A stretch of 64,000 bases of DNA from an uncultured Lachnospiraceae bacterium (GTDB lineage Bacteria; Bacillota; Clostridia; Lachnospirales; Lachnospiraceae): the NCBI GenBank assembly GCA_902789735.1, contig CADAOZ010000004.1, positions 62,001 through 126,000 on the forward strand. The letters run 5' to 3'. The notes under the pieces are model-generated. The model had not been told where the DNA came from. It worked only from the letters and a program-made list of their open reading frames with translations, and did no database searches. Each line of letters opens with the position of its first letter. Within the stretch, counting starts at the first letter, position 1. The position numbers and the translations under genes are program-made. This document shows, in pieces, positions 1 to 64,000 of the stretch.

Positions 1-1
1 T

Positions 2-1159
2 ATGACCGGCCTGATCCTGTTCGGACGAAAGGACACCCTTACAGAGGAACTGCAGGTTTCCGAGAACAATTATGGTTTCGGAATGGTCTCTGTTTATACC
101 AGTTCTCTGCTGGCTTCCCGTGTACTGATCAAGGCGTTTCCGCCCTGTGACACCCTGCGCTTCGATGATTCCGGCATGGCCCTGGACAATTTTGACGCAT
201 TGATCATCGGTTTTGGAAATCTGGGCCAGCATGTCCTCAAATCTCTGGTCATGAACGGCCAGTTCGTAGGCAGCCGTTTCCATGCGGCCGTCTTCGATCC
301 TGAGATCGATCAGGTCTCCGGATCGATCCGTCAGGAATGTCCGGGACTCTTCCGCTATTATGATATCGATCTGTTTCCTTATGATGGACGCAGCAGCGAA
401 TTATACCGCTATCTGGAACAGCATCTGGACAGCATTAAATATATCGTGGTCTCCACCGGCAGCCTCATGGTCAATACAGGGATCAGTGAAGATCTGAATA
501 TGTACCTGCTGCGCAGAGGACGTGATATACCTGTCCTGCAGTGTGATTATAACGGGGTCTTTTATAATTCCACCGATAATAAAAGCCTGCAGCTGCAGTC
601 GATCTATTCACCGGAGATCCTGTATTCGCACAGGATCGATCAACTTGCCATGACCCTCAACCATATCTACTGCAGCAATCCGGACCATACCGCTTTTGAG
701 GACTGGGTCGCCTGTGATTCCTTCAGCCGCGCCAGTTCCAGAGCCGCCGCCGACTTTTTCCCGGCGATCCTGCGCTGTGCCGGTATATCCGGAGAAGACG
801 CCGCGGGCGATCGATGGATCACGGATCCCATCCTGCTGGATCATCTGGGACATACAGAACACATGCGCTGGTGCGCCTTCCATCTGGTCTATGGCTTTGA
901 AGTCATGCCCGAAGAAGTCCTGGAGGAAAGGGCTGCCGCCTTCAGAGAAGAGTCTGCCCGGGAAGGAAGCTCCCGAATCAAACCGGCCAGGGATCTTGAC
1001 CGGTATATGCACGCCTGCATCATTCCCTGGGAGGAACTGGACGCCCTGTCTGCAAAGGTAACGGATCTGACCGGCAAAAAAACAGATTATAAGCAGAATG
1101 ACATTAACAGTATCATGACAATTCCCGCCGCCATCAAAGCGGATCACGGCAAATCATAA
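2..1159 (+). CDS. Rossmann (TrkA-N-like) plus RyR domain protein, 5' truncated
   Basis: The reading frame is cut by the left edge, and the ATG at position 2 is probably internal. Of the 385 visible residues, about 60-190 look like a TrkA-N/RCK-type NAD-binding Rossmann domain: a strand, then the glycine motif GFGNLGQ near residue 71, then an acidic VFDPE after the next strand. Residues about 280-350 resemble an RyR domain, with EHMRWCAF, a downstream glycine and the HACIIPWEELDAL block. RyR is known from ryanodine receptors and from bacterial proteins tied to NAD-derived nucleotides; its ligand here is unknown. The gene converges on the minus-strand RyR/kinase set, which carries the same Rossmann-then-RyR order, so I infer a shared system. 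An N-terminal part, perhaps a channel or second RCK domain, may lie outside the window. Confidence 0.7.
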   Translation: MTGLILFGRKDTLTEELQVSENNYGFGMVSVYTSSLLASRVLIKAFPPCDTLRFDDSGMALDNFDALIIGFGNLGQHVLKSLVMNGQFVGSRFHAAVFDPEIDQVSGSIRQECPGLFRYYDIDLFPYDGRSSELYRYLEQHLDSIKYIVVSTGSLMVNTGISEDLNMYLLRRGRDIPVLQCDYNGVFYNSTDNKSLQLQSIYSPEILYSHRIDQLAMTLNHIYCSNPDHTAFEDWVACDSFSRASSRAAADFFPAILRCAGISGEDAAGDRWITDPILLDHLGHTEHMRWCAFHLVYGFEVMPEEVLEERAAAFREESAREGSSRIKPARDLDRYMHACIIPWEELDALSAKVTDLTGKKTDYKQNDINSIMTIPAAIKADHGKS

Positions 1160-1186
1160 AAACAGGGAAGGCATAGCCTTCCCTGT
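1157..1186 (-). terminator. Rho-independent terminator of the RyR/kinase set
   Basis: A perfect 11-bp stem (1162-1172 with 1176-1186) and a 3-nt loop sit between two convergent stop codons. On the minus strand the stem is followed by a T run (complement of the A run at 1157-1162). On the plus strand no T run follows, so termination of the left gene is less certain. Confidence 0.75.
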
Positions 1187-1198
1187 ACGGATCATTTC

Positions 1199-1504
1199 TC
1201 AGTCCTTTTCTTTTTTCTCAATCGTATAACCCAGGACCGTGATCAGCTTCAGACTCTCCATTGCAGTCCTTCTGTCATATTCCTTTTCATTTTCCGGCAG
1301 TTCTTCATACGGTACCATACAGGGGGTCAGTTTGTTTCTGTCATCTCTGACCTCCCCCCATCTCCAGCCTTCCTGCATCCTGCCGTAAGCCCATACATTA
1401 TGTATATTCTCCGCAATCTTCTCTGTCAGGCTGATCAGATCTTCCGGCAGCTGTACATGTTCTGTATTGACCGGCCGCGGGATATACTGTCTGTCCTTTT
1501 CCAT
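1199..1504 (-). CDS. Stand-alone RyR domain protein
   Basis: A 101-aa protein that is almost entirely one RyR domain. It has the bacterial RyR signature: YIPRPV and LPEDL near the start, NVWAYGRMQEGW, then VPYEELPENEKEYDR and a closing helix ending LGYTI. No signal peptide or membrane segment is visible. I chose the ATG at 1504, not the one at 1522, because a GGGAGGT ribosome site lies between them at correct spacing for 1504. It follows the kinase gene by about 110 bp and has its own TATAAT at 1550-1555, so it may be made separately as well as by read-through. Single-domain RyR proteins are known in bacteria, but their ligand is not firmly established. A sensor or adaptor for the neighbouring multidomain proteins is an inference. 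Confidence 0.85.
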   Translation of the reverse strand: MEKDRQYIPRPVNTEHVQLPEDLISLTEKIAENIHNVWAYGRMQEGWRWGEVRDDRNKLTPCMVPYEELPENEKEYDRRTAMESLKLITVLGYTIEKKEKD

Positions 1505-1549
1505 TTGATTACCTCCCGACACTGATGATCACAGGACAATCCCTGATCT

Positions 1550-1555
1550 ATTATA
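1550..1555 (-). promoter_or_regulatory. -10 box for the stand-alone RyR gene
   Basis: Consensus TATAAT on the minus strand about 46 bp upstream of the ATG. The expected -35 position is A/T-rich and a poor match, so this is a partial promoter call. Confidence 0.4.
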
Positions 1556-1612
1556 GAATACTATCCTTTGCGGAAATTTTTTTTTGCGTCATTTTGTCCC
1601 GCACAGGAAAGA

Positions 1613-4600
1613 TCAGATGGCCTGCAGGGTTCCATCGACAGAAGCGATCAGCCCGGTCCGGAAAATTCGGTCCCGGCCGGCTTCTTTTCCTTCTCCTGTA
1701 AAGTCCGAGGCCAGACGGATATCGTCATAGAGTCTGCCTTCCGCCGCCTGCGTATAACGCAGGGCCGGTTCCGCGTCTTCCCCGCTGCACAGGACCCGCC
1801 GGACAGACCGGCTGCTGTAACGGAAAGAAATTTCCGTGCCTGTATCCGACTGCAGGATCCGCAGATCCCGCAGCAGAGAGTCCTCACGACCGGCTTCCCG
1901 CAGCCCCGCAAGCGCGGCTGCTGTCCCGCTGTGATCAGAGATTCCTTCCGGATCAGAAGGCAGAAAGCCCCGCATGTACAGGGAATGGTCCGCCACAGAA
2001 ACCGAATCCTGCAGGATCCGCACCCGGAACTGATGTCTCAGAGGTTCTTTTCCTGCCAGTCCGACCAGGCCGGAGAGCAGCCGGGCGACGCCTTCCTCCC
2101 GGGCGGTAAAGGAGATCCTTTCGTACTCCCCTTCCGCAGGATAGGAATATCCTTCCAGCAGCAGATCGTCGTTCTGCAGTAGCGCAAACACCCGGTCCAG
2201 TCCGCTATGGGAAAACGCAGTTCCGTCTGTAAAATCAGTCAGGACGGGAAAACCACCTGCCGGCGTTACGCCGGTAAGAGGCTGCCTGCGGATCCTGTCT
2301 TTTTCCAGCTGTCCCAGCAGCCCGGTAAGGGCGGTAAAGACCTCCCGGTCTGCTGTCAGTTTCCGCAGGGCCTCTGTCTCCCTGTCTGTCAGCCCGGTAA
2401 AGGATTCCCGGTCCCTGCTGTCCGGCTTATACCCCTGCATCCGCAGCAGCAGGCTGACAGGCAGGCATATTTTCCGATTCAAAATGACCGGCAGGGCGCA
2501 GCCGGCGCCACAGGCCGTGTCGCCGGCCCTGGTATCCATGCAGCAGTTACCGCCCTCCAGATGGAAAGCAGGCAGGCCGGCTGTCAGACGCCGGAATAAA
2601 GCCCTCTCTCCTTCTGCCGGACGGCATCCCATATCCAGATACATTCCGTCCTGCGGCAGTTCTTCCAGGGCTTCCGGGGTGATCACCCGCAGAGCTGTCC
2701 GGCATCCTGCCTCTTTCAGGAATCCGGCGTAACGGTCCCGCAGGTCATCGCTGCCGCTTTCCGGGCTCTCTGTTCCGGGCATCCGGACCAGGAACAGCTC
2801 GTCCGGACCGGTCCGGATCGATGAGAGCAGGTCCTCATAGGCGCTGCCGCTGCTGATCCGCAGGATGCGGAAAGCCGGCCTGGCCCCGCCCGGCGGGAAC
2901 AGAGCCAGGAGCCCGGGCACAGCCAGGATCACATCTTCATCAGAATCTTTAAAATCATGGCACAGATCCGCCTTATCCGCAGGGGCCGTCAGCCCCTGTC
3001 TTCCTGCCTCCCGGCGGACGGCCGCGATCCAAAGGCTCATGGCGTCCAGCCGGTCCAGTCCCAGGCCGTCGATCAGGCGGCCGGTCTCAGCCAGCGGTCT
3101 GTTCAGGACAAGGTCCCAGTATTCCGTACGGATCTGCCTGCGCGGCCCGGAGGAACAGATGCAGGGATGGATCCGGTGATCGGGATCTCTCCTGTCCTGC
3201 CAGTTATTGCCGTCTTTATAAGCGTAAGCGGCAATGGCCTCCCTGTCCGCCGGTCTGTTGGCACCGTGCAGGACCATAAAGGCAGTCCATGACAGATGTT
3301 CCAGCGCGATCAGACGTTCCCTGAGGTCCGCGTGCGCGGGATCATGCAGGAGCTGATGGAAACGGGAGGGCGCGGCGGGATCATGTCTGCTGATGCCGGC
3401 ACTTTCCAGGGTGTAGACCGCCCGTAGAGCACTGCGCTCGCTGCTTTGGATATTGTAAAGACTGGAGGCGTAATCCTGCAGGATCTCCTCCTCCGTGATA
3501 TCCGGCCGGCTCCCCCGCAGATATTGGCCATGGATCGAAGCCCCCATATCATAGATTCTGGAACCGACCCGGTTCTCATTATAATCCCCGTCCCTGGTAT
3601 ACAGCGGAATCCGGCTGATACAGGACGCGGGATCCTCCAGCGCGCTGTTCCCGAGATCGGCGTCCTTACTGCCGATCACCCAGATCTTGACAGATTTGTC
3701 CGGCGCGGCTTCCTGCCGGATCCTTTCCGCCAGCGCTTCGTTCTCCTCTCCTTTTTCCCGCAGCAGAAAGAAGATGCGGGCACCGGAGCGGGCCGCCGCC
3801 GCCAGAATGGCCCGGTCATTATCGGGTCCTGTGAAATGCAGGACCGCCGCCGGACGGGATACGATTTCCGGATCATAGTCAGACAGGATCCTGCCCCGGC
3901 TGTTGACGACCCGGACCAGGGCGGGCAGAAGGGGGTTCTCCCTGGCTCTGCACATGCCGGTCCACAGCTTTTCCATATCATTTCCGGCCAGCCACAGATG
4001 GATGTCCGTATCCAGCATGACAATGCCCGGAATCAGCGTTTCCAGCAGCGATCTGCCAAAAACATGGCCTCCGGTGATCAGGATGTCAGCCCTTTTTCTG
4101 CCTGTTCCCGGATACCGCAGATCCTCTGTCAGATAATCGCAGACCGGTGCTTTCTCCAGCAGATCATAACTGACATAGCTGAAATCAGCAGCGGCCCGTT
4201 TTTTCCGGACCTGGTATCTTCTGTAATGGAGCAGATCCAGCTCTTCATTAAGCTCCTCCACCAGGGTCTGCGCCGACTGACAGCGGCGGAAGGGATTGAC
4301 TTCCAGAACTGTTTTCAGGATCCCGGCCATTTTGCGGACCGCCTGGGTCCTGCCGCTGCTGCCAAAGGATTCCGGATACAGACGGCACAGCTCCCGGCGG
4401 ATCCTGTCCGGATCACCGGCCTCTCCGGGAGCGGGGATCCGGCCCAGGAGCAGACGGAACAGATAAATCCCGCAGCAGTAAAGATCGGAAGCGGGCTTCA
4501 GGACCCGTCCCAGCTGTTCCCGCCCGATATTCCTGGCATGGCGGAGCCTGTTTATTTCCGGTGAGATATATACAGAGTCAAAGTAGACCGCTTCCTGCCG

Positions 4601-5200
4601 GACATGGACCGTATACTTAAGAATGCTGTCCGCGTCGAAGAGCGTCATACGGGATATCTTATCGATCCAGAGGAAATTGTCGGGCTTACAGTCGGGCATG
4701 ATATAGCCCGCCTCATGGAGCAGCCCCATCAGTTCCGCCAGACGGATCGCCATTCCCAGCTTTTCCTGCAGGGATGCCGGTACGATATCCGTCAGCCTGA
4801 CGCCGTCATGCATGCGGCTGACCAGATAAAGGCCGTTTTCATTTTCTTCCAGCATATAGGGCTCTACCACGATTTCCATGGCGGCCGAAACAGACAGTTC
4901 CTGCTGACGGCGGAAACAGGCCCTGAACTGGTCCCGGCGCTGCTGCCAGCGGAGAGACTGCCTGGTCTCTTCCGTTACCTGCAGACCTGTCCCGTTTCTG
5001 AAGATCCCTTTCTCTTCCGGAAGGAGCGGCCAGAATTCCTTGATCACAACAAGGCGCAGCACCTGCCCCTCTCCGTCCAGCACAGAACCATAATAAGCCA
5101 GGCAGGTGGTTCCTCTTCCTGCCTGGCTGTCAATTCTGATAATCCAGTCCCTGATCCGGAGCAGCGTTCCGGGATGCAGGGGAATCCTGCTGTCTTTCAT
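1613..5200 (-). CDS. Ser/Thr protein kinase fused to Rossmann-like, RyR-like and Card1-like regions
   Basis: A 1195-aa multidomain protein. Residues about 10-320 form a protein kinase: glycine loop AGRGTT (28-33), VVIKE with Lys54, catalytic loop PDCKPDN (Asp170, Asn175; the HRD motif is altered), metal Asp189 in FDAD and SPE at 213-215. The key residues remain, so it is probably active. Residues about 370-560 look like a degenerate Rossmann/TrkA-like region. Residues about 630-690 resemble RyR, with EHLSWTAF and DPDHRIHPC, as in the plus-strand protein at the left edge. Residues about 750-1195 vaguely recall CARF/Card1 (DUF1887) proteins: a KICLPVSLLLRMQGY linker, then a GLDRVF helix and a final VDGTLQAI. 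There the catalytic Glu/Asp and the terminal Cys-Lys expected for a PD-(D/E)xK fold are missing. The start overlaps the upstream stop by ATGA, indicating translational coupling. Kinase call firm; RyR moderate; Card1 resemblance tentative. Confidence 0.75.
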   Translation of the reverse strand: MKDSRIPLHPGTLLRIRDWIIRIDSQAGRGTTCLAYYGSVLDGEGQVLRLVVIKEFWPLLPEEKGIFRNGTGLQVTEETRQSLRWQQRRDQFRACFRRQQELSVSAAMEIVVEPYMLEENENGLYLVSRMHDGVRLTDIVPASLQEKLGMAIRLAELMGLLHEAGYIMPDCKPDNFLWIDKISRMTLFDADSILKYTVHVRQEAVYFDSVYISPEINRLRHARNIGREQLGRVLKPASDLYCCGIYLFRLLLGRIPAPGEAGDPDRIRRELCRLYPESFGSSGRTQAVRKMAGILKTVLEVNPFRRCQSAQTLVEELNEELDLLHYRRYQVRKKRAAADFSYVSYDLLEKAPVCDYLTEDLRYPGTGRKRADILITGGHVFGRSLLETLIPGIVMLDTDIHLWLAGNDMEKLWTGMCRARENPLLPALVRVVNSRGRILSDYDPEIVSRPAAVLHFTGPDNDRAILAAAARSGARIFFLLREKGEENEALAERIRQEAAPDKSVKIWVIGSKDADLGNSALEDPASCISRIPLYTRDGDYNENRVGSRIYDMGASIHGQYLRGSRPDITEEEILQDYASSLYNIQSSERSALRAVYTLESAGISRHDPAAPSRFHQLLHDPAHADLRERLIALEHLSWTAFMVLHGANRPADREAIAAYAYKDGNNWQDRRDPDHRIHPCICSSGPRRQIRTEYWDLVLNRPLAETGRLIDGLGLDRLDAMSLWIAAVRREAGRQGLTAPADKADLCHDFKDSDEDVILAVPGLLALFPPGGARPAFRILRISSGSAYEDLLSSIRTGPDELFLVRMPGTESPESGSDDLRDRYAGFLKEAGCRTALRVITPEALEELPQDGMYLDMGCRPAEGERALFRRLTAGLPAFHLEGGNCCMDTRAGDTACGAGCALPVILNRKICLPVSLLLRMQGYKPDSRDRESFTGLTDRETEALRKLTADREVFTALTGLLGQLEKDRIRRQPLTGVTPAGGFPVLTDFTDGTAFSHSGLDRVFALLQNDDLLLEGYSYPAEGEYERISFTAREEGVARLLSGLVGLAGKEPLRHQFRVRILQDSVSVADHSLYMRGFLPSDPEGISDHSGTAAALAGLREAGREDSLLRDLRILQSDTGTEISFRYSSRSVRRVLCSGEDAEPALRYTQAAEGRLYDDIRLASDFTGEGKEAGRDRIFRTGLIASVDGTLQAI

Positions 5201-7977
5201 ACCAAATCAAATGTTCCTTCCTGTATCCTGAGCACACTCTCTCTGGAAGAATCCTTATAGGTCTTTTTGCTGCCGGGAATCTGTTTTTCCATGCGGCTGC
5301 CATCACTCCATCTGACACTGACATAATAGGAGGTTCCGGTCGACCAGGTCAGTCTGGGCACGGTATACAGCAGATTACCGGCAGGCGCCTCCCATTCAGC
5401 CCAGACTTCCTCTTTCCCCTCTCTGCGGGCCAGGATGCGGATCCAGACCGGCTGCTCACAAGCCGATTCTGTCGTAAAGTAATGTGACAGATGATGGCTT
5501 TTTTCAAAGAGGGCCTGGAACAGTTCAAAAGGATTCTCACAGGAGAAAAGCATGCTCAGAAAGCCCTCATAAGCATTACCGGGATAAAACTCCTGCATGC
5601 CGCAGCGTTCCAGATCCTGATCCACAATGTAACGGAATTCATCAAAAAGCTGGTCTACCCGGAGATCTCTGTCATTGGCGGAAAGCAGGTCGATCTCATT
5701 CATCACAAAATCCAGAAAATCCACCGTCAGAAGGAGATTACGCCTGCGTTCCTCGTCTACAGGGAAATGACTCAGCGTATTCTGGGTGATCTGTGCCCGT
5801 TTGAAAGCATCGGTGTTGAAGAGAAAACCAGGCCCGTAACTGTCGACGCCATGGAAATCCCGCATATCATTCATGCCGTTGCTGTCATAAATAAATTCCA
5901 GCATATTCTTGATATTGGCGGATCTGCGTACGGCCGTGTCCTGTCCGCTTTCAGGACCCGGCCGCAGGGCCAGCGGGGCAGGGTTGCTGATCCTGACGGA
6001 GCCTGTAAAAGCGGGATCTTTGAGAGAAAAGACGGTATTTCTTGTAACGACAGTCTCTTTCTCCCTGCTCTGGGCGTTCCTGCGGCTGTTTTCCAGTTTC
6101 TTCTCCAGCATTTCCAGGTTCTGCCTGTCCCAGAGGACATCCACTTCCACAGAATTCCATTTCTGCAGGCTGCTGCATTCCCGGACCGTCCTGTAAGAGA
6201 AACTGATTCCTTCTTTTTCAAACCCGATCACTGTACCGGCGGGAATGACTGTCCCGACTTTACAGCGGATCCGGAACATGCCCGGTTTGCTCTTTTTCCT
6301 GTCATCCGCGAAATACAGGATGTTCTGGCCGGGCAGGATTTCCAGAATCCGGTCGTTGAGAAGGGGATTTTCTGACTGCAGGCGGATCGGAATCTTTTTT
6401 TCCTGTTTTGACCTGCCCCGTCCAATGACGGTGATCAGATGTTTTTCCCTTACTTTCTGCGCGCCGCGGGTTGCTTTATAGAGGTTGTCGATCAGGATCT
6501 GTCTTTCTGCCGGGACCGGATCTTCCGGTCCGCTGCCGGAAAGAGTCGTCAGCTCCTCCACTTCCACATCAATTTCCTCTTCATCGGAGGCGTCCGGAAG
6601 GATACGGCACTCCTTCTCAAAGGTAAAAACCGCGCGGACGGGAATGCCGTTGTCCCTGATCCTGGTATCACAGGTCAGTACTGTTCCGGCCGGAATGATC
6701 CGCTCCGCCGTGTTGTCCGCCGCGTATGCAAGCGTCAGCTTCCGTCTGTACAGGTCCGTATCCATCCCTCTTCTCCGGGAGGATTTGATGAATTCCTTTA
6801 CTTCCCAGCTGTCCTTCATGGAAGCGTACAGTTTGTTCCATCGTTCGAAGAAGACCTCTTCCGCAGTCCGGATGATCCGTCTTGTCTCCGCGTTCCGGCC
6901 GGCCCATTCCAGATACTCCTGCAGGCGCCTGCTGACGGTCCTGAACAGATCCCGGCCGGCCTCTTTCTCAATTTCGGATAATTCGTTTTCAAAACGAAGG
7001 GTCAGGGGCAGATTCCCTGCATTGCCTCTCAGAAGCCATGCAGGAATATCAACCGCCTCCGTATCGGCAGTATTCCTGTTTCTGCTGTTGTCCCTGCTGT
7101 CTGCGGAATCCACAGGATACAGCTCCCTGAGTCTTTGCAGACAGCGGCTGCAGGTCTCTTCCGGCGGCGTGCAGTCCAGGGTGATCTTGGTGAACACTTC
7201 CTCCCGGTTCAGAAGGGCAGGTCTGGACTTGTGCAGGATCTTCTGCAGGAAACAGACATAGCGGTCAAAGCTCATACGATACGCAAAAGCCGTCCGTCTG
7301 ATCTGCTCCGCGTCGGGCTTTTTCAGCAGGCGGAAGAACCAGAGATGCCAGTGCCCGTCCAGGACCGGCAGCGTTCTTTCATCGGAAAGGCTCTCATCCC
7401 CCTCCAGGGCCGGGTCATCCATACAGAACACATCCCTGGTCCGTTCAGACAACAGGCTGTAGACCGTATACAGACCGTTCTCTTCTGTCAGATCCGGACA
7501 CGCCTGCTTCTCATCACGGTTCAGCAGCTGCTCCAGTTCACAGATCTGTTCCTCCGAAGCCATTTTGTCCCCGGAAGGACATTCCTGCAGATTCTCAAGC
7601 ATTTTACGCATCCGTTCCATATTGGCGGGACCAATGGAAATACCGTTCGCGATCATCAGGAAAGACAGGAGCATGGAAGAAACCGGTACAGAACGAAGCC
7701 GGGACACCGCGTTCAGGAAGGGCCTTGCGTCCCCCGCAATATCATCATCACTGGTCAGAAGCGGATCATCAAAATCCGACATGACATCCAGCGCGTCCCA
7801 GCGAAGGGCCAGACTTGCACCATACAGGTCATAATCCGGATCGGACGGAGTGATCACCGGCCGGTCCCCATAATCCTCATACAGCAGCAGCCACTCATCC
7901 CACTGTTCCAGCAGCTGCTGGGTCTCGCCGGAACTGATCAGTTCCATACTTTTGATTCTTTGTTTCATGTCTTCCAT
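5197..7977 (-). CDS. 926-aa protein of unknown function, partner of the kinase-RyR gene
   Basis: I do not recognise this family. No signal peptide or clear membrane helix is visible, so it is probably cytosolic. The first about 400 residues are helical and acidic. Two beta-rich segments follow, each with an IPAGTV motif (near residues 425 and 577), faintly like phage baseplate beta-domains. The last about 90 residues read like a beta-sandwich (WIRILARRE, WSTGTSYYVSVRW), possibly FN3-like. The start has a GGGAGA ribosome site 5 nt upstream. Its stop overlaps the kinase ATG, so the two are made together in similar amounts. It could be a scaffold, a kinase substrate or an effector; the sequence does not decide. 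Confidence 0.7.
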   Translation of the reverse strand: MEDMKQRIKSMELISSGETQQLLEQWDEWLLLYEDYGDRPVITPSDPDYDLYGASLALRWDALDVMSDFDDPLLTSDDDIAGDARPFLNAVSRLRSVPVSSMLLSFLMIANGISIGPANMERMRKMLENLQECPSGDKMASEEQICELEQLLNRDEKQACPDLTEENGLYTVYSLLSERTRDVFCMDDPALEGDESLSDERTLPVLDGHWHLWFFRLLKKPDAEQIRRTAFAYRMSFDRYVCFLQKILHKSRPALLNREEVFTKITLDCTPPEETCSRCLQRLRELYPVDSADSRDNSRNRNTADTEAVDIPAWLLRGNAGNLPLTLRFENELSEIEKEAGRDLFRTVSRRLQEYLEWAGRNAETRRIIRTAEEVFFERWNKLYASMKDSWEVKEFIKSSRRRGMDTDLYRRKLTLAYAADNTAERIIPAGTVLTCDTRIRDNGIPVRAVFTFEKECRILPDASDEEEIDVEVEELTTLSGSGPEDPVPAERQILIDNLYKATRGAQKVREKHLITVIGRGRSKQEKKIPIRLQSENPLLNDRILEILPGQNILYFADDRKKSKPGMFRIRCKVGTVIPAGTVIGFEKEGISFSYRTVRECSSLQKWNSVEVDVLWDRQNLEMLEKKLENSRRNAQSREKETVVTRNTVFSLKDPAFTGSVRISNPAPLALRPGPESGQDTAVRRSANIKNMLEFIYDSNGMNDMRDFHGVDSYGPGFLFNTDAFKRAQITQNTLSHFPVDEERRRNLLLTVDFLDFVMNEIDLLSANDRDLRVDQLFDEFRYIVDQDLERCGMQEFYPGNAYEGFLSMLFSCENPFELFQALFEKSHHLSHYFTTESACEQPVWIRILARREGKEEVWAEWEAPAGNLLYTVPRLTWSTGTSYYVSVRWSDGSRMEKQIPGSKKTYKDSSRESVLRIQEGTFDLV

Positions 7978-8021
7978 GCGTATCTCCCATGACCGGTCCG
8001 CCCCGGGCCGGTCGAACCTGA

Positions 8022-8055
8022 TTGATATAAATCAATACTGATAGATATAAATCAA
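8022..8055 (-). promoter_or_regulatory. Two FNR/CRP-type dyads in the 926-aa gene leader
   Basis: A perfect dyad TTGAT-ATAA-ATCAA at 8022-8035 and a one-mismatch copy TAGAT-ATAA-ATCAA at 8042-8055, exactly 20 bp apart (two helical turns). This matches the published FNR-box consensus TTGAT-N4-ATCAA. They lie 45-78 bp upstream of the ATG at 7977 on the minus strand. A CRP/FNR-family regulator or a local repressor is inferred; no such gene is visible in the window. Confidence 0.6.
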
Positions 8056-8078
8056 TAAAATAAGGTTTTTAAACAGGT

Positions 8079-8099
8079 CCCCTGCCGGAACGGCAGGGG
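8079..8099 (-). terminator. Hairpin downstream of the flavodoxin gene
   Basis: A 9-bp GC-rich stem (8079-8087 with 8091-8099) and 3-nt loop lie 44 bp after the flavodoxin stop. No immediate T run follows on the minus strand, so termination is possible but not certain. Confidence 0.4.
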
Positions 8100-8142
8100 A
8101 TGTACTGAAAATCATATATCCGGAAGCCTGTCCGGACAGCCT

Positions 8143-8637
8143 TTACTCCTCTTCGGGTCCGACCATCTTGTAGACCCAGTCATCAAATTCCCTCTGGGAA
8201 GGTATGCCGTTGATGATCTTGCCTTCTACAATGACCGCGTCCTCCGATACGCTGTCCCGGAGGCCTTCCACGGTCTTCCCGAAATCGCTGCCGCCCGACA
8301 TGGCAAAAAGGACGATCTTCTTACCGGAGAAATCATAAGCCTCCAGGAAGCTGTTGATGATCGTAGGGGCCACATACCACCAGATCGGGAATCCCAGGAA
8401 AATAATATCATACTGGCCGATATTGGCGTCCTGATCCGCCAGGGCAGGGCGGAAAGATCTGTCATTCATTTCCACTGTACTTCTGGCTTTCGGGTCGGAC
8501 CATTGCAGATCCGCTGCTGTATAGGGAACCGCCGGCATAATTTCATAAATATCAGCGTCGATCGTCTCAGCGATCTCCGCCGCAGCTTTTTTAGTATGTC
8601 CTGTCGGTGAAAAATAAGCTACCAGCACTTTCTTCAT
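8143..8637 (-). CDS. Flavodoxin family protein
   Basis: A 164-aa flavodoxin-like electron carrier or NAD(P)H-dependent reductase. The N-terminus MKKVLVAYFSPTGHTKKAA is the FMN phosphate-binding loop, GFPIWWYVAP is the first isoalloxazine loop and FAMSGGSDFG the next. It belongs to the short cytosolic branch with the SPTGHT loop that is common in Clostridia. A GGAGG ribosome site lies upstream. It stands alone on the minus strand, followed by the leader of the 926-aa gene; a link to that system is not shown. Redox partner unknown. Confidence 0.9.
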   Translation of the reverse strand: MKKVLVAYFSPTGHTKKAAAEIAETIDADIYEIMPAVPYTAADLQWSDPKARSTVEMNDRSFRPALADQDANIGQYDIIFLGFPIWWYVAPTIINSFLEAYDFSGKKIVLFAMSGGSDFGKTVEGLRDSVSEDAVIVEGKIINGIPSQREFDDWVYKMVGPEEE

Positions 8638-8755
8638 TCGTATTTCCTCCCTTCAATTTATGATCACTATACCCGCGCCCGTTCCTTATGACCGGCCGCT
8701 GTCCTTATTATAAAATATACCCCGGCATTTTGGTACCGTTAACAGGTCCAATCTT

Positions 8756-8884
8756 TTATTTTTCGGGAAGCCGCACCCGCAGCATGGCGGTCTGGGCTTC
8801 TTTTCCGGAACCGTCATCATAGGCTTCCAGATGCGCGTTGACAAGTACAAGGGACCGGCTTCCGATTCGTAATGATTCCTGCTT
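8756..8884 (-). pseudogene. Relic of an endonuclease/exonuclease/phosphatase family gene
   Basis: An open stretch of 42 codons on the minus strand encodes RSLVLVNAHLEAYDDGSGKE followed by AQTAML. This closely resembles the core of endonuclease/exonuclease/phosphatase proteins, where the NxHL histidine is catalytic and an AYDDG and AQ..ML pattern follows. There is no start codon, stops (TAA, TAG) lie directly upstream, and TAA ends it soon after. The rest of the gene is gone. It is too short to function. The overlapping open frame at 8686-8916 looks spurious. Confidence 0.55.
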
Positions 8885-8918
8885 CTATTATACATTCCGG
8901 ACCGCAATGAATACACAC

Positions 8919-8959
8919 AAAAAAAACAGCCCGTACAGACATCCGGGTCTGTACGGGCT
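8919..8959 (-). terminator. Terminator of the transglutaminase-like lipoprotein gene
   Basis: A 13-bp stem (8928-8940 with 8947-8959) is followed on the minus strand by a run of eight T. It lies about 80 bp after the stop at 9042. Confidence 0.85.
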
Positions 8960-9041
8960 TGTCAGGTCCCCTGCACTTTTCAGGCGGGTTCCTTACAGGT
9001 TTTGATATTCCTGCGCTTTATAAGCCGGATAGTTCCGGGCC

Positions 9042-10454
9042 TTATTCGCCGATCGGCAGCAGCTGCATGGTGGGCGATATCAGACCGTATCCGTTATCCT
9101 GACTGGCGCGCTCGTGGAAGGAACGCATTCCCTTGCCTAAGGGCAGTACAGTACCGTCAGAACATGTATAGAACAGAGACTCGCCAAAGTCATGATCCTC
9201 CATATAAGGAGTGGATACCAGGAAGTATACATGCGAAGCTATATCATGATATTCCTCATTCGTCAGAGCCTCTTCCAGATACGCGTAGATATCAGGATTC
9301 TGCTCTTTGACCTCCTCGTAATAGACCAGATCGGACAGGTTGTCATCCCATGTGGAATCCATCTCATGCCATTTGCCATCTGTTTTGACGATATTCCAGG
9401 CATGGCCGCCGCCCTGGCCTTTTGTACCGTCCGGATTGAAATTGCCGCCGACGCCGACAACGGTGGAAGCCTCAATGCCGACCTGCTGGCACAGATAGAC
9501 CATGGCTGCGGAGTAACCGTCACATACACAGGTGTTCGCCTGACCCTGGGAGTTCTCGACCAGAGCGCCGTAGGCAGTGTGCGCGAAGTTATAGAAGTTC
9601 ACTTCCTTGTCCTGAGAGCTGAGGCATTCCATATCATAGGTGAGCATGCCGATCAGCTTGTCATGGATCTGTCTGACGGTTTCCTCCTCGGTACCGCTGG
9701 TATCGATATCGGCCAGGAAAGCGTCCACCGCGTCATTGAATTTGGTCATCTGCTCTTCATAATTGGTATAGGGGCCGGTCATACCGATGAGGACATTGTA
9801 CGTGCCGTCATCATTCTGCTGTCCGGTCGTCGCATAACCGAAGGCGGTCTCAATATAGTTGTAGAGCCAGAAATACTCCGGATGGTCATACATGAGCGCG
9901 TAATAGACTTTATAGAAATAAGTCATCCACTCCTCGGACTCGGGATCAATGGTCGTCGTGAGCATCAGGGCCAGCTGATCAGAAGTGGGATACTCTGTAA
10001 TGGTCTGCATGATATCATACAGGGCCACTTCATCGGGATTCAGCTGTTCATAATAATAGTAGTGTTCCGCTTTGTTAATCAGCAGAGAACCGGGATTTTC
10101 CTGCCCGTTGGAGAAAGCACGGGAGGCCTCCATTCTCTCCTCTTCTTCTTCTGTCGTAATGATTTCGGGACCTTCGATATCCGTATTGAGCACAAAGCCC
10201 TGACCGATGTTGAAGTTCACCGGGGTATCCTGCCCTTCCGCTTCTGTCACTTCCACAGTCGCTGCCTCTGCGGCATCGGCTTCCGCTTCCGCTTCCGGAG
10301 CCGCCTCGGCCTGCACTTCTGTCTCCTGCGTGGTAACAGCCTCTGCAGGCTCCTCTGCCGGCGCCGGCTGCGCCGCGCCGCCGCAGCCTCCCAGCAGCAG
10401 GGATGAAGCCATGACCAGGCTCAGAATTCCCGCAAGTAATGATTTCTTTTTCAT
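9042..10454 (-). CDS. Transglutaminase-like lipoprotein
   Basis: A 470-aa exported lipoprotein. The signal peptide ends in a lipobox (LLLGGC, Cys near residue 24), followed by a long Ala/Glu/Pro-rich linker to about residue 70. The C-terminal half holds a transglutaminase-like (papain-fold) domain with the triad in order: Cys in NTCVCDGYS, His in GGGHAWNIV, Asp in MDSTWDD. Such surface proteins may act as cysteine proteases or amide-bond enzymes; the substrate is unknown. The ATG has an AGGAGG site 5 nt upstream. It is monocistronic with a strong terminator. The domain call is firm, the activity is not. Confidence 0.88.
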   Translation of the reverse strand: MKKKSLLAGILSLVMASSLLLGGCGGAAQPAPAEEPAEAVTTQETEVQAEAAPEAEAEADAAEAATVEVTEAEGQDTPVNFNIGQGFVLNTDIEGPEIITTEEEEERMEASRAFSNGQENPGSLLINKAEHYYYYEQLNPDEVALYDIMQTITEYPTSDQLALMLTTTIDPESEEWMTYFYKVYYALMYDHPEYFWLYNYIETAFGYATTGQQNDDGTYNVLIGMTGPYTNYEEQMTKFNDAVDAFLADIDTSGTEEETVRQIHDKLIGMLTYDMECLSSQDKEVNFYNFAHTAYGALVENSQGQANTCVCDGYSAAMVYLCQQVGIEASTVVGVGGNFNPDGTKGQGGGHAWNIVKTDGKWHEMDSTWDDNLSDLVYYEEVKEQNPDIYAYLEEALTNEEYHDIASHVYFLVSTPYMEDHDFGESLFYTCSDGTVLPLGKGMRSFHERASQDNGYGLISPTMQLLPIGE

Positions 10455-10572
10455 AGATGCCTCCTGTAAATGTTCATGTGGTAAAAAACAAGTGAAACAT
10501 ATGATTTACCTAAATTCTACCATGGATGCAATTTTCCGTAAATAAACGAAAACCTTTTACCCCGCCACTTGT

Positions 10573-10914
10573 TCAGTGTTTTGTATCAAATCTGCAGGTA
10601 ATCTGATTCTCTTCACAGAACCTGCGGAAACGGGCCGCACAGTCCATGCCGGAATAGACCCGGCCGATGGTTTCCATGGGATCTTCGCCGCCGGCGGCCA
10701 GCAGGGCAAAGAGCTTTTCGGTGTTCTCCCGGTCGCAAATATAATAATACTCATAGCCCGGAACGCCGATAAAAGCCTGTACGGCAGCGCCTTCATCCCT
10801 TCCGGTGATGAAAAAGCAGCCGTCTTTGACTTCCGCCGTGATCCTCGTGGAAAATCCGGGCGTCTGATCCTCACAGAGCACCAGTTTCCTTCCGTTATAA
10901 TCCGCAGTATTCAT
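10573..10914 (-). CDS. Small hypothetical protein downstream of the symporter
   Basis: A 113-aa protein with no family I recognise. It is cytosolic in character, with a central aromatic GYEYYYICDRENT segment, a helix EKLFALLAA and a C-terminal RFRRFCEEN. I chose the ATG at 10914, preceded by GGAGGTG at 6 nt, over the ORF extension to 11016, which would run back into the symporter gene. It starts 29 bp after the symporter stop and is probably co-transcribed; a role linked to that transporter is a guess. Confidence 0.65.
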   Translation of the reverse strand: MNTADYNGRKLVLCEDQTPGFSTRITAEVKDGCFFITGRDEGAAVQAFIGVPGYEYYYICDRENTEKLFALLAAGGEDPMETIGRVYSGMDCAARFRRFCEENQITCRFDTKH

Positions 10915-10943
10915 TGCGCACCTCCGGTTCATCGGGTTTGAGC

Positions 10944-12311
10944 TTATTTGAGTCCTTCGACCAGAATGACCAGGATCAGGACCGGTACCACGAACTGGAA
11001 GAAGGGCTTCATCCATTTTTTCATCTTCAGGCCTCTGCCCTTATTGGCCTCCTCCAGGAAGCTGTCAAAGCCCCAGCCGAACTTGAATGTGCAGAAGAGC
11101 AGGAAGATCAGGGAGCCCAGAGGCAGCAGCAGATTGCTGACAATAAAGTCTTCGCTGTCCAGAACGTCTCCGCCCCGGATCAGATGGAGCCCGCTCCAGA
11201 GGTTGTAGCCCAGGACGCAGGGGATACTGGCGATAAATACAAAGAACAGGTTGATCAGGACTGCCTTCTGCCTGGTCCAGCCGAAATTATCCATGCAGCT
11301 GGCCAGCAGGTTCTCGAAGACCGCCGTAACGGTGGAGAAGCTGGCAAATGTCATGAACAGGAAGAAAAGCGTTCCCCAGATCCTGCCGCCGGGCATATTG
11401 ATGAATACATTCGGCAGGGTAATAAAGATCAGGGAAGGGCCTGCGTCAGGCTGAATGCCGTAGGAGAAACAGGCCGGAAAAATGATCAGACCTGACATCA
11501 GGGCAACAAAGGTATCCAGAATACCGATCTGAATGGATTCTCCGAACAGAGTCCGGTCATCCGCCATATAGGAACCGAAGATTTCCATGGCGCCTACGCC
11601 CAGGCTCAGGGTAAAGAAAGACTGGTTCATGGCTGCGATAATGACCTGCCAGATTCCGACCTCCCTGGCCCTGGCCATACTGGGCAGCAGATAGAAGGCA
11701 ACGCCCTCTCCGGCCCCTTTCAGAGTCAGGCTGTGCACCGCCAGGACCACGATCAGGCCCAGCAGGCAGAGCATCATGCCTTTGGTGATCCTTTCAAGAC
11801 CCGTCTGCACGCCTGTGGAGACGACCAGAAAGCCCAGGACGACGGTCAGTCCCATCCAAAGCATCATTTCCCCGGTGTTGCCCAGCATGCCGCCGAAAAT
11901 ACCGGCGACCTGATCGGCCGCCCCCTCTGTACCGGCGATGCCCTCGAACCGTCCCGTCAGGAATTTTACAAAATAGCCCAGCATCCATCCGGAAACGGTC
12001 GTGTAGTACATCATCAGAAGATAGCAGCCTGCCATACAGAACCAGCCGTGGATATGCCATTTGGATCCTTTGGGCTCCAGCGCCTTATAGCCGCCTACCG
12101 CGCTTTTGCGGCTGGCCCGTCCGACCGCCAGCTCCATAGTCATGACGGGAACGCCCATCAGGATCAGGAACAGCAGGTAGAAAATCACAAAGATGCCGCC
12201 GCCGTTGACGCCGGTCACATAAGGGAATTTCCAGACATTGCCGATCCCGATCGCGCATCCGGCACTGACCAGAATGAAACCGAGTCTTGAATTAAAACTG
12301 TCTCTTTCCAA
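10944..12311 (-). CDS. Sodium:neurotransmitter symporter (SNF/NSS) family transporter
   Basis: A 455-aa integral membrane protein of the LeuT-type NSS family, which couples Na+ entry to uptake of amino acids or related amines. TM1 carries the unwound ion and substrate-binding segment GCAIGIGNVWKFPY, followed by NGGGIFVIFYLL. About eleven or twelve hydrophobic segments are visible, the usual number for bacterial members. The start is TTG (GTGAGGT 8 nt upstream); the nearby ATG at -8 is out of frame and quickly stops. The short partner gene follows at 29 bp. Substrate unknown, though tryptophan, tyrosine and leucine are known for relatives. Confidence 0.92.
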   Translation of the reverse strand: MERDSFNSRLGFILVSAGCAIGIGNVWKFPYVTGVNGGGIFVIFYLLFLILMGVPVMTMELAVGRASRKSAVGGYKALEPKGSKWHIHGWFCMAGCYLLMMYYTTVSGWMLGYFVKFLTGRFEGIAGTEGAADQVAGIFGGMLGNTGEMMLWMGLTVVLGFLVVSTGVQTGLERITKGMMLCLLGLIVVLAVHSLTLKGAGEGVAFYLLPSMARAREVGIWQVIIAAMNQSFFTLSLGVGAMEIFGSYMADDRTLFGESIQIGILDTFVALMSGLIIFPACFSYGIQPDAGPSLIFITLPNVFINMPGGRIWGTLFFLFMTFASFSTVTAVFENLLASCMDNFGWTRQKAVLINLFFVFIASIPCVLGYNLWSGLHLIRGGDVLDSEDFIVSNLLLPLGSLIFLLFCTFKFGWGFDSFLEEANKGRGLKMKKWMKPFFQFVVPVLILVILVEGLK

Positions 12312-12423
12312 TGTTCATTACCTCACTTTTATTTAGATTTCCGATCTGCCTCCCCCGGAGATCTGTAAGCAGGCAGGCCTGTATACGGAACTCCAAAAAC
12401 GCAGACGCATTATTATACCACAT

Positions 12424-12448
12424 AAAAAGGACCGCAAGGGTCCTTTTT
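12424..12448. terminator. Bidirectional terminator
   Basis: Stem AAAAAGGACC / GGTCCTTTTT (12424-12433 with 12439-12448) just after the alpha/beta hydrolase stop. A and T runs flank both sides, so it can act in either direction. Confidence 0.8.
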
Positions 12449-12449
12449 A

Positions 12450-13388
12450 TCACTCTTTCTCTTTTTGCATCCTTTCCGCTTTTTCCAGTTTTTCCACTTT
12501 TTTCAGGAATCCGGACACATAACGTCTGTAATCCTCCGGCGCTTTCAGAACAGAAGCGGCGTGGGTTGCTCCCGGAATCAGATGCAGTTCCTTATAGGCC
12601 GTGACAGCCCTGTACATGCGCCTGCTGTGACGGGGGGAAATATAAGTGTCATCCGCCCCGTGAATGAACATGACAGGAACCTTATTGGTCCTGAGCCCGC
12701 GGATGGGCCGGATCTTGAAAATGGAGACCCGGTGCCTGACCCTTATGCCAAGCCAGGTCATCCATACCGTAGTCCGGCCCAGATGGAGAGATCTGGCGAT
12801 ATCTGTCAGGACCGTTTCCAGATCCGCGAAACCGCAGTCAGCGATGGCAAAACGTACATCGGGCCTGTACCGCAGCGCCGTGATCGTTGTGGCGCTGCCA
12901 AGGGATTCCCCGTGCAGGCCCAGATAAATATCTTTTCCGTACCGCCGGTAGGTATCATCGATCAGTCTGACCAGGTCCCGGCTTTCCCGCAGTCCATAAG
13001 AGCACCAGTCTCTTTTATTGAGACCGTGCCCCCGCAGGTCATAAATGATACAGTTATAACCCAGGTCCAGATAGATCTTCATATATTTAAGCATGCCGTA
13101 GCGGTTATCCGTATGGCCGTGGGTCAGGATCACATATTTGTCCGATTCCTTCGGATTTTTGCATAAGACCACATGCAGGATATAATCCTGGTATCCTTTA
13201 ACGGTATACTCCTGTTTCTGCAGGCGGAAAAAAAAGCTGATATCATAATGGTCGCCCTGCCATTTGATCGCTTCCTCCAGTGTCTGTCTGCTGCCTCTGG
13301 TCACATAGCGGGTAAAGCCCTGGACAGCGGCGGCTGTCAATAAAACGCCTGCCCCGGCTGCCCGGGCGGCTCTTCTGGTCCAGCTCAT
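12450..13388 (-). CDS. Alpha/beta hydrolase, membrane-anchored
   Basis: A 312-aa serine hydrolase of the alpha/beta fold. An N-terminal hydrophobic stretch (residues about 8-25) may anchor or export it. Oxyanion region THGHTDNRYG, nucleophile elbow GESLG, acid GADDTYI and catalytic His GATHAAS are all present. The order matches the bem46/YqkD-like hydrolases common in Clostridia and Bacilli. The C-terminus is a basic, coiled Lys/Glu tail. The ribosome site is AAAGGA. It stands alone between a terminator and a divergent gene. The substrate, perhaps an ester or lipid, cannot be told. Confidence 0.88.
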   Translation of the reverse strand: MSWTRRAARAAGAGVLLTAAAVQGFTRYVTRGSRQTLEEAIKWQGDHYDISFFFRLQKQEYTVKGYQDYILHVVLCKNPKESDKYVILTHGHTDNRYGMLKYMKIYLDLGYNCIIYDLRGHGLNKRDWCSYGLRESRDLVRLIDDTYRRYGKDIYLGLHGESLGSATTITALRYRPDVRFAIADCGFADLETVLTDIARSLHLGRTTVWMTWLGIRVRHRVSIFKIRPIRGLRTNKVPVMFIHGADDTYISPRHSRRMYRAVTAYKELHLIPGATHAASVLKAPEDYRRYVSGFLKKVEKLEKAERMQKEKE

Positions 13389-13635
13389 AATCGGTCTCTT
13401 TCCTTTCCGAAGATGTGTCTATTTTACCAGATTCTATCCAAAAAGGCAGATACAACCGGCCGGAATTGATGTGCCGGAACCTGAAATACAGGAACATGCT
13501 TCCCTTCCAGCTCACTGGCACTGCCTGCCGGGGTCTGTTACAATGAATATAATGCATCAAAAAGAACAGCCTGATCCGGCCGGCGGTCCCGCGCCGGAAC
13601 AGGCTGCGTAAATCTTTTCCTGAAAGGAGTACACC

Positions 13636-14403
13636 ATGTCCAAACATTCCCAAGCCTATATGCAGATCCTGGACTGTGTCCGCAGAGCCGGCCGCCTCAT
13701 GCTGAAGGAGGAGGAGCCGGAGATCGCTGTGAAGGGCGCCAATGATTTTGTGACCGCCAGAGACCGGGAGATTCAGGATTTCCTGATCCGGGAGCTGTCC
13801 GGCCTGTTCCCTTCGGCCTTCTTTTTCGCCGAAGAAAAGGAAAATTTCGAACTTCCGGACACGGAAGGCTTTATCATAGATCCCATTGACGGGACCACCA
13901 ATTTCATGAACGGCTTTCCCTGCTGCGCCGTCTGCGTAGCCAGGGTCAGGCAGCGGCAGCTGGTCGACTCTTTTATCTATAATCCCTTCCGGGAGGAAAT
14001 GTTCACCGCGGAAGCCGGGCGGGGCGCCTGGCTCAATGAGCAGCCCCTCCATGTGGTTTCCAGGCCCCCTTCCCGGGCCATCTGCCTGATCGAGGATTCC
14101 TGGAAAGCGGACCGAATCGTCCTGCGCCGCTTTTTTGCCTCCGCCAGGTGCATCGGCTCCGCGGAGCTGGGCATCGCTTACGTCGCCTGCGGCCGGGCCG
14201 GCGTTAAGATTTCCAAGCTCCTCCATATCTGGGACTACGCGGCGGGTACCCTGATCGCCCGGGAAGCCGGGGCCCTGGTCCTGGATCCGGACGGGCAGGA
14301 CGCGCAGCTGACTGAGCCGGGACGGGTGGTCGTCTGCTGTCCTTCCTGCAGGGACGCAGCCCTGCAGGCCCTGCGGGAAGCGGAAGCCGCCTGGAAGTCC
14401 TGA
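13636..14403 (+). CDS. Inositol monophosphatase family protein
   Basis: A 255-aa Mg2+-dependent phosphatase of the IMPase/FBPase/CysQ superfamily. Metal-binding motifs are in order: FAEEKE, then DPIDGTTNF, then a late WDYAAGTLIAREAGA. The usual WDxAAG of the family is conserved. Size is normal. The ribosome site AAAGGAG is 7 nt from the ATG. Likely substrates are inositol phosphate, sugar phosphates or 3'-phosphoadenosine phosphate; the sequence does not choose. The stop lies 16 bp from the convergent lipoprotein gene end, with no obvious terminator between. Confidence 0.92.
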   Translation: MSKHSQAYMQILDCVRRAGRLMLKEEEPEIAVKGANDFVTARDREIQDFLIRELSGLFPSAFFFAEEKENFELPDTEGFIIDPIDGTTNFMNGFPCCAVCVARVRQRQLVDSFIYNPFREEMFTAEAGRGAWLNEQPLHVVSRPPSRAICLIEDSWKADRIVLRRFFASARCIGSAELGIAYVACGRAGVKISKLLHIWDYAAGTLIAREAGALVLDPDGQDAQLTEPGRVVVCCPSCRDAALQALREAEAAWKS

Positions 14404-14418
14404 CAGCTTCAGGAGCCT

Positions 14419-16077
14419 TCAGGAGGAGCTCCGTATCAGTTCAAAAGCTTCACGCAGATCGGTCTTTTCAAAGGTCCAGGTACGGCCGAAAGCGTCCCTG
14501 ACCAGAAGGATCCCGGGATCCCCGGGATCCCTGAATCTGATATATTCCTCTATGCCGCTGCTTCCGTAGGAAACAGCGGCGCCATTTTCAAAATCACCCG
14601 TATAGACGCCTGTGAACCGGATCTTTCCTCCATCGGCGAAATAGCGGATCTTTCTGGCGTCCGTATCTATGATACAGCAGGCCGCGGTCGCGCTGTCCCT
14701 GCGGATATAGGCCATACTGTACTGTACGCCTTCCTGTTCCAGGGCCTCATTGATCTCCGCCGCGGCCTCCGTACAGTACTGCCGCATATGGTCGGGGTCT
14801 TTCCAGGCTTTACGCATGGACCGGATCAGGATCCGGTTCCATGTATCTGTATCCAGAGACCAGGGAATCTGAACCCGGTTGACCGGATCAACAGCCGGGC
14901 TTCCCTGGAACAGGTCGGAATAGGCTTCCAGATGAAAAGGGAACCCCCCGTCCGCGTATTTCTTTTTTTCCCGGGCGCTCACAGGCAGGATCTCGTCTGT
15001 ATTTCCCTTTTCCATGGTCGTATAGACCGTCATCGTCCGCAGAAGATTCCAGTAATCCTCTGCCCGTCCGGTACCGGACCACATGGACCAGCAGCTGCTG
15101 TTGATGGCCGCGCCCCTGATGCCGGTCGTTTCCGCGAACGGAAGGACTGTGCAGTCCATATGCTCCAGCGCGTACGCATTGTCCAGCAGACTGGGGACCC
15201 GCCATGACCCCAGGATCGCCATGCCGGTCTTTCCTGCTATAAAATCTTCATAGATTGCAGAGGTCTGCATCTCTTCATAAGAGGGCATACCTTCCCGGAT
15301 CATATCCGCAGTCAGATCCATGGCCTGCAGGGTCTCCTGCTTTGCCATCCCGGATTCTGTGGCAATATCATTGATCACATAGCCTCCGTAAGAGGCAATG
15401 ATATTATAATAGCCTTCCTCTCCGTTTGTATCAGACAGACGGATCCCGTCATATCCTTTCCCGGATTTCTGTATGATCGCGGCCGCGTCCGCCACATCCT
15501 CCCAGGACCAGCCAGCGTCCGGATACTGCAGATGGCAGTCATCAAAAATGCTTTTATTATACCAGAGCGCCGAACAGACGCCGCCGATCAAAGGGATTCC
15601 GTAGATATCATCCCCCATCCTGTAGATACTCATGATCGTATCCGTCTGCAGAGCCGTCAGTTCCGGCAGATCTTCAAAGGGCATATCGCTCAGATTCCGG
15701 ATACTTCCCTGGCGGATATATTTCTGGGCGAAATAGGGATGCAGACGGAACAGCCCCGGATCTTCTCCCTCCGCAAAATCCCGGTCCAGCATCTTTATAT
15801 AATCATCCCAGGTCAGGATCTGCAGGCGGACTTCGACCCCTGTATGCTGTTCAAAAATCTCTCCGGCTCTCTCCAGATCCTCCAGGTTGTCCGTCTCCCA
15901 GCGGGTCAGTGTCAGTGGCTCCCGGGATACCGGCTCATAATCATCCAGCCACTGATAAGCCTCCGCGGAATCCTCCGTGTCAGCTCTTCCGGAACCGCCG
16001 CATCCGGCTGTCAAGAGGGCCGCAGCCAGCAGCAGCGCGGCAGTTCTGTATACAAATATGAATCCGTCTTTACGCAA
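14419..16077 (-). CDS. Extracellular solute-binding lipoprotein (family 1-like), orphan
   Basis: A 552-aa substrate-binding lipoprotein, probably for a carbohydrate ABC importer. I place the start at a TTG (16077): AGGAGGT lies 7 nt upstream, and this gives a proper signal peptide with lipobox LTAGC. An upstream ATG would add 30 residues before the signal. The body carries the binding-protein pattern: WDDYIKMLD, LHPYFAQKYI, SALWYNKSIFD, WSWEDVADAA, TGMAILGSW. It is a clear paralog of the lipoprotein at 58174-59694. A C-terminal extra segment of about 85 residues, with a CCIIDTDARK stretch, is absent from that paralog and may be a small beta domain. No permease gene is nearby. The ligand is unknown. 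Confidence 0.85.
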   Translation of the reverse strand: MRKDGFIFVYRTAALLLAAALLTAGCGGSGRADTEDSAEAYQWLDDYEPVSREPLTLTRWETDNLEDLERAGEIFEQHTGVEVRLQILTWDDYIKMLDRDFAEGEDPGLFRLHPYFAQKYIRQGSIRNLSDMPFEDLPELTALQTDTIMSIYRMGDDIYGIPLIGGVCSALWYNKSIFDDCHLQYPDAGWSWEDVADAAAIIQKSGKGYDGIRLSDTNGEEGYYNIIASYGGYVINDIATESGMAKQETLQAMDLTADMIREGMPSYEEMQTSAIYEDFIAGKTGMAILGSWRVPSLLDNAYALEHMDCTVLPFAETTGIRGAAINSSCWSMWSGTGRAEDYWNLLRTMTVYTTMEKGNTDEILPVSAREKKKYADGGFPFHLEAYSDLFQGSPAVDPVNRVQIPWSLDTDTWNRILIRSMRKAWKDPDHMRQYCTEAAAEINEALEQEGVQYSMAYIRRDSATAACCIIDTDARKIRYFADGGKIRFTGVYTGDFENGAAVSYGSSGIEEYIRFRDPGDPGILLVRDAFGRTWTFEKTDLREAFELIRSSS

Positions 16078-16225
16078 ACCGGCAGACCTCCTGTTCCCGG
16101 TACCGGCTGTAACGCCCCGAATGCCTGCAATATGCATTATTACAGGTGTGTACCGGCTGTTTTTCAAAGTGATTGACTTACCAATTCCCTGCCTCTAAAA
16201 TTAAAAATCAGGGGGACAATATCCT

Positions 16226-16903
16226 ATGTCAGATACGAAACTGCCTCCGGAAAAGAGGCCTTTTCCGTCCGGACGTCTGGCCCGGAACCGTAAATTCATC
16301 ATACAGAATCTGCTGGTCCTGCTGGTCATATGCGGTCTCTGGACGGTCAGTCTCTGTACCGGCCTGCTCAGCAGAGAAGGCCCCCGTTTTCTGCGGGGAT
16401 CCGGTCAGACGGCTGAGGATTCCCTGTCTGATCAGGAACAGGCCGCTCTTCTTATGTCTCAGACAAAAGATGTGACCTTCGCGGGCCTTCAGTGCCCCGT
16501 TCCTGACGGCTGGTCCGAAAAGAACAGTTCCGCTGACGCGGTCTGCTATTACGGGGATGACTGCGCCCTGTCCATTTCCCGGCCCGGACAGGAACTGCAG
16601 CTGCCGCCATCGGCCTCTGTTACAGATACCGGGATCAGGACCCGCCTTCTGGACCAGATTGAAGGGAGATTCAGTTCCTACGCGGGGCTGGACCTGGAAT
16701 CCTGCAGCTGGCAGGACAAAGCGGCTGTCCGCATCCATATCCACGACGCCCAAGTTCCTTCTGCAGATCAGACGGTCTGTACGGATCTGCTCCTGGTGGA
16801 TACCAGACAGGGGATCCTGTGTCTGGAACTGGACAGCAGAGGCCGTGAAGAATGCGGCCGCCTGCTTTTTGAAGAAATATCCGCCCGTACTGTTTTTCAA
16901 TAA
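16226..16903 (+). CDS. Single-pass membrane protein of unknown function
   Basis: A 225-aa protein with a basic cytosolic N-terminus, one hydrophobic helix at about residues 26-47 (LLVLLVICGLWTV) and an extracellular C-terminal domain. That domain shows a beta-rich pattern (FAGLQCPVPDGWSE, CYYGDDCALSI, LLLVDTRQGILCLELDS), reminiscent of small lipoprotein-like folds that follow a VPDGW motif. It is divergent from the solute-binding gene and convergent with the membrane kinase. I infer a surface sensor or accessory domain. No catalytic motif is seen. Confidence 0.6.
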   Translation: MSDTKLPPEKRPFPSGRLARNRKFIIQNLLVLLVICGLWTVSLCTGLLSREGPRFLRGSGQTAEDSLSDQEQAALLMSQTKDVTFAGLQCPVPDGWSEKNSSADAVCYYGDDCALSISRPGQELQLPPSASVTDTGIRTRLLDQIEGRFSSYAGLDLESCSWQDKAAVRIHIHDAQVPSADQTVCTDLLLVDTRQGILCLELDSRGREECGRLLFEEISARTVFQ

Positions 16904-16997
16904 ATCCTGTGGCAGCGGTTCCTGAAGTCTTTATGCGCCGGGCAGATCATACGGTCATCCTGAAATACCGGGGCAGCTGTCTGCGGGCTGACCTCTT

Positions 16998-17999
16998 TTA
17001 AGGAAGCATACAGACCGCGCCCATCGCAAAAGCCCAGACAGATGTCACCACCGCAGCGGCAAACAGACTGCCCGCGGCCCTTACTGCGGTCTTCTCTGAT
17101 TTCATCAGCCTGATCAGCCTGCAGACCGGTCTCCATCTGCCAAATACAGGAAGGAGAAAAAGACCGCCTGCCAGAAGGACCAGCCAGGAGATCCGCAGCT
17201 GCAGTTCACTGGTGTACAATGGCAGGAACAGAATCCTGTAGAGCCATATATAGAAAATATAGAGGGCTGCAGCCCCCAGGACCGGCCACAGGGACAGCCT
17301 GTCCCGGTCCAGGATCTCAAGGACTCCCTCCCGCAGCTCTTCCACCGTCCTGTAACGCCGGTCAGGATCGATCCGGGTTGCCTTTTCAATCACCGGCTGC
17401 AGCCTGGGATCCCCGGGAAACATGACCTCTATCAGTTTTCCCAGGGCATAAATATCCGTCCGGCAGTCAGAACCCGCAAAACCGAACTGTTCCGGGGCGG
17501 CGCTCCCGTAAGTCCCGATCAGGACGGTATCCTTTTGCAGGCCCGGCTCATATAACTTGGCAGCATTATAATCGATGATCTTTACGTTCCCTTCACCGGT
17601 GATCATTATATTGGATGCTTTGATATCCCGGTGGATGATCGGAACAGGCGCCCGGTGCAGACAGGAAATCCCTTCCAGCACCTGCCAGAGAATACGGAAC
17701 CGTTCCTGTTCCTCCGGCATCTGTTCCGCCAGGTATTTTTCCAGGGTCTGCCCATGGATATATTCCTCGATGACGATCAGCCTGTCCTCATCCGTAAAAT
17801 ATTCCCGGATCCCCGCGAGTCGCGGATCGGGATGCTGCATGATCCATTCATACACGTCGGTATTATAGACCGTCAGTTCCTTTTTCATGCAGAGAGTCTC
17901 ATCCAGAGTATTGACCACTACACTCTGTCCGGGACGTTCTGTACGGTATACTTCCTCATACAGACTTCGTTTATATTTTTCAAGAAGTTTTGTATCCAT
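16998..17999 (-). CDS. Membrane Ser/Thr protein kinase
   Basis: A 333-aa Hanks-type kinase with C-terminal membrane helices. The catalytic loop IHRDIKASN is intact, the metal motif is IIDYNAAK (DYN in place of DFG) and the APE-like motif is AAPEQFG. The usual glycine loop is poor, and the N-terminal Lys is likely in CMKKELTVYN. The kinase covers residues about 1-245; two or three hydrophobic segments follow (about 250-330), so the kinase faces the cytosol. The ribosome site is AAAGGA. It is divergent from the HTH protein at 18096, an arrangement that suggests regulation of or by that gene. Partners unknown. Confidence 0.85.
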   Translation of the reverse strand: MDTKLLEKYKRSLYEEVYRTERPGQSVVVNTLDETLCMKKELTVYNTDVYEWIMQHPDPRLAGIREYFTDEDRLIVIEEYIHGQTLEKYLAEQMPEEQERFRILWQVLEGISCLHRAPVPIIHRDIKASNIMITGEGNVKIIDYNAAKLYEPGLQKDTVLIGTYGSAAPEQFGFAGSDCRTDIYALGKLIEVMFPGDPRLQPVIEKATRIDPDRRYRTVEELREGVLEILDRDRLSLWPVLGAAALYIFYIWLYRILFLPLYTSELQLRISWLVLLAGGLFLLPVFGRWRPVCRLIRLMKSEKTAVRAAGSLFAAAVVTSVWAFAMGAVCMLP

Positions 18000-18095
18000 A
18001 ATTCCTTTTTCATTTTATACTAAATACAGACAGATCCATCATTCAAAAAATGACCTGGGTCATCTGAACAGGTATGACCGGAAAAGAGGTATTCC

Positions 18096-18530
18096 ATGCC
18101 CCATAAAACGACTGCGAATTTAATGAAAACATTAAAAGATGTCAACAGCCGGGAAAAGCTGAGCGGTTATATCAAACGGCTGGACAAGCAGGGAGCCGAT
18201 ATGGATTTCAAGGATTATTATAAATCCCTGCCGGAAGTAAAGGCCCTGAAAAGCGCCCGGATCATCGAAAGGAGCGGCATCAACCGGACTTATTATTATC
18301 AGCTGATGGACGGCACCCGCTCTCCCGGCCGGGACAAGATCCTGCTGCTGTGCCTGGCGGCGAGACTCCCTCTCAACAAGGTCCAGCGCTCTCTGGAAAT
18401 CTCAGGGCAGGCCATTCTCTATGCCCGCAATAAAAGAGATTCGGCTGTCATATTTGCCATAAACGAAAAACTGACCGTAACCGAAGTCAACGAGCTGCTC
18501 TTCCAGCTGGGAGAACCGCTTCTGAAGTAA
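18096..18530 (+). CDS. HTH (XRE-like) protein divergent from the kinase
   Basis: A 144-aa predicted DNA-binding protein. The centre shows a helix-turn-helix of the Cro/C1 type: ARIIERSGINRTYYYQLMDG, then SPGRDKILLLCLA. The C-terminal half (NKRDSAVIFAINEKLTVTEVNELLFQLGE) is helical, as in the XRE-like proteins that sit beside membrane kinases in Clostridia. The start has AGAGGT at good spacing. It shares a short divergent promoter region (18000-18095) with the kinase, so it may control both or be phosphorylated by the kinase (inference). Confidence 0.75.
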   Translation: MPHKTTANLMKTLKDVNSREKLSGYIKRLDKQGADMDFKDYYKSLPEVKALKSARIIERSGINRTYYYQLMDGTRSPGRDKILLLCLAARLPLNKVQRSLEISGQAILYARNKRDSAVIFAINEKLTVTEVNELLFQLGEPLLK

Positions 18531-18617
18531 GCCCGCCCTGCGGCCCGGGCCGTCCCCACAGGTCCCTGCCTGAAACAAACAGCGCACCTGCGGTCCCTCT
18601 GAAAAGGATCGTCCTGT

Positions 18618-18643
18618 AAATGCCCTGCGGACGCAGGGCATTT
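18618..18643 (+). terminator. Hairpin terminator after the HTH gene
   Basis: An 11-bp stem (18618-18628 with 18633-18643), 4-nt loop, ending in TTT, about 90 bp after the HTH stop. The T run is short. The rest of 18531-18828 holds no gene I can support. Confidence 0.55.
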
Positions 18644-18828
18644 CGTATGACGTCAGATTCCCTGCGGTACTGTCTCTATTTTATGGTAATCCGGCCCAAA
18701 GCACAACTTCCGACACGGGCGGTTTTACAGACGGCTCATGAAAGCGTATACTGTACAGGCTGGATTTTACAGAATGTATCATGTAAAATAAGCTGCAATT
18801 ATTCATCCCCGCTGTATAAGGAGCAATC

Positions 18829-19383
18829 ATGAAAGAATTACTGGAACTGTATCTGATCTTCGTGAAGATCGGATCCGTCAATTTCGGAGGGGGCTACGCC
18901 ATGCTGCCCCTGCTGGAAAGAGAACTGGTCACGGAACGGGGCTGGGTCACCACGGAAGAGCTGATGGATTATTTCGCCATTGGCCAGTGTACGCCCGGTA
19001 TTATTGCCCTCAATGTGTCCACTTTTATCGGCAACAAGCGCAAGGGAGTTGCCGGCGGCATTACGGCATCGATTGGCTTCCTGACAGTCCCCATCCTTAT
19101 TATCCTGCTGATCGCCGCCTTCCTGACCAATTTCGCAGAACTGCCGGTCGTCAAGAACGCATTCGCCGGAATCCGGGTCTGTGTCTGCGTCCTGATCCTG
19201 CAGGCTGTGGAGCGGCTCTGGAGTAAAGCTGTAGTCGACAAAAGGACCCTGGTCCTCTATCTGGTCATCTTCGCACTGGCCGCTTTTTCCGCATATCTGC
19301 CGGTCAGCCTGCCCGCCGCCGTCCTGGTCATCGGGGCCGGGGTTTTCGGTATTTTCTTCGGAAAGGCAGGTGATAAGAAATGA
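18829..19383 (+). CDS. Chromate transporter, N-terminal-type half (ChrA family)
   Basis: A 184-aa short-chain CHR protein. Family marks: KIGSVNFGGGYAMLPLLERE near the start, then GWVT...DYFAIGQCTPGIIALN, with several hydrophobic helices after. Short CHR proteins work as a pair of homologous halves, and the second half follows with a 4-nt ATGA overlap. Relatives export chromate, probably with proton or sulfate exchange, but many gut anaerobes keep the pair without chromate stress, so the true substrate may be another oxyanion. The ribosome site is AAGGAG. A tandem promoter may lie in the preceding 300 bp. Confidence 0.92.
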   Translation: MKELLELYLIFVKIGSVNFGGGYAMLPLLERELVTERGWVTTEELMDYFAIGQCTPGIIALNVSTFIGNKRKGVAGGITASIGFLTVPILIILLIAAFLTNFAELPVVKNAFAGIRVCVCVLILQAVERLWSKAVVDKRTLVLYLVIFALAAFSAYLPVSLPAAVLVIGAGVFGIFFGKAGDKK

Positions 19384-19952
19384 TTTATCTGCAGTTATTC
19401 CTGGCTTTTTTCAAAACCGGCCTGTTCGCTGTAGGCGGAGGCCTGGCTACCCTGCCTTTCCTGTATGAGATTTCCGATACATATCACTGGTTCAGCCACG
19501 GCGATATCGCCGATATGATCGCCATATCGGAATCCACGCCCGGCGCCATCGGCATCAACATGTCCACGTACGCGGGTTACATCACCGGCGGCGTCCCGGG
19601 CGGTATAATCGCTACCCTGGGCCTGGGCACTCCCTGCGTCATCATCATACTGGTCATTGCCAGGATCCTGAAGAAATTCAAGGACAACCCCTATGTGGAA
19701 AAAGCCTTCTACGGCCTCCGGGCGGCTTCCATCGCCATGATCTCGGCTGCCGGCATCAACGTTGCCAAAATCGCCCTTTTCAATCTGCCGGCTTTTCAGG
19801 AGACCGGCAGTCTCCTGCAGCTGTTCGCATGGAAAGCCATCCTTCTGGCCCTGATCCTGTATTTTGCCATGAAGAAGGTAAAGCTGCATCCCATCGCCTT
19901 TATCGGCATTTCCGCCCTGGTCGGAATCCTCTTCCATTTCGGCGGCGTCTGA
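19380..19952 (+). CDS. Chromate transporter, C-terminal-type half (ChrA family)
   Basis: A 190-aa partner of the preceding half. It repeats the family pattern: FKTGLFAVGGGLATLPFL, then DMIAISESTPGAIGINMSTY. About five hydrophobic segments follow. The start overlaps the upstream stop by ATGA, so the halves are translated together and likely form a heterodimer in opposed topology, as known for short CHR pairs. A DUF2232-like gene follows 93 bp later on the same strand. Confidence 0.92.
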   Translation: MIYLQLFLAFFKTGLFAVGGGLATLPFLYEISDTYHWFSHGDIADMIAISESTPGAIGINMSTYAGYITGGVPGGIIATLGLGTPCVIIILVIARILKKFKDNPYVEKAFYGLRAASIAMISAAGINVAKIALFNLPAFQETGSLLQLFAWKAILLALILYFAMKKVKLHPIAFIGISALVGILFHFGGV

Positions 19953-20045
19953 GAACAGTCCTGAAATGGCTGTATATTCCTGAAATGATAATGGAAAAGA
20001 TACATTTTTCCTGTATCTGCTGATTTGAACAGAAAGTGTCTGCAA

Positions 20046-21215
20046 ATGGATAATAAGAACAGTTACGCATTAAAAATCACCACCGGCGCCATGATCCTGG
20101 CGATCTTCGCGATCCTTCTGCTGATCAACCGGCAGACCGGCGCGTTTTTCGAGGAATTCTTTATCTACCTGCTGCCAATCCCCATGGTCGCCTACGCTTC
20201 CCGCTATGGACTCAAAAGCAGCCTGCCGGTGTTCGTCGGCATGCTGGCTTTCTCCTTCTTTTTCGGTACGCTCACGACCTTCTTCTACGCCGGAACGGCT
20301 GCACTGCTGGGAATGATCTTCGGAACCAGGATCTTTCACAAAAGAGACCTGACCCAGACCATGCTGATCGTCATGGTCCTGTCCACTGTTTTCAATGTGC
20401 TCAGTACCATTGCGCTGGCTTCCGTGTTCGGCTACGATCTGGTACGGGAAATCAACGAAATGCAGGATATGATGACCCAGGTCGTCTCACAGACCGGCGC
20501 GGATCCCCAGGCCTACGCGCCTATGCTGGAAGGCGGTTACATCAAACAGCTGATCGTCATCTCCGCCGTTATTTTCGGTATGATCCAGGGCTATATTATT
20601 TATGTACTGAGTCTCCTGATTCTCAAGCGCCTGCGCTTCCAGGTCCCCAAAGCAAGACCGATCACGCTCCTGTATCCGCCCAAATGGACGGGCCTTGCCG
20701 CTATTGCCCTGTTCCTGATCGGATTCCGGTCCTTTACAGGCACCGCCCAGAACGAAACGGTACAGCGTCTGCTCCAGTGCGGCTGGACCATCGGTTACCT
20801 TTATCTGATCGTATTCGGGGTGATCGCTCTCTATCTTGTCATCCGTAAGTATCTGTTCAAATATACCGCTCTGGCTGTGATTCTTGCTATTCTGGGAACC
20901 CTGATGTTCCCCCAGCTTATGATGATCCTGGGCTTCGTATATATCACCACGAGCATGCATGACCGTCTGCTGGAGCCCCGCCAGAGCAGGCAGAAGAAGC
21001 CATATGCCCCCAATCCGGCCCAGCCCGGCGGCTCCCACGCCATCTCGGACAAGCTGGACAAGGTCAATATGCGTCCCCAGAATATGGATATCGATGAACT
21101 GTTTTCAGAGCCGGAAAGCACCGGCACGTCCGGCAGCACGGAGACTCCAGCTCTTTCCGGCGGAACGGAAACACGGAACCCGTCCGACAATTCGGAAACA
21201 GGAAATCCCATGTAA
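20046..21215 (+). CDS. Multi-pass membrane protein, DUF2232-like
   Basis: A 389-aa membrane protein with about eight hydrophobic helices from residue 10 to 300, in the style of the DUF2232 (YybS-like) family of Firmicutes. Seen motifs: IPMVAYASRYGLKSSLPVF and LRFQVPKARPITLLYPPKW. The C-terminal 70 residues are soluble and low in complexity (Ser/Thr/Glu repeats such as TGTSGSTETP). I use the ATG at 20046; a TTG frame start at 20025 is possible. Function of the family is not established; energising-module S-component-like roles have been suggested for relatives. Confidence 0.75.
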   Translation: MDNKNSYALKITTGAMILAIFAILLLINRQTGAFFEEFFIYLLPIPMVAYASRYGLKSSLPVFVGMLAFSFFFGTLTTFFYAGTAALLGMIFGTRIFHKRDLTQTMLIVMVLSTVFNVLSTIALASVFGYDLVREINEMQDMMTQVVSQTGADPQAYAPMLEGGYIKQLIVISAVIFGMIQGYIIYVLSLLILKRLRFQVPKARPITLLYPPKWTGLAAIALFLIGFRSFTGTAQNETVQRLLQCGWTIGYLYLIVFGVIALYLVIRKYLFKYTALAVILAILGTLMFPQLMMILGFVYITTSMHDRLLEPRQSRQKKPYAPNPAQPGGSHAISDKLDKVNMRPQNMDIDELFSEPESTGTSGSTETPALSGGTETRNPSDNSETGNPM

Positions 21216-21291
21216 ATCCACAGACCCTGATTCCCCGGTCCGTTTTATTCCCGGTCCAGGGAATCATACCGGGGTCTGAAACAGGTCTGAA

Positions 21292-21336
21292 AAAGACCGC
21301 GCGGCAAAGGAGTTTACTCCTTCGTCACGCGGTCTT
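21292..21336. terminator. Bidirectional terminator between convergent genes
   Basis: A long stem AAGACCGCG...CGCGGTCTT with an inner AAGGAG/CTCCTT helix, flanked by A and T tracts. It serves the DUF2232-like gene (+) and the 619-aa protein gene (-). Confidence 0.75.
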
Positions 21337-21391
21337 CTCCTGTCATGTATGATTATTCCGGCTTTCCCATGCGTCCGGTCCCATACCTGTA

Positions 21392-23251
21392 TCAATTCAT
21401 CTTCAAATGTTTTTCCAGAAATGCTTCCGGATCAAAGGCTCCTTCTGTGGTAAGGTTTTCTTCCCTGATCTCCAGCTCGAATGTTTCATCCCTGCCGTTC
21501 TCTATGAGAAAGCAGTACAGAGTGACATCTGTCGGACTGCTGCCATAGTTTTCCACCTCTTTATAGGAGTAATAATAGACATTCCGGCCGTAGAAGAAAA
21601 ACTCTCTTTGATCAGTCTCTTCAACATCAGTTTTATAATCGCTGTCCTTCTCCCATTTCAGCCTTTCGTCCACGTACTGATCAAAGCTGTCATAGCCGTC
21701 CAAAATACTATAAGGATTGAATTCCATCCAGTAGATTCTGTCCATTCTTGAATAATTATCATCTCCCGAAAAATAGAAGTACATTTCACGAGGCGAGCCT
21801 ATACTGCTGCCGTACTGATTCATGTTCTCTTCATCTGACAGATCAATCTCTGCCCAGTCCGTACAGCTTTGATTATACACCCGGCCCACAGTAAACATAT
21901 GCCTGCCCGCATCAATCGATTCAAAGTCCTCCGTATAGAAGGTCAGCCTGCTGTACAGATATTCCAGGGCTGCCCCTCCATCGGAGAATTCAGCCTGCCT
22001 GCATCTGTACTCAGTCAGGAAATTATTCCCGTCCGGTGTTTCTTCAAACGAAAATGTATCCAGGATTTCATTGTTTTCATCGTCATGATAGGTGGCTTCC
22101 ATATAGGCGACGGTATGCCCGTTGATGTTCGCTGTTCTGACTTCTCCGTACTGAACATTTTGATAATTCTCTTTTTCATAGTCGGCAATATCCGAGAACC
22201 CCGTCTTGACCATTTGAAAATATCTGTCCTGATCAGCGGCTACAGGCGGACGAACAAGACCGGGTGACATATCACTTTCAAACTCCCTGTCTCCATAAAC
22301 AATGGTAAAGCCACAGTCCAGATAAGATCCGGAAAGCGGCGCCATCATCGTGAGTCTGTCATCATCCAGATACATACTGAAATAGGTCTCCGGCGTCCTG
22401 GGAGACTCCGGGCTGCCCGCAAAATCATTTTCGTACACACATATTTCACTAACTTCATTACTGCCTCCTGGCTTGGCCATTATATACTGGTTCGTATAAT
22501 AATCATTATAGTTTTTTCCGTAATCAGGCTCTTCCTCCTGATAACTGACATATGTATCATCATCTCCATCGTCTGGTTCATCAATCACAGTGACTGGCTG
22601 GGGGTCTGTTTTTTTATGCAGGAATGCAGGAACTATCGCAATAATCAGGATGATGCCGATGCCTGCAGCAAGCAGGAGGGGAAGCATGCTTTTTTTGCGT
22701 TTTACTTTCCCGCCGTCAATGCCGCCCAGGATGACGGGCCCGTCATTCGTACCGGCCGGCTGCTGTCCGGCAAACTGGCTTCCGCCCGTTCCGGGCTGCT
22801 GCGTTCCATACTGGCCGGTGCCCGCGCCGGGCTGCTGTTGATTCCCATACTGGCTGCCGCCCGTTCCGGACTGCTGCGTTCCATACCGGCCGGTGCCCGC
22901 GCCGGGCTGCTGCTGATCTCCATACTGGCTGACACTTCCTGTATCTTTCCGAGGGCCATGGCCTTGACTGTTCTGTCCGGCAGAATTATCAATCGACCAG
23001 AAATCGGAAGACGGTCCGGCTGTCCCGGCTTCAAACATCTGTTTCTGCTCTTTTTCGGTTTCCGCCAGCCAGGAAGACAGATCCTGCTCTCCTGTGTCCG
23101 CCAGCGCCGGCTGGTCCCCGCCGGCGTTCGGCTCATCATCACTAAAGAAAGAAGAATAGTCGTCTCCCAGACTGGTGCCAAATGATTCATCCGCAAAAAA
23201 ATTATCCGGATTATAATAATCGGGCTGTTTCTGGTTTCGGTCGTCTGCCAT
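21392..23251 (-). CDS. 619-aa single-pass membrane protein with Gln/Gly repeats
   Basis: I do not recognise the family. The N-terminal about 190 residues are disordered and acidic, then Gln/Gly/Pro-rich, with 25-residue repeats (pattern SQYG.QQQPGAGTG.YGTQQ.GTGG, two full copies and a partial third). One membrane helix follows a KRKKS stop signal (about 195-215, LLLAAGIGIILIIAIVPAF). The outer domain of about 390 residues is beta-rich and acidic, with many Tyr and Asp. Start: AGGAGGT at good spacing. The zinc-ribbon YARHG gene lies upstream in the same direction with a 50-bp gap, so the two are probably co-expressed surface sensors. The repeats may differ between strains. Confidence 0.7.
   Translation of the reverse strand: MADDRNQKQPDYYNPDNFFADESFGTSLGDDYSSFFSDDEPNAGGDQPALADTGEQDLSSWLAETEKEQKQMFEAGTAGPSSDFWSIDNSAGQNSQGHGPRKDTGSVSQYGDQQQPGAGTGRYGTQQSGTGGSQYGNQQQPGAGTGQYGTQQPGTGGSQFAGQQPAGTNDGPVILGGIDGGKVKRKKSMLPLLLAAGIGIILIIAIVPAFLHKKTDPQPVTVIDEPDDGDDDTYVSYQEEEPDYGKNYNDYYTNQYIMAKPGGSNEVSEICVYENDFAGSPESPRTPETYFSMYLDDDRLTMMAPLSGSYLDCGFTIVYGDREFESDMSPGLVRPPVAADQDRYFQMVKTGFSDIADYEKENYQNVQYGEVRTANINGHTVAYMEATYHDDENNEILDTFSFEETPDGNNFLTEYRCRQAEFSDGGAALEYLYSRLTFYTEDFESIDAGRHMFTVGRVYNQSCTDWAEIDLSDEENMNQYGSSIGSPREMYFYFSGDDNYSRMDRIYWMEFNPYSILDGYDSFDQYVDERLKWEKDSDYKTDVEETDQREFFFYGRNVYYYSYKEVENYGSSPTDVTLYCFLIENGRDETFELEIREENLTTEGAFDPEAFLEKHLKMN
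22760..22935 (-). repeat. 75-bp coding repeats in the 619-aa protein gene
   Basis: Two full copies and a partial third of a 75-bp unit, each encoding 25 residues of Gln/Gly/Pro/Thr. In frame, so copy-number change would not break the gene. Confidence 0.75.
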
Positions 23252-23301
23252 CTCCGTTTACCTCCTGTGGTTTATCTGAAATTGCCTTCCTGTCTGGCAT
23301 T

Positions 23302-24657
23302 TCAGCCGCCCCTGGCCTTCAGGGCGTCTCTGCGAATTCTGAGTTTTTCTACATTGGCAAATTCAATCTGGTTAAATTCTTTGGCTGCATCGAACTGGTC
23401 AGACGGGATCGTCCCATTATACCAGTCATACTGTTCATAATAGGCCAGCCAGGCGGGATCTTTGAAACGATAGCCGTTTCTCGCATAGATCTCGTTGATC
23501 GCTTTCTGAACGTCCTCCGCTGAAAGCGCGTTGACCTGCGCATCCGTCAGGTAGGTATTGCTGCTGTCCGGGAAGATCTGCGGCGGTACATTCTCCTGAG
23601 GACCAGGTTCCGGACCGGGATTCTTGCCTGTTCCACTTCCTCCCGATGAATCTGTTTTATTCGCTTCCGGCGGATCTACGCGATCCGGTATGGCAGCATT
23701 CTCTTCCCATTCACATATATAACAGGTCGTATTTGCATCCAGTCTGGCATCATCCCAGGTACCATCGCCCGCCCCTGCCATGAACTGGGCGTAGTTTTCG
23801 TTTCCGGCGTCCGAAACGCCTCCGTTATCAGGCTGATTGCTTTTCTGATTCCATCGCTCATAATCACTGTCGCCGTAGACCCATTCCCATCTGTATTCGA
23901 CCGCTTCATCAGAGTAACCAAAGAAAGCCGTCTGCTGTCCGTTCCTGACTGCCAGCATATACAGCATGAAGTTTTCCTCTGCATTATTAATGACTGCCAG
24001 ATGGCCACCCATTTTTACACAATAGGCTTCAATTTCCTGATAGGTAAGACCATATTCTTTATTATCAAACAGAGCGTATGCATGACCCTTGTAACCAATG
24101 GCCGTGGGGAGCAGCCTTCCTGCCTGTTCCGAAACCTGATTTGTTTCAAGCAGGTCTTCATAGTGAATTTTTTTTGTGCTTCCTGTGCCGACTGATTCTA
24201 TCTCACCGGGCTCATCCGGATTTTCAGGCTCATCCGGATCTTCGGGCTCATCCGGATCTTCGGGTTCATCCGGATCTTCGGGCTCTACTGTTGTTTTGCC
24301 TGTATCCGGCTCTTCGGGCCCTGATGTCTTTTTATGCAGAATTGAATAGATCAGAAAACCAGCCATGCCTATTATCATGATCAGAAGCAGGACAATAATG
24401 ATCACCAGAATTTTGGAACCCCTTCCTGATCCCCCGTCATGATTGCTGCCTTTCCCTGTACCCGGGTTCACCGGACCGGGCCTCACCGGATCGGCCGGCT
24501 CCCGTCCATCCGCATGATCCATTGATACGGTAGGGGGATCAGGCCTGTTGCCGCTGCTCCCCGGCTGTGCACCGCTCTTTATCAAATCATAACCACATTT
24601 ACTGCAAAAACGCGCATCCGGTTTACTGATGATTCTGCCGCATCCGGGACATCTCAT
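23302..24657 (-). CDS. Zinc ribbon-TM-C-type lectin-YARHG membrane protein
   Basis: A 451-aa protein with four parts in order. The N-terminus is a cytosolic zinc ribbon (CPGC and CSKC, residues about 3-22). One membrane helix lies at about 85-107 (ILVIIIVLLLIMIIGMAGFL). An outer linker of repeated EDPDEP units follows. A C-type lectin-like domain covers residues about 185-310 (TYQEIEAYCVKMGGHLAVI, DGTWDDA, YICEWE). The last about 65 residues are a YARHG domain with the core EIYARNGYRF and the following DPAWLAYYEQYDWYNG. YARHG is widespread at the surface of Clostridia, role unknown; a cell-wall sensing role is inferred. Ribosome site AAAGGAGG. Co-directional with the 619-aa gene. Confidence 0.85.
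   Translation of the reverse strand: MRCPGCGRIISKPDARFCSKCGYDLIKSGAQPGSSGNRPDPPTVSMDHADGREPADPVRPGPVNPGTGKGSNHDGGSGRGSKILVIIIVLLLIMIIGMAGFLIYSILHKKTSGPEEPDTGKTTVEPEDPDEPEDPDEPEDPDEPENPDEPGEIESVGTGSTKKIHYEDLLETNQVSEQAGRLLPTAIGYKGHAYALFDNKEYGLTYQEIEAYCVKMGGHLAVINNAEENFMLYMLAVRNGQQTAFFGYSDEAVEYRWEWVYGDSDYERWNQKSNQPDNGGVSDAGNENYAQFMAGAGDGTWDDARLDANTTCYICEWEENAAIPDRVDPPEANKTDSSGGSGTGKNPGPEPGPQENVPPQIFPDSSNTYLTDAQVNALSAEDVQKAINEIYARNGYRFKDPAWLAYYEQYDWYNGTIPSDQFDAAKEFNQIEFANVEKLRIRRDALKARGG
24207..24290 (-). repeat. 18-bp coding repeats (EDPDEP linker)
   Basis: Tandem 18-bp units in the zinc-ribbon gene encode a Pro/Glu/Asp linker between membrane helix and lectin domain. Such tracts act as spacers and often vary in length. 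Confidence 0.75.
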
Positions 24658-24763
24658 GACTAAATCCTCCTTTTATCGGAACCGGTAAATATGACAATCC
24701 AGCTGATCTGTTTGTATAAAAAAGTGCCTGAAATTATAGAAAACCCTACTGCGAACGCATGAT

Positions 24764-25489
24764 TCAGCCGTCTTCCGGGAACATGTCCGCTGTTCTCTGG
24801 GCTGTGATCTCCTGCTGCTCTTCTCCGCTGATTCCAGCCGGGCCGTCCCCCTTCTGGGGACCGTAACTGCCAAAACCAGCGTGATTGCCGCCCGGAATTT
24901 CTTCCCGGACCGTATGCACCGGCAGAAAGTCATTCCCTTTAAGCAGTCTCTCCCGGTTCAGGACCCGGTCCTCGGATCCATACAGTTCCAGTACATGCAG
25001 GTCAGGTCCCAGCTGTTTTGTGGGATATGCCCCCAGAAGCAATAGTCCCTGTACCTGCTCTTTATGATCTGCCGCGTATATGGCAGCGGCAGCGCCGCCC
25101 AGGGAGTGTCCTCCAATGATCCATTCCGGGTATGTATAGTTCTCAAATATGCTGTCTGCCTTATTGATATCCAGGACTGCCAGATTACAGGGCATTTCCA
25201 GCAGAAAACAGTCAATCCCTCCGGCGGCAATTTTATGACACAGGGGCAGGTAGGCCCTGTATTCCACTTTTCCGCCGGGATAAAAGATCAGCGCCCGTTC
25301 CCGGCCCGGCCCATCCAGAAAAAGCCCTTCCGTGATTTCCCTGGTATTCACTTCGTCCCGGTATTCCATATACTGTTCTACCGATGGGTCCGCATGATAA
25401 TAATCATGTACATAGAAAGCGAAACCGGCCAGCAGGAAAAGAAGCAGTATGCCGGCAATTCCTGAAAAAAGATGTAATTTCTTTCTCAT
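24764..25489 (-). CDS. Alpha/beta hydrolase, membrane-anchored or secreted
   Basis: A 241-aa alpha/beta hydrolase. An N-terminal hydrophobic helix (about 8-27) acts as signal or anchor. The nucleophile elbow is GGHSLGG, the acid is probably in YGSEDRVL and the catalytic His is in GGNHAGFGSYG, which is typical of this YqiA-like/DUF3887-neighbour family of Clostridia. A GxKVEYRAY segment forms the oxyanion side. Its ATG overlaps the idi stop (ATGA), so it is translationally coupled to idi. A linked role in isoprenoid metabolism is not shown. Confidence 0.82.
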   Translation of the reverse strand: MRKKLHLFSGIAGILLLFLLAGFAFYVHDYYHADPSVEQYMEYRDEVNTREITEGLFLDGPGRERALIFYPGGKVEYRAYLPLCHKIAAGGIDCFLLEMPCNLAVLDINKADSIFENYTYPEWIIGGHSLGGAAAAIYAADHKEQVQGLLLLGAYPTKQLGPDLHVLELYGSEDRVLNRERLLKGNDFLPVHTVREEIPGGNHAGFGSYGPQKGDGPAGISGEEQQEITAQRTADMFPEDG

Positions 25490-26097
25490 ATTTGCAGCTG
25501 TTCCATCAGCAGTTTTTCAGCCAGTGCGTATGCAGGCCTGAACCAGGCTGTAAAATCATCCGGCGATTCTGCCATCCAATCCGTCAGGTCTCCGATACGG
25601 ATCCATACTGTCTCCGCGACCTCCTCCGGATTCAGGGAAAAAGCACTACTGTCAAATCCTTCCGGGCCGCTGAAATAAACAAATACATGGTCGATCTCAT
25701 GCTCACTGAGGCCGTCAAAAGGCGCAAAGTACCGGAAGGACCCGGTCTCGTAAATCACATTTTCTCCGCCGCTTTTCCGGAATCCCGCGGCATCATCCGC
25801 CTGCAGGATCCGGAGATCCTCCGGGACTTCCAGCCCCAGCTCAACTTTCAGACGGTTTACCAGGGCGTCCCGCATCGTCTCGCCCATTCTGGGATGGGAA
25901 CAGCAGGCGTTGGTCCAGAGACCTCCGGAGTGATATTTATCCAGAGCCCGCTTCTGCAGCAGCAGCTTTTTCTCTTTACTGTCTGCAATAAAGATCGAAA
26001 AAGCCCTGTGCAGCCGGTTCTCCCTGTGGACCTGCAGCTTTTCTCCGTACCCGATCTCCTGATCATTTTCATCTACAAGAATTATCATTTCACTCAT
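25486..26097 (-). CDS. idi: Isopentenyl-diphosphate delta-isomerase, type I-like NUDIX
   Basis: A 203-aa NUDIX enzyme that interconverts isopentenyl and dimethylallyl diphosphate. Family marks: NRLHRAFSIFI, the metal and thiol motif LWTNACCSHPR with the catalytic Cys, and the NUDIX-like helix ALVNRLKVELGL. Length matches bacterial type I enzymes. A broader NUDIX hydrolase role is less likely given LWTN-CCSHP. The ribosome site is modest (AAAGGG). Followed by the coupled alpha/beta hydrolase. The upstream 26098-26200 region carries an A/T-rich leader. Confidence 0.85.
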   Translation of the reverse strand: MSEMIILVDENDQEIGYGEKLQVHRENRLHRAFSIFIADSKEKKLLLQKRALDKYHSGGLWTNACCSHPRMGETMRDALVNRLKVELGLEVPEDLRILQADDAAGFRKSGGENVIYETGSFRYFAPFDGLSEHEIDHVFVYFSGPEGFDSSAFSLNPEEVAETVWIRIGDLTDWMAESPDDFTAWFRPAYALAEKLLMEQLQI

Positions 26098-26344
26098 ACT
26101 CTGTGCCCTTTACCTGCCCGGGACCGGTAAAAACCGAAAAAATCCCTACTATTAACTATAGCATAGGCAGCAGGATTTTTTTTGGGGGATTCTCAAAATA
26201 TCTTTTGATTTTGCAGCTGAATGCGCGTATTTTTACAAACCCTGTTTCTCTCTCCTGATCCGGGCAATTAAAAAAGCCGCCACAAAGAATAAATCAATGC
26301 AGCAGCTTTTTGCCTTCAAATCACAAAAATATGAATCGAATCCT

Positions 26345-26464
26345 GATATTGCATGAGAGCCGGACAAGACCGGACTTCACGTGGAAGAGCTTTTTATTTT
26401 CTGCTCTAACTATATTAAACATACTACTAAATATCCTGTCTTGTCCAGCTAAAAATGCAATATC
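26345..26464. repeat. 120-bp interrupted inverted repeat
   Basis: Outer arms GATATTGCAT (26345-26354) and ATGCAATATC (26455-26464), middle arms GGACAAGAC (26362-26370) and GTCTTGTCC (26438-26446), inner arms AGAGC (26386-26390) and GCTCT (26403-26407). The structure lies just after the flavocytochrome stop on the minus strand. It may be a 3' UTR structure, a terminator or a small MITE-like element; no transposase is seen. The rest of 26098-26498 is A/T-rich with no gene. Confidence 0.6.
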
Positions 26465-26498
26465 TTGTAAAAAAATTAATTTTTTCTAAATTTTCTTA

Positions 26499-28295
26499 TC
26501 ACTTCAGTTTATCTGTATATGTGCAGGCGCTCTCTGCCGCCGCAGTACCGAACACAACAACATCCGCGACCGCGTTGCCGCCCAGCCGGTTGCCGCCATG
26601 TACGCCGCCGGTGACTTCTCCTGCCGCGAAAAGGCCGGGAATGGCTTTGCCTTTGGTATTAAGGACCTCCCCATTCACGTCGATCTTCAGGCCGCCCATC
26701 GTATGATGGATACCGGGCGCGACCAGGATTGCATAGTAAGGAGCGGTGCTCAGATCTGCATCCATGGCGGTCGTACGTCCGAATTCCGGATCTTTCTGAT
26801 TGGCTACCGCCTTATTCCAGTCCGCCAGCGTCCTGGACAGGACCACCGGGTCGAGGCCGATCTCGCCGGCCAGATCTTCAATGGTCGCGCCTTCCGAAAC
26901 TACGCCAATGCCGAAGTATTTCTCGACCGCCGCCACATTGTCACGAAGGTTCTGGTCAAAGATGACATAAGCGCATCCGTCTGTCTGTTCGATCTCAGCG
27001 GCGGAAACAAAGTCTCTGGTCTCCATCTCGTTGACAAAACGTTTGCCTTCCTTGTTGACAAGGATGGCACCGTTGCCTCTGACAGCTTCGGTGATCAGCA
27101 TTCTGGTCCTCTGCTCCACAGTGGGATGCAGCTGGATCTGGTCCATATCCACAACATCTGCGCCGACTTCCTGCGCCATTACAATACCGTCGCCGGTGGC
27201 GCCGGGAGCGTTGGTGGATACATAACCTGCCAGGGCGGGGTTGTTTTCGACGATCATCTGCTCATTGCCGCCAAAACCGCCGGTAGCCAGAATGACAGCT
27301 TTCGCATTGATGGTATAATCCGCCGTTTCGGAGTCTGCTTTCACACCGACAGCCCTGCCGTCTTTCATGATGATCTCTGTGACAGTTGTATTATACAGGA
27401 CCGGTATATTCTTTTCCTCCAGCTGCTTCTTGAAAGCGGAGACCAGATAGATACCTACAGCGGAACCGTCCTCAGGGGCATGAGCCCTGGGGTTTGTACT
27501 GCCGCCGGTAAAAGCGATCTTTGGCAGCGGTGCCCCGATGGAATCCAGCCAGTCAATGGCAGGGGCGGAACCCTCCGCGAGAGCCTGTACCAGAGCCGGA
27601 TCATTGAGATTGTGTCCGCCTTCCATGGTATCCTTTACATACTGTTCAACAGTGTCATCAATTCCCTGCTCTTTCTGATAATGGGTCTCGGCTGCGTTCA
27701 TGCCGCCGGTAGCCCTTGTTGTATTGCCGCCCGCGTAAGGCATCTTCTCTACAAGAAGAACCTTTTTGCCTGCTTCAGTAGCCTTGATGGCGGCTGTCAT
27801 ACCGGCGCCGCCGGCACCAACAATGACAATATCCACGTCCAGCTCTTCGGCTGTCTTTTCCACAGGTTCTTCGGTTTCTTCCTTCTCAGGCTTGGGAACG
27901 TCCGTTGCCGCCTCGCCCAGGGCTGTACTTGCAGCAGTGACCACGGCCATGCTGGTAACGGTGGCGCCGGAAATCGTATCCACGTCAGTATCCTGGGCTT
28001 CCATGATTCTGTCACCGACCATTTCGATGGCAACAGATCCGATATTTTCGGTCTCATGGTCACCGGTGACCTGAATATCCGTGATATTATGCTTATCCAC
28101 TGTAACGGTAACATCCACATCACCGCCAAAGCCGCGCGCGCTGGCTTCATATGTGCCCGGATGATAAATGGCGGCAGCATAATCCCAGCTAAACTCGTTA
28201 TCGTGAATCGCGCCGAAACAAATGACCAATACGATCGACAGCGCAATCGCGATGATAGCTTTCATAATGTCCCGATTTGTTTCTATGTCTTTCAT
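26499..28295 (-). CDS. Flavocytochrome c / fumarate-reductase-like flavoprotein with FMN-binding domain
   Basis: A 598-aa surface-anchored reductase. N-terminal signal-anchor (about 11-28), FMN-binding domain (about 45-125) with the covalent attachment motif DTISGATVTS where FMN links to Thr, then an FAD-binding flavoprotein domain: VIVGAGGAGMTAAIKA, TRATGGMNA, VSTNAPGATGDGI, and a C-terminal GGLKID...AAGEVTGGVHGGNRLGG. Fumarate reductase, urocanate reductase and other flavin-based extracellular reductases share this plan. No heme motif is present, so electrons probably come through a membrane FMN shuttle. The substrate (fumarate, methacrylate, urocanate or other) cannot be told. A good promoter lies at 28377-28406. 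Confidence 0.9.
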   Translation of the reverse strand: MKDIETNRDIMKAIIAIALSIVLVICFGAIHDNEFSWDYAAAIYHPGTYEASARGFGGDVDVTVTVDKHNITDIQVTGDHETENIGSVAIEMVGDRIMEAQDTDVDTISGATVTSMAVVTAASTALGEAATDVPKPEKEETEEPVEKTAEELDVDIVIVGAGGAGMTAAIKATEAGKKVLLVEKMPYAGGNTTRATGGMNAAETHYQKEQGIDDTVEQYVKDTMEGGHNLNDPALVQALAEGSAPAIDWLDSIGAPLPKIAFTGGSTNPRAHAPEDGSAVGIYLVSAFKKQLEEKNIPVLYNTTVTEIIMKDGRAVGVKADSETADYTINAKAVILATGGFGGNEQMIVENNPALAGYVSTNAPGATGDGIVMAQEVGADVVDMDQIQLHPTVEQRTRMLITEAVRGNGAILVNKEGKRFVNEMETRDFVSAAEIEQTDGCAYVIFDQNLRDNVAAVEKYFGIGVVSEGATIEDLAGEIGLDPVVLSRTLADWNKAVANQKDPEFGRTTAMDADLSTAPYYAILVAPGIHHTMGGLKIDVNGEVLNTKGKAIPGLFAAGEVTGGVHGGNRLGGNAVADVVVFGTAAAESACTYTDKLK

Positions 28296-28376
28296 AACCT
28301 TTAAATCCCCTCTTTACTGCTGGTGATGCTTCTGTACAATGACCTGCCGTTGCGCAGCCTGCCTTTATACATTTTT

Positions 28377-28406
28377 ATTTTACTCACTTTGACAAAAAAG
28401 TGTCAA
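28377..28406 (-). promoter_or_regulatory. Promoter of the flavocytochrome gene, with dyad
   Basis: On the minus strand: -35 TTGACA (28406-28401), 18 bp, -10 TAAAAT (28382-28377). The -35 box forms a dyad TTGACA-N6-TGTCAA with 28389-28406, a possible redox-regulator site. Confidence 0.6.
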
Positions 28407-28547
28407 CCGATATAAAAAGAATAAGTACATTTCTGCATTTTGTGTCCGTTTTTTGAAAACAGACAGGAAAAAGCCAAAAAATCAGATGTAAACTTTTAAA
28501 AAAATACTGGAAATCAACAGTGGAAAGTATTATACTACTTTTTGCGC

Positions 28548-28620
28548 GGGGATGTAGCTTAGCTGGGAAAGCGTTGGCTTCGCAAGTCAAAGACCGCGGG
28601 TTCGAATCCCGTCATCTCCA
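28548..28620 (+). tRNA. tRNA-Ala (CGC anticodon)
   Basis: A full 73-nt cloverleaf. The acceptor stem GGGGATG/CATCTCC has the G3:U70 pair that identifies tRNA-Ala. Anticodon loop TTCGCAA gives anticodon CGC (28581-28583), reading GCG. T-arm GCGGG-TTCGAAT-CCCGT. A discriminator A closes it; CCA is not encoded. A likely TATACT at 28531-28536 lies upstream and a terminator follows. Confidence 0.93.
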
Positions 28621-28628
28621 CTAAAAAA

Positions 28629-28667
28629 AATCGGAAGCAGTCCCGTCAGGGTGCTTCCGATTTTTTT
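28629..28667. terminator. Bidirectional terminator after tRNA-Ala
   Basis: Stem TCGGAAGCA/TGCTTCCGA (28631-28639 with 28652-28660) with A run before and T run after. It serves the tRNA (+) and the peptidase E gene (-). Confidence 0.85.
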
Positions 28668-28672
28668 ACGGA

Positions 28673-29428
28673 TCAGCCATCTATGAAACCGTTCCGCAAA
28701 GCTCTGTATTCATCATTGCCGCAGAAAGCCGTGATCTTTCCGTCCGCGATCATCCAGGCTTCTCCCCAGACTTCCGTTTTCCCGTTCCGGGTCAGCACAT
28801 AGCTGCCGTCCGGCAGGGCCAGGAATCTGCGGCCCAGGCTGTCCGCGTATGTAATATCATCGAACAGGCGCCTGCCGTCCAGCATGGTATCCTTCAGCAT
28901 CTGATAATGGGGACAGATATTGATATCCGTCAACCCCAGACCTGTCAGAAATCTCCTGTAACCGGGATCATCCGCTTCTCCATCCAGTTCCGGCTGCGCA
29001 TAAACGGTATCCGCCGCGTTCATGGTTCCTGCGCTGATTCCCATAATGATCCCGTCGAAATCCCGTATCTTCTCCCGCAGGCCGATCCTGTGAAAAAAGG
29101 CGTTCTCCGTGGGCACGTGTCCGCCGCCCAGAAATACTACATCATAAGAATGAAGAGCCTCTGCCGAAAAATCTTCTGTACGGTCATCCCAGATGTCCAG
29201 GACTGAGAAGCCCAGGCCGGCAGCACGCAGGGATCCTTCCATACTGTCCCGCATGAAGTCACAGGCCTTCAGATCGGACGGAAACGCGGAAATCACAAGG
29301 CACCTTGCCTCCTGTTTCCAGTATTTTTCCACATGCTCCGGAAACCGGTTCATAGGATCCAGCCCGATCACGGTCCTGCTGTTGTCAAGCGGGCCAAAAG
29401 GGCTGCTGGTCAGGAAAATTGTCTGCAT
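28673..29428 (-). CDS. Peptidase E family (S51) Ser peptidase
   Basis: A 251-aa cytosolic peptidase of the S51 family (dipeptidase E / cyanophycinase fold). The nucleophile lies in GIIMGISAGTMN and the loop VVFLGGGHVPTE precedes it; His is in NICPHYQ. Relatives cleave Asp-Xaa dipeptides with N-terminal aspartate. The fold follows the glutamine-amidotransferase-like pattern. The ribosome site is weak. It lies 9 bp downstream of the alpha-amylase gene and is probably co-transcribed. The exact specificity is unknown. Confidence 0.88.
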   Translation of the reverse strand: MQTIFLTSSPFGPLDNSRTVIGLDPMNRFPEHVEKYWKQEARCLVISAFPSDLKACDFMRDSMEGSLRAAGLGFSVLDIWDDRTEDFSAEALHSYDVVFLGGGHVPTENAFFHRIGLREKIRDFDGIIMGISAGTMNAADTVYAQPELDGEADDPGYRRFLTGLGLTDINICPHYQMLKDTMLDGRRLFDDITYADSLGRRFLALPDGSYVLTRNGKTEVWGEAWMIADGKITAFCGNDEYRALRNGFIDG

Positions 29429-29437
29429 TGCTCTGCT

Positions 29438-30904
29438 TTATACCTCTACTCTGATCTTCTCGTAGGCTTCTTCCGTCACCCAGACCGCCACATTCTTGCC
29501 GGCGGTACCGAACAGGCCGAAACCTTCTTCATCGATGGTAACAGGCTCGATGCACTTTTCCATGACATCAAAGAACTGTCTGCCGGCGAACTTTTTGCCG
29601 ATCTCCATCTTCTTGCTGCCGTCTCCACTGTCCGACATCAGGACCGCAATGCCTGAGTCTTCATGTTCGTCATCACCGCCCCGGGTCCATCCGACGATCG
29701 CCTGATCGTCAAAATAGTCCCTCTGTTCCCCGTACGCGTACAGCTTACGGATCATGACCATCTTGCCAAGATTGAAAACAGGGGCTGTGTCATTGGCGGG
29801 AATGCCGTAATAATCTCCATAGAATACCAGGGGGATTCCCTCATTCCGGAGCAGGATCACGGCGTAGGCCAGCGGCTTGAACCATTCTGGTACAAAGGAC
29901 TGCAGGGCCTGCCCGTTCTGGGTATCATGGTTATCCACGAAAGTAGCCGAGTTTTCCGGCCTCTGCTCGGTCAGGCAGCCGCTGACCAGGTTACGCATAT
30001 CGTAGGCGCCGTCGGAAATACCCGCGTTATAGAAGTTGTAATGCAGGGGTACGTCGAACAGACGCAGGGAATTTTCTGTTACATCCAGATAGTGGAGAAG
30101 CTTGCCCAGCTCACCGCTCCAGTATTCACCGACCGCGAAAATGTCCCGGCCTGCGTGCTCCCGGAATCTCCTGAGCCAGTCCCGGAAGAATTCAAAGCGG
30201 ATATGCTTGACCGCGTCCAGACGCAGTCCGTCCATGTGGATCTGGTCATAATACCAGTTTCCCCATCTTGTAAGTTCTTCGATGACCTCCGGATTTTCCA
30301 TATCCACGTTGGCGCCCATCAGATAGTCAAAATTGACATTCTCCGAATCCGTCTCGTTGGCCCACTCTTTGCCTTCAAAGAGGAAGATCTGCTTTTCGCC
30401 TGTGGCCTCGTCCAGGTCCGTGCCGTCAAAATGGCTGCTGTTCCATTTAAAATCTGAATATTGATTATTTCTGCCGGGGAAATCAAAGCCTGTCCAGGCC
30501 TGGATCTCTCTGGGCTTTCCGATGGGCTTATTGCGCTCCGTAGGGCTCATGGGAGTTGCCAGGACAGGTTCTGTCCTGTCCGCGCCCATACGGTGGTCCA
30601 GGACGATATCCGCGACGACTTCAATGCCGTTCTCCTGAAAAGCGCTGACCGCTTCCTTATATTCATCTATTGTTCCGTATTTGGTCCGGACGGTTCCCTT
30701 CTGGTCAAATTCTCCCAGATCATACAGATCGTAGACGCCATAGCCTACGTCTGCGGAAGAAGTTCCTTTATATGCAGGGGGAAGCCAGACCATGTCGATG
30801 CCCTTTGCCTTGAGCTTTTCCGCCTGGGCGGCACACCGTTTCCAGAAGAGTCCGTCATCCGGCTGGTACCACTCGAAGTACTGCATCATTGTTTTATTAT
30901 TCAT
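29438..30904 (-). CDS. Cytoplasmic alpha-amylase (GH13)
   Basis: A 488-aa GH13 alpha-amylase (subfamily 5 type). I use the ATG at 30904 (MNNKTMMQYFEWY), preceded by GGGAGG, because the family begins with MMQYFEWY. Catalytic residues: nucleophile Asp in DGLRLDAVKH, acid Glu in VGEYWSGE, and the third Asp in VDNHDTQ. No signal peptide, so it acts on intracellular glucans or on imported malto-oligosaccharides, in line with malQ and a GH13 glucosidase elsewhere in the window. Length is normal for the cytoplasmic group. Followed by peptidase E. Confidence 0.94.
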   Translation of the reverse strand: MNNKTMMQYFEWYQPDDGLFWKRCAAQAEKLKAKGIDMVWLPPAYKGTSSADVGYGVYDLYDLGEFDQKGTVRTKYGTIDEYKEAVSAFQENGIEVVADIVLDHRMGADRTEPVLATPMSPTERNKPIGKPREIQAWTGFDFPGRNNQYSDFKWNSSHFDGTDLDEATGEKQIFLFEGKEWANETDSENVNFDYLMGANVDMENPEVIEELTRWGNWYYDQIHMDGLRLDAVKHIRFEFFRDWLRRFREHAGRDIFAVGEYWSGELGKLLHYLDVTENSLRLFDVPLHYNFYNAGISDGAYDMRNLVSGCLTEQRPENSATFVDNHDTQNGQALQSFVPEWFKPLAYAVILLRNEGIPLVFYGDYYGIPANDTAPVFNLGKMVMIRKLYAYGEQRDYFDDQAIVGWTRGGDDEHEDSGIAVLMSDSGDGSKKMEIGKKFAGRQFFDVMEKCIEPVTIDEEGFGLFGTAGKNVAVWVTEEAYEKIRVEV

Positions 30905-31054
30905 GAGATTTAAAACCTCCCTTTCACGGGCGCAGTATAACATTTTTTCTCAAAAAATCCAGTGAATAAGTCGAAGATTTCGAAATTCATCAAAAAATGG
31001 CTCCTTTTTCAGCAGGATTTGGCCAGAAACAGGTCCGTCTTCCCCGAAATCATG

Positions 31055-32260
31055 TCAGCTTGTATAGTTATCGAAATATCCCTGTATCAGAACGACAGGG
31101 GTTCCTTTGTCACCGGAACCGCTGGTCAGGTCACAGAGGGATCCGATCAGGTCTGTCAGCTGGCGGGGCGTCGTGCCCTGGGAAGCCATGGACCCTTTGA
31201 GATCCGCGTCCTTTTTACGGATGCTGTCGGAAATGGCCTGACGAAGCTCCTCACCGGACAGATCCTTAAAATCATTATCCGCCAGATACTTGAGCTTGAG
31301 TTCATTGGGGGTACCGGTCAGACCGTCCGTGAAGGCCGGAGAAACGACCGGATCTGCCAGTTCCCAGATTTTGCCCTGAGGATCCTTGAATGCACCGTCT
31401 CCATAAACCATGACTTCCACATGTTTCCCTGTGGCATCCATGATTTTTTTCTGGATCTCCAGTACCAGCGGTCTGGCATTCCTGGGGAACAGCTTGACCT
31501 TGTCTTCCGTAGATTTATTGGATCCCAGAAGGCCATAGTTCTCATTAAAGCCGGAATCGCCGATGGGGGCGTTCATGATATCATCCAGGCCGAGCACAAT
31601 CCTGGCGCCCGCTTTCTGCAGGAGTCTTTTACTGCGTTTCCGGGTATGGATATCGCAGGTCAGGACGGTGTCCGTATAGTTCAGGATCGTCTGGGCATGA
31701 TTGGCAAAAACGATCTCAACCTCCGTGCCGCAGTCTTTGATCAGCTGCTCATAATAAGCCACATAGTCAACGCCTGTGAATTCGTGCTTATTCTCGCCGA
31801 ACAGATGGCGGTATTCCTTCAGAGAAAGGACATCACTGTAGGGATTGACGCCTGCTTCGTCGATCTGGTCTATACTGACCAGTTCATTTCCGACTTCATC
31901 AGAAGGATAGGAAAGCATCAGGACGATCTTCTTCGCGCCTTTTGCGATGCCGCGCAGGCAGATGGCAAAACGGTTGCGGGACAGAATGGGGAAGATCACG
32001 CCGATGGTGCCGCCTCCCAGCTTGTTCCTGACATCCTCCGCGATCGTATCCACTGTTACATAGTTGCCCTGAGCTCTTGCTACGATGGATTCCGTTACAG
32101 CTATGACGTCACGGTCCCTGATCTCAAAGCCTTCATACTCCGCAGCTTCCAGAACACTGTCCGCTACGATTTTGGCCAGATCATCCCCTTCCCGGATAAT
32201 AGGGCAGCGGATGCCTCTGGATACTGTACCGACACGGCGTTCTCTTCTTTCATTAGACAT
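31055..32260 (-). CDS. Coenzyme F420-0:L-glutamate ligase-like protein (CofE family)
   Basis: A 401-aa protein of the CofE/FbiB-N family. Seen: GIRCPIIREGDDL near the start, VIAVTESIVARAQGNY, LSRNRFAICLRGIA, and CDIHTRKRSKRLL. CofE adds glutamates to coenzyme F420 in methanogens and actinobacteria. Clostridia such as this one are not known F420 makers, and no other F420 genes lie here. I infer that this branch carries out another gamma-glutamyl or amide ligation. The ribosome site is AAGGAG at good spacing. It stands alone between the amylase and the aminotransferase genes. Confidence 0.8.
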   Translation of the reverse strand: MSNERRERRVGTVSRGIRCPIIREGDDLAKIVADSVLEAAEYEGFEIRDRDVIAVTESIVARAQGNYVTVDTIAEDVRNKLGGGTIGVIFPILSRNRFAICLRGIAKGAKKIVLMLSYPSDEVGNELVSIDQIDEAGVNPYSDVLSLKEYRHLFGENKHEFTGVDYVAYYEQLIKDCGTEVEIVFANHAQTILNYTDTVLTCDIHTRKRSKRLLQKAGARIVLGLDDIMNAPIGDSGFNENYGLLGSNKSTEDKVKLFPRNARPLVLEIQKKIMDATGKHVEVMVYGDGAFKDPQGKIWELADPVVSPAFTDGLTGTPNELKLKYLADNDFKDLSGEELRQAISDSIRKKDADLKGSMASQGTTPRQLTDLIGSLCDLTSGSGDKGTPVVLIQGYFDNYTS

Positions 32261-32423
32261 ATGTCTTCTCTCCTTCTGTATTTAACCATATTAGACCCGG
32301 AGGCCGCTGGCCAGGCCAGCCAGATTTTATTATAGCGGACACAGGACAATGTATCCATTCTTTTTTCATCCTTCTTTCCGGCATTCGTCCGGCCCGGGTC
32401 AGTTCACTGCCCCAAAAAACAGA

Positions 32424-32525
32424 CTCCGCGGCAGTCCGGTCAGAATATAAAGGGCTGCAGAAGACAGCAATGCCTCTGGCATAAAAGCATTCTCCGCGGC
32501 AGTCCGGTCTGAACTGCCGCGGAGA
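32424..32525 (-). terminator. Hairpin terminator with an 18-bp direct repeat
   Basis: A 13-bp stem (32491-32503 with 32513-32525) lies 43 bp after the aminotransferase stop on the minus strand, followed after 5 nt by TTTT. Its left arm with the loop start repeats as an 18-bp copy at 32424-32441, which has no partner arm. This is probably a duplicated terminator half. No gene is visible in 32261-32567. Confidence 0.55.
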
Positions 32526-32567
32526 GCGCGATTCTTTCTTAATTTTTATATATGAATTTATGACGCT

Positions 32568-33803
32568 TCAGAATACATATTTCTGCATTCTCTCAAAAGC
32601 TTCCGTGACCCGGGAATAAGGCAGGGCCAGATTCATCCGCAGATGGCTGGGCCCGTGGAACATGCGTCCGTCCTGGACCGCCGCGCCTACTTTCCAGCAG
32701 GCTTCTTCCACCGCCTGCAGGTCCCGGCCATGCTCCCGGCACCACTGCCCGCAGTCGACCCAGAGCATGTAGGTGCCGTCCGGCTTCGTGACAGAGACGC
32801 CCTCGAAATTCTGATCAATGAAGTCACAGGCAAAGTCCACATTTTTCCCGATGACCTGCCGCAGTTCGTCGACCCAGTCCATCCCGTTCTCACTGTAGGC
32901 ACCGATCAGCGCGTGCATGGACAGGACATTCATATCGTTATAATGGGACAGAGACGACTGTTTACGCACTTTTTTGCGAATATCCGGGTCATAGATAATA
33001 TGATAGCTGCCGATCAGTCCGGCCAGATTAAAGGTTTTGGAAGGAGCGTACAGGGCCACCGTCCTCCCCTTCGCGTCCTCGGAAACGGACTGGGTCGGGA
33101 TATGCTGATGACCGGCCAGTATAATATCGGACCAGATTTCATCGGATATGATCTTCACATCATATTTCCGGCACAGCTCTGTCATGTCCCGGATCTCTCC
33201 TTTTTCCCAGACCCTTCCGGTTGGATTGTGCGGCGAACAGAAAATCATGGCAGGAATATCGCCTTTACGGAACTTATCCTCCATATCTGCCAGATTCATC
33301 CGGTAGATCCCCCGTTCATCCTGTACCAAAGGACTGCTGACGATCTCATAGCCGTTGTTTTTTAAGGTTCCGGTGAAACCGATATAAGTGGGCGAATGCA
33401 GCAGGACTTTCGCACCATCAGGACAGAAGACCCGCAGCGCGCTCGCCACGCCGCCCAGAACACCGTTCTCATAGCCGATGCATTCTTTTGTCAGACCTTC
33501 CACATCGTTCCTGACCCTATGCCAGCGGATGATCCGGTCATAGTATTCATCCCTGGGCATGTAATAGCCAAAAGCCGGGTGATTGACCCTGTCAATGATA
33601 TGCCGCTGGATATCCGGCAATACCGGGAAGTTCATATCCGCCACCCACATGGGAATCAGGTCAAAGCCGGGCCCGGGCGCCCCGGGGGCCATTTTGACTG
33701 AAGGATCGCCAATGGCATCGACCGCCAGGGCATCATGCCCTTTCCTGTCCAGGATGCTTGTGAAATCATATTTGAAGCCGGTGTTGAAAGTTCTGTCTGT
33801 CAT
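32568..33803 (-). CDS. MalY/PatB family aminotransferase (C-S lyase)
   Basis: A 411-aa PLP enzyme of fold type I. MalY/PatB marks: WVADMNFPV near the start, HNPTGRVW, ISDEIWSDIIL, and the PLP lysine in YAPSKTFNLAG. The family removes thiol groups from cystathionine or cysteine conjugates and can transaminate. No maltose repressor is nearby. A TACAAT-like -10 lies upstream. The hairpin pair at 32424-32525 follows the gene. Confidence 0.93.
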   Translation of the reverse strand: MTDRTFNTGFKYDFTSILDRKGHDALAVDAIGDPSVKMAPGAPGPGFDLIPMWVADMNFPVLPDIQRHIIDRVNHPAFGYYMPRDEYYDRIIRWHRVRNDVEGLTKECIGYENGVLGGVASALRVFCPDGAKVLLHSPTYIGFTGTLKNNGYEIVSSPLVQDERGIYRMNLADMEDKFRKGDIPAMIFCSPHNPTGRVWEKGEIRDMTELCRKYDVKIISDEIWSDIILAGHQHIPTQSVSEDAKGRTVALYAPSKTFNLAGLIGSYHIIYDPDIRKKVRKQSSLSHYNDMNVLSMHALIGAYSENGMDWVDELRQVIGKNVDFACDFIDQNFEGVSVTKPDGTYMLWVDCGQWCREHGRDLQAVEEACWKVGAAVQDGRMFHGPSHLRMNLALPYSRVTEAFERMQKYVF

Positions 33804-33916
33804 GATCTGTCTCTGTTCTTTCCCAGTCTGATATTTCAGGAATCAATGGATCTCATTTCCCTGTCATCCTTCCATCATTGTATCACGGAAAGGATCGAAT
33901 GGCGTTTCCGTTCCTG

Positions 33917-34939
33917 TTATTCTCTGGAACGGACCACCTTCAGGACCGCCGTCAGAATACCGCATCCGATGCCGGCAACCGGCCAGATGATCCAGGATCT
34001 GTCCCAGCGGTTTGTCAGGAAGCTGTAAGCCAGGAAGATGGCAATCGCTGTCAGCCAGTAAATGGTCATGATGGACTCATTGCGCCGGCTCTCCCTCTTA
34101 TTCTCTCTGGAGAATTCTCCCTCCTCCAGCAGGGATTTCATGGCTTCCATGATGATATTGGTACGGACGATCAGCAGAACGCCGACTGCGACCATGATCA
34201 GGAGCAGGCATACACCGATGATCAGGTTCCATTCGTTCTCTCCAAGAATCATGGCAGCAAATATCGGAATACATGAAAGGACGCACAGCAGTACGCCGAT
34301 AATCATAAATTTGATATGGCTGGGATTATATCTTTCCATACGGTCCCGGACCATTCCTTCTACACCGTATTCCGTCTCCAGCGCTTCCTTGTCCATATAG
34401 TCAAAGGGCTTCATCTGCATACCATAATAGATGAAGATACCGACCGCTGTACCGACCATCAGCATAAGTACCAGAACGCCGATTCCGGCTGCCTGTGCTT
34501 CGCTGAGAGATATCTTCTTCATTTCCTGGGCTCCCGAAAAAAGGATCAGAAGGACAGGCGAAAGGATGCAGAGCATGACGCCGATGGCGATCCTGCCGGA
34601 AGCGACCGCCTTCAGCTGCAGGTACCGGTTCGCTTCCTCCATGGAAACACTGCGGAGAGGTTCCGGAATCTCCTTTGCGGGCGTTATCACTTCCGCGTTC
34701 AGTTCCGTTCCGCCGGTGAGGACCGGCAGTTCCTGCAGCTCCTCTTCATCCTTCAGCAGCGTATCTGTACTGACATCGAACAGCGCGGACATGGCCAGGA
34801 TCCTGTTCAGATCCGGCGTGGACTGCGCGCTTTCCCATTTGGAAATGGACTGACGGCTGACGCCCAGCTTTTCAGCCAGCTCCTCCTGAGACCAGCCGTT
34901 CCTTTTTCTTAATACTGTAATCTTCTCCGCAAGAATCAT
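33917..34939 (-). CDS. XRE-family HTH regulator with membrane domain
   Basis: A 340-aa regulator. The first 65 residues are a Cro/C1-type HTH: ITVLRKRNGWSQEELAEKLGVSRQS, then WESAQSTPDL. The rest has several hydrophobic helices (near residues 115-165, 205-255 and 290-330), so it is anchored in the membrane and may relay an envelope signal. I use the ATG at 34939, which has GGAGG 5 nt upstream; the ATG at 34951 overlaps that site. This is a common family of membrane-bound HTH proteins in Firmicutes, targets unknown. Confidence 0.88.
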   Translation of the reverse strand: MILAEKITVLRKRNGWSQEELAEKLGVSRQSISKWESAQSTPDLNRILAMSALFDVSTDTLLKDEEELQELPVLTGGTELNAEVITPAKEIPEPLRSVSMEEANRYLQLKAVASGRIAIGVMLCILSPVLLILFSGAQEMKKISLSEAQAAGIGVLVLMLMVGTAVGIFIYYGMQMKPFDYMDKEALETEYGVEGMVRDRMERYNPSHIKFMIIGVLLCVLSCIPIFAAMILGENEWNLIIGVCLLLIMVAVGVLLIVRTNIIMEAMKSLLEEGEFSRENKRESRRNESIMTIYWLTAIAIFLAYSFLTNRWDRSWIIWPVAGIGCGILTAVLKVVRSRE

Positions 34940-35174
34940 TTGAGCCTCCATTCTGCCCGGCTGTCCGCCGGCCTGCTTGTTTTCTTAATCAGAAAATACC
35001 CGAAAGCGCCCCTGCAGACCACCAATCAAGCCTTGCAATTTGTCAACCGGGGGTTGCAAAGCTGTAAAAGGGGCAGAATATATGTTATTACGTGTATAAT
35101 ATATTGTTATGCCGTTATTTATGTGATGGTTTCATGTGATGCCGCCGGAACACATTTCATATTCCTGGCCCGTT

Positions 35175-35831
35175 TTATTTTTCCGGATATGTCCGGCTGC
35201 CAAAAGATTCCGTCTCCTCCCGAAGGACCGCGGCAAATTTTGAGATGTGATAGCCGTCTGCCGCCGCGTGGGAGATCGTGACGGACAGAGGCACCGTCAC
35301 TCTGCCGTCCGCTTCCGTATATTTCCCGTAAGCGATAATCGGGAAAAGCTGGGCCGGTCCCGGCGAGGAAGGCGCGTAGGCTATGAAATCCAGCCAGGGC
35401 GAACAGCTCACACAGAAGAAATTAGCGGGCTGGTGTTCCCGCCCCTTGATCCCCCGGCAGTTTCCATAACGGTCTACAACTCTCTCATACTCTGTATAGA
35501 AGGTCTCAAAATCAGGATCCCAGCTCGTCCACAGATCACTGAAGGTTTCCGATTCCTTATGGAAGACCGTAAAGACAGGGTGGACCCGGTCCCAGATCCC
35601 CGGATTTCCGTCTTCCATCTTGACCATCTTCATACAGTCCAGGCGGTTGACAGCCGCGCTGATGGCATAGATCATACAGCCGTAAAAGCTCCTTCCCGCC
35701 GCCCTGCTGTAGGCAAGGACTTCTGTGACATCGACTTTTATGGTAACCGAATAGCCCACCTGCAGGGCTTCCGTATAATATTTGTAATGATAATTTCTGG
35801 GCCACTTATCAAGATCTATGGGAGTGATCAT
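35175..35831 (-). CDS. Chloramphenicol acetyltransferase-like protein (CatA family)
   Basis: A 218-aa acyltransferase-like protein. The catalytic motif reads SHAAADGYH, so the base His and the structural Asp of HHAVCDGYH are kept while the first His is Ser. LDKWPRNYHYKYY at the start also matches the family. Start chosen at 35831, with AAAGGAG 9 nt upstream. Many chromosomal members of this family do not give resistance and act on other acceptors, so I do not infer resistance. A nearby acceptor is not seen. Confidence 0.82.
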   Translation of the reverse strand: MITPIDLDKWPRNYHYKYYTEALQVGYSVTIKVDVTEVLAYSRAAGRSFYGCMIYAISAAVNRLDCMKMVKMEDGNPGIWDRVHPVFTVFHKESETFSDLWTSWDPDFETFYTEYERVVDRYGNCRGIKGREHQPANFFCVSCSPWLDFIAYAPSSPGPAQLFPIIAYGKYTEADGRVTVPLSVTISHAAADGYHISKFAAVLREETESFGSRTYPEK

Positions 35832-36000
35832 AACCGCCTGCTCCTTTCCGGACCGGATCCTGCCGCGCATGAAGTTCCATGAAATCAATGTATTCTTATT
35901 TTTCTACAGCTAAGTCTATTATATCCAAAATTAAGTATCAGAGTACCGCTTTTGCATGAATCTCCAATCTTCTTTTTTTGTATGCCGCAACTGGCTGTAC

Positions 36001-36093
36001 GCGGCAGACGAACAGCCTGTTTTGTTCTTTTTGTCTGCCGCCTCCGGCAGTACACGGCAGACGCACAGCCTGTTTTGGTACTTTTGTCTGCCG
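36001..36093 (+). repeat. Two tandem hairpin repeats upstream of the TIR gene
   Basis: Two copies with a 53-bp period. Each begins with (G/A)CGGCAGAC and ends with GTCTGCCG, so each folds into a hairpin (36001-36009 with 36033-36041; 36055-36062 with 36086-36093). The loops share ACAGCCTGTTTTG and T-rich tails. The stretch lies 194-286 bp before the TIR start. It may be a pair of terminators with long loops, a small RNA or a leftover of a mobile repeat. No open frame here is convincing. Confidence 0.6.
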
Positions 36094-36222
36094 CTCCCTG
36101 TTCGCACTTTACAATTGATGCTAAAATATGTTTTGCAGTATCATGCTAAAATGTTGATGTAATTCACTGACTGGCTTGCGTTAGCCTGCTCACTGCATAT
36201 ATTGGATTACACCTCTCATTCT

Positions 36223-36236
36223 TATAATCTTATAAT
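36223..36236 (+). promoter_or_regulatory. Double TATAAT of the TIR gene
   Basis: Two TATAAT boxes at 36223-36228 and 36231-36236 lie 51-64 bp upstream of the TIR start. -35 elements are weak. Confidence 0.45.
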
Positions 36237-36286
36237 GAAAGAAATATATCCTTATATATGCGGCTTCCTGAGAAGGAGAAGTTAAT

Positions 36287-39200
36287 TTGAATACAACAAC
36301 TTCCGATACCCCGACCAATACATATAAAAATACATATAAATATGAAGCCTTCATATCCTACCGCCATACGCCGAAGGATACACAGGCCGCTGTATTTACC
36401 CAGCGGCATCTGGAGCATTACCGGATTCCCAAAGACATTCAGGAGAAGACCGGTATCAAAAAATTCAAAAAGCTCTTCCGGGATACCACGGAGCTGGCCG
36501 GCAGCAACGACCTGACTTCGGAAATCCAGGAAGCTCTGGCCGAATCCCGGTTTCTGATCGTCATATGCTCTCCGAAGATGAAGGAATCTGTCTGGGTCCA
36601 GCGGGAAATCAATCTCTTTCTGAAGACCCATTCCTATAATGACATCCTGACGGTAATCACAGAGGGCGAACCTTTTGATGTCTTACCGGACGTATTAAAA
36701 AAAGGCACCAGGGAAATCACAGATGAGAACGGCCGGATCATTAAGACGATCATCGAAACGGAACCTCTGTCCGCCGATTACCGCAAAGGCAGGTGGATCT
36801 ATTTTTCTGAAGAGCTGCCCCGGATCGCGGCCCGCTTCCTGAACTGCTCCTACGACGACCTGGTCAGGAGGGAAAGGGCTTACCGCAGGCGGCGGAATAT
36901 AGCAGCAGCTTCCTCAGTTTCTCTGGCCGCCATCATCATTATCTCTTATCTGCTCTGGTCCAACCATCAGATCCTGACGGCCCACCGGGAAAGCCTGCGT
37001 CAAAATACGCTGAATACAGCCACTCTGGCAGAGAATCTGCGGTCCCAGGGAAGGGAATCTGAGGCCCTGCGGCTGGTCTGTGAATCAGCAGGTTCCTTAA
37101 GCGAGAAGGAATACCCGCTGGCACCGGAACTCTTCCGTCAGCTGGAAGAGAGTCTGGATGTTTATGACGCGGACTACCGCAATGATTACAGTACACTTGA
37201 CAATATCCGCCTTCTGCAGGCCGACAGCCGGATCCGGGCCGCGGTACAGAGCGCGGACGGCCGGTTCATCTGCGCGGTCGACGCCGACAATACTGTATAC
37301 ATCTGGGACACATCCACAGCTCAGTGTACCTGTTCCTATACGCCGGATGCGGCTGCTGATTTACCACAGCTGGCGCCTGCGGATAACGCCTCTTTCCTGC
37401 TGACGTCGGAAAAAGAGGCCGTCCTGCTGGAGAGCGGCAATGAGGAGCCTGTCTGGAAGCAGTCCTGCTCCTCCACCGTGCTGGGTGCCTCCGCGCGGGC
37501 AGACGGCACCCTTTGTCTGATCTGCAGGAACGGTCTTATGATCCTGGACCGGGACAGCGGACAGATTCTGCAGGAAGTTTCCTATGGGGAAATCAGCAAA
37601 AACTTTCCGGCCAATATTACCCTGCCCGCATCTGAAACAGAGGACATGGCCTATAATAACAACGGTTTTCCGGAAATCATTTCCGTTTCTGCCGGCGGCC
37701 GTTATATAGTGGTCCAATACGCGGTTCCCAATATGAGCACCGCGTTTGCCCTGATCGATACGGAAGAACTGACTTTCACGTATCTGCTGACAGAAGGCGT
37801 CCTCTACAGTGCCGGCTGGACCTACCGGGTCCTGGATGACGGCAGTGTGCTCCGCAGCATCACAGAGCCCGCCGGTGAATCCTTTGAGCTTTACGATTCC
37901 AAAGGGGCCCTGCGCTGGAAAGCTGCACAGGACGCACCCATACCTTCCCTTGCTCCTTCTGCCGGGAACAGCACATATATCGACAACCGAAATGCCATTC
38001 TCAGTCAGGACGGGAAAAATATCGCGGCAGTTTATGACAATATGTTCCTTATCTTTGACGCCGCTGACGGAAAGATTCTGTCTGCAGGCGCCATGCCTTC
38101 CACTGTCCGCGGCCTGGCCCTTTATGGCCCTGAATTCCTTTGCTTTTCAGATCAGTGCCTCGCTGTCATGGGCGGTGGCGATGATTCCGGAAGTTATGCC
38201 GCAGGGCCAACAGATTTTTCCAAAGCTCTGATCCTGTCTGAAAAAGCGGAAGAAGGCACGTCCCTTCTTCTTGGTTATATCAGGGATGATTCCATCCTGC
38301 TCTATGGCTATAAGGAAGCAAACGAGGACATCCGCTATCTCGATGCCGATCCCGATGCCCTGCAGGGGATGACGCTGACGGATTCCTGTATGGCCGGCAG
38401 CCTGCTGCTGAGGATCTGCGAATCCGCCGATAAAGGGGAAGGCATCATGAGCCTGTCAGACATCTCCTCCGATACCGTCTTATGGTCTGTACCGCTGCCG
38501 GGTCCCGGCGCCTCTGTCCTGTCTATGACAGAGAGCGCGGCAGCAGCCGGAACCGGTCAGAAAGACACTAATTCCGCAGTCGATGACGGTTACCTGTATA
38601 TAAGGACCAGGCCTTCCGACGGTCAGGATCTCCTGTACCGGGTCTCCATGGAAACAGGAGAGGCGGAAACGATTGCTTATACAGGGGAAGCGCCGGAAGG
38701 AATCGTTGAACAGACACAGATCCTGGGCATGCAGGATCAAAAAGTCTATTACTGTACCAAAAGGACCATCCAGTTCAAAGCCTATACAGATCTGGGCGTG
38801 TATGATATAGAGACCGGTGACCATGTACGGTATGAAGCTCCCATGGAGAATCCCAATCTGACCTCCGCTTCTCTGCTGGAGAACGGACAGGTCCTTCTGA
38901 TCCTGGACCGGAAAGACAGTAATGGCTCACCCTCCAGCGTTCCGTACCTTTGCAGTCCGGAGACAGACGACTGGCTGGAGATGGATCCTCTGACAGAACA
39001 CTGCAGCGAAGGGGACCGCTTCCGTACCGTTCAGGATCCGAAACGGAATCGGATCTATGTCTATAACACTGCCCACAACCGGGTCTGGATCTACCAGTCC
39101 GGTGATACTGACGGATCTCTGATTGGTACACTGACACGCCCCGGTGATCCCATCGCGCAGATCAGTCTGTATGAGGATTCGATCCTGGCTGTCTGTGACA

Positions 39201-39535
39201 GCGGAGATCTGTACATTTATGGGGCGGATGACCAGCGTATCCTGGATTCCGTGCACCTGCCTTCCTCCGAACCGCTTTCCGCCGACAGTATCATCATCAC
39301 AGCATATGACGACAGTAATATCCTGATCCGGGACAGCAGGTCCGGATATATGGTCAATACCGACTACTGGTCCCTGCGCTCTGTGATTCCCGGCCTGATC
39401 GGATACGATCCTGTCAGCAGCTGTTTCATCACGGAAGCCTGGGAAAGCGGCCCGGCCGCCATTATTCCCGCCTACACAGAAAGCGGCCTGCTCCGCAAAG
39501 CCGGAGCACAGGAACCCCAGAGCGGGGAACCCTGA
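36287..39535 (+). CDS. TIR-TM-beta-propeller membrane protein
   Basis: A 1082-aa protein with an N-terminal TIR domain (residues about 18-190: YEAFISYRHTPKD, then SRFLIVICSPK and VQREINLFL, where Glu107 fits the catalytic Glu of NAD-cleaving TIRs). One membrane helix follows at about 204-224 (AAASSVSLAAIIIISYLLW), and the remaining about 800 residues look like WD40/YVTN beta-propellers (ADNTVYIWD, GAALD-type strands). Propellers face outside, TIR inside. TIR proteins in bacteria make NAD-derived signals or degrade NAD; this one resembles the TIR-WD40 branch often linked to signalling. The start is TTG, with AAGGAG 8 nt upstream. It is monocistronic. NADase activity is an inference. Confidence 0.85.
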   Translation: MNTTTSDTPTNTYKNTYKYEAFISYRHTPKDTQAAVFTQRHLEHYRIPKDIQEKTGIKKFKKLFRDTTELAGSNDLTSEIQEALAESRFLIVICSPKMKESVWVQREINLFLKTHSYNDILTVITEGEPFDVLPDVLKKGTREITDENGRIIKTIIETEPLSADYRKGRWIYFSEELPRIAARFLNCSYDDLVRRERAYRRRRNIAAASSVSLAAIIIISYLLWSNHQILTAHRESLRQNTLNTATLAENLRSQGRESEALRLVCESAGSLSEKEYPLAPELFRQLEESLDVYDADYRNDYSTLDNIRLLQADSRIRAAVQSADGRFICAVDADNTVYIWDTSTAQCTCSYTPDAAADLPQLAPADNASFLLTSEKEAVLLESGNEEPVWKQSCSSTVLGASARADGTLCLICRNGLMILDRDSGQILQEVSYGEISKNFPANITLPASETEDMAYNNNGFPEIISVSAGGRYIVVQYAVPNMSTAFALIDTEELTFTYLLTEGVLYSAGWTYRVLDDGSVLRSITEPAGESFELYDSKGALRWKAAQDAPIPSLAPSAGNSTYIDNRNAILSQDGKNIAAVYDNMFLIFDAADGKILSAGAMPSTVRGLALYGPEFLCFSDQCLAVMGGGDDSGSYAAGPTDFSKALILSEKAEEGTSLLLGYIRDDSILLYGYKEANEDIRYLDADPDALQGMTLTDSCMAGSLLLRICESADKGEGIMSLSDISSDTVLWSVPLPGPGASVLSMTESAAAAGTGQKDTNSAVDDGYLYIRTRPSDGQDLLYRVSMETGEAETIAYTGEAPEGIVEQTQILGMQDQKVYYCTKRTIQFKAYTDLGVYDIETGDHVRYEAPMENPNLTSASLLENGQVLLILDRKDSNGSPSSVPYLCSPETDDWLEMDPLTEHCSEGDRFRTVQDPKRNRIYVYNTAHNRVWIYQSGDTDGSLIGTLTRPGDPIAQISLYEDSILAVCDSGDLYIYGADDQRILDSVHLPSSEPLSADSIIITAYDDSNILIRDSRSGYMVNTDYWSLRSVIPGLIGYDPVSSCFITEAWESGPAAIIPAYTESGLLRKAGAQEPQSGEP

Positions 39536-39604
39536 TTTTCCTTTTCAATATCCGGAGACAGAAACACTACAAACGGCAGATTCATTAATTCCTGCTGAAA
39601 TACG

Positions 39605-39683
39605 CATATCTGGATACTCATATCTGGATACTCATATCCGGATACTCATATCTGGATACTCATAACTGAATACTCATAACTGA
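39605..39683. repeat. 14-bp tandem repeats
   Basis: Five full copies and a partial sixth of CATATCTGGATACT (14 bp), the last two diverged to CATAACTGAATACT. They lie 70 bp after the TIR gene stop. Not CRISPR-like: no spacers. Confidence 0.85.
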
Positions 39684-39736
39684 AAAAAGCAGGCAGTCCA
39701 AAATGAAATGCTTCATCTCTGGACTGCCTGCTCTTT
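39681..39736. terminator. Bidirectional terminator between TIR and paaK genes
   Basis: A 13-bp stem AGCAGGCAGTCCA/TGGACTGCCTGCT (39688-39700 with 39720-39732). On the minus strand it is followed by six T; on the plus strand by CTTTT. It closes the TIR gene and the ior-paaK operon. Confidence 0.85.
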
Positions 39737-39805
39737 TAAATCCACAGTATCCTTACGCTTTGATCTGATATAATCCGCAGCCGGACTATGTCCGCCGCGT
39801 TCTTT

Positions 39806-41041
39806 TTACTCATACCTTTCGTCAATCACGCGTTTTGTCTTCTTCTCGCTTCTGGGCAGGACGCCGATTTCAACGACTTTGACAAGAGGCGTGAAACCGA
39901 TCACGGACTTGACCTTCTGGGCGATCCTGGACGCCAGGTTCTGGAAGTCGACATCTCCGGTGGTCTCCACATAGATACGCATGGTATCTTTGCCTTCCAG
40001 ATGGGAAATACGGATCTGATATTCGCTGGAGACTTCGGGGAAGTAACGGAGCACTTCTTCGATCTGGGCCGGGAATACATTGACGCCCTTGATCTTCATC
40101 ATGTCATCGGTACGGCCCTTAATGACATCGATGCGGGGCCAGCAGCGGCCGCAGGTGCACTTCTCCGGAATGATCCTGGACAGGTCATGGGTCCTGTATC
40201 GGATCAGGGGAGCGCCTTCTTTGACCAGGGTGGTAATGACGATTTCGCCCCACTCGCCGTCCGGCAGAGGCTTTAAGGTCACGGGATCGATGATCTCCAG
40301 ATAGATATAATCATCCCAGTAATGCATGTATTCGCTCTCGCTGCAGTTGATACCGATGCCGGGACCGTAGATTTCTGTCAGTCCGTAGATATCATAGAGC
40401 TCGATGCCCAGGATGTTTTGGATCCGCTCACGCATGGCCTTGCCCCAGCGTTCAGAACCGATCACGCCCTTTTTCAGCATGATCTTATCCTGAATGCCTC
40501 TCTTTTCAATCTCTTCCGCCAGAAGCAGGGCGTAGGAGGATGTAGAGCAGAGAACCGTAGATTTCATGTCCTGCATCATCTGGATCTGCTTGTTGGTATT
40601 GCCGGGGCCCATGGGAATGGCCATGGCGCCAAGCTTCTCACAGCCGTTCTGGAATCCGATGCCGGCGGTCCACAGACCGTAGCCGGGCGTGATATGGATC
40701 CTGTCCTTATTGGTGATGCCCGCCACTTCATAGCAGCGTTTGAACATTTCTCCCCAGTCGTCCACATCTTTGGCGGTATAGGGGATGATGACCGGCAGTC
40801 CGGTCGTACCGGAAGAAGAATGGATCCTGACGATCTCTTCCTCGGGAGCTGTCATCAGTCCCAGGGGATAAGCGTCACGCAGGTCATTCTTTTCAGAAAA
40901 AGGAAGCTTTTCAAACTCTTCCACCGAATTGACGCTAGTAATGTTCTTCTCCTTGAGCTTCTGACCGTAAAAGCTGCCGGCGCTGACCAGGGCTTTGATC
41001 CTGTCATTGACCTGGGCCAGCTGTTTCTCATTGATTCTCAT
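39806..41041 (-). CDS. Phenylacetate-CoA ligase-like enzyme (PaaK family)
   Basis: A 411-aa acyl-CoA synthetase of the adenylate-forming superfamily. AMP motif HSSSGTTGLPV, gate motif YGLTEIYGPGI, RTHDLS, a Cys-rich CTCGRCWPR and the late PRSEKKTKRV Lys are present. I use the ATG at 41041, with AGGAGGG 10 nt upstream. It ends the iorA-iorB-sstT-sdaA operon, and the pairing with indolepyruvate oxidoreductase is common in anaerobes: IorAB makes aryl-acetyl-CoA and PaaK can release or reload it, giving ATP when run in reverse. Whether ADP or AMP forms here is not read from sequence. Confidence 0.9.
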   Translation of the reverse strand: MRINEKQLAQVNDRIKALVSAGSFYGQKLKEKNITSVNSVEEFEKLPFSEKNDLRDAYPLGLMTAPEEEIVRIHSSSGTTGLPVIIPYTAKDVDDWGEMFKRCYEVAGITNKDRIHITPGYGLWTAGIGFQNGCEKLGAMAIPMGPGNTNKQIQMMQDMKSTVLCSTSSYALLLAEEIEKRGIQDKIMLKKGVIGSERWGKAMRERIQNILGIELYDIYGLTEIYGPGIGINCSESEYMHYWDDYIYLEIIDPVTLKPLPDGEWGEIVITTLVKEGAPLIRYRTHDLSRIIPEKCTCGRCWPRIDVIKGRTDDMMKIKGVNVFPAQIEEVLRYFPEVSSEYQIRISHLEGKDTMRIYVETTGDVDFQNLASRIAQKVKSVIGFTPLVKVVEIGVLPRSEKKTKRVIDERYE

Positions 41042-41080
41042 ACTCTGATTTCCCTCCTGCATATAGTAAGGAGCAGATTT

Positions 41081-42298
41081 TTATTTCTGCTGCTTCTTTT
41101 CTTTATGTTCCTTGTAGATCACGGCCAGACCGCCGTGGGCGGTCTCCCTGTACTTTTCATTCAGATCCAGGCCTGTCCGGTACATGGTAGCGACCACGTC
41201 ATCGAAAGAGATCTTTCTGGTGGCGTACAGGAACCTGGACAGGTTGACCGCGCTCAATGCACGCATGGCGGCTACCGCGTTCCGTTCGATACAGGGAATC
41301 TGCACCAGTCCGCCGACCGGATCACAGGTCAGCCCCAGATTGTGCTCCATGGCGATCTCGGCCGCGTATTCAATCTGGTCGATGCTCAGCCCGTAAAGCT
41401 GGGCCACCGCGGCGGCAGCCATGGAACAGGCGCTGCCGATCTCGGCCTGACAGCCGCATTCCGCGCCGGAAATACTGGCGTTGGTCCGGATCACATTGCC
41501 GACCAAGCCGGCCACGGCCAGAGCGTCCAGGATCTCCTCCTCCGGAAATCCCCGGTCCTCCTGCATATAGTAGAGGATGGAAGGCAGGACACCGCAGCTG
41601 CCGCAGGTGGGCGCCGTGACCACCAGATTCTCCGCCGCGTTCTCTTCACTGACCGCGTAGGCGTAGGCCGCGATCACGCGGTTCATTGTAACATCCGCGC
41701 TCTCATTATAACAGCGCTTTTCATAGAGATATTTGGCCTTTCTGCTCAGATTCAGGCCCCCGGGCAGAATCCCTTCTGTCTGCAGGCCCCGTTCCACCGC
41801 GCCGCGCATGGCCTGCCAGATGGTCCGCAGATAATCCCGCAGCTGATATCCCTCCAGGATATAGATCAGCTGGATGATGCTGATCTTCTCCTGATTGCAG
41901 AGCGATACGATTTCGGAGAAGGTGTTCTGGGGATATAATTCCTTATCTTCTTCCGAAGATTCATTTTCTATACGGATGGAACCGCCGCCGATACTGAAGA
42001 TCCTGGTATTCGCGATTTCCTTACCGTCTTTGAAAGCCTTGAAGCGCATGGTATTGGGATGGGGCAGATCTCTGGCCTCCCGGTCAAATAAGATCTTCGC
42101 GCCGGGAAGTCCTTCCAGTATGGCCTTTCCGGTACCGTGCCCTTCGCCTGTAAAGGCCAGGGATCCGTACAGAGTCACCTCATAGGAATCTGCGTCCGGG
42201 TAGCGGCTGCCAAAGATCTGGGCGGCATGATAGGGACCGACCGTATGAGAGCTGGACGGACCGTTACCGATCTTATAAACACTCTTTATGGTCTTCAT
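41081..42298 (-). CDS. L-serine dehydratase, Fe-S dependent, single chain
   Basis: A 405-aa enzyme that deaminates L-serine to pyruvate and ammonia. The beta-type part opens with SVYKIGNGPSSSHTVGPYHA, and the alpha-type part holds the cluster region TAPTCGSCGVLPSIL and ECGCQAEIGSACSMAAA, so both halves are fused in one chain. I use the ATG at 42298, which overlaps the sstT stop (TGATG). This places serine import and serine breakdown in one operon. O2-labile 4Fe-4S centre expected. Confidence 0.93.
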   Translation of the reverse strand: MKTIKSVYKIGNGPSSSHTVGPYHAAQIFGSRYPDADSYEVTLYGSLAFTGEGHGTGKAILEGLPGAKILFDREARDLPHPNTMRFKAFKDGKEIANTRIFSIGGGSIRIENESSEEDKELYPQNTFSEIVSLCNQEKISIIQLIYILEGYQLRDYLRTIWQAMRGAVERGLQTEGILPGGLNLSRKAKYLYEKRCYNESADVTMNRVIAAYAYAVSEENAAENLVVTAPTCGSCGVLPSILYYMQEDRGFPEEEILDALAVAGLVGNVIRTNASISGAECGCQAEIGSACSMAAAAVAQLYGLSIDQIEYAAEIAMEHNLGLTCDPVGGLVQIPCIERNAVAAMRALSAVNLSRFLYATRKISFDDVVATMYRTGLDLNEKYRETAHGGLAVIYKEHKEKKQQK

Positions 42299-43518
42299 CA
42301 GAGAGGCAGCTCCTTTCCTTCCTTCTTCCACTCCAGGAATTCGGCGGTTGCCGTAAAGATAACATCACCGGAGGAATTGAGCGCTGTCTCCAGGGAATCC
42401 TGGATCACGCTGACAATAAAACCGACGCCGACGATCTGCATGGCGATATCATTGGAAATACCGAACAGGGAGCAGGCCAGAGGCACCAGAAGCAGGGACC
42501 CGCCCGCTACGCCGGATGTACCGCAGGCCGAGAAAGTGGAGACCACACTCAGCAGAATGGCCATGGGAAGCGATACCGCCGCACCTGTGGAATTGGCGGC
42601 TGTCAGGGCGAAAGTAGTAATGACCGCTGCCGCGCCGTCCATGTTGATGGTAGAGCCCAGGGGAATCGAAACAGAATACATATCTTCATCCAGGCCCAGT
42701 TCCTTGCAGAGTTCCATATTAACGGGGATATTGGCCGCGGAACTTCTGGTAAAGAAAGCAGTCACGCCGCTCTGACGGATGCACTTGAAGATCAGCGGAT
42801 AAGGATTATGCCGGAGGGTAACGCCGACGATCAGAGGATTGACCACCAGGGCTACGATCAGCATGGTGATTACCAGGACGAGAACCAGTTCTCCGTAAGT
42901 GGTGAAGATTTCCAGACCGCTTGTGGATACAGCCTCAAAAACAAGGCCCAGAATACCGAACGGGGCGCAGTTGATGATCCAGCGGACGACCTTGGAGGTT
43001 CCCTCCGCCAGATCCTCCATATCCTGCCGCAGACCGGGACGGGCAGCCTTAAGCGCGATACCAAAGACCACAGCCCAGAACAGGATACCGATATAGTTGG
43101 CGTTGACCAAAGCATTCACAGGGTTGGCAATGACGCTCATTAGCAGATTCATCACAATTTCTCCCATGCTGCCGGGCGCGGTGTAACCCTCCGCTGCGTC
43201 AATTCCTGTCAGCGTAATGGAGACAGGATGGATGAAGTTGACCAGTACGGCTACAATTGCGGCACAGAGCGTGCTGAACAGATAAAGAAAGATGACCGTA
43301 CTGAACTTTTTCATGTTGCCTCCCCTGGCATTGGCCAGAGAGGAAGAGACCAGTACAAAGACCAGCAAAGGCGCGATCGCTTTCAAAGCGCCTACAAACA
43401 GCTTACCGAGGACCCCAATCCAGGTAAGGCCCGGAACCAGCAGGCCCAGAATGGCGCCGATGACCAGGCCGATGCCGATCCGTATAACAAGACTTAGCGA
43501 GTTCCATTTTTTTATCAT
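42298..43518 (-). CDS. sstT: Serine/threonine:Na+ symporter (SstT, DAACS family)
   Basis: A 406-aa symporter. It opens with the SstT-type IRIGIGLVIGAILGLLVPG and has KAIAPLLVFVLVSSSLA, hairpin loops TRSSAANIPVN and FSACGTSGVAGGSLLLVPLA, as in SstT. Na+-driven uptake of serine and threonine is expected. It lies between iorB and the serine dehydratase, so transport feeds the next enzyme. The first part of the iorB to sstT gap (95 bp) holds no clear promoter. Confidence 0.93.
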   Translation of the reverse strand: MIKKWNSLSLVIRIGIGLVIGAILGLLVPGLTWIGVLGKLFVGALKAIAPLLVFVLVSSSLANARGGNMKKFSTVIFLYLFSTLCAAIVAVLVNFIHPVSITLTGIDAAEGYTAPGSMGEIVMNLLMSVIANPVNALVNANYIGILFWAVVFGIALKAARPGLRQDMEDLAEGTSKVVRWIINCAPFGILGLVFEAVSTSGLEIFTTYGELVLVLVITMLIVALVVNPLIVGVTLRHNPYPLIFKCIRQSGVTAFFTRSSAANIPVNMELCKELGLDEDMYSVSIPLGSTINMDGAAAVITTFALTAANSTGAAVSLPMAILLSVVSTFSACGTSGVAGGSLLLVPLACSLFGISNDIAMQIVGVGFIVSVIQDSLETALNSSGDVIFTATAEFLEWKKEGKELPL

Positions 43519-43613
43519 GTTATTTTTCCCTTTGCTAAAACTTAACAGCTGCTGTTTCCGGAAACAAATCGCCTGAGATCCCAGGCAGCTTCCGAAAACA
43601 TTTCCAAAGCAGA

Positions 43614-44252
43614 TTACTGGCGCGCGAAATCAAACGCTTTCAGGTTCAGTTCCATAAAAGCCGGCTTGATCAGCCTGCCCATGGCCTTTTTGATATCCTC
43701 CTCCGTCAGGCCGATCTGGCCGGTCCGGATGGCAGCGCCCAGCAGGACCATGTTCAGGACCCTGGGACTGCCCAGTTTGTCGATCGCTTCCTGACCGTCC
43801 ACGACCAGGAGTCTGTCAGCCGCCAGATTCTCCCGCAGGTAAGCGATCATTTCACTGCCGTCATAAGAGGATCCTGTCAAAGTAGCTGTGGTAGGTTTGA
43901 CCGGCCTGCAGTTTGTGATCACGGTGCCGCCCGGCTTCAGATAATGCAGCATACGGACCGTCTCACCGGGTTCGAACCCCAGAATCACATCCGCCTGTCC
44001 GCTCCGCAGCAGGGGCGCGTGCATGGAGTTGCCGATCCGGAGGTTACTGAAGACATTGCCGCCTCTCTGTGCCATGCCGATGGTCTCAGCGCTCATGACA
44101 CGCAGGCCTTTTTCCATGGCAGCTGCGGCGATGAGCTTGGACGCCAGGACTGTGCCCTGACCGCCAACGCCGCATAGTACAATATTCCTGTTAACAATAT
44201 TCTTGTTGTCAGTATTCCTGTTATCTATATTTTTCTTAACTGTATTAGTCAT
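43614..44252 (-). CDS. iorB: Indolepyruvate:ferredoxin oxidoreductase beta subunit
   Basis: A 212-aa beta (gamma-domain) subunit. The core GVGGQGTVLASKLIA, GMAQRGGNVFSNLRI and ILGFEPGETVR is present. I use the ATG at 44252, which overlaps the iorA stop by 8 nt. The N-terminus is odd: about 20 residues rich in Asn (NIDNRNTDNKNIVNRNIV) precede the usual first strand and come from four tandem 15-bp DNA units (44181-44240). IorB works only with IorA in a complex. Confidence 0.9.
   Translation of the reverse strand: MTNTVKKNIDNRNTDNKNIVNRNIVLCGVGGQGTVLASKLIAAAAMEKGLRVMSAETIGMAQRGGNVFSNLRIGNSMHAPLLRSGQADVILGFEPGETVRMLHYLKPGGTVITNCRPVKPTTATLTGSSYDGSEMIAYLRENLAADRLLVVDGQEAIDKLGSPRVLNMVLLGAAIRTGQIGLTEEDIKKAMGRLIKPAFMELNLKAFDFARQ
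44181..44240 (-). repeat. 15-bp coding repeats at the iorB N-terminus
   Basis: Four imperfect copies of a 15-bp unit (plus strand reading AATATTCCTGTTAAC), in frame, giving an Asn-rich leader of 20 residues. Copy changes would keep the frame. Confidence 0.75.
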
Positions 44253-46077
44253 GGCAGCCACCTCCAATCGCGTGGACCGGGCAGAGCTGGGCGCAGAGGC
44301 CGCAGCCGGTGCAGAGACCGGGATCGATACAGACCTTACCGTCATTGATCACGATACCGGGACAGCCGATCTCCCGGATACAGCGTTTGCAGCCGATGCA
44401 CTTGCTCTGGTCAACGGACAGGGGCTGATCAGGTTTGACCAGGGCAATACAGGGCGATTTAAAGATAATTGCCTTAACGCCCTTCTGTGCCGCGGCACGC
44501 ACGACAGCGTCCACCGCCTTGTCCAGCTCCAGCGGATTGACGGTTTCAACGAATTCAAGTCCGATGCCTCTGAGGACCGCTTCAATGGAGACCTTGCTGA
44601 CCACCTCGCCCATCATGGTCCTGCCGGTACCGGGATGGGGCTGATGGCCGGTCATGGCCGTGGTGGAGTTATCCAGAATGATGACTGTCATCTCCGCCTG
44701 ATTATAGACCGCGTTAATGATTCCTGTGATCGCGGACGCGAAGAATGTGGAATCCCCGACAAAAGCAAAAGCGTTGGTATCCGGTTCTGTCCGGAAGACG
44801 CCCTGGGCGATATTGATGCCGGCTCCCATGCAGAGGCATGTATCGACCATATCAAGGGGCATGGCGTTGCCCAGTGTATAGCAGCCGATATCTCCGCAGA
44901 AGATAGTTTTTTTGCCCTTCATGGCTGTTTTGACCGCATAGAAGGAAGCCCTGTGGGGACATCCGGCGCACAGGACCGGCGGCCGGACCGGGATTTGCGG
45001 AGGTTCGGGCATGGCGGCTGTTTCCGCAGCAGCCCTTCCCAGGAAACTGTCCAGGGCGGCAGCGATCAGGTTGGGAGAATTCTCTCCGGCATTCGCGGCG
45101 TCACCGGTCAGTTTGCCTTTGATCTCCACGTTCAGATGATATTTGCCGGCTATATAGGTCAGTTCCCTTTCAATCACCGGATCCAGTTCCTCCAGGACCA
45201 GAACCTCATCCAGATCCTGCAGGTAAGTCACTGCCAGCTGTTCCGGGAAAGGATGAGGCGTCGCCACTTTGAGAATTCTGGGCGCATCCTCCAGATCCTG
45301 CAGGTTATCCAGAGTCAGGGCCAGGCTGATACCGCCGGCCGCGACACCCTTTCTGGCGGCACCGCTGCCTGCAAAGGAACCCCGTTCCGGAATAATGGCG
45401 TTCCGGCTGTATTCGGAGAAGACTTTGGACAGTTCCACATTCCTGGCCTCGATCTTTTTATGATTGGCATAGGAAAGGCGGGGGAAAATGACCCAGCGGG
45501 AGGAATCCTTTTTGAATCCGTCCGCGCTGTGATGTACATACTCGTCCTCATCCTTTACTTCAATGGAAGCATAGGCGTGGCAGATCCGGGTCGTAGGCCG
45601 GAAGAATACGGGGGTGCCGTATTTCTCAGAAAACTCATAGGCCTCCTGAATCATGTCATAGGCTTCCTGAACGGAACTGGGATCAAAGCAGGGCAGCTTG
45701 CTGAAATAAGAATAGTGCCTTGTATCCTGCTCTGTCTGGGAGGAAATGGGACCCGGATCGTCAGCGACCAGGATGACCATACCGCCCTTGACGCCGATAT
45801 ATTCCAGGCTCATCAGCGGATCGGAGGCGACATTGAGACCTACCTGTTTCATGGTGACCAGAACTCTGGCACCCGCGTAGGCGGCGCCGGCTGCCACTTC
45901 CATCGCGGACTTTTCATTGACGGACCATTCTACATATGTATCCTGGTTCCGGTATTTTGCGATCGTTTCCAGGGTTTCGGTGGAAGGCGTCCCCGGATAA
46001 CCCGCCGTCAGGTTCACACCTGCCGCGATGGCCCCGCGGGCTATGGCCGCATTTCCCATGAGGAACTCTGTATGCAT
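44245..46077 (-). CDS. iorA: Indolepyruvate:ferredoxin oxidoreductase alpha subunit
   Basis: A 610-aa alpha subunit. It oxidises indole-, phenyl- or hydroxyphenylpyruvate (from Trp, Phe, Tyr) to the aryl-acetyl-CoA, reducing ferredoxin. The N-terminus GNAAIARGAIAAGV and YPGTPSTE bind the 2-oxoacid side; TPP motif CGDIGCYTLGNAMP and FAFVGDSTFFASAI; and two 4Fe-4S motifs at the C-terminus (CIGCKRCIREIGCPG and CTGCGLCAQLCP). I use the ATG at 46077, with AAAGGAAG 5 nt upstream. It is first in the operon and has a near-consensus promoter at 46195-46223. Confidence 0.94.
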   Translation of the reverse strand: MHTEFLMGNAAIARGAIAAGVNLTAGYPGTPSTETLETIAKYRNQDTYVEWSVNEKSAMEVAAGAAYAGARVLVTMKQVGLNVASDPLMSLEYIGVKGGMVILVADDPGPISSQTEQDTRHYSYFSKLPCFDPSSVQEAYDMIQEAYEFSEKYGTPVFFRPTTRICHAYASIEVKDEDEYVHHSADGFKKDSSRWVIFPRLSYANHKKIEARNVELSKVFSEYSRNAIIPERGSFAGSGAARKGVAAGGISLALTLDNLQDLEDAPRILKVATPHPFPEQLAVTYLQDLDEVLVLEELDPVIERELTYIAGKYHLNVEIKGKLTGDAANAGENSPNLIAAALDSFLGRAAAETAAMPEPPQIPVRPPVLCAGCPHRASFYAVKTAMKGKKTIFCGDIGCYTLGNAMPLDMVDTCLCMGAGINIAQGVFRTEPDTNAFAFVGDSTFFASAITGIINAVYNQAEMTVIILDNSTTAMTGHQPHPGTGRTMMGEVVSKVSIEAVLRGIGLEFVETVNPLELDKAVDAVVRAAAQKGVKAIIFKSPCIALVKPDQPLSVDQSKCIGCKRCIREIGCPGIVINDGKVCIDPGLCTGCGLCAQLCPVHAIGGGCHD

Positions 46078-46194
46078 GTTTACTTCCTTTCTCAGCTCAG
46101 ACCGGGACTTTTGCATTCATCCGGCCGGAGCGCGTTCGTTTTGTTCTTTCTTTTTCCATATCTGAAAACAGATACCGAAAAAAAGCATATGATT

Positions 46195-46223
46195 AGTATA
46201 CTCCAGCGCTAAAATCCGTGCAA
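46195..46223 (-). promoter_or_regulatory. Promoter of the ior-sstT-sda-paaK operon
   Basis: On the minus strand TTGCAC (46223-46218), 17 bp, TATACT (46200-46195). Both boxes are near consensus. It lies about 118 bp upstream of the iorA start. Confidence 0.6.
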
Positions 46224-46303
46224 TGCAGGAAATCAAACGGTCAATTATGCATCGAAAATCGGAAAATGCTAAAATCCAGCCTGCAAAATCTTTTTTTGAA
46301 GAG

Positions 46304-46309
46304 TATAAT
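46304..46309 (+). promoter_or_regulatory. -10 box of malQ
   Basis: TATAAT 62 bp upstream of the malQ ATG. The -35 region (46281-46286) is a weak match. The malQ and ior promoters are divergent in the same intergenic region. Confidence 0.45.
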
Positions 46310-46371
46310 GAATATAAGAAAACCGTAATCCACTGCAGAAACTGCTTAAACTGCAGCAAACAGGAGGTAAG

Positions 46372-47889
46372 ATGAAAAGACAGGCTGGTGTATTGATGGC
46401 AGTCAGCAGTCTTCCGTCCAAATACGGAATGGGCTGTTTTTCTGTCGAAGCATATAAATTCATAGATTTTCTGGCGGCGTCGGGACAGTCCTGCTGGCAG
46501 ATCCTTCCCCTCAGTCCCACCGGACACGGGGAGCCCTGTGATTCTCCCTACAAAGCTTATTCCGCCTTTGCGGGCAATCCCTATTATATAGATCTGCAGG
46601 CCCTCATTGACGACGGCGCCCTGACGCAGGAGGAATGTGACGCGATCGACTGGGGCAGCGACCCCTCCACCGTTGACTACGACAAGATGGATCAGTACCG
46701 CATAAAACTGCTCCGGACCGCCTACGACAGGACCGATCTCAGCACGCATCCGGATTTTGTCCAGTTCTGCGCGGACAACGCCTGGTGGCTGGATGATTAC
46801 GCCCTGTTCATGTCCCTGAAGGACTTCTTCGGAGATATCCCCCATCAGGAATGGCCCGAGGATATCCGCATGCGCTGGGGCTTCGCTCTGGATTACTATA
46901 ACGAACATCTTTACTTCGACATCGAATTCCACAAATACCTGCAGTACTATTTCTTCCGCCAGTGGGAAGCGGTCAAGAAGTACGCCAATGAAAGGAATAT
47001 CCGGATCGTGGGCGATATCCCGATCTATGTAGCGCCGGACAGCGCGGATGTATGGGTCCATCCCGAACTCTTCCAGCTGGATGAGGAACATCTGCCGCAG
47101 GCCATCGCCGGCTGTCCCCCGGATGCTTTTTCCGCCACCGGACAGATCTGGGGCAACCCTCTGTACAGATGGGATTACCATAAATCGACCGGCTACAGCT
47201 GGTGGATGTCCCGCCTCTATCAGAATTTCCGCCTCTATGACATCATCCGCATCGACCACTTCCGCGGCTTTGACCAGTATTATTCGGTCCCCGCGGACGC
47301 GGAGTCTGCCCTGGAAGGCCATTGGGAAGACGGTCCCGGTATTGACTTCTTCAACTGCATGAACTGGATGCTGGGCCATAAGGATATCATTGCCGAAGAC
47401 CTGGGCACCATGACCCGGTCCGTACGCAAGCTTGTAAGGGATAGCACTTTCCCCAATATGAAAGTCATCCAGTTCGCCTTCGATCCCGAAGATCAGGGCG
47501 CTGCCGGAGATTACCTGCCCCACAACTTTAACCGCAACTGCGTGGTCTACACCGGTACCCATGACAATGATACCCTGGTGGGATGGTTTAAATCCGCCCC
47601 GGAGGAGGTCCGGCAGTTAGCCTGCGCTTATGTGGGCGTGCCGAACCTGAAGCCTTCCCAGGCCGCCGACGTATTTATCAGCCTGGCCATGACCAGCCAC
47701 GCCAATATATGTATCATTCCCATACAGGACTGGCTGGGACTTGGTACGGAAGCCAGAATGAATGTACCTGCCCGGCAGGCAGGCAACTGGGCATGGCGGA
47801 TGAAAGCCGGTGCCCTGACAAAGAAACTCGGTGAGAAGATGCTGCTCACTACCCAGGTTCACGGACGGCTGAACTGGGATAATTTCTGA
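46372..47889 (+). CDS. malQ: 4-alpha-glucanotransferase
   Basis: A 505-aa GH77 amylomaltase. It moves malto-oligosaccharide units between glucans. Seen: GVLMAVSSLPSKYGMG, PLSPTGHGEPCDSPYKA, and the catalytic set IRIDHFRGFDQYY (nucleophile Asp), IAEDLGTM (acid Glu) and TGTHDNDTLVGW. Length is normal for bacterial enzymes. The AGGAGG site is 4 nt upstream. It stands alone, in line with the cytoplasmic amylase (29438-30904) and glucosidase (59758-61452) of the window. A strong terminator at 47969-48034 follows. Confidence 0.96.
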   Translation: MKRQAGVLMAVSSLPSKYGMGCFSVEAYKFIDFLAASGQSCWQILPLSPTGHGEPCDSPYKAYSAFAGNPYYIDLQALIDDGALTQEECDAIDWGSDPSTVDYDKMDQYRIKLLRTAYDRTDLSTHPDFVQFCADNAWWLDDYALFMSLKDFFGDIPHQEWPEDIRMRWGFALDYYNEHLYFDIEFHKYLQYYFFRQWEAVKKYANERNIRIVGDIPIYVAPDSADVWVHPELFQLDEEHLPQAIAGCPPDAFSATGQIWGNPLYRWDYHKSTGYSWWMSRLYQNFRLYDIIRIDHFRGFDQYYSVPADAESALEGHWEDGPGIDFFNCMNWMLGHKDIIAEDLGTMTRSVRKLVRDSTFPNMKVIQFAFDPEDQGAAGDYLPHNFNRNCVVYTGTHDNDTLVGWFKSAPEEVRQLACAYVGVPNLKPSQAADVFISLAMTSHANICIIPIQDWLGLGTEARMNVPARQAGNWAWRMKAGALTKKLGEKMLLTTQVHGRLNWDNF

Positions 47890-47968
47890 TGCCATAAAAT
47901 AGAAAAACAATTCAGAAAACCAGCAAAACGAGATCCATCAGAATCTGGCGTCTCAGGACGCGCAGCAT

Positions 47969-48034
47969 AAAAGGCCGGTGACTGTGACCGGCAGAACATT
48001 GTTCTGTCCGGCGGTTTCAGTCACCGGCCTTTTT
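47969..48034. terminator. Nested-hairpin bidirectional terminator
   Basis: Stem AAAAGGCCGGTGACTG (47969-47984) with CAGTCACCGGCCTTTTT (48018-48034), with an inner hairpin CAGAAC/GTTCTG. It serves malQ (+) and the S66 peptidase gene (-). Confidence 0.85.
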
Positions 48035-48089
48035 ATATTTACATGTAAAAGTCATCCCGCGCAGCACAGCCGGGCTAAATCAAAGCTGT

Positions 48090-48935
48090 TCAGCTTCTGA
48101 ACTGTATCTTCTCGCCGAGCAGGACCGCCCTGGCACTGCCCTTATGTCCGACCCATTCCGTTTTCGCAACCGGAACGGAATCCGGTACGATTCCCAGCAC
48201 CAGTTCTTCTATTGACGGTTCGAGCTTTTCTCTCTCCATTTCCGTGAAGGTGCCCAGCAGGACTCCCTGCACGCAGTCAAAAACACCAAGCTGCTTATAT
48301 TGATGCAGGGCCGTGGCCATCTGATTAGGGCCTCCGCTCAAAGACTCCAGCAGCAGGATCGCCCCCTGCATACAGGGCCAGTAAGGCGTACCTGCCAGCT
48401 TCAGAAAGCAGCGGATGTTGCCGCCCAGAATCTTCCCTTCCATCTGCTGTCCCCGCATAAACTTCGGACACAGATCTTCCGGCGGAATCACTCCGGACAG
48501 GATTCGATCCCGGAAATAAAGTATTTGTTCCTCTTTATTTTCCCTGACCAGATTTCTGACCTGATAATTGATGACTGTTTTCCCGGTCTTTGCGATAATG
48601 GTGTTCAGGACCGTGGTCAGATCACTGTAGCCAAAGAAAGCAGCTCTGCTCTTTCCAATGGTCTCGTAATCCAGATAAGGCAGGACACCGTTGGCCAGGT
48701 CTCCTCCGGATACGTCAAAGATGAATTCCATGTCCGGATCCGCGAAAAACAGATTCAGAACATCCGCCTTCTCTTTTTCCAGCTTATAGCCTTCCGGATC
48801 GAAGAGATAGGGACTCACCTCAACAGACAGCCTTTCTCTTTCCAATGTCCGGCACAGCAGGTCAATGATTTCCCTGCGGCCCGGCTGCAGAGGATTGGAA
48901 CATGCCACTAAGGCAGCTTTTCTTTTTACAGACAC
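48090..48935 (-). CDS. LD-carboxypeptidase (S66) family protein
   Basis: A 281-aa S66 serine peptidase of the LdcA/MccF family. The nucleophile is Ser in FFGYSDLTTV, an SGGDLANGVLPYLDY segment precedes it, GGNIRCFLKLAGTPYWP is the typical middle stretch, and VGHKGSARAVLLGE carries the late His. LdcA trims the tetrapeptide of recycled murein; MccF-like members cleave nucleotide-peptide conjugates. The start is GTG with AGGAG 7 nt upstream. It lies 45 bp downstream of the channel gene and is likely co-transcribed; a joint function is not known. Confidence 0.88.
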   Translation of the reverse strand: MSVKRKAALVACSNPLQPGRREIIDLLCRTLERERLSVEVSPYLFDPEGYKLEKEKADVLNLFFADPDMEFIFDVSGGDLANGVLPYLDYETIGKSRAAFFGYSDLTTVLNTIIAKTGKTVINYQVRNLVRENKEEQILYFRDRILSGVIPPEDLCPKFMRGQQMEGKILGGNIRCFLKLAGTPYWPCMQGAILLLESLSGGPNQMATALHQYKQLGVFDCVQGVLLGTFTEMEREKLEPSIEELVLGIVPDSVPVAKTEWVGHKGSARAVLLGEKIQFRS

Positions 48936-48980
48936 TGTTTTTCTCCTGTGTACATCTGCAGCGAAAACAATTCCACTGTC

Positions 48981-51032
48981 TCAGTTACTTGCGATTACCA
49001 CCAGCAGATCATCCGGCAGCAGTTCATACTCCATCAGTTTCTTTCCGCCCCGGTTATCACCTGTCCATTTTGCCGGATTCAGAACAGGTTCGTTATACTC
49101 ATGCCTGGTGGATTTCGGATTACGGTTCACCAGCTGCTGGATCCCGATCAGGACTTCCTGCTTCCTGGCCGCCGCTTCCGACATGGTATAGAAATCTGTC
49201 TTTAGGACCGGACCGGTAAAGTTCATGTATGTTTTAGCTTTGCGCATATAGATTTCAGAACCGTTATTGCTGAGCAGCTCCTCAAACAGTTCATACAGCT
49301 CATGATATTCAGAAATCTGGGTCATGATCAGCGCTGTGACAGTACTGCCAACTACGAAATCACTGCGTCCGGTCAGCTCCGCCAGCTTGCGGTTGGCGCC
49401 AAGATTCATTTCACATGTGATATTGAAATCATAATTATGCTTACGCCGGATCTCCCGCAGGTAGATCAGCTGCATCAGGACATGTTCGTCTTCTTTACTC
49501 TGCTCTTCCATATCCTCTGTCAGCAGCATGATGCTGGTGACCTTTTCATCCAGGATCCGGTCCAGCACATCATAGTCGTATACATCCACGTTCTCGACAG
49601 GCGTCATCCAGAGCGCTTTATAGTTTTCCTGATTTGGCAATTTATATTCGTTCAGGTCAATCGGTTCATCATCCGCAAGGACGATCTCAACATCCTTGCA
49701 CATACCGGCGTAATAGCCGTCCAGCTCGAACAGGATCTGCTTGAGCATGGGACTGACGCCGACGATCAGAATTTTAACGGGATCCAGATCCAGCAGTTTC
49801 CTGGGCCGTATGTGATCTTCCCTGATCCGGTGCTCACTCTTACTGTCAGAAAGAATGTTGATCGGATCGTCGTCCTCCTCCAGGATGAAAAATTTGTCGA
49901 AATCCTTTAATGTCATTCTCCTGGGGAATGTCGGGAATGTCAGAAACGTATCCTGTTCCTTTTTCTGATGGACCTCATAATCACGTTCCAGCGCAGAATA
50001 TCCGGGTGTTTTTGGAATACCGCCAATCACGATGCTGTCTTCCAGATGATGATTGATCTCATGGATCTTCGTCTGATCTGTCAGGCTGTTGGCAGGGTGT
50101 AAATAATCACAGTAAATCTCATTCCCCTCATAATTGAAAAGCTCGGTATATACATAGGACAGGCCCACCTGTCTGCCGGCTCCAGCTATGATCTTGGCCA
50201 TGATGCGGGGATAAACGATCAGTTTCAGTCTCTTGCCGCCGGCCAGCCTGGCTTCCGCCTCATTGGCTTCATCCCTGATGACAGCCGTGATATAGACATC
50301 ACTGTTATCAATGTCTTCTGCTTCGATTTCATCCAGCTTGCCTTTACAGGCCAGGATAGCCTTGATCGTTTCAAAGTCATCCATGGCGTTGATAATAATG
50401 GACTTGCAGTCGTGCAGGGAGCAGATCTCCAGATCGTTGAAATCATAGATACAACCGGTCCTGCAGATCAGTTTTGTATGCCTGTCACTGCCCAGGGCAT
50501 TATGGATCTCATCCTCCATGTCCACAGCCCGTTCCTTATCCATGACAACAACTGGTACCATCCGGTGGTTCTTATTGGCTTCTATCAGTTCTCCCAGAAT
50601 CGCGATCGTTATGTCGTTATATCCCAGAACAACTGTATGCCCCTTCTCCAGGACACGTGATTTGCCCTTGGAGAGTGTCTCCATCTTCTCTTCCATGCCG
50701 TTGTTCAGGATACCGATCAGGGTACCTGTAAACAGAAGACCGAAGATGGTGATCAGGAACATGAAGAAAACATAAAGAAGGTTTCCTTCATCCCCCGCGA
50801 TCGTACCCGGATCAATGGCGTGCAGAAAACTCTGCCAGATCGATCCCCTGAGGCCCATATTTCCGACGATTATGGAGACAAGCAGTCCTGCCAGGATGAT
50901 ACACAGTAATGTAAAACCAAGCAGAACCCCTACTTTCGCGACCATACCTTTGGTCATCAGATTATCAAAGCGGTAGCTGAAACGTTCTTTTAGGGATGGA
51001 CGCCTGGAGCGCTTTGAACCGCTGGTGTTCAA
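48981..51032 (-). CDS. CASTOR/POLLUX-type ion channel with RCK-like domains
   Basis: A 683-aa membrane channel of the CASTOR/POLLUX/DMI1 group. Two membrane helices (about 30-58 and 85-108) bracket a pore-like IDPGTIAGDEGNLLYVF segment. The rest is cytosolic with two RCK-like Rossmann modules (GHTVVLGYNDITIAILGEL, then KILIVGVSPMLKQILFEL) for ligand or ion sensing. Plant relatives conduct Ca2+ or K+ in the nuclear envelope; bacterial ones are little studied. Start is TTG with AGGAGGT 8 nt upstream. A TTGTCA-N18-TATTAT promoter lies upstream. The S66 gene follows. Confidence 0.85.
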   Translation of the reverse strand: MNTSGSKRSRRPSLKERFSYRFDNLMTKGMVAKVGVLLGFTLLCIILAGLLVSIIVGNMGLRGSIWQSFLHAIDPGTIAGDEGNLLYVFFMFLITIFGLLFTGTLIGILNNGMEEKMETLSKGKSRVLEKGHTVVLGYNDITIAILGELIEANKNHRMVPVVVMDKERAVDMEDEIHNALGSDRHTKLICRTGCIYDFNDLEICSLHDCKSIIINAMDDFETIKAILACKGKLDEIEAEDIDNSDVYITAVIRDEANEAEARLAGGKRLKLIVYPRIMAKIIAGAGRQVGLSYVYTELFNYEGNEIYCDYLHPANSLTDQTKIHEINHHLEDSIVIGGIPKTPGYSALERDYEVHQKKEQDTFLTFPTFPRRMTLKDFDKFFILEEDDDPINILSDSKSEHRIREDHIRPRKLLDLDPVKILIVGVSPMLKQILFELDGYYAGMCKDVEIVLADDEPIDLNEYKLPNQENYKALWMTPVENVDVYDYDVLDRILDEKVTSIMLLTEDMEEQSKEDEHVLMQLIYLREIRRKHNYDFNITCEMNLGANRKLAELTGRSDFVVGSTVTALIMTQISEYHELYELFEELLSNNGSEIYMRKAKTYMNFTGPVLKTDFYTMSEAAARKQEVLIGIQQLVNRNPKSTRHEYNEPVLNPAKWTGDNRGGKKLMEYELLPDDLLVVIASN

Positions 51033-51335
51033 TTTCCGTCACCTCCTGCAAATATTTATGCCTATAAAGCACATTCATATATAATATTTTATACATACAG
51101 CACATGACAAGTTTTTTTGTCAGACAGTTTCCTATCTGCATGTCTGTACAATTATATATCATTGTAAAAAGGCATTCCATTCTGTTTTATCACTTTACGG
51201 CATGTCGTATCATCTTTCACGAGTACGAATCCATCTATCGCAAGGCTTTATTTCGCTGTTAATAGCTATTGCTAATATTATATGGATAAAACCAGACTGC
51301 AGTTATGATTTTTTTAACACAGATTTAACGTGAAT

Positions 51336-51379
51336 GTCTGCATGGTGCAGACCATTTGCTCCTGCGCGCGTCGTATAAT
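51336..51379 (+). promoter_or_regulatory. Promoter and dyad of the DUF4230 gene
   Basis: TATAAT at 51374-51379, with a dyad GTCTGC-N5-GCAGAC (51336-51341 and 51347-51352) over the -35 zone. A regulator may bind there. The rest of 51033-51421 is A/T-rich divergent promoter DNA without a gene. Confidence 0.45.
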
Positions 51380-51421
51380 GACAATTATGCGAAAAAGCCA
51401 TAGTAAAGGGAGGAAATGAAA

Positions 51422-52192
51422 ATGTCAGATTTGCCAAATGTACCGAATGAAGAAGAGTTTCTGGAACGTGTGGAAAAAGCCGCCAGAAAAGGCGCGGCTT
51501 CAGGGACCAGAAAAGGACGATTCCTTTCGCTGATCCCGCTGCTTCTCTTAATTGCTTTAACTGTCTTTCTGTACAACAGGATCACCGGCATATCACATAT
51601 TTTAGACAGGGAAACACCGGTAGAAGGCCATGATCTCACATTGGAAAATCATGGACCTATGGGCTATACTGTCGCGGATTTTGCGGAAGCGGTCCTGGGA
51701 GATTCTCAGCAGCTCAAAAAACTGGAAGTATATACAGTCAACATTTCAGATGCTACGACTCTTACGAATACTGGTCTGCTGAACTTCAAAGTGTTCACAA
51801 AGACCCAGATTCTGACATATCATGGCATTGCCACCTATACGGTCGATCTTACCGGTCTGAATGAAGACAGCTTTAAACTCGATGATGAAAACAAAAAGCT
51901 GATCATGTATATTCCACATACAGTCCTGGAAACCATCAATGTTCCCAGTGATCAGATTGAATTCGGTGATACTGAAAGAGGATTCCTGGCTTTTGGTGAT
52001 ATAAAGCTGACCCAGGAGGAATCCGCCAAGGTACAGACAGAAGCAAGGACAAAAATGGAAGAAAAACTGAAGGAAGAAAAAACTTCTGAAGAAGCAGACC
52101 GTTTCGCCAAGATGTCGGTCTGGGAACTTTATCAGCCGATCATCTCAAACATGGATCCGGAATATCAGCTTGAAGTTGAGTTCTCTGAATAG
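51422..52192 (+). CDS. DUF4230 family membrane protein
   Basis: A 256-aa protein with one membrane helix at about residues 34-54 (LSLIPLLLLIALTVFLYN) and a long outer domain of the DUF4230 type, with LTNTGLLNFKVFTKTQILTY, GIATYTVDLTGL and MYIPHTVLETINV. The C-terminal third is a charged helix (EESAKVQTEARTKMEEKLKEE). I use the ATG at 51422, which sits at a better distance from GGGAGG than the one at 51416. The role of DUF4230 is unknown; its plan resembles anti-sigma or stress-envelope proteins only loosely. Confidence 0.8.
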   Translation: MSDLPNVPNEEEFLERVEKAARKGAASGTRKGRFLSLIPLLLLIALTVFLYNRITGISHILDRETPVEGHDLTLENHGPMGYTVADFAEAVLGDSQQLKKLEVYTVNISDATTLTNTGLLNFKVFTKTQILTYHGIATYTVDLTGLNEDSFKLDDENKKLIMYIPHTVLETINVPSDQIEFGDTERGFLAFGDIKLTQEESAKVQTEARTKMEEKLKEEKTSEEADRFAKMSVWELYQPIISNMDPEYQLEVEFSE

Positions 52193-52220
52193 ATATAGGA
52201 TAAATATCTCACAAAACATT

Positions 52221-52264
52221 AAACTGCTGTATGCTTTTGGCTTTTCAAAAACATACAGCAGTTT
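52221..52264. terminator. Bidirectional terminator
   Basis: A 13-bp stem AAACTGCTGTATG/CATACAGCAGTTT (52221-52233 with 52252-52264) between convergent genes, with a T-rich tail on the plus strand. Confidence 0.75.
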
Positions 52265-52281
52265 CTTCATTGTTTTTGGGT

Positions 52282-52947
52282 TCACATAACTAACCTGTAA
52301 ATAAGGACGATTCCATATACTATGAGCAGGCAGACCGGCGAACCCCTGAGTATGTTACTGATATCCTGGCCGCTGAGCGACATGTGTACAAAAATCGAAA
52401 TGAATACGTACCAGTAAACAATTGCCTGCCAGCCTTGTCTGCAGTAATTCAGCAGATAGCTGTGCATAAGGACCAGGGAAGCGGTTCCGCAGATCACAGG
52501 CGCCGCGGAAACCAGAACCAGCTGAATGGCCCGCAGCACAGGGTGCAGGCTGGTCTTGAATTCCACACAGCCAAGCTGCGTTCCCCGCGGGATCAAACTG
52601 ATCCGGGTCACTCTGGCGCCGGTAAGCACCGCCAGCAGGGCATGGCTGAATTCATGATGTACAGTTCCGATGAATGTCAGGTAATTTCCTAAATAAAAGG
52701 CAGCCGCAGGGCCAAGCGGAACCGCCAGCAGGCTGATCATGATTTCCGACAGGAATTCAATCAGTTTCCCAATCACCAGAAAGGCGATCCAGCAGATCAG
52801 CACATCCAACGCAGCCCTTGTAAACATATTCGATTGTATTAATTCCAGGATATTCTCAAATTCCGGCAAGGAAGCCTCCCTTATGACATAACGTTCCAAG
52901 CTGCTCATTCGGCCGTCTTCCTGCAAACCGGTTACCCGGTTTTCCAT
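52282..52947 (-). CDS. Metalloprotease-like membrane protein (HEXXH, M50-like)
   Basis: A 221-aa multi-pass membrane protein. HHEFSHALLAVLTGARV holds a HEXXH zinc motif inside a membrane-proximal helix, as in site-2 or M50-like proteases, and SGQDISNIL may supply the third ligand. Four or five hydrophobic segments are visible. The ATG overlaps the flavodoxin stop (TGATG), so the two are translated together. A membrane protease acting with a flavodoxin is not a usual pair, so the link is only positional. Confidence 0.7.
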   Translation of the reverse strand: MENRVTGLQEDGRMSSLERYVIREASLPEFENILELIQSNMFTRAALDVLICWIAFLVIGKLIEFLSEIMISLLAVPLGPAAAFYLGNYLTFIGTVHHEFSHALLAVLTGARVTRISLIPRGTQLGCVEFKTSLHPVLRAIQLVLVSAAPVICGTASLVLMHSYLLNYCRQGWQAIVYWYVFISIFVHMSLSGQDISNILRGSPVCLLIVYGIVLIYRLVM

Positions 52948-53357
52948 CAGCCCTCCATCATTTTACGGGCAAACGCCTCCGCCTCATGCAGATCCTGCTG
53001 GTTGGGCCTGCCTTTATGCATGGGACCGAAAGAACCTCTGCAGTAGAATTCTTCTTTTGCCATGGGGATGTTCTTTTCCGCCAGCAGTTTGGCGACCTGC
53101 TTATAAGTGGATTTGACCATACATGCTGTACTGAAGTTGACAACTTTACCGACTTTGACGTCTATGTTAGAAATGAACTGCTTAACCTGATTATCTACAT
53201 CAAAGCCATAAACAGAGCTTCCCAGGAACAGAAGATCGACATCCTCCAGCAGGGGCACATCGATGGTCTCTGCCGGCAGACCGGTCGCCTTGCTGATGGC
53301 AAGGGCCAGTTTCTGTGTATTTCCGCCTCTTGTATAATATCGGATTGCTGCTTTCAT
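52947..53357 (-). CDS. Flavodoxin family protein
   Basis: A 136-aa short flavodoxin. The phosphate loop YYTRGGNTQKLA is at the N-terminus, DLLFLGSSVYGFDVDN is the second flavin loop and FSTACMVKSTYKQV the third. Ribosome site AGGAGG. Driven by a strong promoter (53405-53433) and coupled to the M50-like gene. Distinct from the flavodoxin at 8143. Redox partner unknown. Confidence 0.88.
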   Translation of the reverse strand: MKAAIRYYTRGGNTQKLALAISKATGLPAETIDVPLLEDVDLLFLGSSVYGFDVDNQVKQFISNIDVKVGKVVNFSTACMVKSTYKQVAKLLAEKNIPMAKEEFYCRGSFGPMHKGRPNQQDLHEAEAFARKMMEG

Positions 53358-53404
53358 ATATGTTTCCTCCTAACGAATTTAGCTCAATTCAATTTTACGC
53401 AACG

Positions 53405-53433
53405 ATATTAGCACGCAAACATATATATGTCAA
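53405..53433 (-). promoter_or_regulatory. Near-consensus promoter of the flavodoxin-M50 pair
   Basis: On the minus strand TTGACA (53433-53428), 17 bp, TAATAT (53410-53405), about 48 bp upstream of the flavodoxin ATG and starting right after the deoC stop. Confidence 0.75.
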
Positions 53434-53438
53434 TATTT

Positions 53439-54116
53439 TTAATTCAAAGCAGCGGCCTTCATCTCTTCTATGATCTTGATTCCGGCTGATGTCCCCAGCC
53501 TTGTGGCTCCCGCGTCGATCATGGCTTTGGCCTGTTCCCAGCTTCGGATCCCGCCTGCCGCCTTGACCTGCACATCGGGACCGGCATACTGTTTCATAAG
53601 CCTTACATGTTCAGCTTTCGCGCCTGCCGTACCAAAACCTGTGCTTGTCTTGACAAAATCCGGCTTTACCCTGGAAGCGATCTTTGCCACCTCAATGATC
53701 TCCTCCTCCGTCAGATAACATGTCTCAAAGATGACCTTGACACAGATGCCGGCTTTTCTGCCGGCCGCCACCATCTGCCGCATTTCATCTTCAATATAGG
53801 CATAGTCATGCTCTCTTGCTTTACCCACATTCATGACATAGTCAAATTCCTGACATCCGTCCTGAATGGCATTCTCCGCTTCCGCGACCTTGCTGGCAAT
53901 GGTCATCTGGCCCAGGGGAAAACCGACCGCAGCCCCTGTCAGCACCCGGGAACCCTGCAGCATTTCCCTGCACATGGCGACCGGGTAGGTATTGATCGCG
54001 ACCGACTTGAAGCCGTATTCCACCGCTTCATCGCAGAGCTTCTGAAAATCCTCCCGGACCGCGAACGCTTTCAGATTTGTATGATCGACCATTGCCGCCA
54101 CTTCCTGAATTGTCAT
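53439..54116 (-). CDS. deoC: Deoxyribose-phosphate aldolase
   Basis: A 225-aa class I aldolase that splits 2-deoxyribose-5-phosphate into glyceraldehyde-3-phosphate and acetaldehyde, ending deoxynucleoside breakdown. Marks: MVDHTNLKAFA, VGFPLG, VKVIFETCYL (Schiff-base Lys), KTSTGFGTAGA and VKAAGGIRSWEQA. Normal length. It is a single gene; other deo genes are not nearby. Ribosome site AAAGGA. The leader carries five 15-bp repeats. Confidence 0.96.
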   Translation of the reverse strand: MTIQEVAAMVDHTNLKAFAVREDFQKLCDEAVEYGFKSVAINTYPVAMCREMLQGSRVLTGAAVGFPLGQMTIASKVAEAENAIQDGCQEFDYVMNVGKAREHDYAYIEDEMRQMVAAGRKAGICVKVIFETCYLTEEEIIEVAKIASRVKPDFVKTSTGFGTAGAKAEHVRLMKQYAGPDVQVKAAGGIRSWEQAKAMIDAGATRLGTSAGIKIIEEMKAAALN

Positions 54117-54126
54117 TATTGTTTTC

Positions 54127-54201
54127 CTTTCTATTTTTTAGCTTTCTGTTATTTGGCTTTCTATTATTTAGCTTTTTATTATTTGGTTTTCAACTATTTT
54201 A
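54127..54201 (-). repeat. 15-bp tandem repeats in the deoC leader
   Basis: Five imperfect copies of a 15-bp unit (plus-strand form CTTTCTATTATTTAG) lie 10-85 bp upstream of the deoC ATG, purine-rich on the coding strand. A TATAAT at 54284-54279 lies further upstream, so they are in the 5' leader. The remaining 54202-54549 has a weak hairpin (54313-54348) and no gene. Confidence 0.75.
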
Positions 54202-54549
54202 AATCAGATATTTCTGCAAAAATAGAAACTCTCTCTACATACGGCTGGTATCTTTCTGCCGGAAAAGTGTATGGCTCTATTATACTATTTTGATCATCAT
54301 TTGGCATATGACAAAAGCCCCCTTTACAGGCTAAATACGCCGGCTTTTATCAGCAATTTCCACATATATTTTTACTATTTTTTATTCTCTGTTCACATTT
54401 TTCACATTTTTCTGTGCTATGCTTTTTAAAGTCGGGTGAAATAGTAACAAAATCCCGTTTCAGTGAAACCGGTACCCCGCTCATTCGCAGCCTGCCGGTA
54501 CCGGCTCCTGACATAAGAACAGAACAGCTTCAGCATAAAAGGAGACAGC

Positions 54550-55173
54550 TTGAAAACTGACAGCATATACGGTGCATACAATGAGGTCCTGCCGCAGGTC
54601 ATGCGGACATTGACTGACAAGGTGATCCAGTTCAACTGGGAACGGGTACAGTCGACCGGACATCCCATTTACGAGCATTTCAACTACAGAGTCAAAAGTG
54701 AAGACAGCATGCGGGAAAAATGTACCCGGAGAGGCCTGCCGCAGACTCCCGAATCAGCTCTTCTGGAATTAAAGGATTCCATAGGCCTGCGGATCATCAC
54801 CAATTTCGTGGATGATATTTATAAGACCGCCGCATTTATCCGGGATCTTCCCAACGTCACTGTGATCACCGAGAAAGATTATATTAAAAATGTTAAGCCC
54901 AACGGTTACCGCAGTTATCATATGATCCTGCAGCTGGAAGCCCCCTATGAAGACATCATGGGCAATAATCCCGGCAAATGGTACGCCGAAGTCCAGCTGC
55001 GGACCATCGCCATGGATTCCTGGGCCGCCCTGGAGCATGAAATGAAATACAAGAAATCAATCGCCAACTCCCGTATGATCGAAAGCGAGCTCAAGCGGGT
55101 CGCCGATGAGCTTGCCTCCTGCGACGTTTCCATGCAGACCATCCGGGACCTGATCCGTGAAGATGAGAACTGA
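54550..55173 (+). CDS. Small alarmone synthetase (RelQ/YjbM-like)
   Basis: A 207-aa (p)ppGpp synthetase of the single-domain RelA/SpoT type. Seen: HFNYRVKSEDSMREKC, LKDSIGLRIITNF, KPNGYRSYHMIL and EVQLRTIAMDSWAALEHEM. These are the synthetase metal and nucleotide motifs; no hydrolase or regulatory domain is present. Start is TTG with GGAG upstream. The response regulator follows at 80 bp on the same strand, so stress signalling genes are grouped. Confidence 0.92.
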   Translation: MKTDSIYGAYNEVLPQVMRTLTDKVIQFNWERVQSTGHPIYEHFNYRVKSEDSMREKCTRRGLPQTPESALLELKDSIGLRIITNFVDDIYKTAAFIRDLPNVTVITEKDYIKNVKPNGYRSYHMILQLEAPYEDIMGNNPGKWYAEVQLRTIAMDSWAALEHEMKYKKSIANSRMIESELKRVADELASCDVSMQTIRDLIREDEN

Positions 55174-55253
55174 TGCAGTCAGGACGGACCGTCCTGCCGG
55201 ATTAATCCGCGGATCATAGAAAAATGCAGATACAGAAAGTGAGATTATAAAAT

Positions 55254-55922
55254 ATGAGAATCCTCCTTGCGGAAGATGAAAAAGAATTATCCCGTGCCCT
55301 GTGCGCGGTCCTGCAGCATCAGGGTTATGAAACAGACGCCGCCTACAACGGGGAGGCCGCCCTGGAGCTGGCCCTTTCCCGCTCCTATGACTGTATGGTC
55401 TTCGATATCATGATGCCGAAGCTTGACGGTGTAACCGCGGTCCGCAGGATCCGCGACAGCGGCATCGTTACGCCCGTTATCATGCTGACAGCCAAAGCTG
55501 AAGTCGATGACCGGGTGGAAGGACTGGACGCGGGGGCGGATGATTACCTGACCAAGCCCTTTGCCATGAAGGAGCTTCTGGCCCGTCTGCGCTCCATGAC
55601 CAGACGGTCCAAAGCATTTACACCGACCCGTCTGAGTCTGGGATCTGTGACCCTGAATACCGAAGAACAGGAGCTGATCGGTTCCAACTCCATCCGCCTT
55701 GCCAAAAAGGAAACCAAGCTGATGGAAACTCTGCTCCTCAATCCCGGCCGGGCTTTGTCTACCAGAGACCTGCTCACAAGGGTCTGGCCGGATGAGCCTG
55801 ACGCCGAGGACGGCCTGGTATGGATCTATATCTCCTATCTGCGCCAGAAACTGGCAGCCATCGGAGCGGATGTTGAGATCGTCGGTGAAAAGGGCCAGAG
55901 CTTTACCCTCCTGAAAAAGTAA
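55254..55922 (+). CDS. Response regulator, OmpR/PhoB family
   Basis: A 222-aa two-component regulator. Receiver domain with phospho-acceptor Asp51 in MVFDIMMPKLDG, MLTAKAEVDDR and LTKPFAMKEL, then a winged-helix DNA-binding domain (TPTRLSLGSVTLN, ETLLLNPGRALSTRDLL, WIYISYLRQKL). It lies 30 bp upstream of its histidine kinase. Targets are not evident; the downstream secreted orphan is a candidate. Confidence 0.96.
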   Translation: MRILLAEDEKELSRALCAVLQHQGYETDAAYNGEAALELALSRSYDCMVFDIMMPKLDGVTAVRRIRDSGIVTPVIMLTAKAEVDDRVEGLDAGADDYLTKPFAMKELLARLRSMTRRSKAFTPTRLSLGSVTLNTEEQELIGSNSIRLAKKETKLMETLLLNPGRALSTRDLLTRVWPDEPDAEDGLVWIYISYLRQKLAAIGADVEIVGEKGQSFTLLKK

Positions 55923-55952
55923 GATTCTCTGTTCCAGAAGGTAGAAATATAT

Positions 55953-57260
55953 ATGTCTGTACAAGCACTGCAGCGGAAATTCATATTGATCTCCTCGGCC
56001 GCCATTCTGATCGTAATGGGCGTCATCCTGATCCTGTTGAACGGTTATAACTACCGGAAAACGTATCAGAATATTTACGTGACGCTTGCCTTTATAGCGG
56101 AATCCGGCGGAGAAATAGCTTCCACAGATGACGAAACAGAAAATCATGAAGATTACGAAGCGCAGGATGCCTCCCTGGCCGCTACAGACGTGGCCATCGA
56201 TCCTTCCTCCCATTTCAACAATTTCGATATGACTGTGGAAACCCCTTATCAGCTCCGCTATTTCAGTATGCTGCTGAATGAAAACGGGACTGTGGACCGC
56301 AAGAATCTGAAACATATCCATGCTGTTTCAGAGGAGGAAGCCGAGCAGTACGCCCATATCCTGTTCCAGGCGCCCGGTTCCCGGGGAGCCTTCAATCATG
56401 ACGATATCATCTACTGCTGGAACCGCACACTGAATGAGGATGGCACCTGTCTGATCTGTGTCCTGGATTGTACAACGGAGCTCGAAAGTGCCAGGCGGCT
56501 GCTTTACCGTTCCTGTACATACGGCATTTTCTGCCTGCTCTTCTTTGTGCTCGTGGTCGCCCTTTTGTCAAGAAGGGCCCTTTATCCCATGATCCGGAAT
56601 ATGGAGACCCAGAAACAGTTCATTACTAACGCCGGTCATGAACTGAAAACGCCTCTGGCCATCATCCAGGCTGACAATGAAGTACTGGAGATGATCAATG
56701 GCGAAACGGAATGGTCCCGGAGCATCTCCAACCAGGTCAGCCGCATGACGATCCTGATCAACAACCTCATCACCATCGCGAGAGCGGAGGAACAGAGCAA
56801 TATAGAACTGACGGACACCGACCTGTCAGCCCTGGCCGCAGAGACGGTGGAGAGTTTTCAGCCGGTCATTGATCAGAAAGGCCTGACACTGGAGTCCGGT
56901 ATCAACGAGAACATTCATGGCAGGACAAGAAAAGAAAGCTACCGGGAGATCATAAACATTCTTCTGGACAATGCAGTCAAATATTGTGATGAACAGGGCC
57001 TGATCCGGGTCAGCCTGGCGTCCAGAGCCATGGGACGCGGTTCCGTCCTGACCATCTCCAACACTTATAAAGAAGGGAAAGAAGTGGATTATACCCGCTT
57101 TTTTGACCGCTTCTACAGGAAAGATTCCTCCCATAACTCCGCCAGGGGCGGTTATGGCATCGGCCTGTCCATGGCAGAGACCCTGGTCGGCCAGAGTAAA
57201 GGAAAAATCAGCGTCTCCTGGAAAAATGACATGATCGCTTTTACCGTTGTACTGCCCTGA
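55953..57260 (+). CDS. Sensor histidine kinase
   Basis: A 435-aa membrane kinase. First membrane helix near residues 11-31, an outer sensor region (about 35-180), second helix near 180-200, dimerisation and phospho-acceptor His in NAGHELKTPLAIIQ, and an ATPase domain with NILLDNAVKY and GGYGIGLSMAETL. There is no HAMP or PAS motif I can see. Pairs with the regulator upstream. The sensed signal is unknown. Confidence 0.95.
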   Translation: MSVQALQRKFILISSAAILIVMGVILILLNGYNYRKTYQNIYVTLAFIAESGGEIASTDDETENHEDYEAQDASLAATDVAIDPSSHFNNFDMTVETPYQLRYFSMLLNENGTVDRKNLKHIHAVSEEEAEQYAHILFQAPGSRGAFNHDDIIYCWNRTLNEDGTCLICVLDCTTELESARRLLYRSCTYGIFCLLFFVLVVALLSRRALYPMIRNMETQKQFITNAGHELKTPLAIIQADNEVLEMINGETEWSRSISNQVSRMTILINNLITIARAEEQSNIELTDTDLSALAAETVESFQPVIDQKGLTLESGINENIHGRTRKESYREIINILLDNAVKYCDEQGLIRVSLASRAMGRGSVLTISNTYKEGKEVDYTRFFDRFYRKDSSHNSARGGYGIGLSMAETLVGQSKGKISVSWKNDMIAFTVVLP

Positions 57261-57344
57261 CAACAGGGGCTGTATGACACAGGAAAGGGTCTGCAGAATC
57301 CTCAGTTAACATATATAGCGAAAAAATATTATCAGATTACTTGC

Positions 57345-57350
57345 TATAAT
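57345..57350 (+). promoter_or_regulatory. Extended -10 of the secreted orphan gene
   Basis: TGCTATAAT: TATAAT with a TGn extension, about 93 bp upstream of the ATG at 57443. It supports separate transcription from the sensor kinase gene. Confidence 0.5.
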
Positions 57351-57442
57351 AATTGCAAATATAGTAAATATTCGTTAATCTATTTTATGTTAACAGATTG
57401 AAAGGCTGTTACAGATGGATTGATCCAGCAGGAGGTACAGAC

Positions 57443-58075
57443 ATGCGTAAATTATCCCGATTTATGATATTTTTACTGTTTGCGTCTCTGCTTATGGCCG
57501 GATCCGGCAGTCTGGCCCCCGATGATGCCGACGCCGCAGATGCTTACTACACCGTCAATGTGGATGCCCGAAGGGAGCATATCAAGAGCCGCTACGAAGA
57601 GATCAACAGCAATATCGGCAGATACAAGAAGATCAAGGGCTATCCTTCCTACATTGAGCAGAACGGCGGTCTTTCATCCGATTATGACAGAGACAATGTA
57701 ACAAGCTGGGTAGATAATAACGGGGTCCTGGTCAAGAGCATTGTGAAGGTGCCCGGCAGGGATCTGACCGTAGAAGTTTATCACGAAAGACTGTGCAAGA
57801 CCGGCTTGACCAAGAACAGCGCGTACCTGGAAGATACCGTGATTTATGTTTTCGCTTATGACAATAACGGAAACGAACACCGGATCTATTTTGACAACGG
57901 TTCCTATCGCATTATCCGCTACATAGATAACCATAAAAACAAGCACGATTTCCCGGAGGGTCTGAATTACAGGGAATATACGGCGGAATACAATGAAAGC
58001 AGCGACTACGTCGCAGAGCAGATCATTACAGCAGTCTTCCCCGGCTGGCAGACCGATTATGAGGACGAAGGGTAA
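57443..58075 (+). CDS. Secreted protein of unknown function
   Basis: A 210-aa exported protein. Signal peptide MRKLSRFMIFLLFASLLMAG, then ADAADAYYT as a likely cleavage site. The mature part is charged and Tyr-rich (SRYEEINSNIGRYKKIKGY, DNNGVLVKSIVKVPG, VYVFAYDNNGNEHRIYFDNG), probably a small beta fold; no Cys pairs or catalytic motif stand out. I use the ATG at 57443, with AGGAGG 7 nt upstream. Position after the two-component system hints at regulation by it. Confidence 0.8.
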   Translation: MRKLSRFMIFLLFASLLMAGSGSLAPDDADAADAYYTVNVDARREHIKSRYEEINSNIGRYKKIKGYPSYIEQNGGLSSDYDRDNVTSWVDNNGVLVKSIVKVPGRDLTVEVYHERLCKTGLTKNSAYLEDTVIYVFAYDNNGNEHRIYFDNGSYRIIRYIDNHKNKHDFPEGLNYREYTAEYNESSDYVAEQIITAVFPGWQTDYEDEG

Positions 58076-58105
58076 GAGGCTGCGCTGCAGCGAACAGGAC
58101 ATAAT

Positions 58106-58168
58106 AAAAGCAACTGACCGGAACAGCTTACTGGTTTTTAAGTAAGCTGCCGGAACAGTTGCTTTTTT
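58106..58168. terminator. Long bidirectional hairpin terminator
   Basis: Stem AAAAGCAACTG/CAGTTGCTTTTTT with inner GCTTACT/AGTAAGC helices, between the secreted orphan (+) and the solute-binding lipoprotein (-). Confidence 0.85.
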
Positions 58169-58173
58169 CATTA

Positions 58174-59694
58174 TTATTCTGCTTCCAGCTTGTAATTCAT
58201 GACCCCGGCCAGCTGCAGACAGTATTCCTCCATCTTGTCAGGATCATTCCAGGCTTTCTTCATATAGGTTCCGACAAACGGAAGCCACGCCTCTGTATTC
58301 ATGGAGCATGGAATATCGACGATCCTGTTCTTTACTGCCTGTCCTGTTTTTGCAGAGGAATCCGTATCTCCTGCTGTCTCATCCGGGTGAAGCAGCCCTA
58401 TGTAAGCTTCCCGGATCGCAAAGGGATACTTTTTTATGTCAATCGACTTCACGGCAGCAGGATCGATCGGAATGGAAAAATCGCTGTCCGGGCCGGAAAT
58501 CCTGTCATAGCAGTAAAGCAGTTCCATAAAATGCCAGTAGTCTTCCGCCCGTTCGCACCCGCTGGCGATAGAATAGCCGCTGATGGTTCTGACGCCTCCT
58601 CTGGTCTTCTCTTCTGCCGCATAAGGCAGGATCGTACAATCCAGGTTTTCCAGGGCATATTCGTTTTCCATCAAATCATAGACCTGCCATGAGCCCAGTA
58701 TAGCCATTGCAGTCTTTCCGCTGCAGAACAGGGACATCTGATCATTCTGTTCCATTACCTGGACAGGCGGCATTCCCCTGCGGATCAGGTCCGCTGTCAG
58801 CTGCATGGCTTTGAGGGTCTCTTCCTGGTCGAATCCGGACCGGGTACTGTCCTCACTGATCACATTGCCGTTATACGCTGTGATAATGTTGTAATATCCC
58901 TCTTCTGTTTCATTATAGGACAGTGAAATACCGTATTTTTCATTCTCCGGATCGTTCAGAGCCGCCGCCGCGTCGGCGACGTCTTCCCATGTCCATGTCT
59001 CGTCCGGATATGCCATTCCTTTTTCATCAAAGAGCTTTTTGTTATACCAAAGCGCTGAACAGCTCATGGAGGGATTGATCCCGTACAGCTTATCATCTCT
59101 TACAAAAGTGGAGAGCGGCTCTCTGTTCACCGACTCAGGCTTCAGATACAGACTGTTCTGCGTCAGCAGATCATCCAGCGCCATGAGGTCTCCCTGGTCA
59201 ATATATTTATTGGCAAAATAGGGATGGATACGTACTATGCCCGGATCCCTGCCGTTTTCGAAGCTGTCGTCCAGCATCTTCTTATAATCATCCCAGCTGT
59301 AAAGCTCCAGATTTACATGGATCCCTGTATATTTCTCATATATCTCACAGCATCTGTCAAAAGATTTCGAAGGCGTTACGTTCCATCTGCGGACCGTAAT
59401 CGGCTCTGTGGATACAGGCACATAATCTTTGAGCCAGTCAAAGGATTCTTTACGGACGGCGCCCGCTCCCGACGTATCGTTTTCGGCCGTACCTTCTTCT
59501 GAAAGATCCGTACTATCGCTGTCTTCCTCCTGTTCCTCCTCCGGCGCACCGTTTTCCGCTTCCGACTGACTGGTGTCCGCAGGCAGGTCATCACCGGAGT
59601 CGATTCTGGGAATTGGAACCCTGGCGCAGCCTGACGCCAACAACGAACAGGCCAGCAGTATTGTGATCACATATCTGGTAATTTCTTTTTTCAT
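58174..59694 (-). CDS. Extracellular solute-binding lipoprotein, GH13-linked
   Basis: A 506-aa lipoprotein. Signal peptide with lipobox LLASGC, then a long acidic Ser/Glu linker, then a family 1-like binding fold: WDDYKKMLDDSF, RIHPYFANKYI, SALWYNKKLFDE, WTWEDVADAAA, TAMAILGSW. It is a close paralog of the protein at 14419-16077 but lacks that protein's C-terminal extension. I use the ATG at 59694. It ends a run of three minus-strand genes after GT4 and GH13, so a glucan or oligosaccharide ligand is likely (inference). No permease is next to it. Confidence 0.86.
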   Translation of the reverse strand: MKKEITRYVITILLACSLLASGCARVPIPRIDSGDDLPADTSQSEAENGAPEEEQEEDSDSTDLSEEGTAENDTSGAGAVRKESFDWLKDYVPVSTEPITVRRWNVTPSKSFDRCCEIYEKYTGIHVNLELYSWDDYKKMLDDSFENGRDPGIVRIHPYFANKYIDQGDLMALDDLLTQNSLYLKPESVNREPLSTFVRDDKLYGINPSMSCSALWYNKKLFDEKGMAYPDETWTWEDVADAAAALNDPENEKYGISLSYNETEEGYYNIITAYNGNVISEDSTRSGFDQEETLKAMQLTADLIRRGMPPVQVMEQNDQMSLFCSGKTAMAILGSWQVYDLMENEYALENLDCTILPYAAEEKTRGGVRTISGYSIASGCERAEDYWHFMELLYCYDRISGPDSDFSIPIDPAAVKSIDIKKYPFAIREAYIGLLHPDETAGDTDSSAKTGQAVKNRIVDIPCSMNTEAWLPFVGTYMKKAWNDPDKMEEYCLQLAGVMNYKLEAE

Positions 59695-59757
59695 TCGTTT
59701 TTTTCTCCTGATAACGAAGATATGCCTGCCCGGTAACACGCGCAGGCCCGGGTTCCA

Positions 59758-61452
59758 TTACTGGTTCAAAGCCGGATCCATTCGATAGATTCTGGTCTCG
59801 TAAGGGCGCAGATACAAAGTCCCTTTCTGCTCCGTTCCCCCGCACTTCCTGTAGTTGGCAAGGACCAGTTTCCTGTTTCCGCCGGCCCAGTCTTTCGGCA
59901 GCCCGGCTTTGGTATCGTGCTCGGAAAAAGCACAAATGATCAGATAACGGTCTCCTTTATAGGATCTCTCATAAATGAAATGCCTGCGGTCCCGGTGAAA
60001 GTATTCTTTATAATCCCCAAAGATCAGAGTGTCCGACCCTTTCCGCAGGGCCAGGCAGGCTCTGTAGAAATTCAGGATACTGTCCGGATCCTGTTCCTCT
60101 GCCCGGGCGTTGACCGTTTTATAGTTGGGATTGACCCGGAACCAGGGTTTTACCGTGGAGAAACCGGCGTATTTTTCATCCGTCCACTGGACCGGCGTCC
60201 GGGCTGAATCCCTGCTGGATACATGAATCCGGCGCATGCGGATTCTTTCAGGCTCCATGGTAAAGTAGGAGTGATAGGCATTTTTGGACGCCACATCCAG
60301 GTACTGGTCTATATGGCGGAAACGGATGTTGGTCATGCCGATCTCCTGCCCCTGATAGATGAAAGGGCAGCCCTGCTGAAAGATATAGGAAGCAGCCAGG
60401 CAGGTCCCGGATTCCCTGCGGAATTTCTCACTGCCGTAGCGGCTGATGACTCTGGGATGGTCATGGTTCTCCAGGTACAGGGCGTTCCAGGCTTTGCCGG
60501 AAAGGGCGTACTGCCATTTACTGAAGGCCCCTTTGAGCTTGCGCAGGCTGAAAGGGTGCCAGACATATTCTGTCAGGAAGCAGTCCGCGAACGTCGTATC
60601 GAACTGGATCATCATATCCAGGACCCGCTCGTCCCCATTCATATAGGTCAGGGCTGTTTCGACAGGCGTCATAGGCGCTTCTCCGATCTGGATGGCGTCA
60701 TATTCCCTGGCGACCTGACGGAATTCCCGCAGGTACTTCATCAGGTTGGGCCCGTCCTTATAATGGCGCAGGCCGTTGATCCTGGGCAGCCAGGGATAGC
60801 CGTCCGGCAGCTCCGGATTCTTGGAAATATAGGTGATCACATCCTCCCGGAAGCCGTCCACGCCCATATCCAGCCAGAAGCGCATGATCTCTTTGACTTC
60901 CTCCCTGACTTTGGGATTGTCCATGTTCAGGTCGGGCTGTCTTTTGGTAAATAAATGCAGATAGTACTGGTCCCTCTGCTCGTTGTATTCCCAGGCCCTG
61001 CCCTCGAACTGGCTGAACCAGTTGTTGGGAGGTACCCGTCTGCCTTTTATATATTTGGGGTCCCGCCAGATATAGTAATCGCTGTAGGGATTGTCCTTAC
61101 CTTTACAGCTCTCCCTGAACCAGATATGTTCATCCGAAGTATGGTTGATGACCAGATCCATCAGCACATCCATGCCCAGTTCGTGAGCCCTGTCCAGGAC
61201 TTTCCGGAACTGATCCAGATCGCCGTAATCGGGGTGGATATTGCGGTAATCGGCTATATCATAGCCGTAATCCGCGTTGGGGGAGGGATAGATCGGGCTG
61301 AACCAGATGGCGTCCACGCCCAGATCCCTTAAATATTCCAGTTTGTCATATACACCGTAGAGATCTCCGATCCCGTCTCCGTTGCCGTCCGCGAAACTGC
61401 GGATCCAGATCTGATAAAAGGACATCCTGCGGAAATCTTTGTGATTCTTCAT
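59758..61452 (-). CDS. Alpha-glucosidase / oligo-1,6-glucosidase (GH13)
   Basis: A 564-aa GH13 subfamily 31-type enzyme. It has FYQIWIRSFADGNGDGIGDL, DYGYDIADYRNI, nucleophile Asp in GFREDVITY, acid Glu in IGEAPM and third Asp in LENHDHPR. The QqxxGxxN-type signature is QEIGMTN. No signal peptide; cytoplasmic. It cleaves isomaltose, dextran ends or alpha-1,4 oligosaccharides; the precise bond is not read from sequence. It is 99 bp after the GT4 gene and 63 bp before the lipoprotein gene. Confidence 0.95.
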   Translation of the reverse strand: MKNHKDFRRMSFYQIWIRSFADGNGDGIGDLYGVYDKLEYLRDLGVDAIWFSPIYPSPNADYGYDIADYRNIHPDYGDLDQFRKVLDRAHELGMDVLMDLVINHTSDEHIWFRESCKGKDNPYSDYYIWRDPKYIKGRRVPPNNWFSQFEGRAWEYNEQRDQYYLHLFTKRQPDLNMDNPKVREEVKEIMRFWLDMGVDGFREDVITYISKNPELPDGYPWLPRINGLRHYKDGPNLMKYLREFRQVAREYDAIQIGEAPMTPVETALTYMNGDERVLDMMIQFDTTFADCFLTEYVWHPFSLRKLKGAFSKWQYALSGKAWNALYLENHDHPRVISRYGSEKFRRESGTCLAASYIFQQGCPFIYQGQEIGMTNIRFRHIDQYLDVASKNAYHSYFTMEPERIRMRRIHVSSRDSARTPVQWTDEKYAGFSTVKPWFRVNPNYKTVNARAEEQDPDSILNFYRACLALRKGSDTLIFGDYKEYFHRDRRHFIYERSYKGDRYLIICAFSEHDTKAGLPKDWAGGNRKLVLANYRKCGGTEQKGTLYLRPYETRIYRMDPALNQ

Positions 61453-61551
61453 GTATCCAAGTGGTAAATCTGTATCTTCTGTTTACTGAGGCCTTCTGTG
61501 AAACGGAATCCTGTATCCGGAATCCGGTTCTTATCAGGCTTTCACTGCGTC

Positions 61552-63000
61552 TTAATCCCTGAAAAGCTTATCTATGTTCTGAAGGAATTTCTCTTTGTTC
61601 TTTTTGGAGTCATAGGCGATCTCATCACCGATACTGGACAGGAGGGCGGCGAAGTTGGATGTATTCTCCTGAATATTGTCCATCATGCCCAGGGCCGTAT
61701 CCTTAAAATCATTGAAGATTTCATGGCGGATCTGTCGGCTTATGGCCTGTTCCTCCATGTTCCTGGCCGTAGCGGATACCATCACGTCCGTAAGGTCCCT
61801 GTGCCTGTTGTTATAGGCGCCCCGTTTATACTGCTCCATGACATACTGATAACGGTCATAGGCCACCGCGACCGCGTCTCTCCAGTTCATATAGATCTCA
61901 TCCATGGCATGCTGGCCCACTTCGTGGATATGATCCAGATCTTTGACCGCCTCCTTCAGGAAATCCGCCATGGCATCCACGCTCTCTTCAATCTTGAAGC
62001 CATTCCTGCCGTCCGTAACATCCTCCGCGGCGCAGGAGCCTTCGATCAGCACGCTGGCCAGTCCGCAGGCAGCCGCTTCCCGGACGACCAGTCCGTTGGT
62101 ATCAAAGGTAGACGGGAAAATGAACAGGTCTGCCCTGGTATTCCAGGCGCGCAGTACATCTCTGTCATAGATCGCTCCCGTAAAAATGCACTTGCCGGGA
62201 ATATCATTATCATCCATAAAGCCATAACCGGCAGCTTTCTCCTTCAGCATCTCCATATCAGGTCCCTTGCCGATGAAGACCATGCGGAAATCCTGTCCCG
62301 CGTCCGAGAGCTTCTTGAGAGCATCCAGGATCATGGGGACATTCTTATAGGTGATCAGACGGCCGACATACAGGAACATGGGAATCCCTTCCGGCAGGTC
62401 ATATCCGCTGACAGCCTGCGCGACCTGTTCCGCGGATACCCGTCCCTTTTCAAAGTCAACGCCGTTATGCATGACGTGATAGTCACCCTGATAGCCGATG
62501 GCTTTGAGGCTTTCACCAGCCCCCCGGCTCACGACCCATACATCATCACAGCATTCGATGTTGCCGACCATGGCACTGATGATATGGTCCGCCATGGGTT
62601 TGAATTTGAAGATCCTGCGCATGTCAATATCGTATTTGGTATGGTAGGTAAATACGATCGGCACATCGACCCTGTCCCGGATCAGCCTGGCAATGATGTT
62701 GGCTGTGGCAGGACAGTGGGAATGGACCAGATCCGGCCTGAAATCGACCAGCCTGGAAACAGCTTTCTCATCAAAGGGATTTCCTGTCCGGTAGCCGTTG
62801 GCTACATTGGCCGTGGAAAAGCTTTCATACGCGACCACGTCATAAGGATACTGGCTGTAATCACCGCCGGGATAACGGGGCGTTCCCACGATGACCTGGC
62901 TGTTAAAATCCTCGATCAGGTATTTGGCGTAATTAATAACTACATTGGCAGTCCCATCCAGAACCGGAGGGAATGATTCATTCAAAAGACAAACTCTCAT
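61552..63000 (-). CDS. Glycosyltransferase family 4 protein
   Basis: A 482-aa GT-B transferase. N-terminal domain opens with LLNESFPPVLDGTANVVINY, then HSHCPATANI and YHTKYDIDM. The C-terminal domain holds FLYVGRLITYKN and FPSTFDTNGLVVREAAACG (the EX7E-type site). It resembles diacylglycerol glucosyltransferases that build glycolipids for lipoteichoic acid. The last about 90 residues are an extra helical tail (RHEIFNDFKDTALGMMDNI). Ribosome site AGGAG. First of three linked genes; the upstream region has two 12-bp repeats ATTTCATTTTCC (63043-63054, 63070-63081). Confidence 0.9.
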   Translation of the reverse strand: MRVCLLNESFPPVLDGTANVVINYAKYLIEDFNSQVIVGTPRYPGGDYSQYPYDVVAYESFSTANVANGYRTGNPFDEKAVSRLVDFRPDLVHSHCPATANIIARLIRDRVDVPIVFTYHTKYDIDMRRIFKFKPMADHIISAMVGNIECCDDVWVVSRGAGESLKAIGYQGDYHVMHNGVDFEKGRVSAEQVAQAVSGYDLPEGIPMFLYVGRLITYKNVPMILDALKKLSDAGQDFRMVFIGKGPDMEMLKEKAAGYGFMDDNDIPGKCIFTGAIYDRDVLRAWNTRADLFIFPSTFDTNGLVVREAAACGLASVLIEGSCAAEDVTDGRNGFKIEESVDAMADFLKEAVKDLDHIHEVGQHAMDEIYMNWRDAVAVAYDRYQYVMEQYKRGAYNNRHRDLTDVMVSATARNMEEQAISRQIRHEIFNDFKDTALGMMDNIQENTSNFAALLSSIGDEIAYDSKKNKEKFLQNIDKLFRD

Positions 63001-63174
63001 AATATAATACTCCTGATGATTTATGCTGCCATCAGAAACCTGATTTCATTTTCCAAAAAACTGCAGTCAATTTCATTTTCCACCAAAAATCCTTTTCAGG
63101 CAATCCCAAGTTTACGTTAACAGCATTAATAGACGGCTCTTCTAATTTTTTTACTGATAACTATTTAACACAAA

Positions 63175-63210
63175 TAGATGAAAGGCAGCCTTGAAGACGC
63201 CTTTCATCTA
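63175..63210 (-). terminator. Terminator of the ADP-ribosylglycohydrolase gene
   Basis: A 12-bp stem TAGATGAAAGGC/GCCTTTCATCTA (63175-63186 with 63199-63210) 80 bp after the stop on the minus strand, followed by TTTG. Confidence 0.65.
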
Positions 63211-63289
63211 TTGACGTTCCTATGTTTATAGAACAATAAGACTGCGGTTTTACCCCTTTCATTCGCCTTTTATTCGCAGTTCTGTCCTG

Positions 63290-64000
63290 TCATGCTTTCT
63301 GATCAAAGGAACTGAAATCGGGAATCATCTGCTCCCGCTCCACAAAGCCATGGCAGCTTCCGTCAGGATCGATCCCGTTCACAATGATCTGTGTTCCGGC
63401 CGGAATGATCTTGTCGACCGACCGGTCCAGAATATCAAAAACAGTCTGATTCTCCTCATCCGAAGAAATCGCTTTGGAAGGATACCGCTTCTCAAAATAA
63501 TAGAGGATCTCCATCTGACGGGCGTCCAGATAGCCGATGACTGTCTCAATGATGTCTTCCGGGACGCCATAATAAGCTTCTGCCACAGAGCCGGTCATGG
63601 CGCCTATGGTATCGCTGTCGCCGCCGGCCGAAACAGCCAGGCGGATGGCGTCCTCAAAATCGGCAGACTCCAAAAAAGCCTCCAGGGCGACCGGGACCGA
63701 TCCCTGACAGGTAACATCGAACTGATAATGGGGACGGATCTCATCAATGGTGAAATCCAGCCTGTAGTAGTTGTCTTCAATGTACTTCCGGATCTCCTCC
63801 CTGCTGCTCCCGGTCCTGGCCAGATAGATGACGGTCGCGACCGCCTCAGCTCCTTTCATCCCTTCCGGATGATCGTGGCTGATCCTGGTCACGGCGGCGG
63901 AGAGGGCTTTGGCCTCTTCCAGACTGCCCGCGGCGTAACCGCAGGGGCTGATCCGCATGGCAGCCCCGTTGCCGAAGCTGTTATATGGATGGGGATGGGA
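63290..64000 (-). CDS. ADP-ribosylglycohydrolase family protein, N-terminus cut
   Basis: The frame runs off the right edge with no start; upstream codons read NSFGNGAAMRISP, the family signature for the metal and ADP-ribose site, so the Met at 63958 is internal. The visible part holds SAGGDSDTIGAMTGSVAEAYYG, the second metal motif, and a C-terminal tail ending FSSFDQKA. DraG-type enzymes remove ADP-ribose from proteins or small molecules. It is far from the RyR and TIR genes and does not form one operon with them, so a link by NAD metabolism is only a thought. The 236 visible residues are likely two-thirds of the full enzyme. Confidence 0.92.
   Translation of the reverse strand, partial: SHPHPYNSFGNGAAMRISPCGYAAGSLEEAKALSAAVTRISHDHPEGMKGAEAVATVIYLARTGSSREEIRKYIEDNYYRLDFTIDEIRPHYQFDVTCQGSVPVALEAFLESADFEDAIRLAVSAGGDSDTIGAMTGSVAEAYYGVPEDIIETVIGYLDARQMEILYYFEKRYPSKAISSDEENQTVFDILDRSVDKIIPAGTQIIVNGIDPDGSCHGFVEREQMIPDFSSFDQKA

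What the first reader, a model, noticed from the sequence alone, without database searches (positions are those of the whole stretch)
2..7977. Candidate undescribed RyR / TrkA / kinase signalling system
Seen: three RyR or RyR-like domains in one locus (stand-alone at 1199-1504, inside a 1195-aa kinase fusion, and C-terminal to a Rossmann domain in a convergent protein), plus an unrecognised 926-aa partner coupled by ATGA. Known: bacterial RyR domains occur with NAD-linked TrkA-N and conflict-system proteins. Inference: a ligand-sensing, kinase-output system whose inputs are NAD-derived nucleotides.
Basis: partly seen in the sequence, partly recalled or inferred. Interest (0 to 1): 0.85.

Follow-up and report, generated by a model that had tools for sequence, protein, structure and literature searches.

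The report
RyR-domain kinase module linked to TIR
A gut bacterium carries a gene set in which ryanodine-receptor-type sensor domains are joined to a protein kinase and a membrane protein; in some related bacteria the same kinds of genes sit beside TIR enzymes, a class known to make NAD-derived alarm molecules, so this may be an unstudied way for bacteria to read such alarms.

Summary
R107 (1199-1522 -) is a true PF02026 RyR domain. The 385-aa 'convergent protein' is the tail of a 628-aa membrane protein (T628) with a remote RyR domain. K1195 is kinase + Rossmann-like + remote RyR + Can2-like CARF region with a decayed nuclease end. N926 shows no RyR; its C-terminal module marks a family of kinase partners.

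Co-occurrence is conserved: 13 of 14 distinct kinase-RyR fusions have an N926-type gene within 2.1 kb on the same strand; the 14th contig is cut off. In two relatives the pair shares a same-strand run with a TIR gene. Of 84 RyR loci, 35 have a TIR or DUF4062 gene within 5 kb; with Pfam TIR_2, 10 of 26 loci against 0.33% expected each.

Best explanation: a Thoeris-like circuit in which RyR domains read an ADP-ribose-derived nucleotide, with kinase and membrane outputs. Against it: no TIR gene lies within 5 kb here, K+-channel-type RyR genes lack TIR neighbours, the 50 Foldseek rows shown for K1195 hold no RyR structure, and no ligand was tested. New variant of a known kind.

The parts
2..1159 (+). 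C-terminal 385 codons of T628 (628 aa in full, starting at G000:C4:61273, outside the window): at least two N-terminal TM segments, Rossmann-like region(s) judged by eye (GFGNLG at residue 313), RyR-like domain about residues 512-609
1162..1186 (.). perfect 11-bp inverted repeat (3-nt loop) between the convergent genes, with a T-run on the minus-strand side: likely terminator of the N926-K1195-R107 run
   Evidence: read directly from the sequence; not folded or scanned
1199..1522 (-). R107, stand-alone RyR domain (ATG at 1504 is the likelier start)
   Evidence: PF02026 E=1.4e-35; phmmer to PDB RyR chains
1613..5200 (-). K1195: kinase - Rossmann-like - RyR-like - Can2/Card1-like CARF - decayed nuclease end
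4211..5146 (-). kinase domain of K1195 (about residues 19-330); candidate active-site residues K54, D170, N175, D189 present
   Evidence: Pkinase E=9.9e-9; motifs found, their meaning recalled
3059..3409 (-). RyR-like domain of K1195 (about residues 598-714), H635/W638 (EHLSW) and H678 (IHPC)
1871..2941 (-). Can2/Card1-like CARF region of K1195 (boundaries approximate)
   Evidence: AF2 mean pLDDT 79.1; Foldseek top hits Can2 7bdv E=7.2e-4 and 8bao E=1.1e-3
5197..7977 (-). N926, partner gene, overlaps the K1195 start by 4 bases
5485..5844 (-). Nct module of N926 (about residues 712-831), shared by partner genes of large Lachnospiraceae kinases
   Evidence: iterated HMM

Best explanation
The locus is a RyR-centred nucleotide-signalling module of the TIR/Thoeris kind. 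A TIR-type NADase (encoded elsewhere in this genome; beside the same kinds of genes in relatives) makes an ADP-ribose-derived nucleotide when triggered. RyR pockets read it: in K1195 binding (and perhaps a second nucleotide on the CARF region) switches on the kinase, which works with N926; in T628 it changes a membrane protein. R107, a single RyR domain like the phage proteins that degrade or soak up 2'/3'cADPR, would buffer or erase the signal. Shown: domain make-up, gene pairing, TIR/DUF4062 linkage in relatives, conserved H and W of the RyR pocket motif. Inferred: ligand, kinase activation, R107 as eraser or buffer, role in phage defence.
For: RyR homology of all three proteins. N-type gene within 2.1 kb, same strand, in 13 of 14 distinct kinase-RyR fusions. 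35 of 84 RyR loci have TIR/DUF4062 within 5 kb, 31 of the 35 with a same-strand pair; nearest gap 150 bp or less in 24 of the 35 (my own TIR and DUF4062 profiles). With Pfam TIR_2 and the RyR profile search, 10 of 26 loci within 6 kb against 0.33% expected each, binomial p=8e-19. G288:C16: vWA-like, Tubulin_2, homologues of the two next cluster proteins, a lipoprotein-like gene, TM-RyR, TIR/LRR, N-type, kinase-RyR on one strand. G312:C10: N-type, PP2C-like, kinase-RyR, stand-alone RyR, a 157-aa gene, TIR. Own genome has five TIR_2 genes, one 29 bp from an HD-RyR-type gene. Phage RyR domains bind or cleave 2'/3'cADPR through H75, W78, H100, D117 (PMC13232231, text read); H and W are invariant in the 22 rows of A2 and the second H is nearly invariant in A6.
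Against: No TIR or DUF4062 gene within 5 kb of this locus; the nearest TIR found on the contig is at window 36287-39535. 49 of 84 RyR loci lack such a neighbour within 5 kb (some are cut by contig ends), including all 14 loci whose only RyR genes are K+-channel-type. The 50 Foldseek rows shown for the K1195 model hold no RyR structure, and a one-step stand-alone-RyR profile does not reach K1195 or T628. In R107 the H100 position is T66; the D117 position is D83 in R107 but does not align clearly in T628 or K1195 (equivalences are mine). The CARF region could bind a different messenger. No expression, phage or ligand data.
Confidence: 0.55

Rival explanations
1. The messenger is a cyclic oligoadenylate or similar CARF ligand; the RyR domain is a structural or secondary site, and K1195 is a CARF-controlled kinase derived from a Can2/Card1-type nuclease.
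For: Foldseek top hits are Can2 structures, some with cA4; relatives keep PDDEXK ends with Card1 or CARF-PDDEXK matches.
Against: Kinase-RyR forms of 880-929 aa (L100-L103, L105) have lost the CARF region but keep Rossmann-RyR; TIR/DUF4062 genes are linked to RyR loci, though cyclase and CRISPR genes were not searched for.
Confidence: 0.15
2. A housekeeping envelope or ion-balance system around FtsZl1-vWA, in which RyR pockets sense common adenine nucleotides as an energy gauge, with no role in defence.
For: An FtsZl1 cluster adjoins T628; 5 of 20 Tubulin_2 loci have a RyR gene within 20 kb, own locus included; animal R12 domains bind adenine-containing ligands (PMC13232231); K+-channel-type RyR loci lack TIR (0 of 14).
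Against: TIR/DUF4062 linkage of the other types (35 of 70 loci); patchy distribution (relatives of the non-kinase part of K1195 in 5 of 51 genus genomes; RyR in 74 of 397 family genomes).
Confidence: 0.2
3. No single system: RyR, TIR, kinase and tubulin genes merely gather in the same genome islands.
For: G243 has the FtsZl1 cluster without RyR genes in the 40 kb read; gene orders differ between loci.
Against: Same-strand runs in G288 and G312, pairing in 13 of 14 fusions, kinase and RyR fused in one chain.
Confidence: 0.1

Closest known systems
Thoeris (TIR makes 2'/3'cADPR, effector reads it)
   Same: TIR-type genes beside a separate putative sensor-effector gene in many relatives
   Different: sensor is a RyR domain, not SLOG or Macro (those recalled); outputs are a kinase and membrane proteins; no TIR gene beside the window's own copy; no ThsA-type PADLOC match in the four window proteins or full T628
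RyDEP phage RyR proteins (PMC13232231)
   Same: PF02026 RyR domain; H41, W44 and D83 of R107 line up with H75, W78 and D117 by my alignment
   Different: bacterial gene beside RyR effector genes; H100 position is T66 in R107; RyDEP is a phage evasion enzyme
Can2/Card1 CARF nucleases
   Same: predicted fold of the K1195 C-terminal half
   Different: nuclease end decayed in K1195, kinase added in front; CRISPR genes were not searched for
FtsZl1-vWA systems (Makarova and Koonin 2010, PMC2875224; Kaur et al. 2020, PMC7159879)
   Same: Tubulin_2 protein with a vWA-like membrane protein left of T628; kinases are named in passages of both papers
   Different: the word RyR does not occur in either main text; RyR genes adjoin only some of these clusters
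PD-T4-6 and other defence kinases
   Same: kinase-domain similarity, best PADLOC E=7.2e-13
   Different: the matches lie within residues 87-331; no RyR, Rossmann or CARF part

Membership tests
RyR domain (PF02026) | profile match over the curated cut-off | tested here: met
   R107 only: 121.8 bits against 27.4. T628 and K1195 do not reach Pfam; homology by iterated and profile-to-PDB searches
RyR domain (PF02026) | RyR fold in the K1195 model | tested here: inconclusive
   no RyR structure among the 50 Foldseek rows shown for the whole 856-residue model; the domain alone was not searched
RyR domain (PF02026) | ligand residues H75, W78, H100, D117 (RyDEP numbering) | tested here: inconclusive
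   H and W kept in all three; H100 kept in T628 (H580) and K1195 (H678), T66 in R107; D117 clear only in R107 (D83) (equivalences by alignment)
Thoeris | TIR gene beside the effector gene | tested here: not met
   window locus: none within 5 kb; present in G288 and G312
Thoeris | TIR product binds and activates the effector | not testable with these tools
   needs biochemistry
Protein kinase | Pkinase match over cut-off and active-site residues | tested here: met
   35.4 bits against 31.7; K54, D170, N175, D189 (motif meaning recalled)
Can2/Card1 | CARF fold | tested here: met
   Foldseek 7bdv E=7.2e-4, prob 1.00, but TM-scores are low (0.13/0.28) over the multidomain query
Can2/Card1 | intact PDDEXK nuclease | tested here: not met
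   the NE.D..CK stretch of L106 and L107 is absent from K1195
K+ channel of the RCK type (T628) | TVGYGD-like selectivity filter | tested here: not met
   absent in T628; present in L058, L063, L064
FtsZl1 system | Tubulin_2 protein | tested here: met
   Tubulin_2 E=1.9e-44 in the neighbouring cluster
FtsZl1 system | vWA-domain protein | tested here: inconclusive
   the 748-aa neighbour has a DDSWS motif by eye but no Pfam vWA match

The most novel reading that the evidence does not exclude
Bacterial RyR domains are the receptors of a large, uncharacterised class of TIR signalling circuits, driving kinases, membrane proteins, HD enzymes and nucleases; the long-debated link between cyclic ADP-ribose and animal ryanodine receptors would then have a bacterial immune counterpart, and R107-type genes would be host-side erasers of the signal.
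Probability: 0.3. Interest if true: 0.9.

Novelty: new variant of a known kind. Interest (0 to 1): 0.72.

Why it matters
Phage RyR domains were reported in 2026 to bind or destroy Thoeris signals (PMC13232231); the parts of that preprint I read do not say what bacterial RyR proteins do. Here are bacterial RyR proteins with kinase, membrane, HD-like and nuclease partners, statistically tied to TIR and DUF4062 genes and found in 74 of 397 Lachnospiraceae genomes searched. That gives directly testable candidates for receptors, and for erasers, of NAD-derived signals, and makes the old cADPR-ryanodine receptor question testable in small bacterial proteins.

Tried and rejected
N926 structure: AF2 with 11 sequences gave mean pLDDT 47.3, so no fold search was run on it. 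Two N-type proteins gave baseplate-type Pfam hits (Gp6_2nd E=4.7e-4 in 1 of 11 members; Baseplate_J E=2.1e-4 in L161); noted, not used. PHROGs has no match for N926 or T628, NCBIfam none for N926 or the window part of T628. The idea that the FtsZl1 cluster and the RyR genes are one fixed unit was dropped: G243 has the cluster without RyR genes in the 40 kb read, and only 5 of 20 Tubulin_2 loci have RyR within 20 kb, own locus included. The idea that all RyR genes serve TIR systems was dropped because of the K+-channel type (0 of 14 such loci, 1 of 19 such genes). DUF4062 in the own genome: no match at E<=0.01. One search seemed to show L106 without an N-type gene; six-frame search found it overlapping the kinase. 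A search of phage records with K1195 gave five records, matched only within residues 91-311, the kinase part. The second structural aligner was not available, so the missing RyR row could not be followed up.

Literature: search listings (ten searches); no listed title or abstract start describes host RyR kinases or a TIR-RyR system, within this open-licence library only. The 2015 'nucleotide-centric systems' paper (10.1093/nar/gkv1267) is not held and, from recall, may already note RyR-TrkA-TIR links. PMC13232231: parts 1 and 2 of 6 read, passages from the rest. PMC2875224: abstract and opening, passages. PMC9503650, PMC13174449 (and abstract start), PMC8195603, PMC7159879: passages only.
Full report
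WHAT IS THERE. The window is G000:C4:62001-126000 of a 2.51-Mb genome; among named records the closest carrier of the same locus found is an uncultured Lachnospiraceae bacterium, RUG578. On the minus strand run N926 (5197-7977), K1195 (1613-5200, start overlapping the N926 stop by four bases) and R107 (1199-1522, or from the ATG at 1504). T628 converges on them; its first 243 codons lie outside the window. A perfect 11-bp inverted repeat separates the convergent genes (read). Left of T628 lies a divergent cluster: a SseB/Sel1 protein, a vWA-like membrane protein (by eye; no Pfam vWA match), a Tubulin_2 (FtsZl1) protein (E=1.9e-44) and two large proteins with TM-like stretches by eye.

RyR DOMAINS. 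Only R107 is seen by Pfam. T628 and K1195 have remote RyR domains. A one-step profile of six stand-alone RyR proteins does not reach them (K1195 E=3, T628 not listed; best reversed sequence 0.018). A profile iterated from R107 reaches T628 in its second search (2.8e-5) and K1195 in its third (7e-7; 1e-12 to 4e-15 later), with no reversed sequence listed in any round (all). A profile built without any stand-alone RyR protein matches RyR structures in 10 of its 11 PDB hits; the best is E=1.9e-6 for a chain with two RyR copies, the rest 0.02-0.5. A K1195-type profile alone had RyR first but at E=0.13. H and W of the EHxxW motif are invariant in 22 aligned domains. By my alignment they correspond to H75 and W78 of phage RyDEP, which contact the cADPR ligand (PMC13232231). 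Against this, the 50 Foldseek rows shown for the K1195 model hold no RyR structure, so the fold itself is not confirmed.

K1195. Kinase (35.4 bits against a cut-off of 31.7; lysine and catalytic aspartates present), Rossmann-like domain (by eye), RyR, then a region whose AF2 model (residues 340-1195, 17 sequences, pLDDT 79.1, pTM 0.67) has Can2 structures as best Foldseek hits (7.2e-4, 1.1e-3; low TM-scores). Relatives L106 (with kinase) and L107 (without) keep a PDDEXK-like stretch; related proteins match Card1 or CARF-PDDEXK models. In K1195 that end has decayed. L100-L103 and L105 are 880-929-aa kinase-Rossmann-RyR proteins without the CARF part, so Rossmann-RyR is the constant core.

N926. 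No family match in Pfam, NCBIfam, PADLOC or PHROGs. Its ~120-aa C-terminal module was found by iteration in a gene beside many large Lachnospiraceae kinases. Of 14 distinct kinase-RyR fusions (the window and its near-identical-order G233 orthologue both counted), 13 have such a gene within 2.1 kb on the same strand; the 14th (L206) lies on a 3.5-kb contig. Among 33 distinct kinases without RyR, many on short fetched stretches, 16 have one within 5 kb; some of these kinases have NB-ARC, NACHT or TPR tails. So N926 is a kinase partner, not a RyR-specific part.

LINK TO TIR. RyR-like genes were found in 74 of 397 Lachnospiraceae genomes, 103 matches, 86 loci; the first look scored at most ten candidates per genome, so this is a lower bound. 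Fourteen loci holding only K+-channel-type RyR genes have none; the other 70 have 35. Separately, with Pfam TIR_2 matches at E<=0.001 in the first 100 genomes (77 matches, 0.27 per Mb) and the RyR positions, 10 of 26 RyR loci have TIR within 6 kb against 0.33% expected each (p=8e-19; 7e-16 using only RyR-positive genomes), the own genome's two loci included. DUF4062 was reported in 2026 to be a TIR-like NADase family active in phage defence (PMC13174449, abstract start).

THE SAME GENES TOGETHER. G288:C16 has, on one strand, a vWA-like gene, Tubulin_2, homologues of the two next cluster proteins, a lipoprotein-like gene, TM-RyR 825 aa, TIR-LRR 729 aa (TIR_2 2.3e-20), N-type 647 aa and kinase-RyR 1427 aa; a further TIR gene lies upstream. 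G312:C10 has N-type 565 aa, a PP2C-like gene, kinase-RyR 1507 aa, a stand-alone RyR 93 aa (PF02026 4.4e-36), a 157-aa gene and a TIR gene. These are 2 of the 14 fusions; the other 12, the window's included, have no TIR or DUF4062 gene within 5 kb. G233 repeats the window's order of vWA-like, Sel1, T628, R107, K1195, N926 (non-kinase part of K1195 77% identical). Tubulin_2 genomes carry RyR more often (11 of 20 against 63 of 377, Fisher p=1.9e-4), and 5 of 20 Tubulin_2 loci have RyR within 20 kb, own included in both. In L112 (uncultured Clostridiales RUG135) Tubulin_2, vWA-like and TM-RyR genes lie together with a gene that looks DUF4062-like by eye. Of 13 distinct stand-alone RyR genes, 10 have a longer RyR gene within 5 kb.

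MECHANISM. The best-supported reading is a TIR-type signal read by RyR pockets, with kinase (K1195-N926) and membrane (T628) outputs and R107 as buffer or eraser. The ligand, the activation step and the defence role are inferred. The main weakness is that the window locus has no TIR gene within 5 kb; the own genome has five TIR_2 genes elsewhere, one 29 bp from an HD-RyR-type gene and one in this window at 36287-39535. Loss of the local TIR gene, action in trans, or a different ligand all remain possible.

NOVELTY. PADLOC, NCBIfam and PHROGs showed no model beyond the kinase part and phage RyR families of unknown function. Ten library searches listed no description of host RyR kinases or TIR-RyR circuits, but the most relevant 2015 survey was not readable, so priority for the RyR-TrkA-TIR association is unsettled. 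I file this as a new variant of TIR-nucleotide signalling, not as a Thoeris member, since a defining feature was not met at this locus.

Noticed in passing
window 36287-39535 (+): 1082-aa TIR_2 protein (E=1.1e-8), a possible trans partner of the RyR module.
   Followed up: partly
L098:7376-9550 and 9579-11804 (G000:C2): Second RyR locus of the same genome: a 724-aa protein with an HRDHYSH (HD-like) motif and a C-terminal RyR-like domain, 29 bp from a TIR gene; similar HD-RyR genes lie beside TIR genes in L194, L195 and L205.
   Followed up: partly
L058, L063, L064, several of L155-L175, L183: K+-channel-type proteins (TVGYGD filter read in L058, L063 and L064) with C-terminal RyR, mostly without TIR neighbours: a separate, unexplained use of RyR.
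   Followed up: partly
L034:9569-11848 (G175): Kinase-partner gene with the N926 C-terminal module in a protein that also matches sigma-70 regions 1.2 and 2.
   Followed up: no
L036, L037, L040, L077: The same kinase plus partner pair occurs with NB-ARC, NACHT, TPR or beta-propeller matches in the kinase tail: a wider uncharacterised kinase-STAND family.
   Followed up: no
H6 MT837259.1 and H7 MT836850.1: Unannotated short phage-labelled records from human faeces encode RyR stretches 54-55% identical to R107.
   Followed up: no
L110, L113, L115, L116: Rossmann-RyR-type gene (956-1080 aa) with a convergent large protein that also ends in a RyR match, amid recurring small genes; looks like a mobile or defence block.
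   Followed up: no
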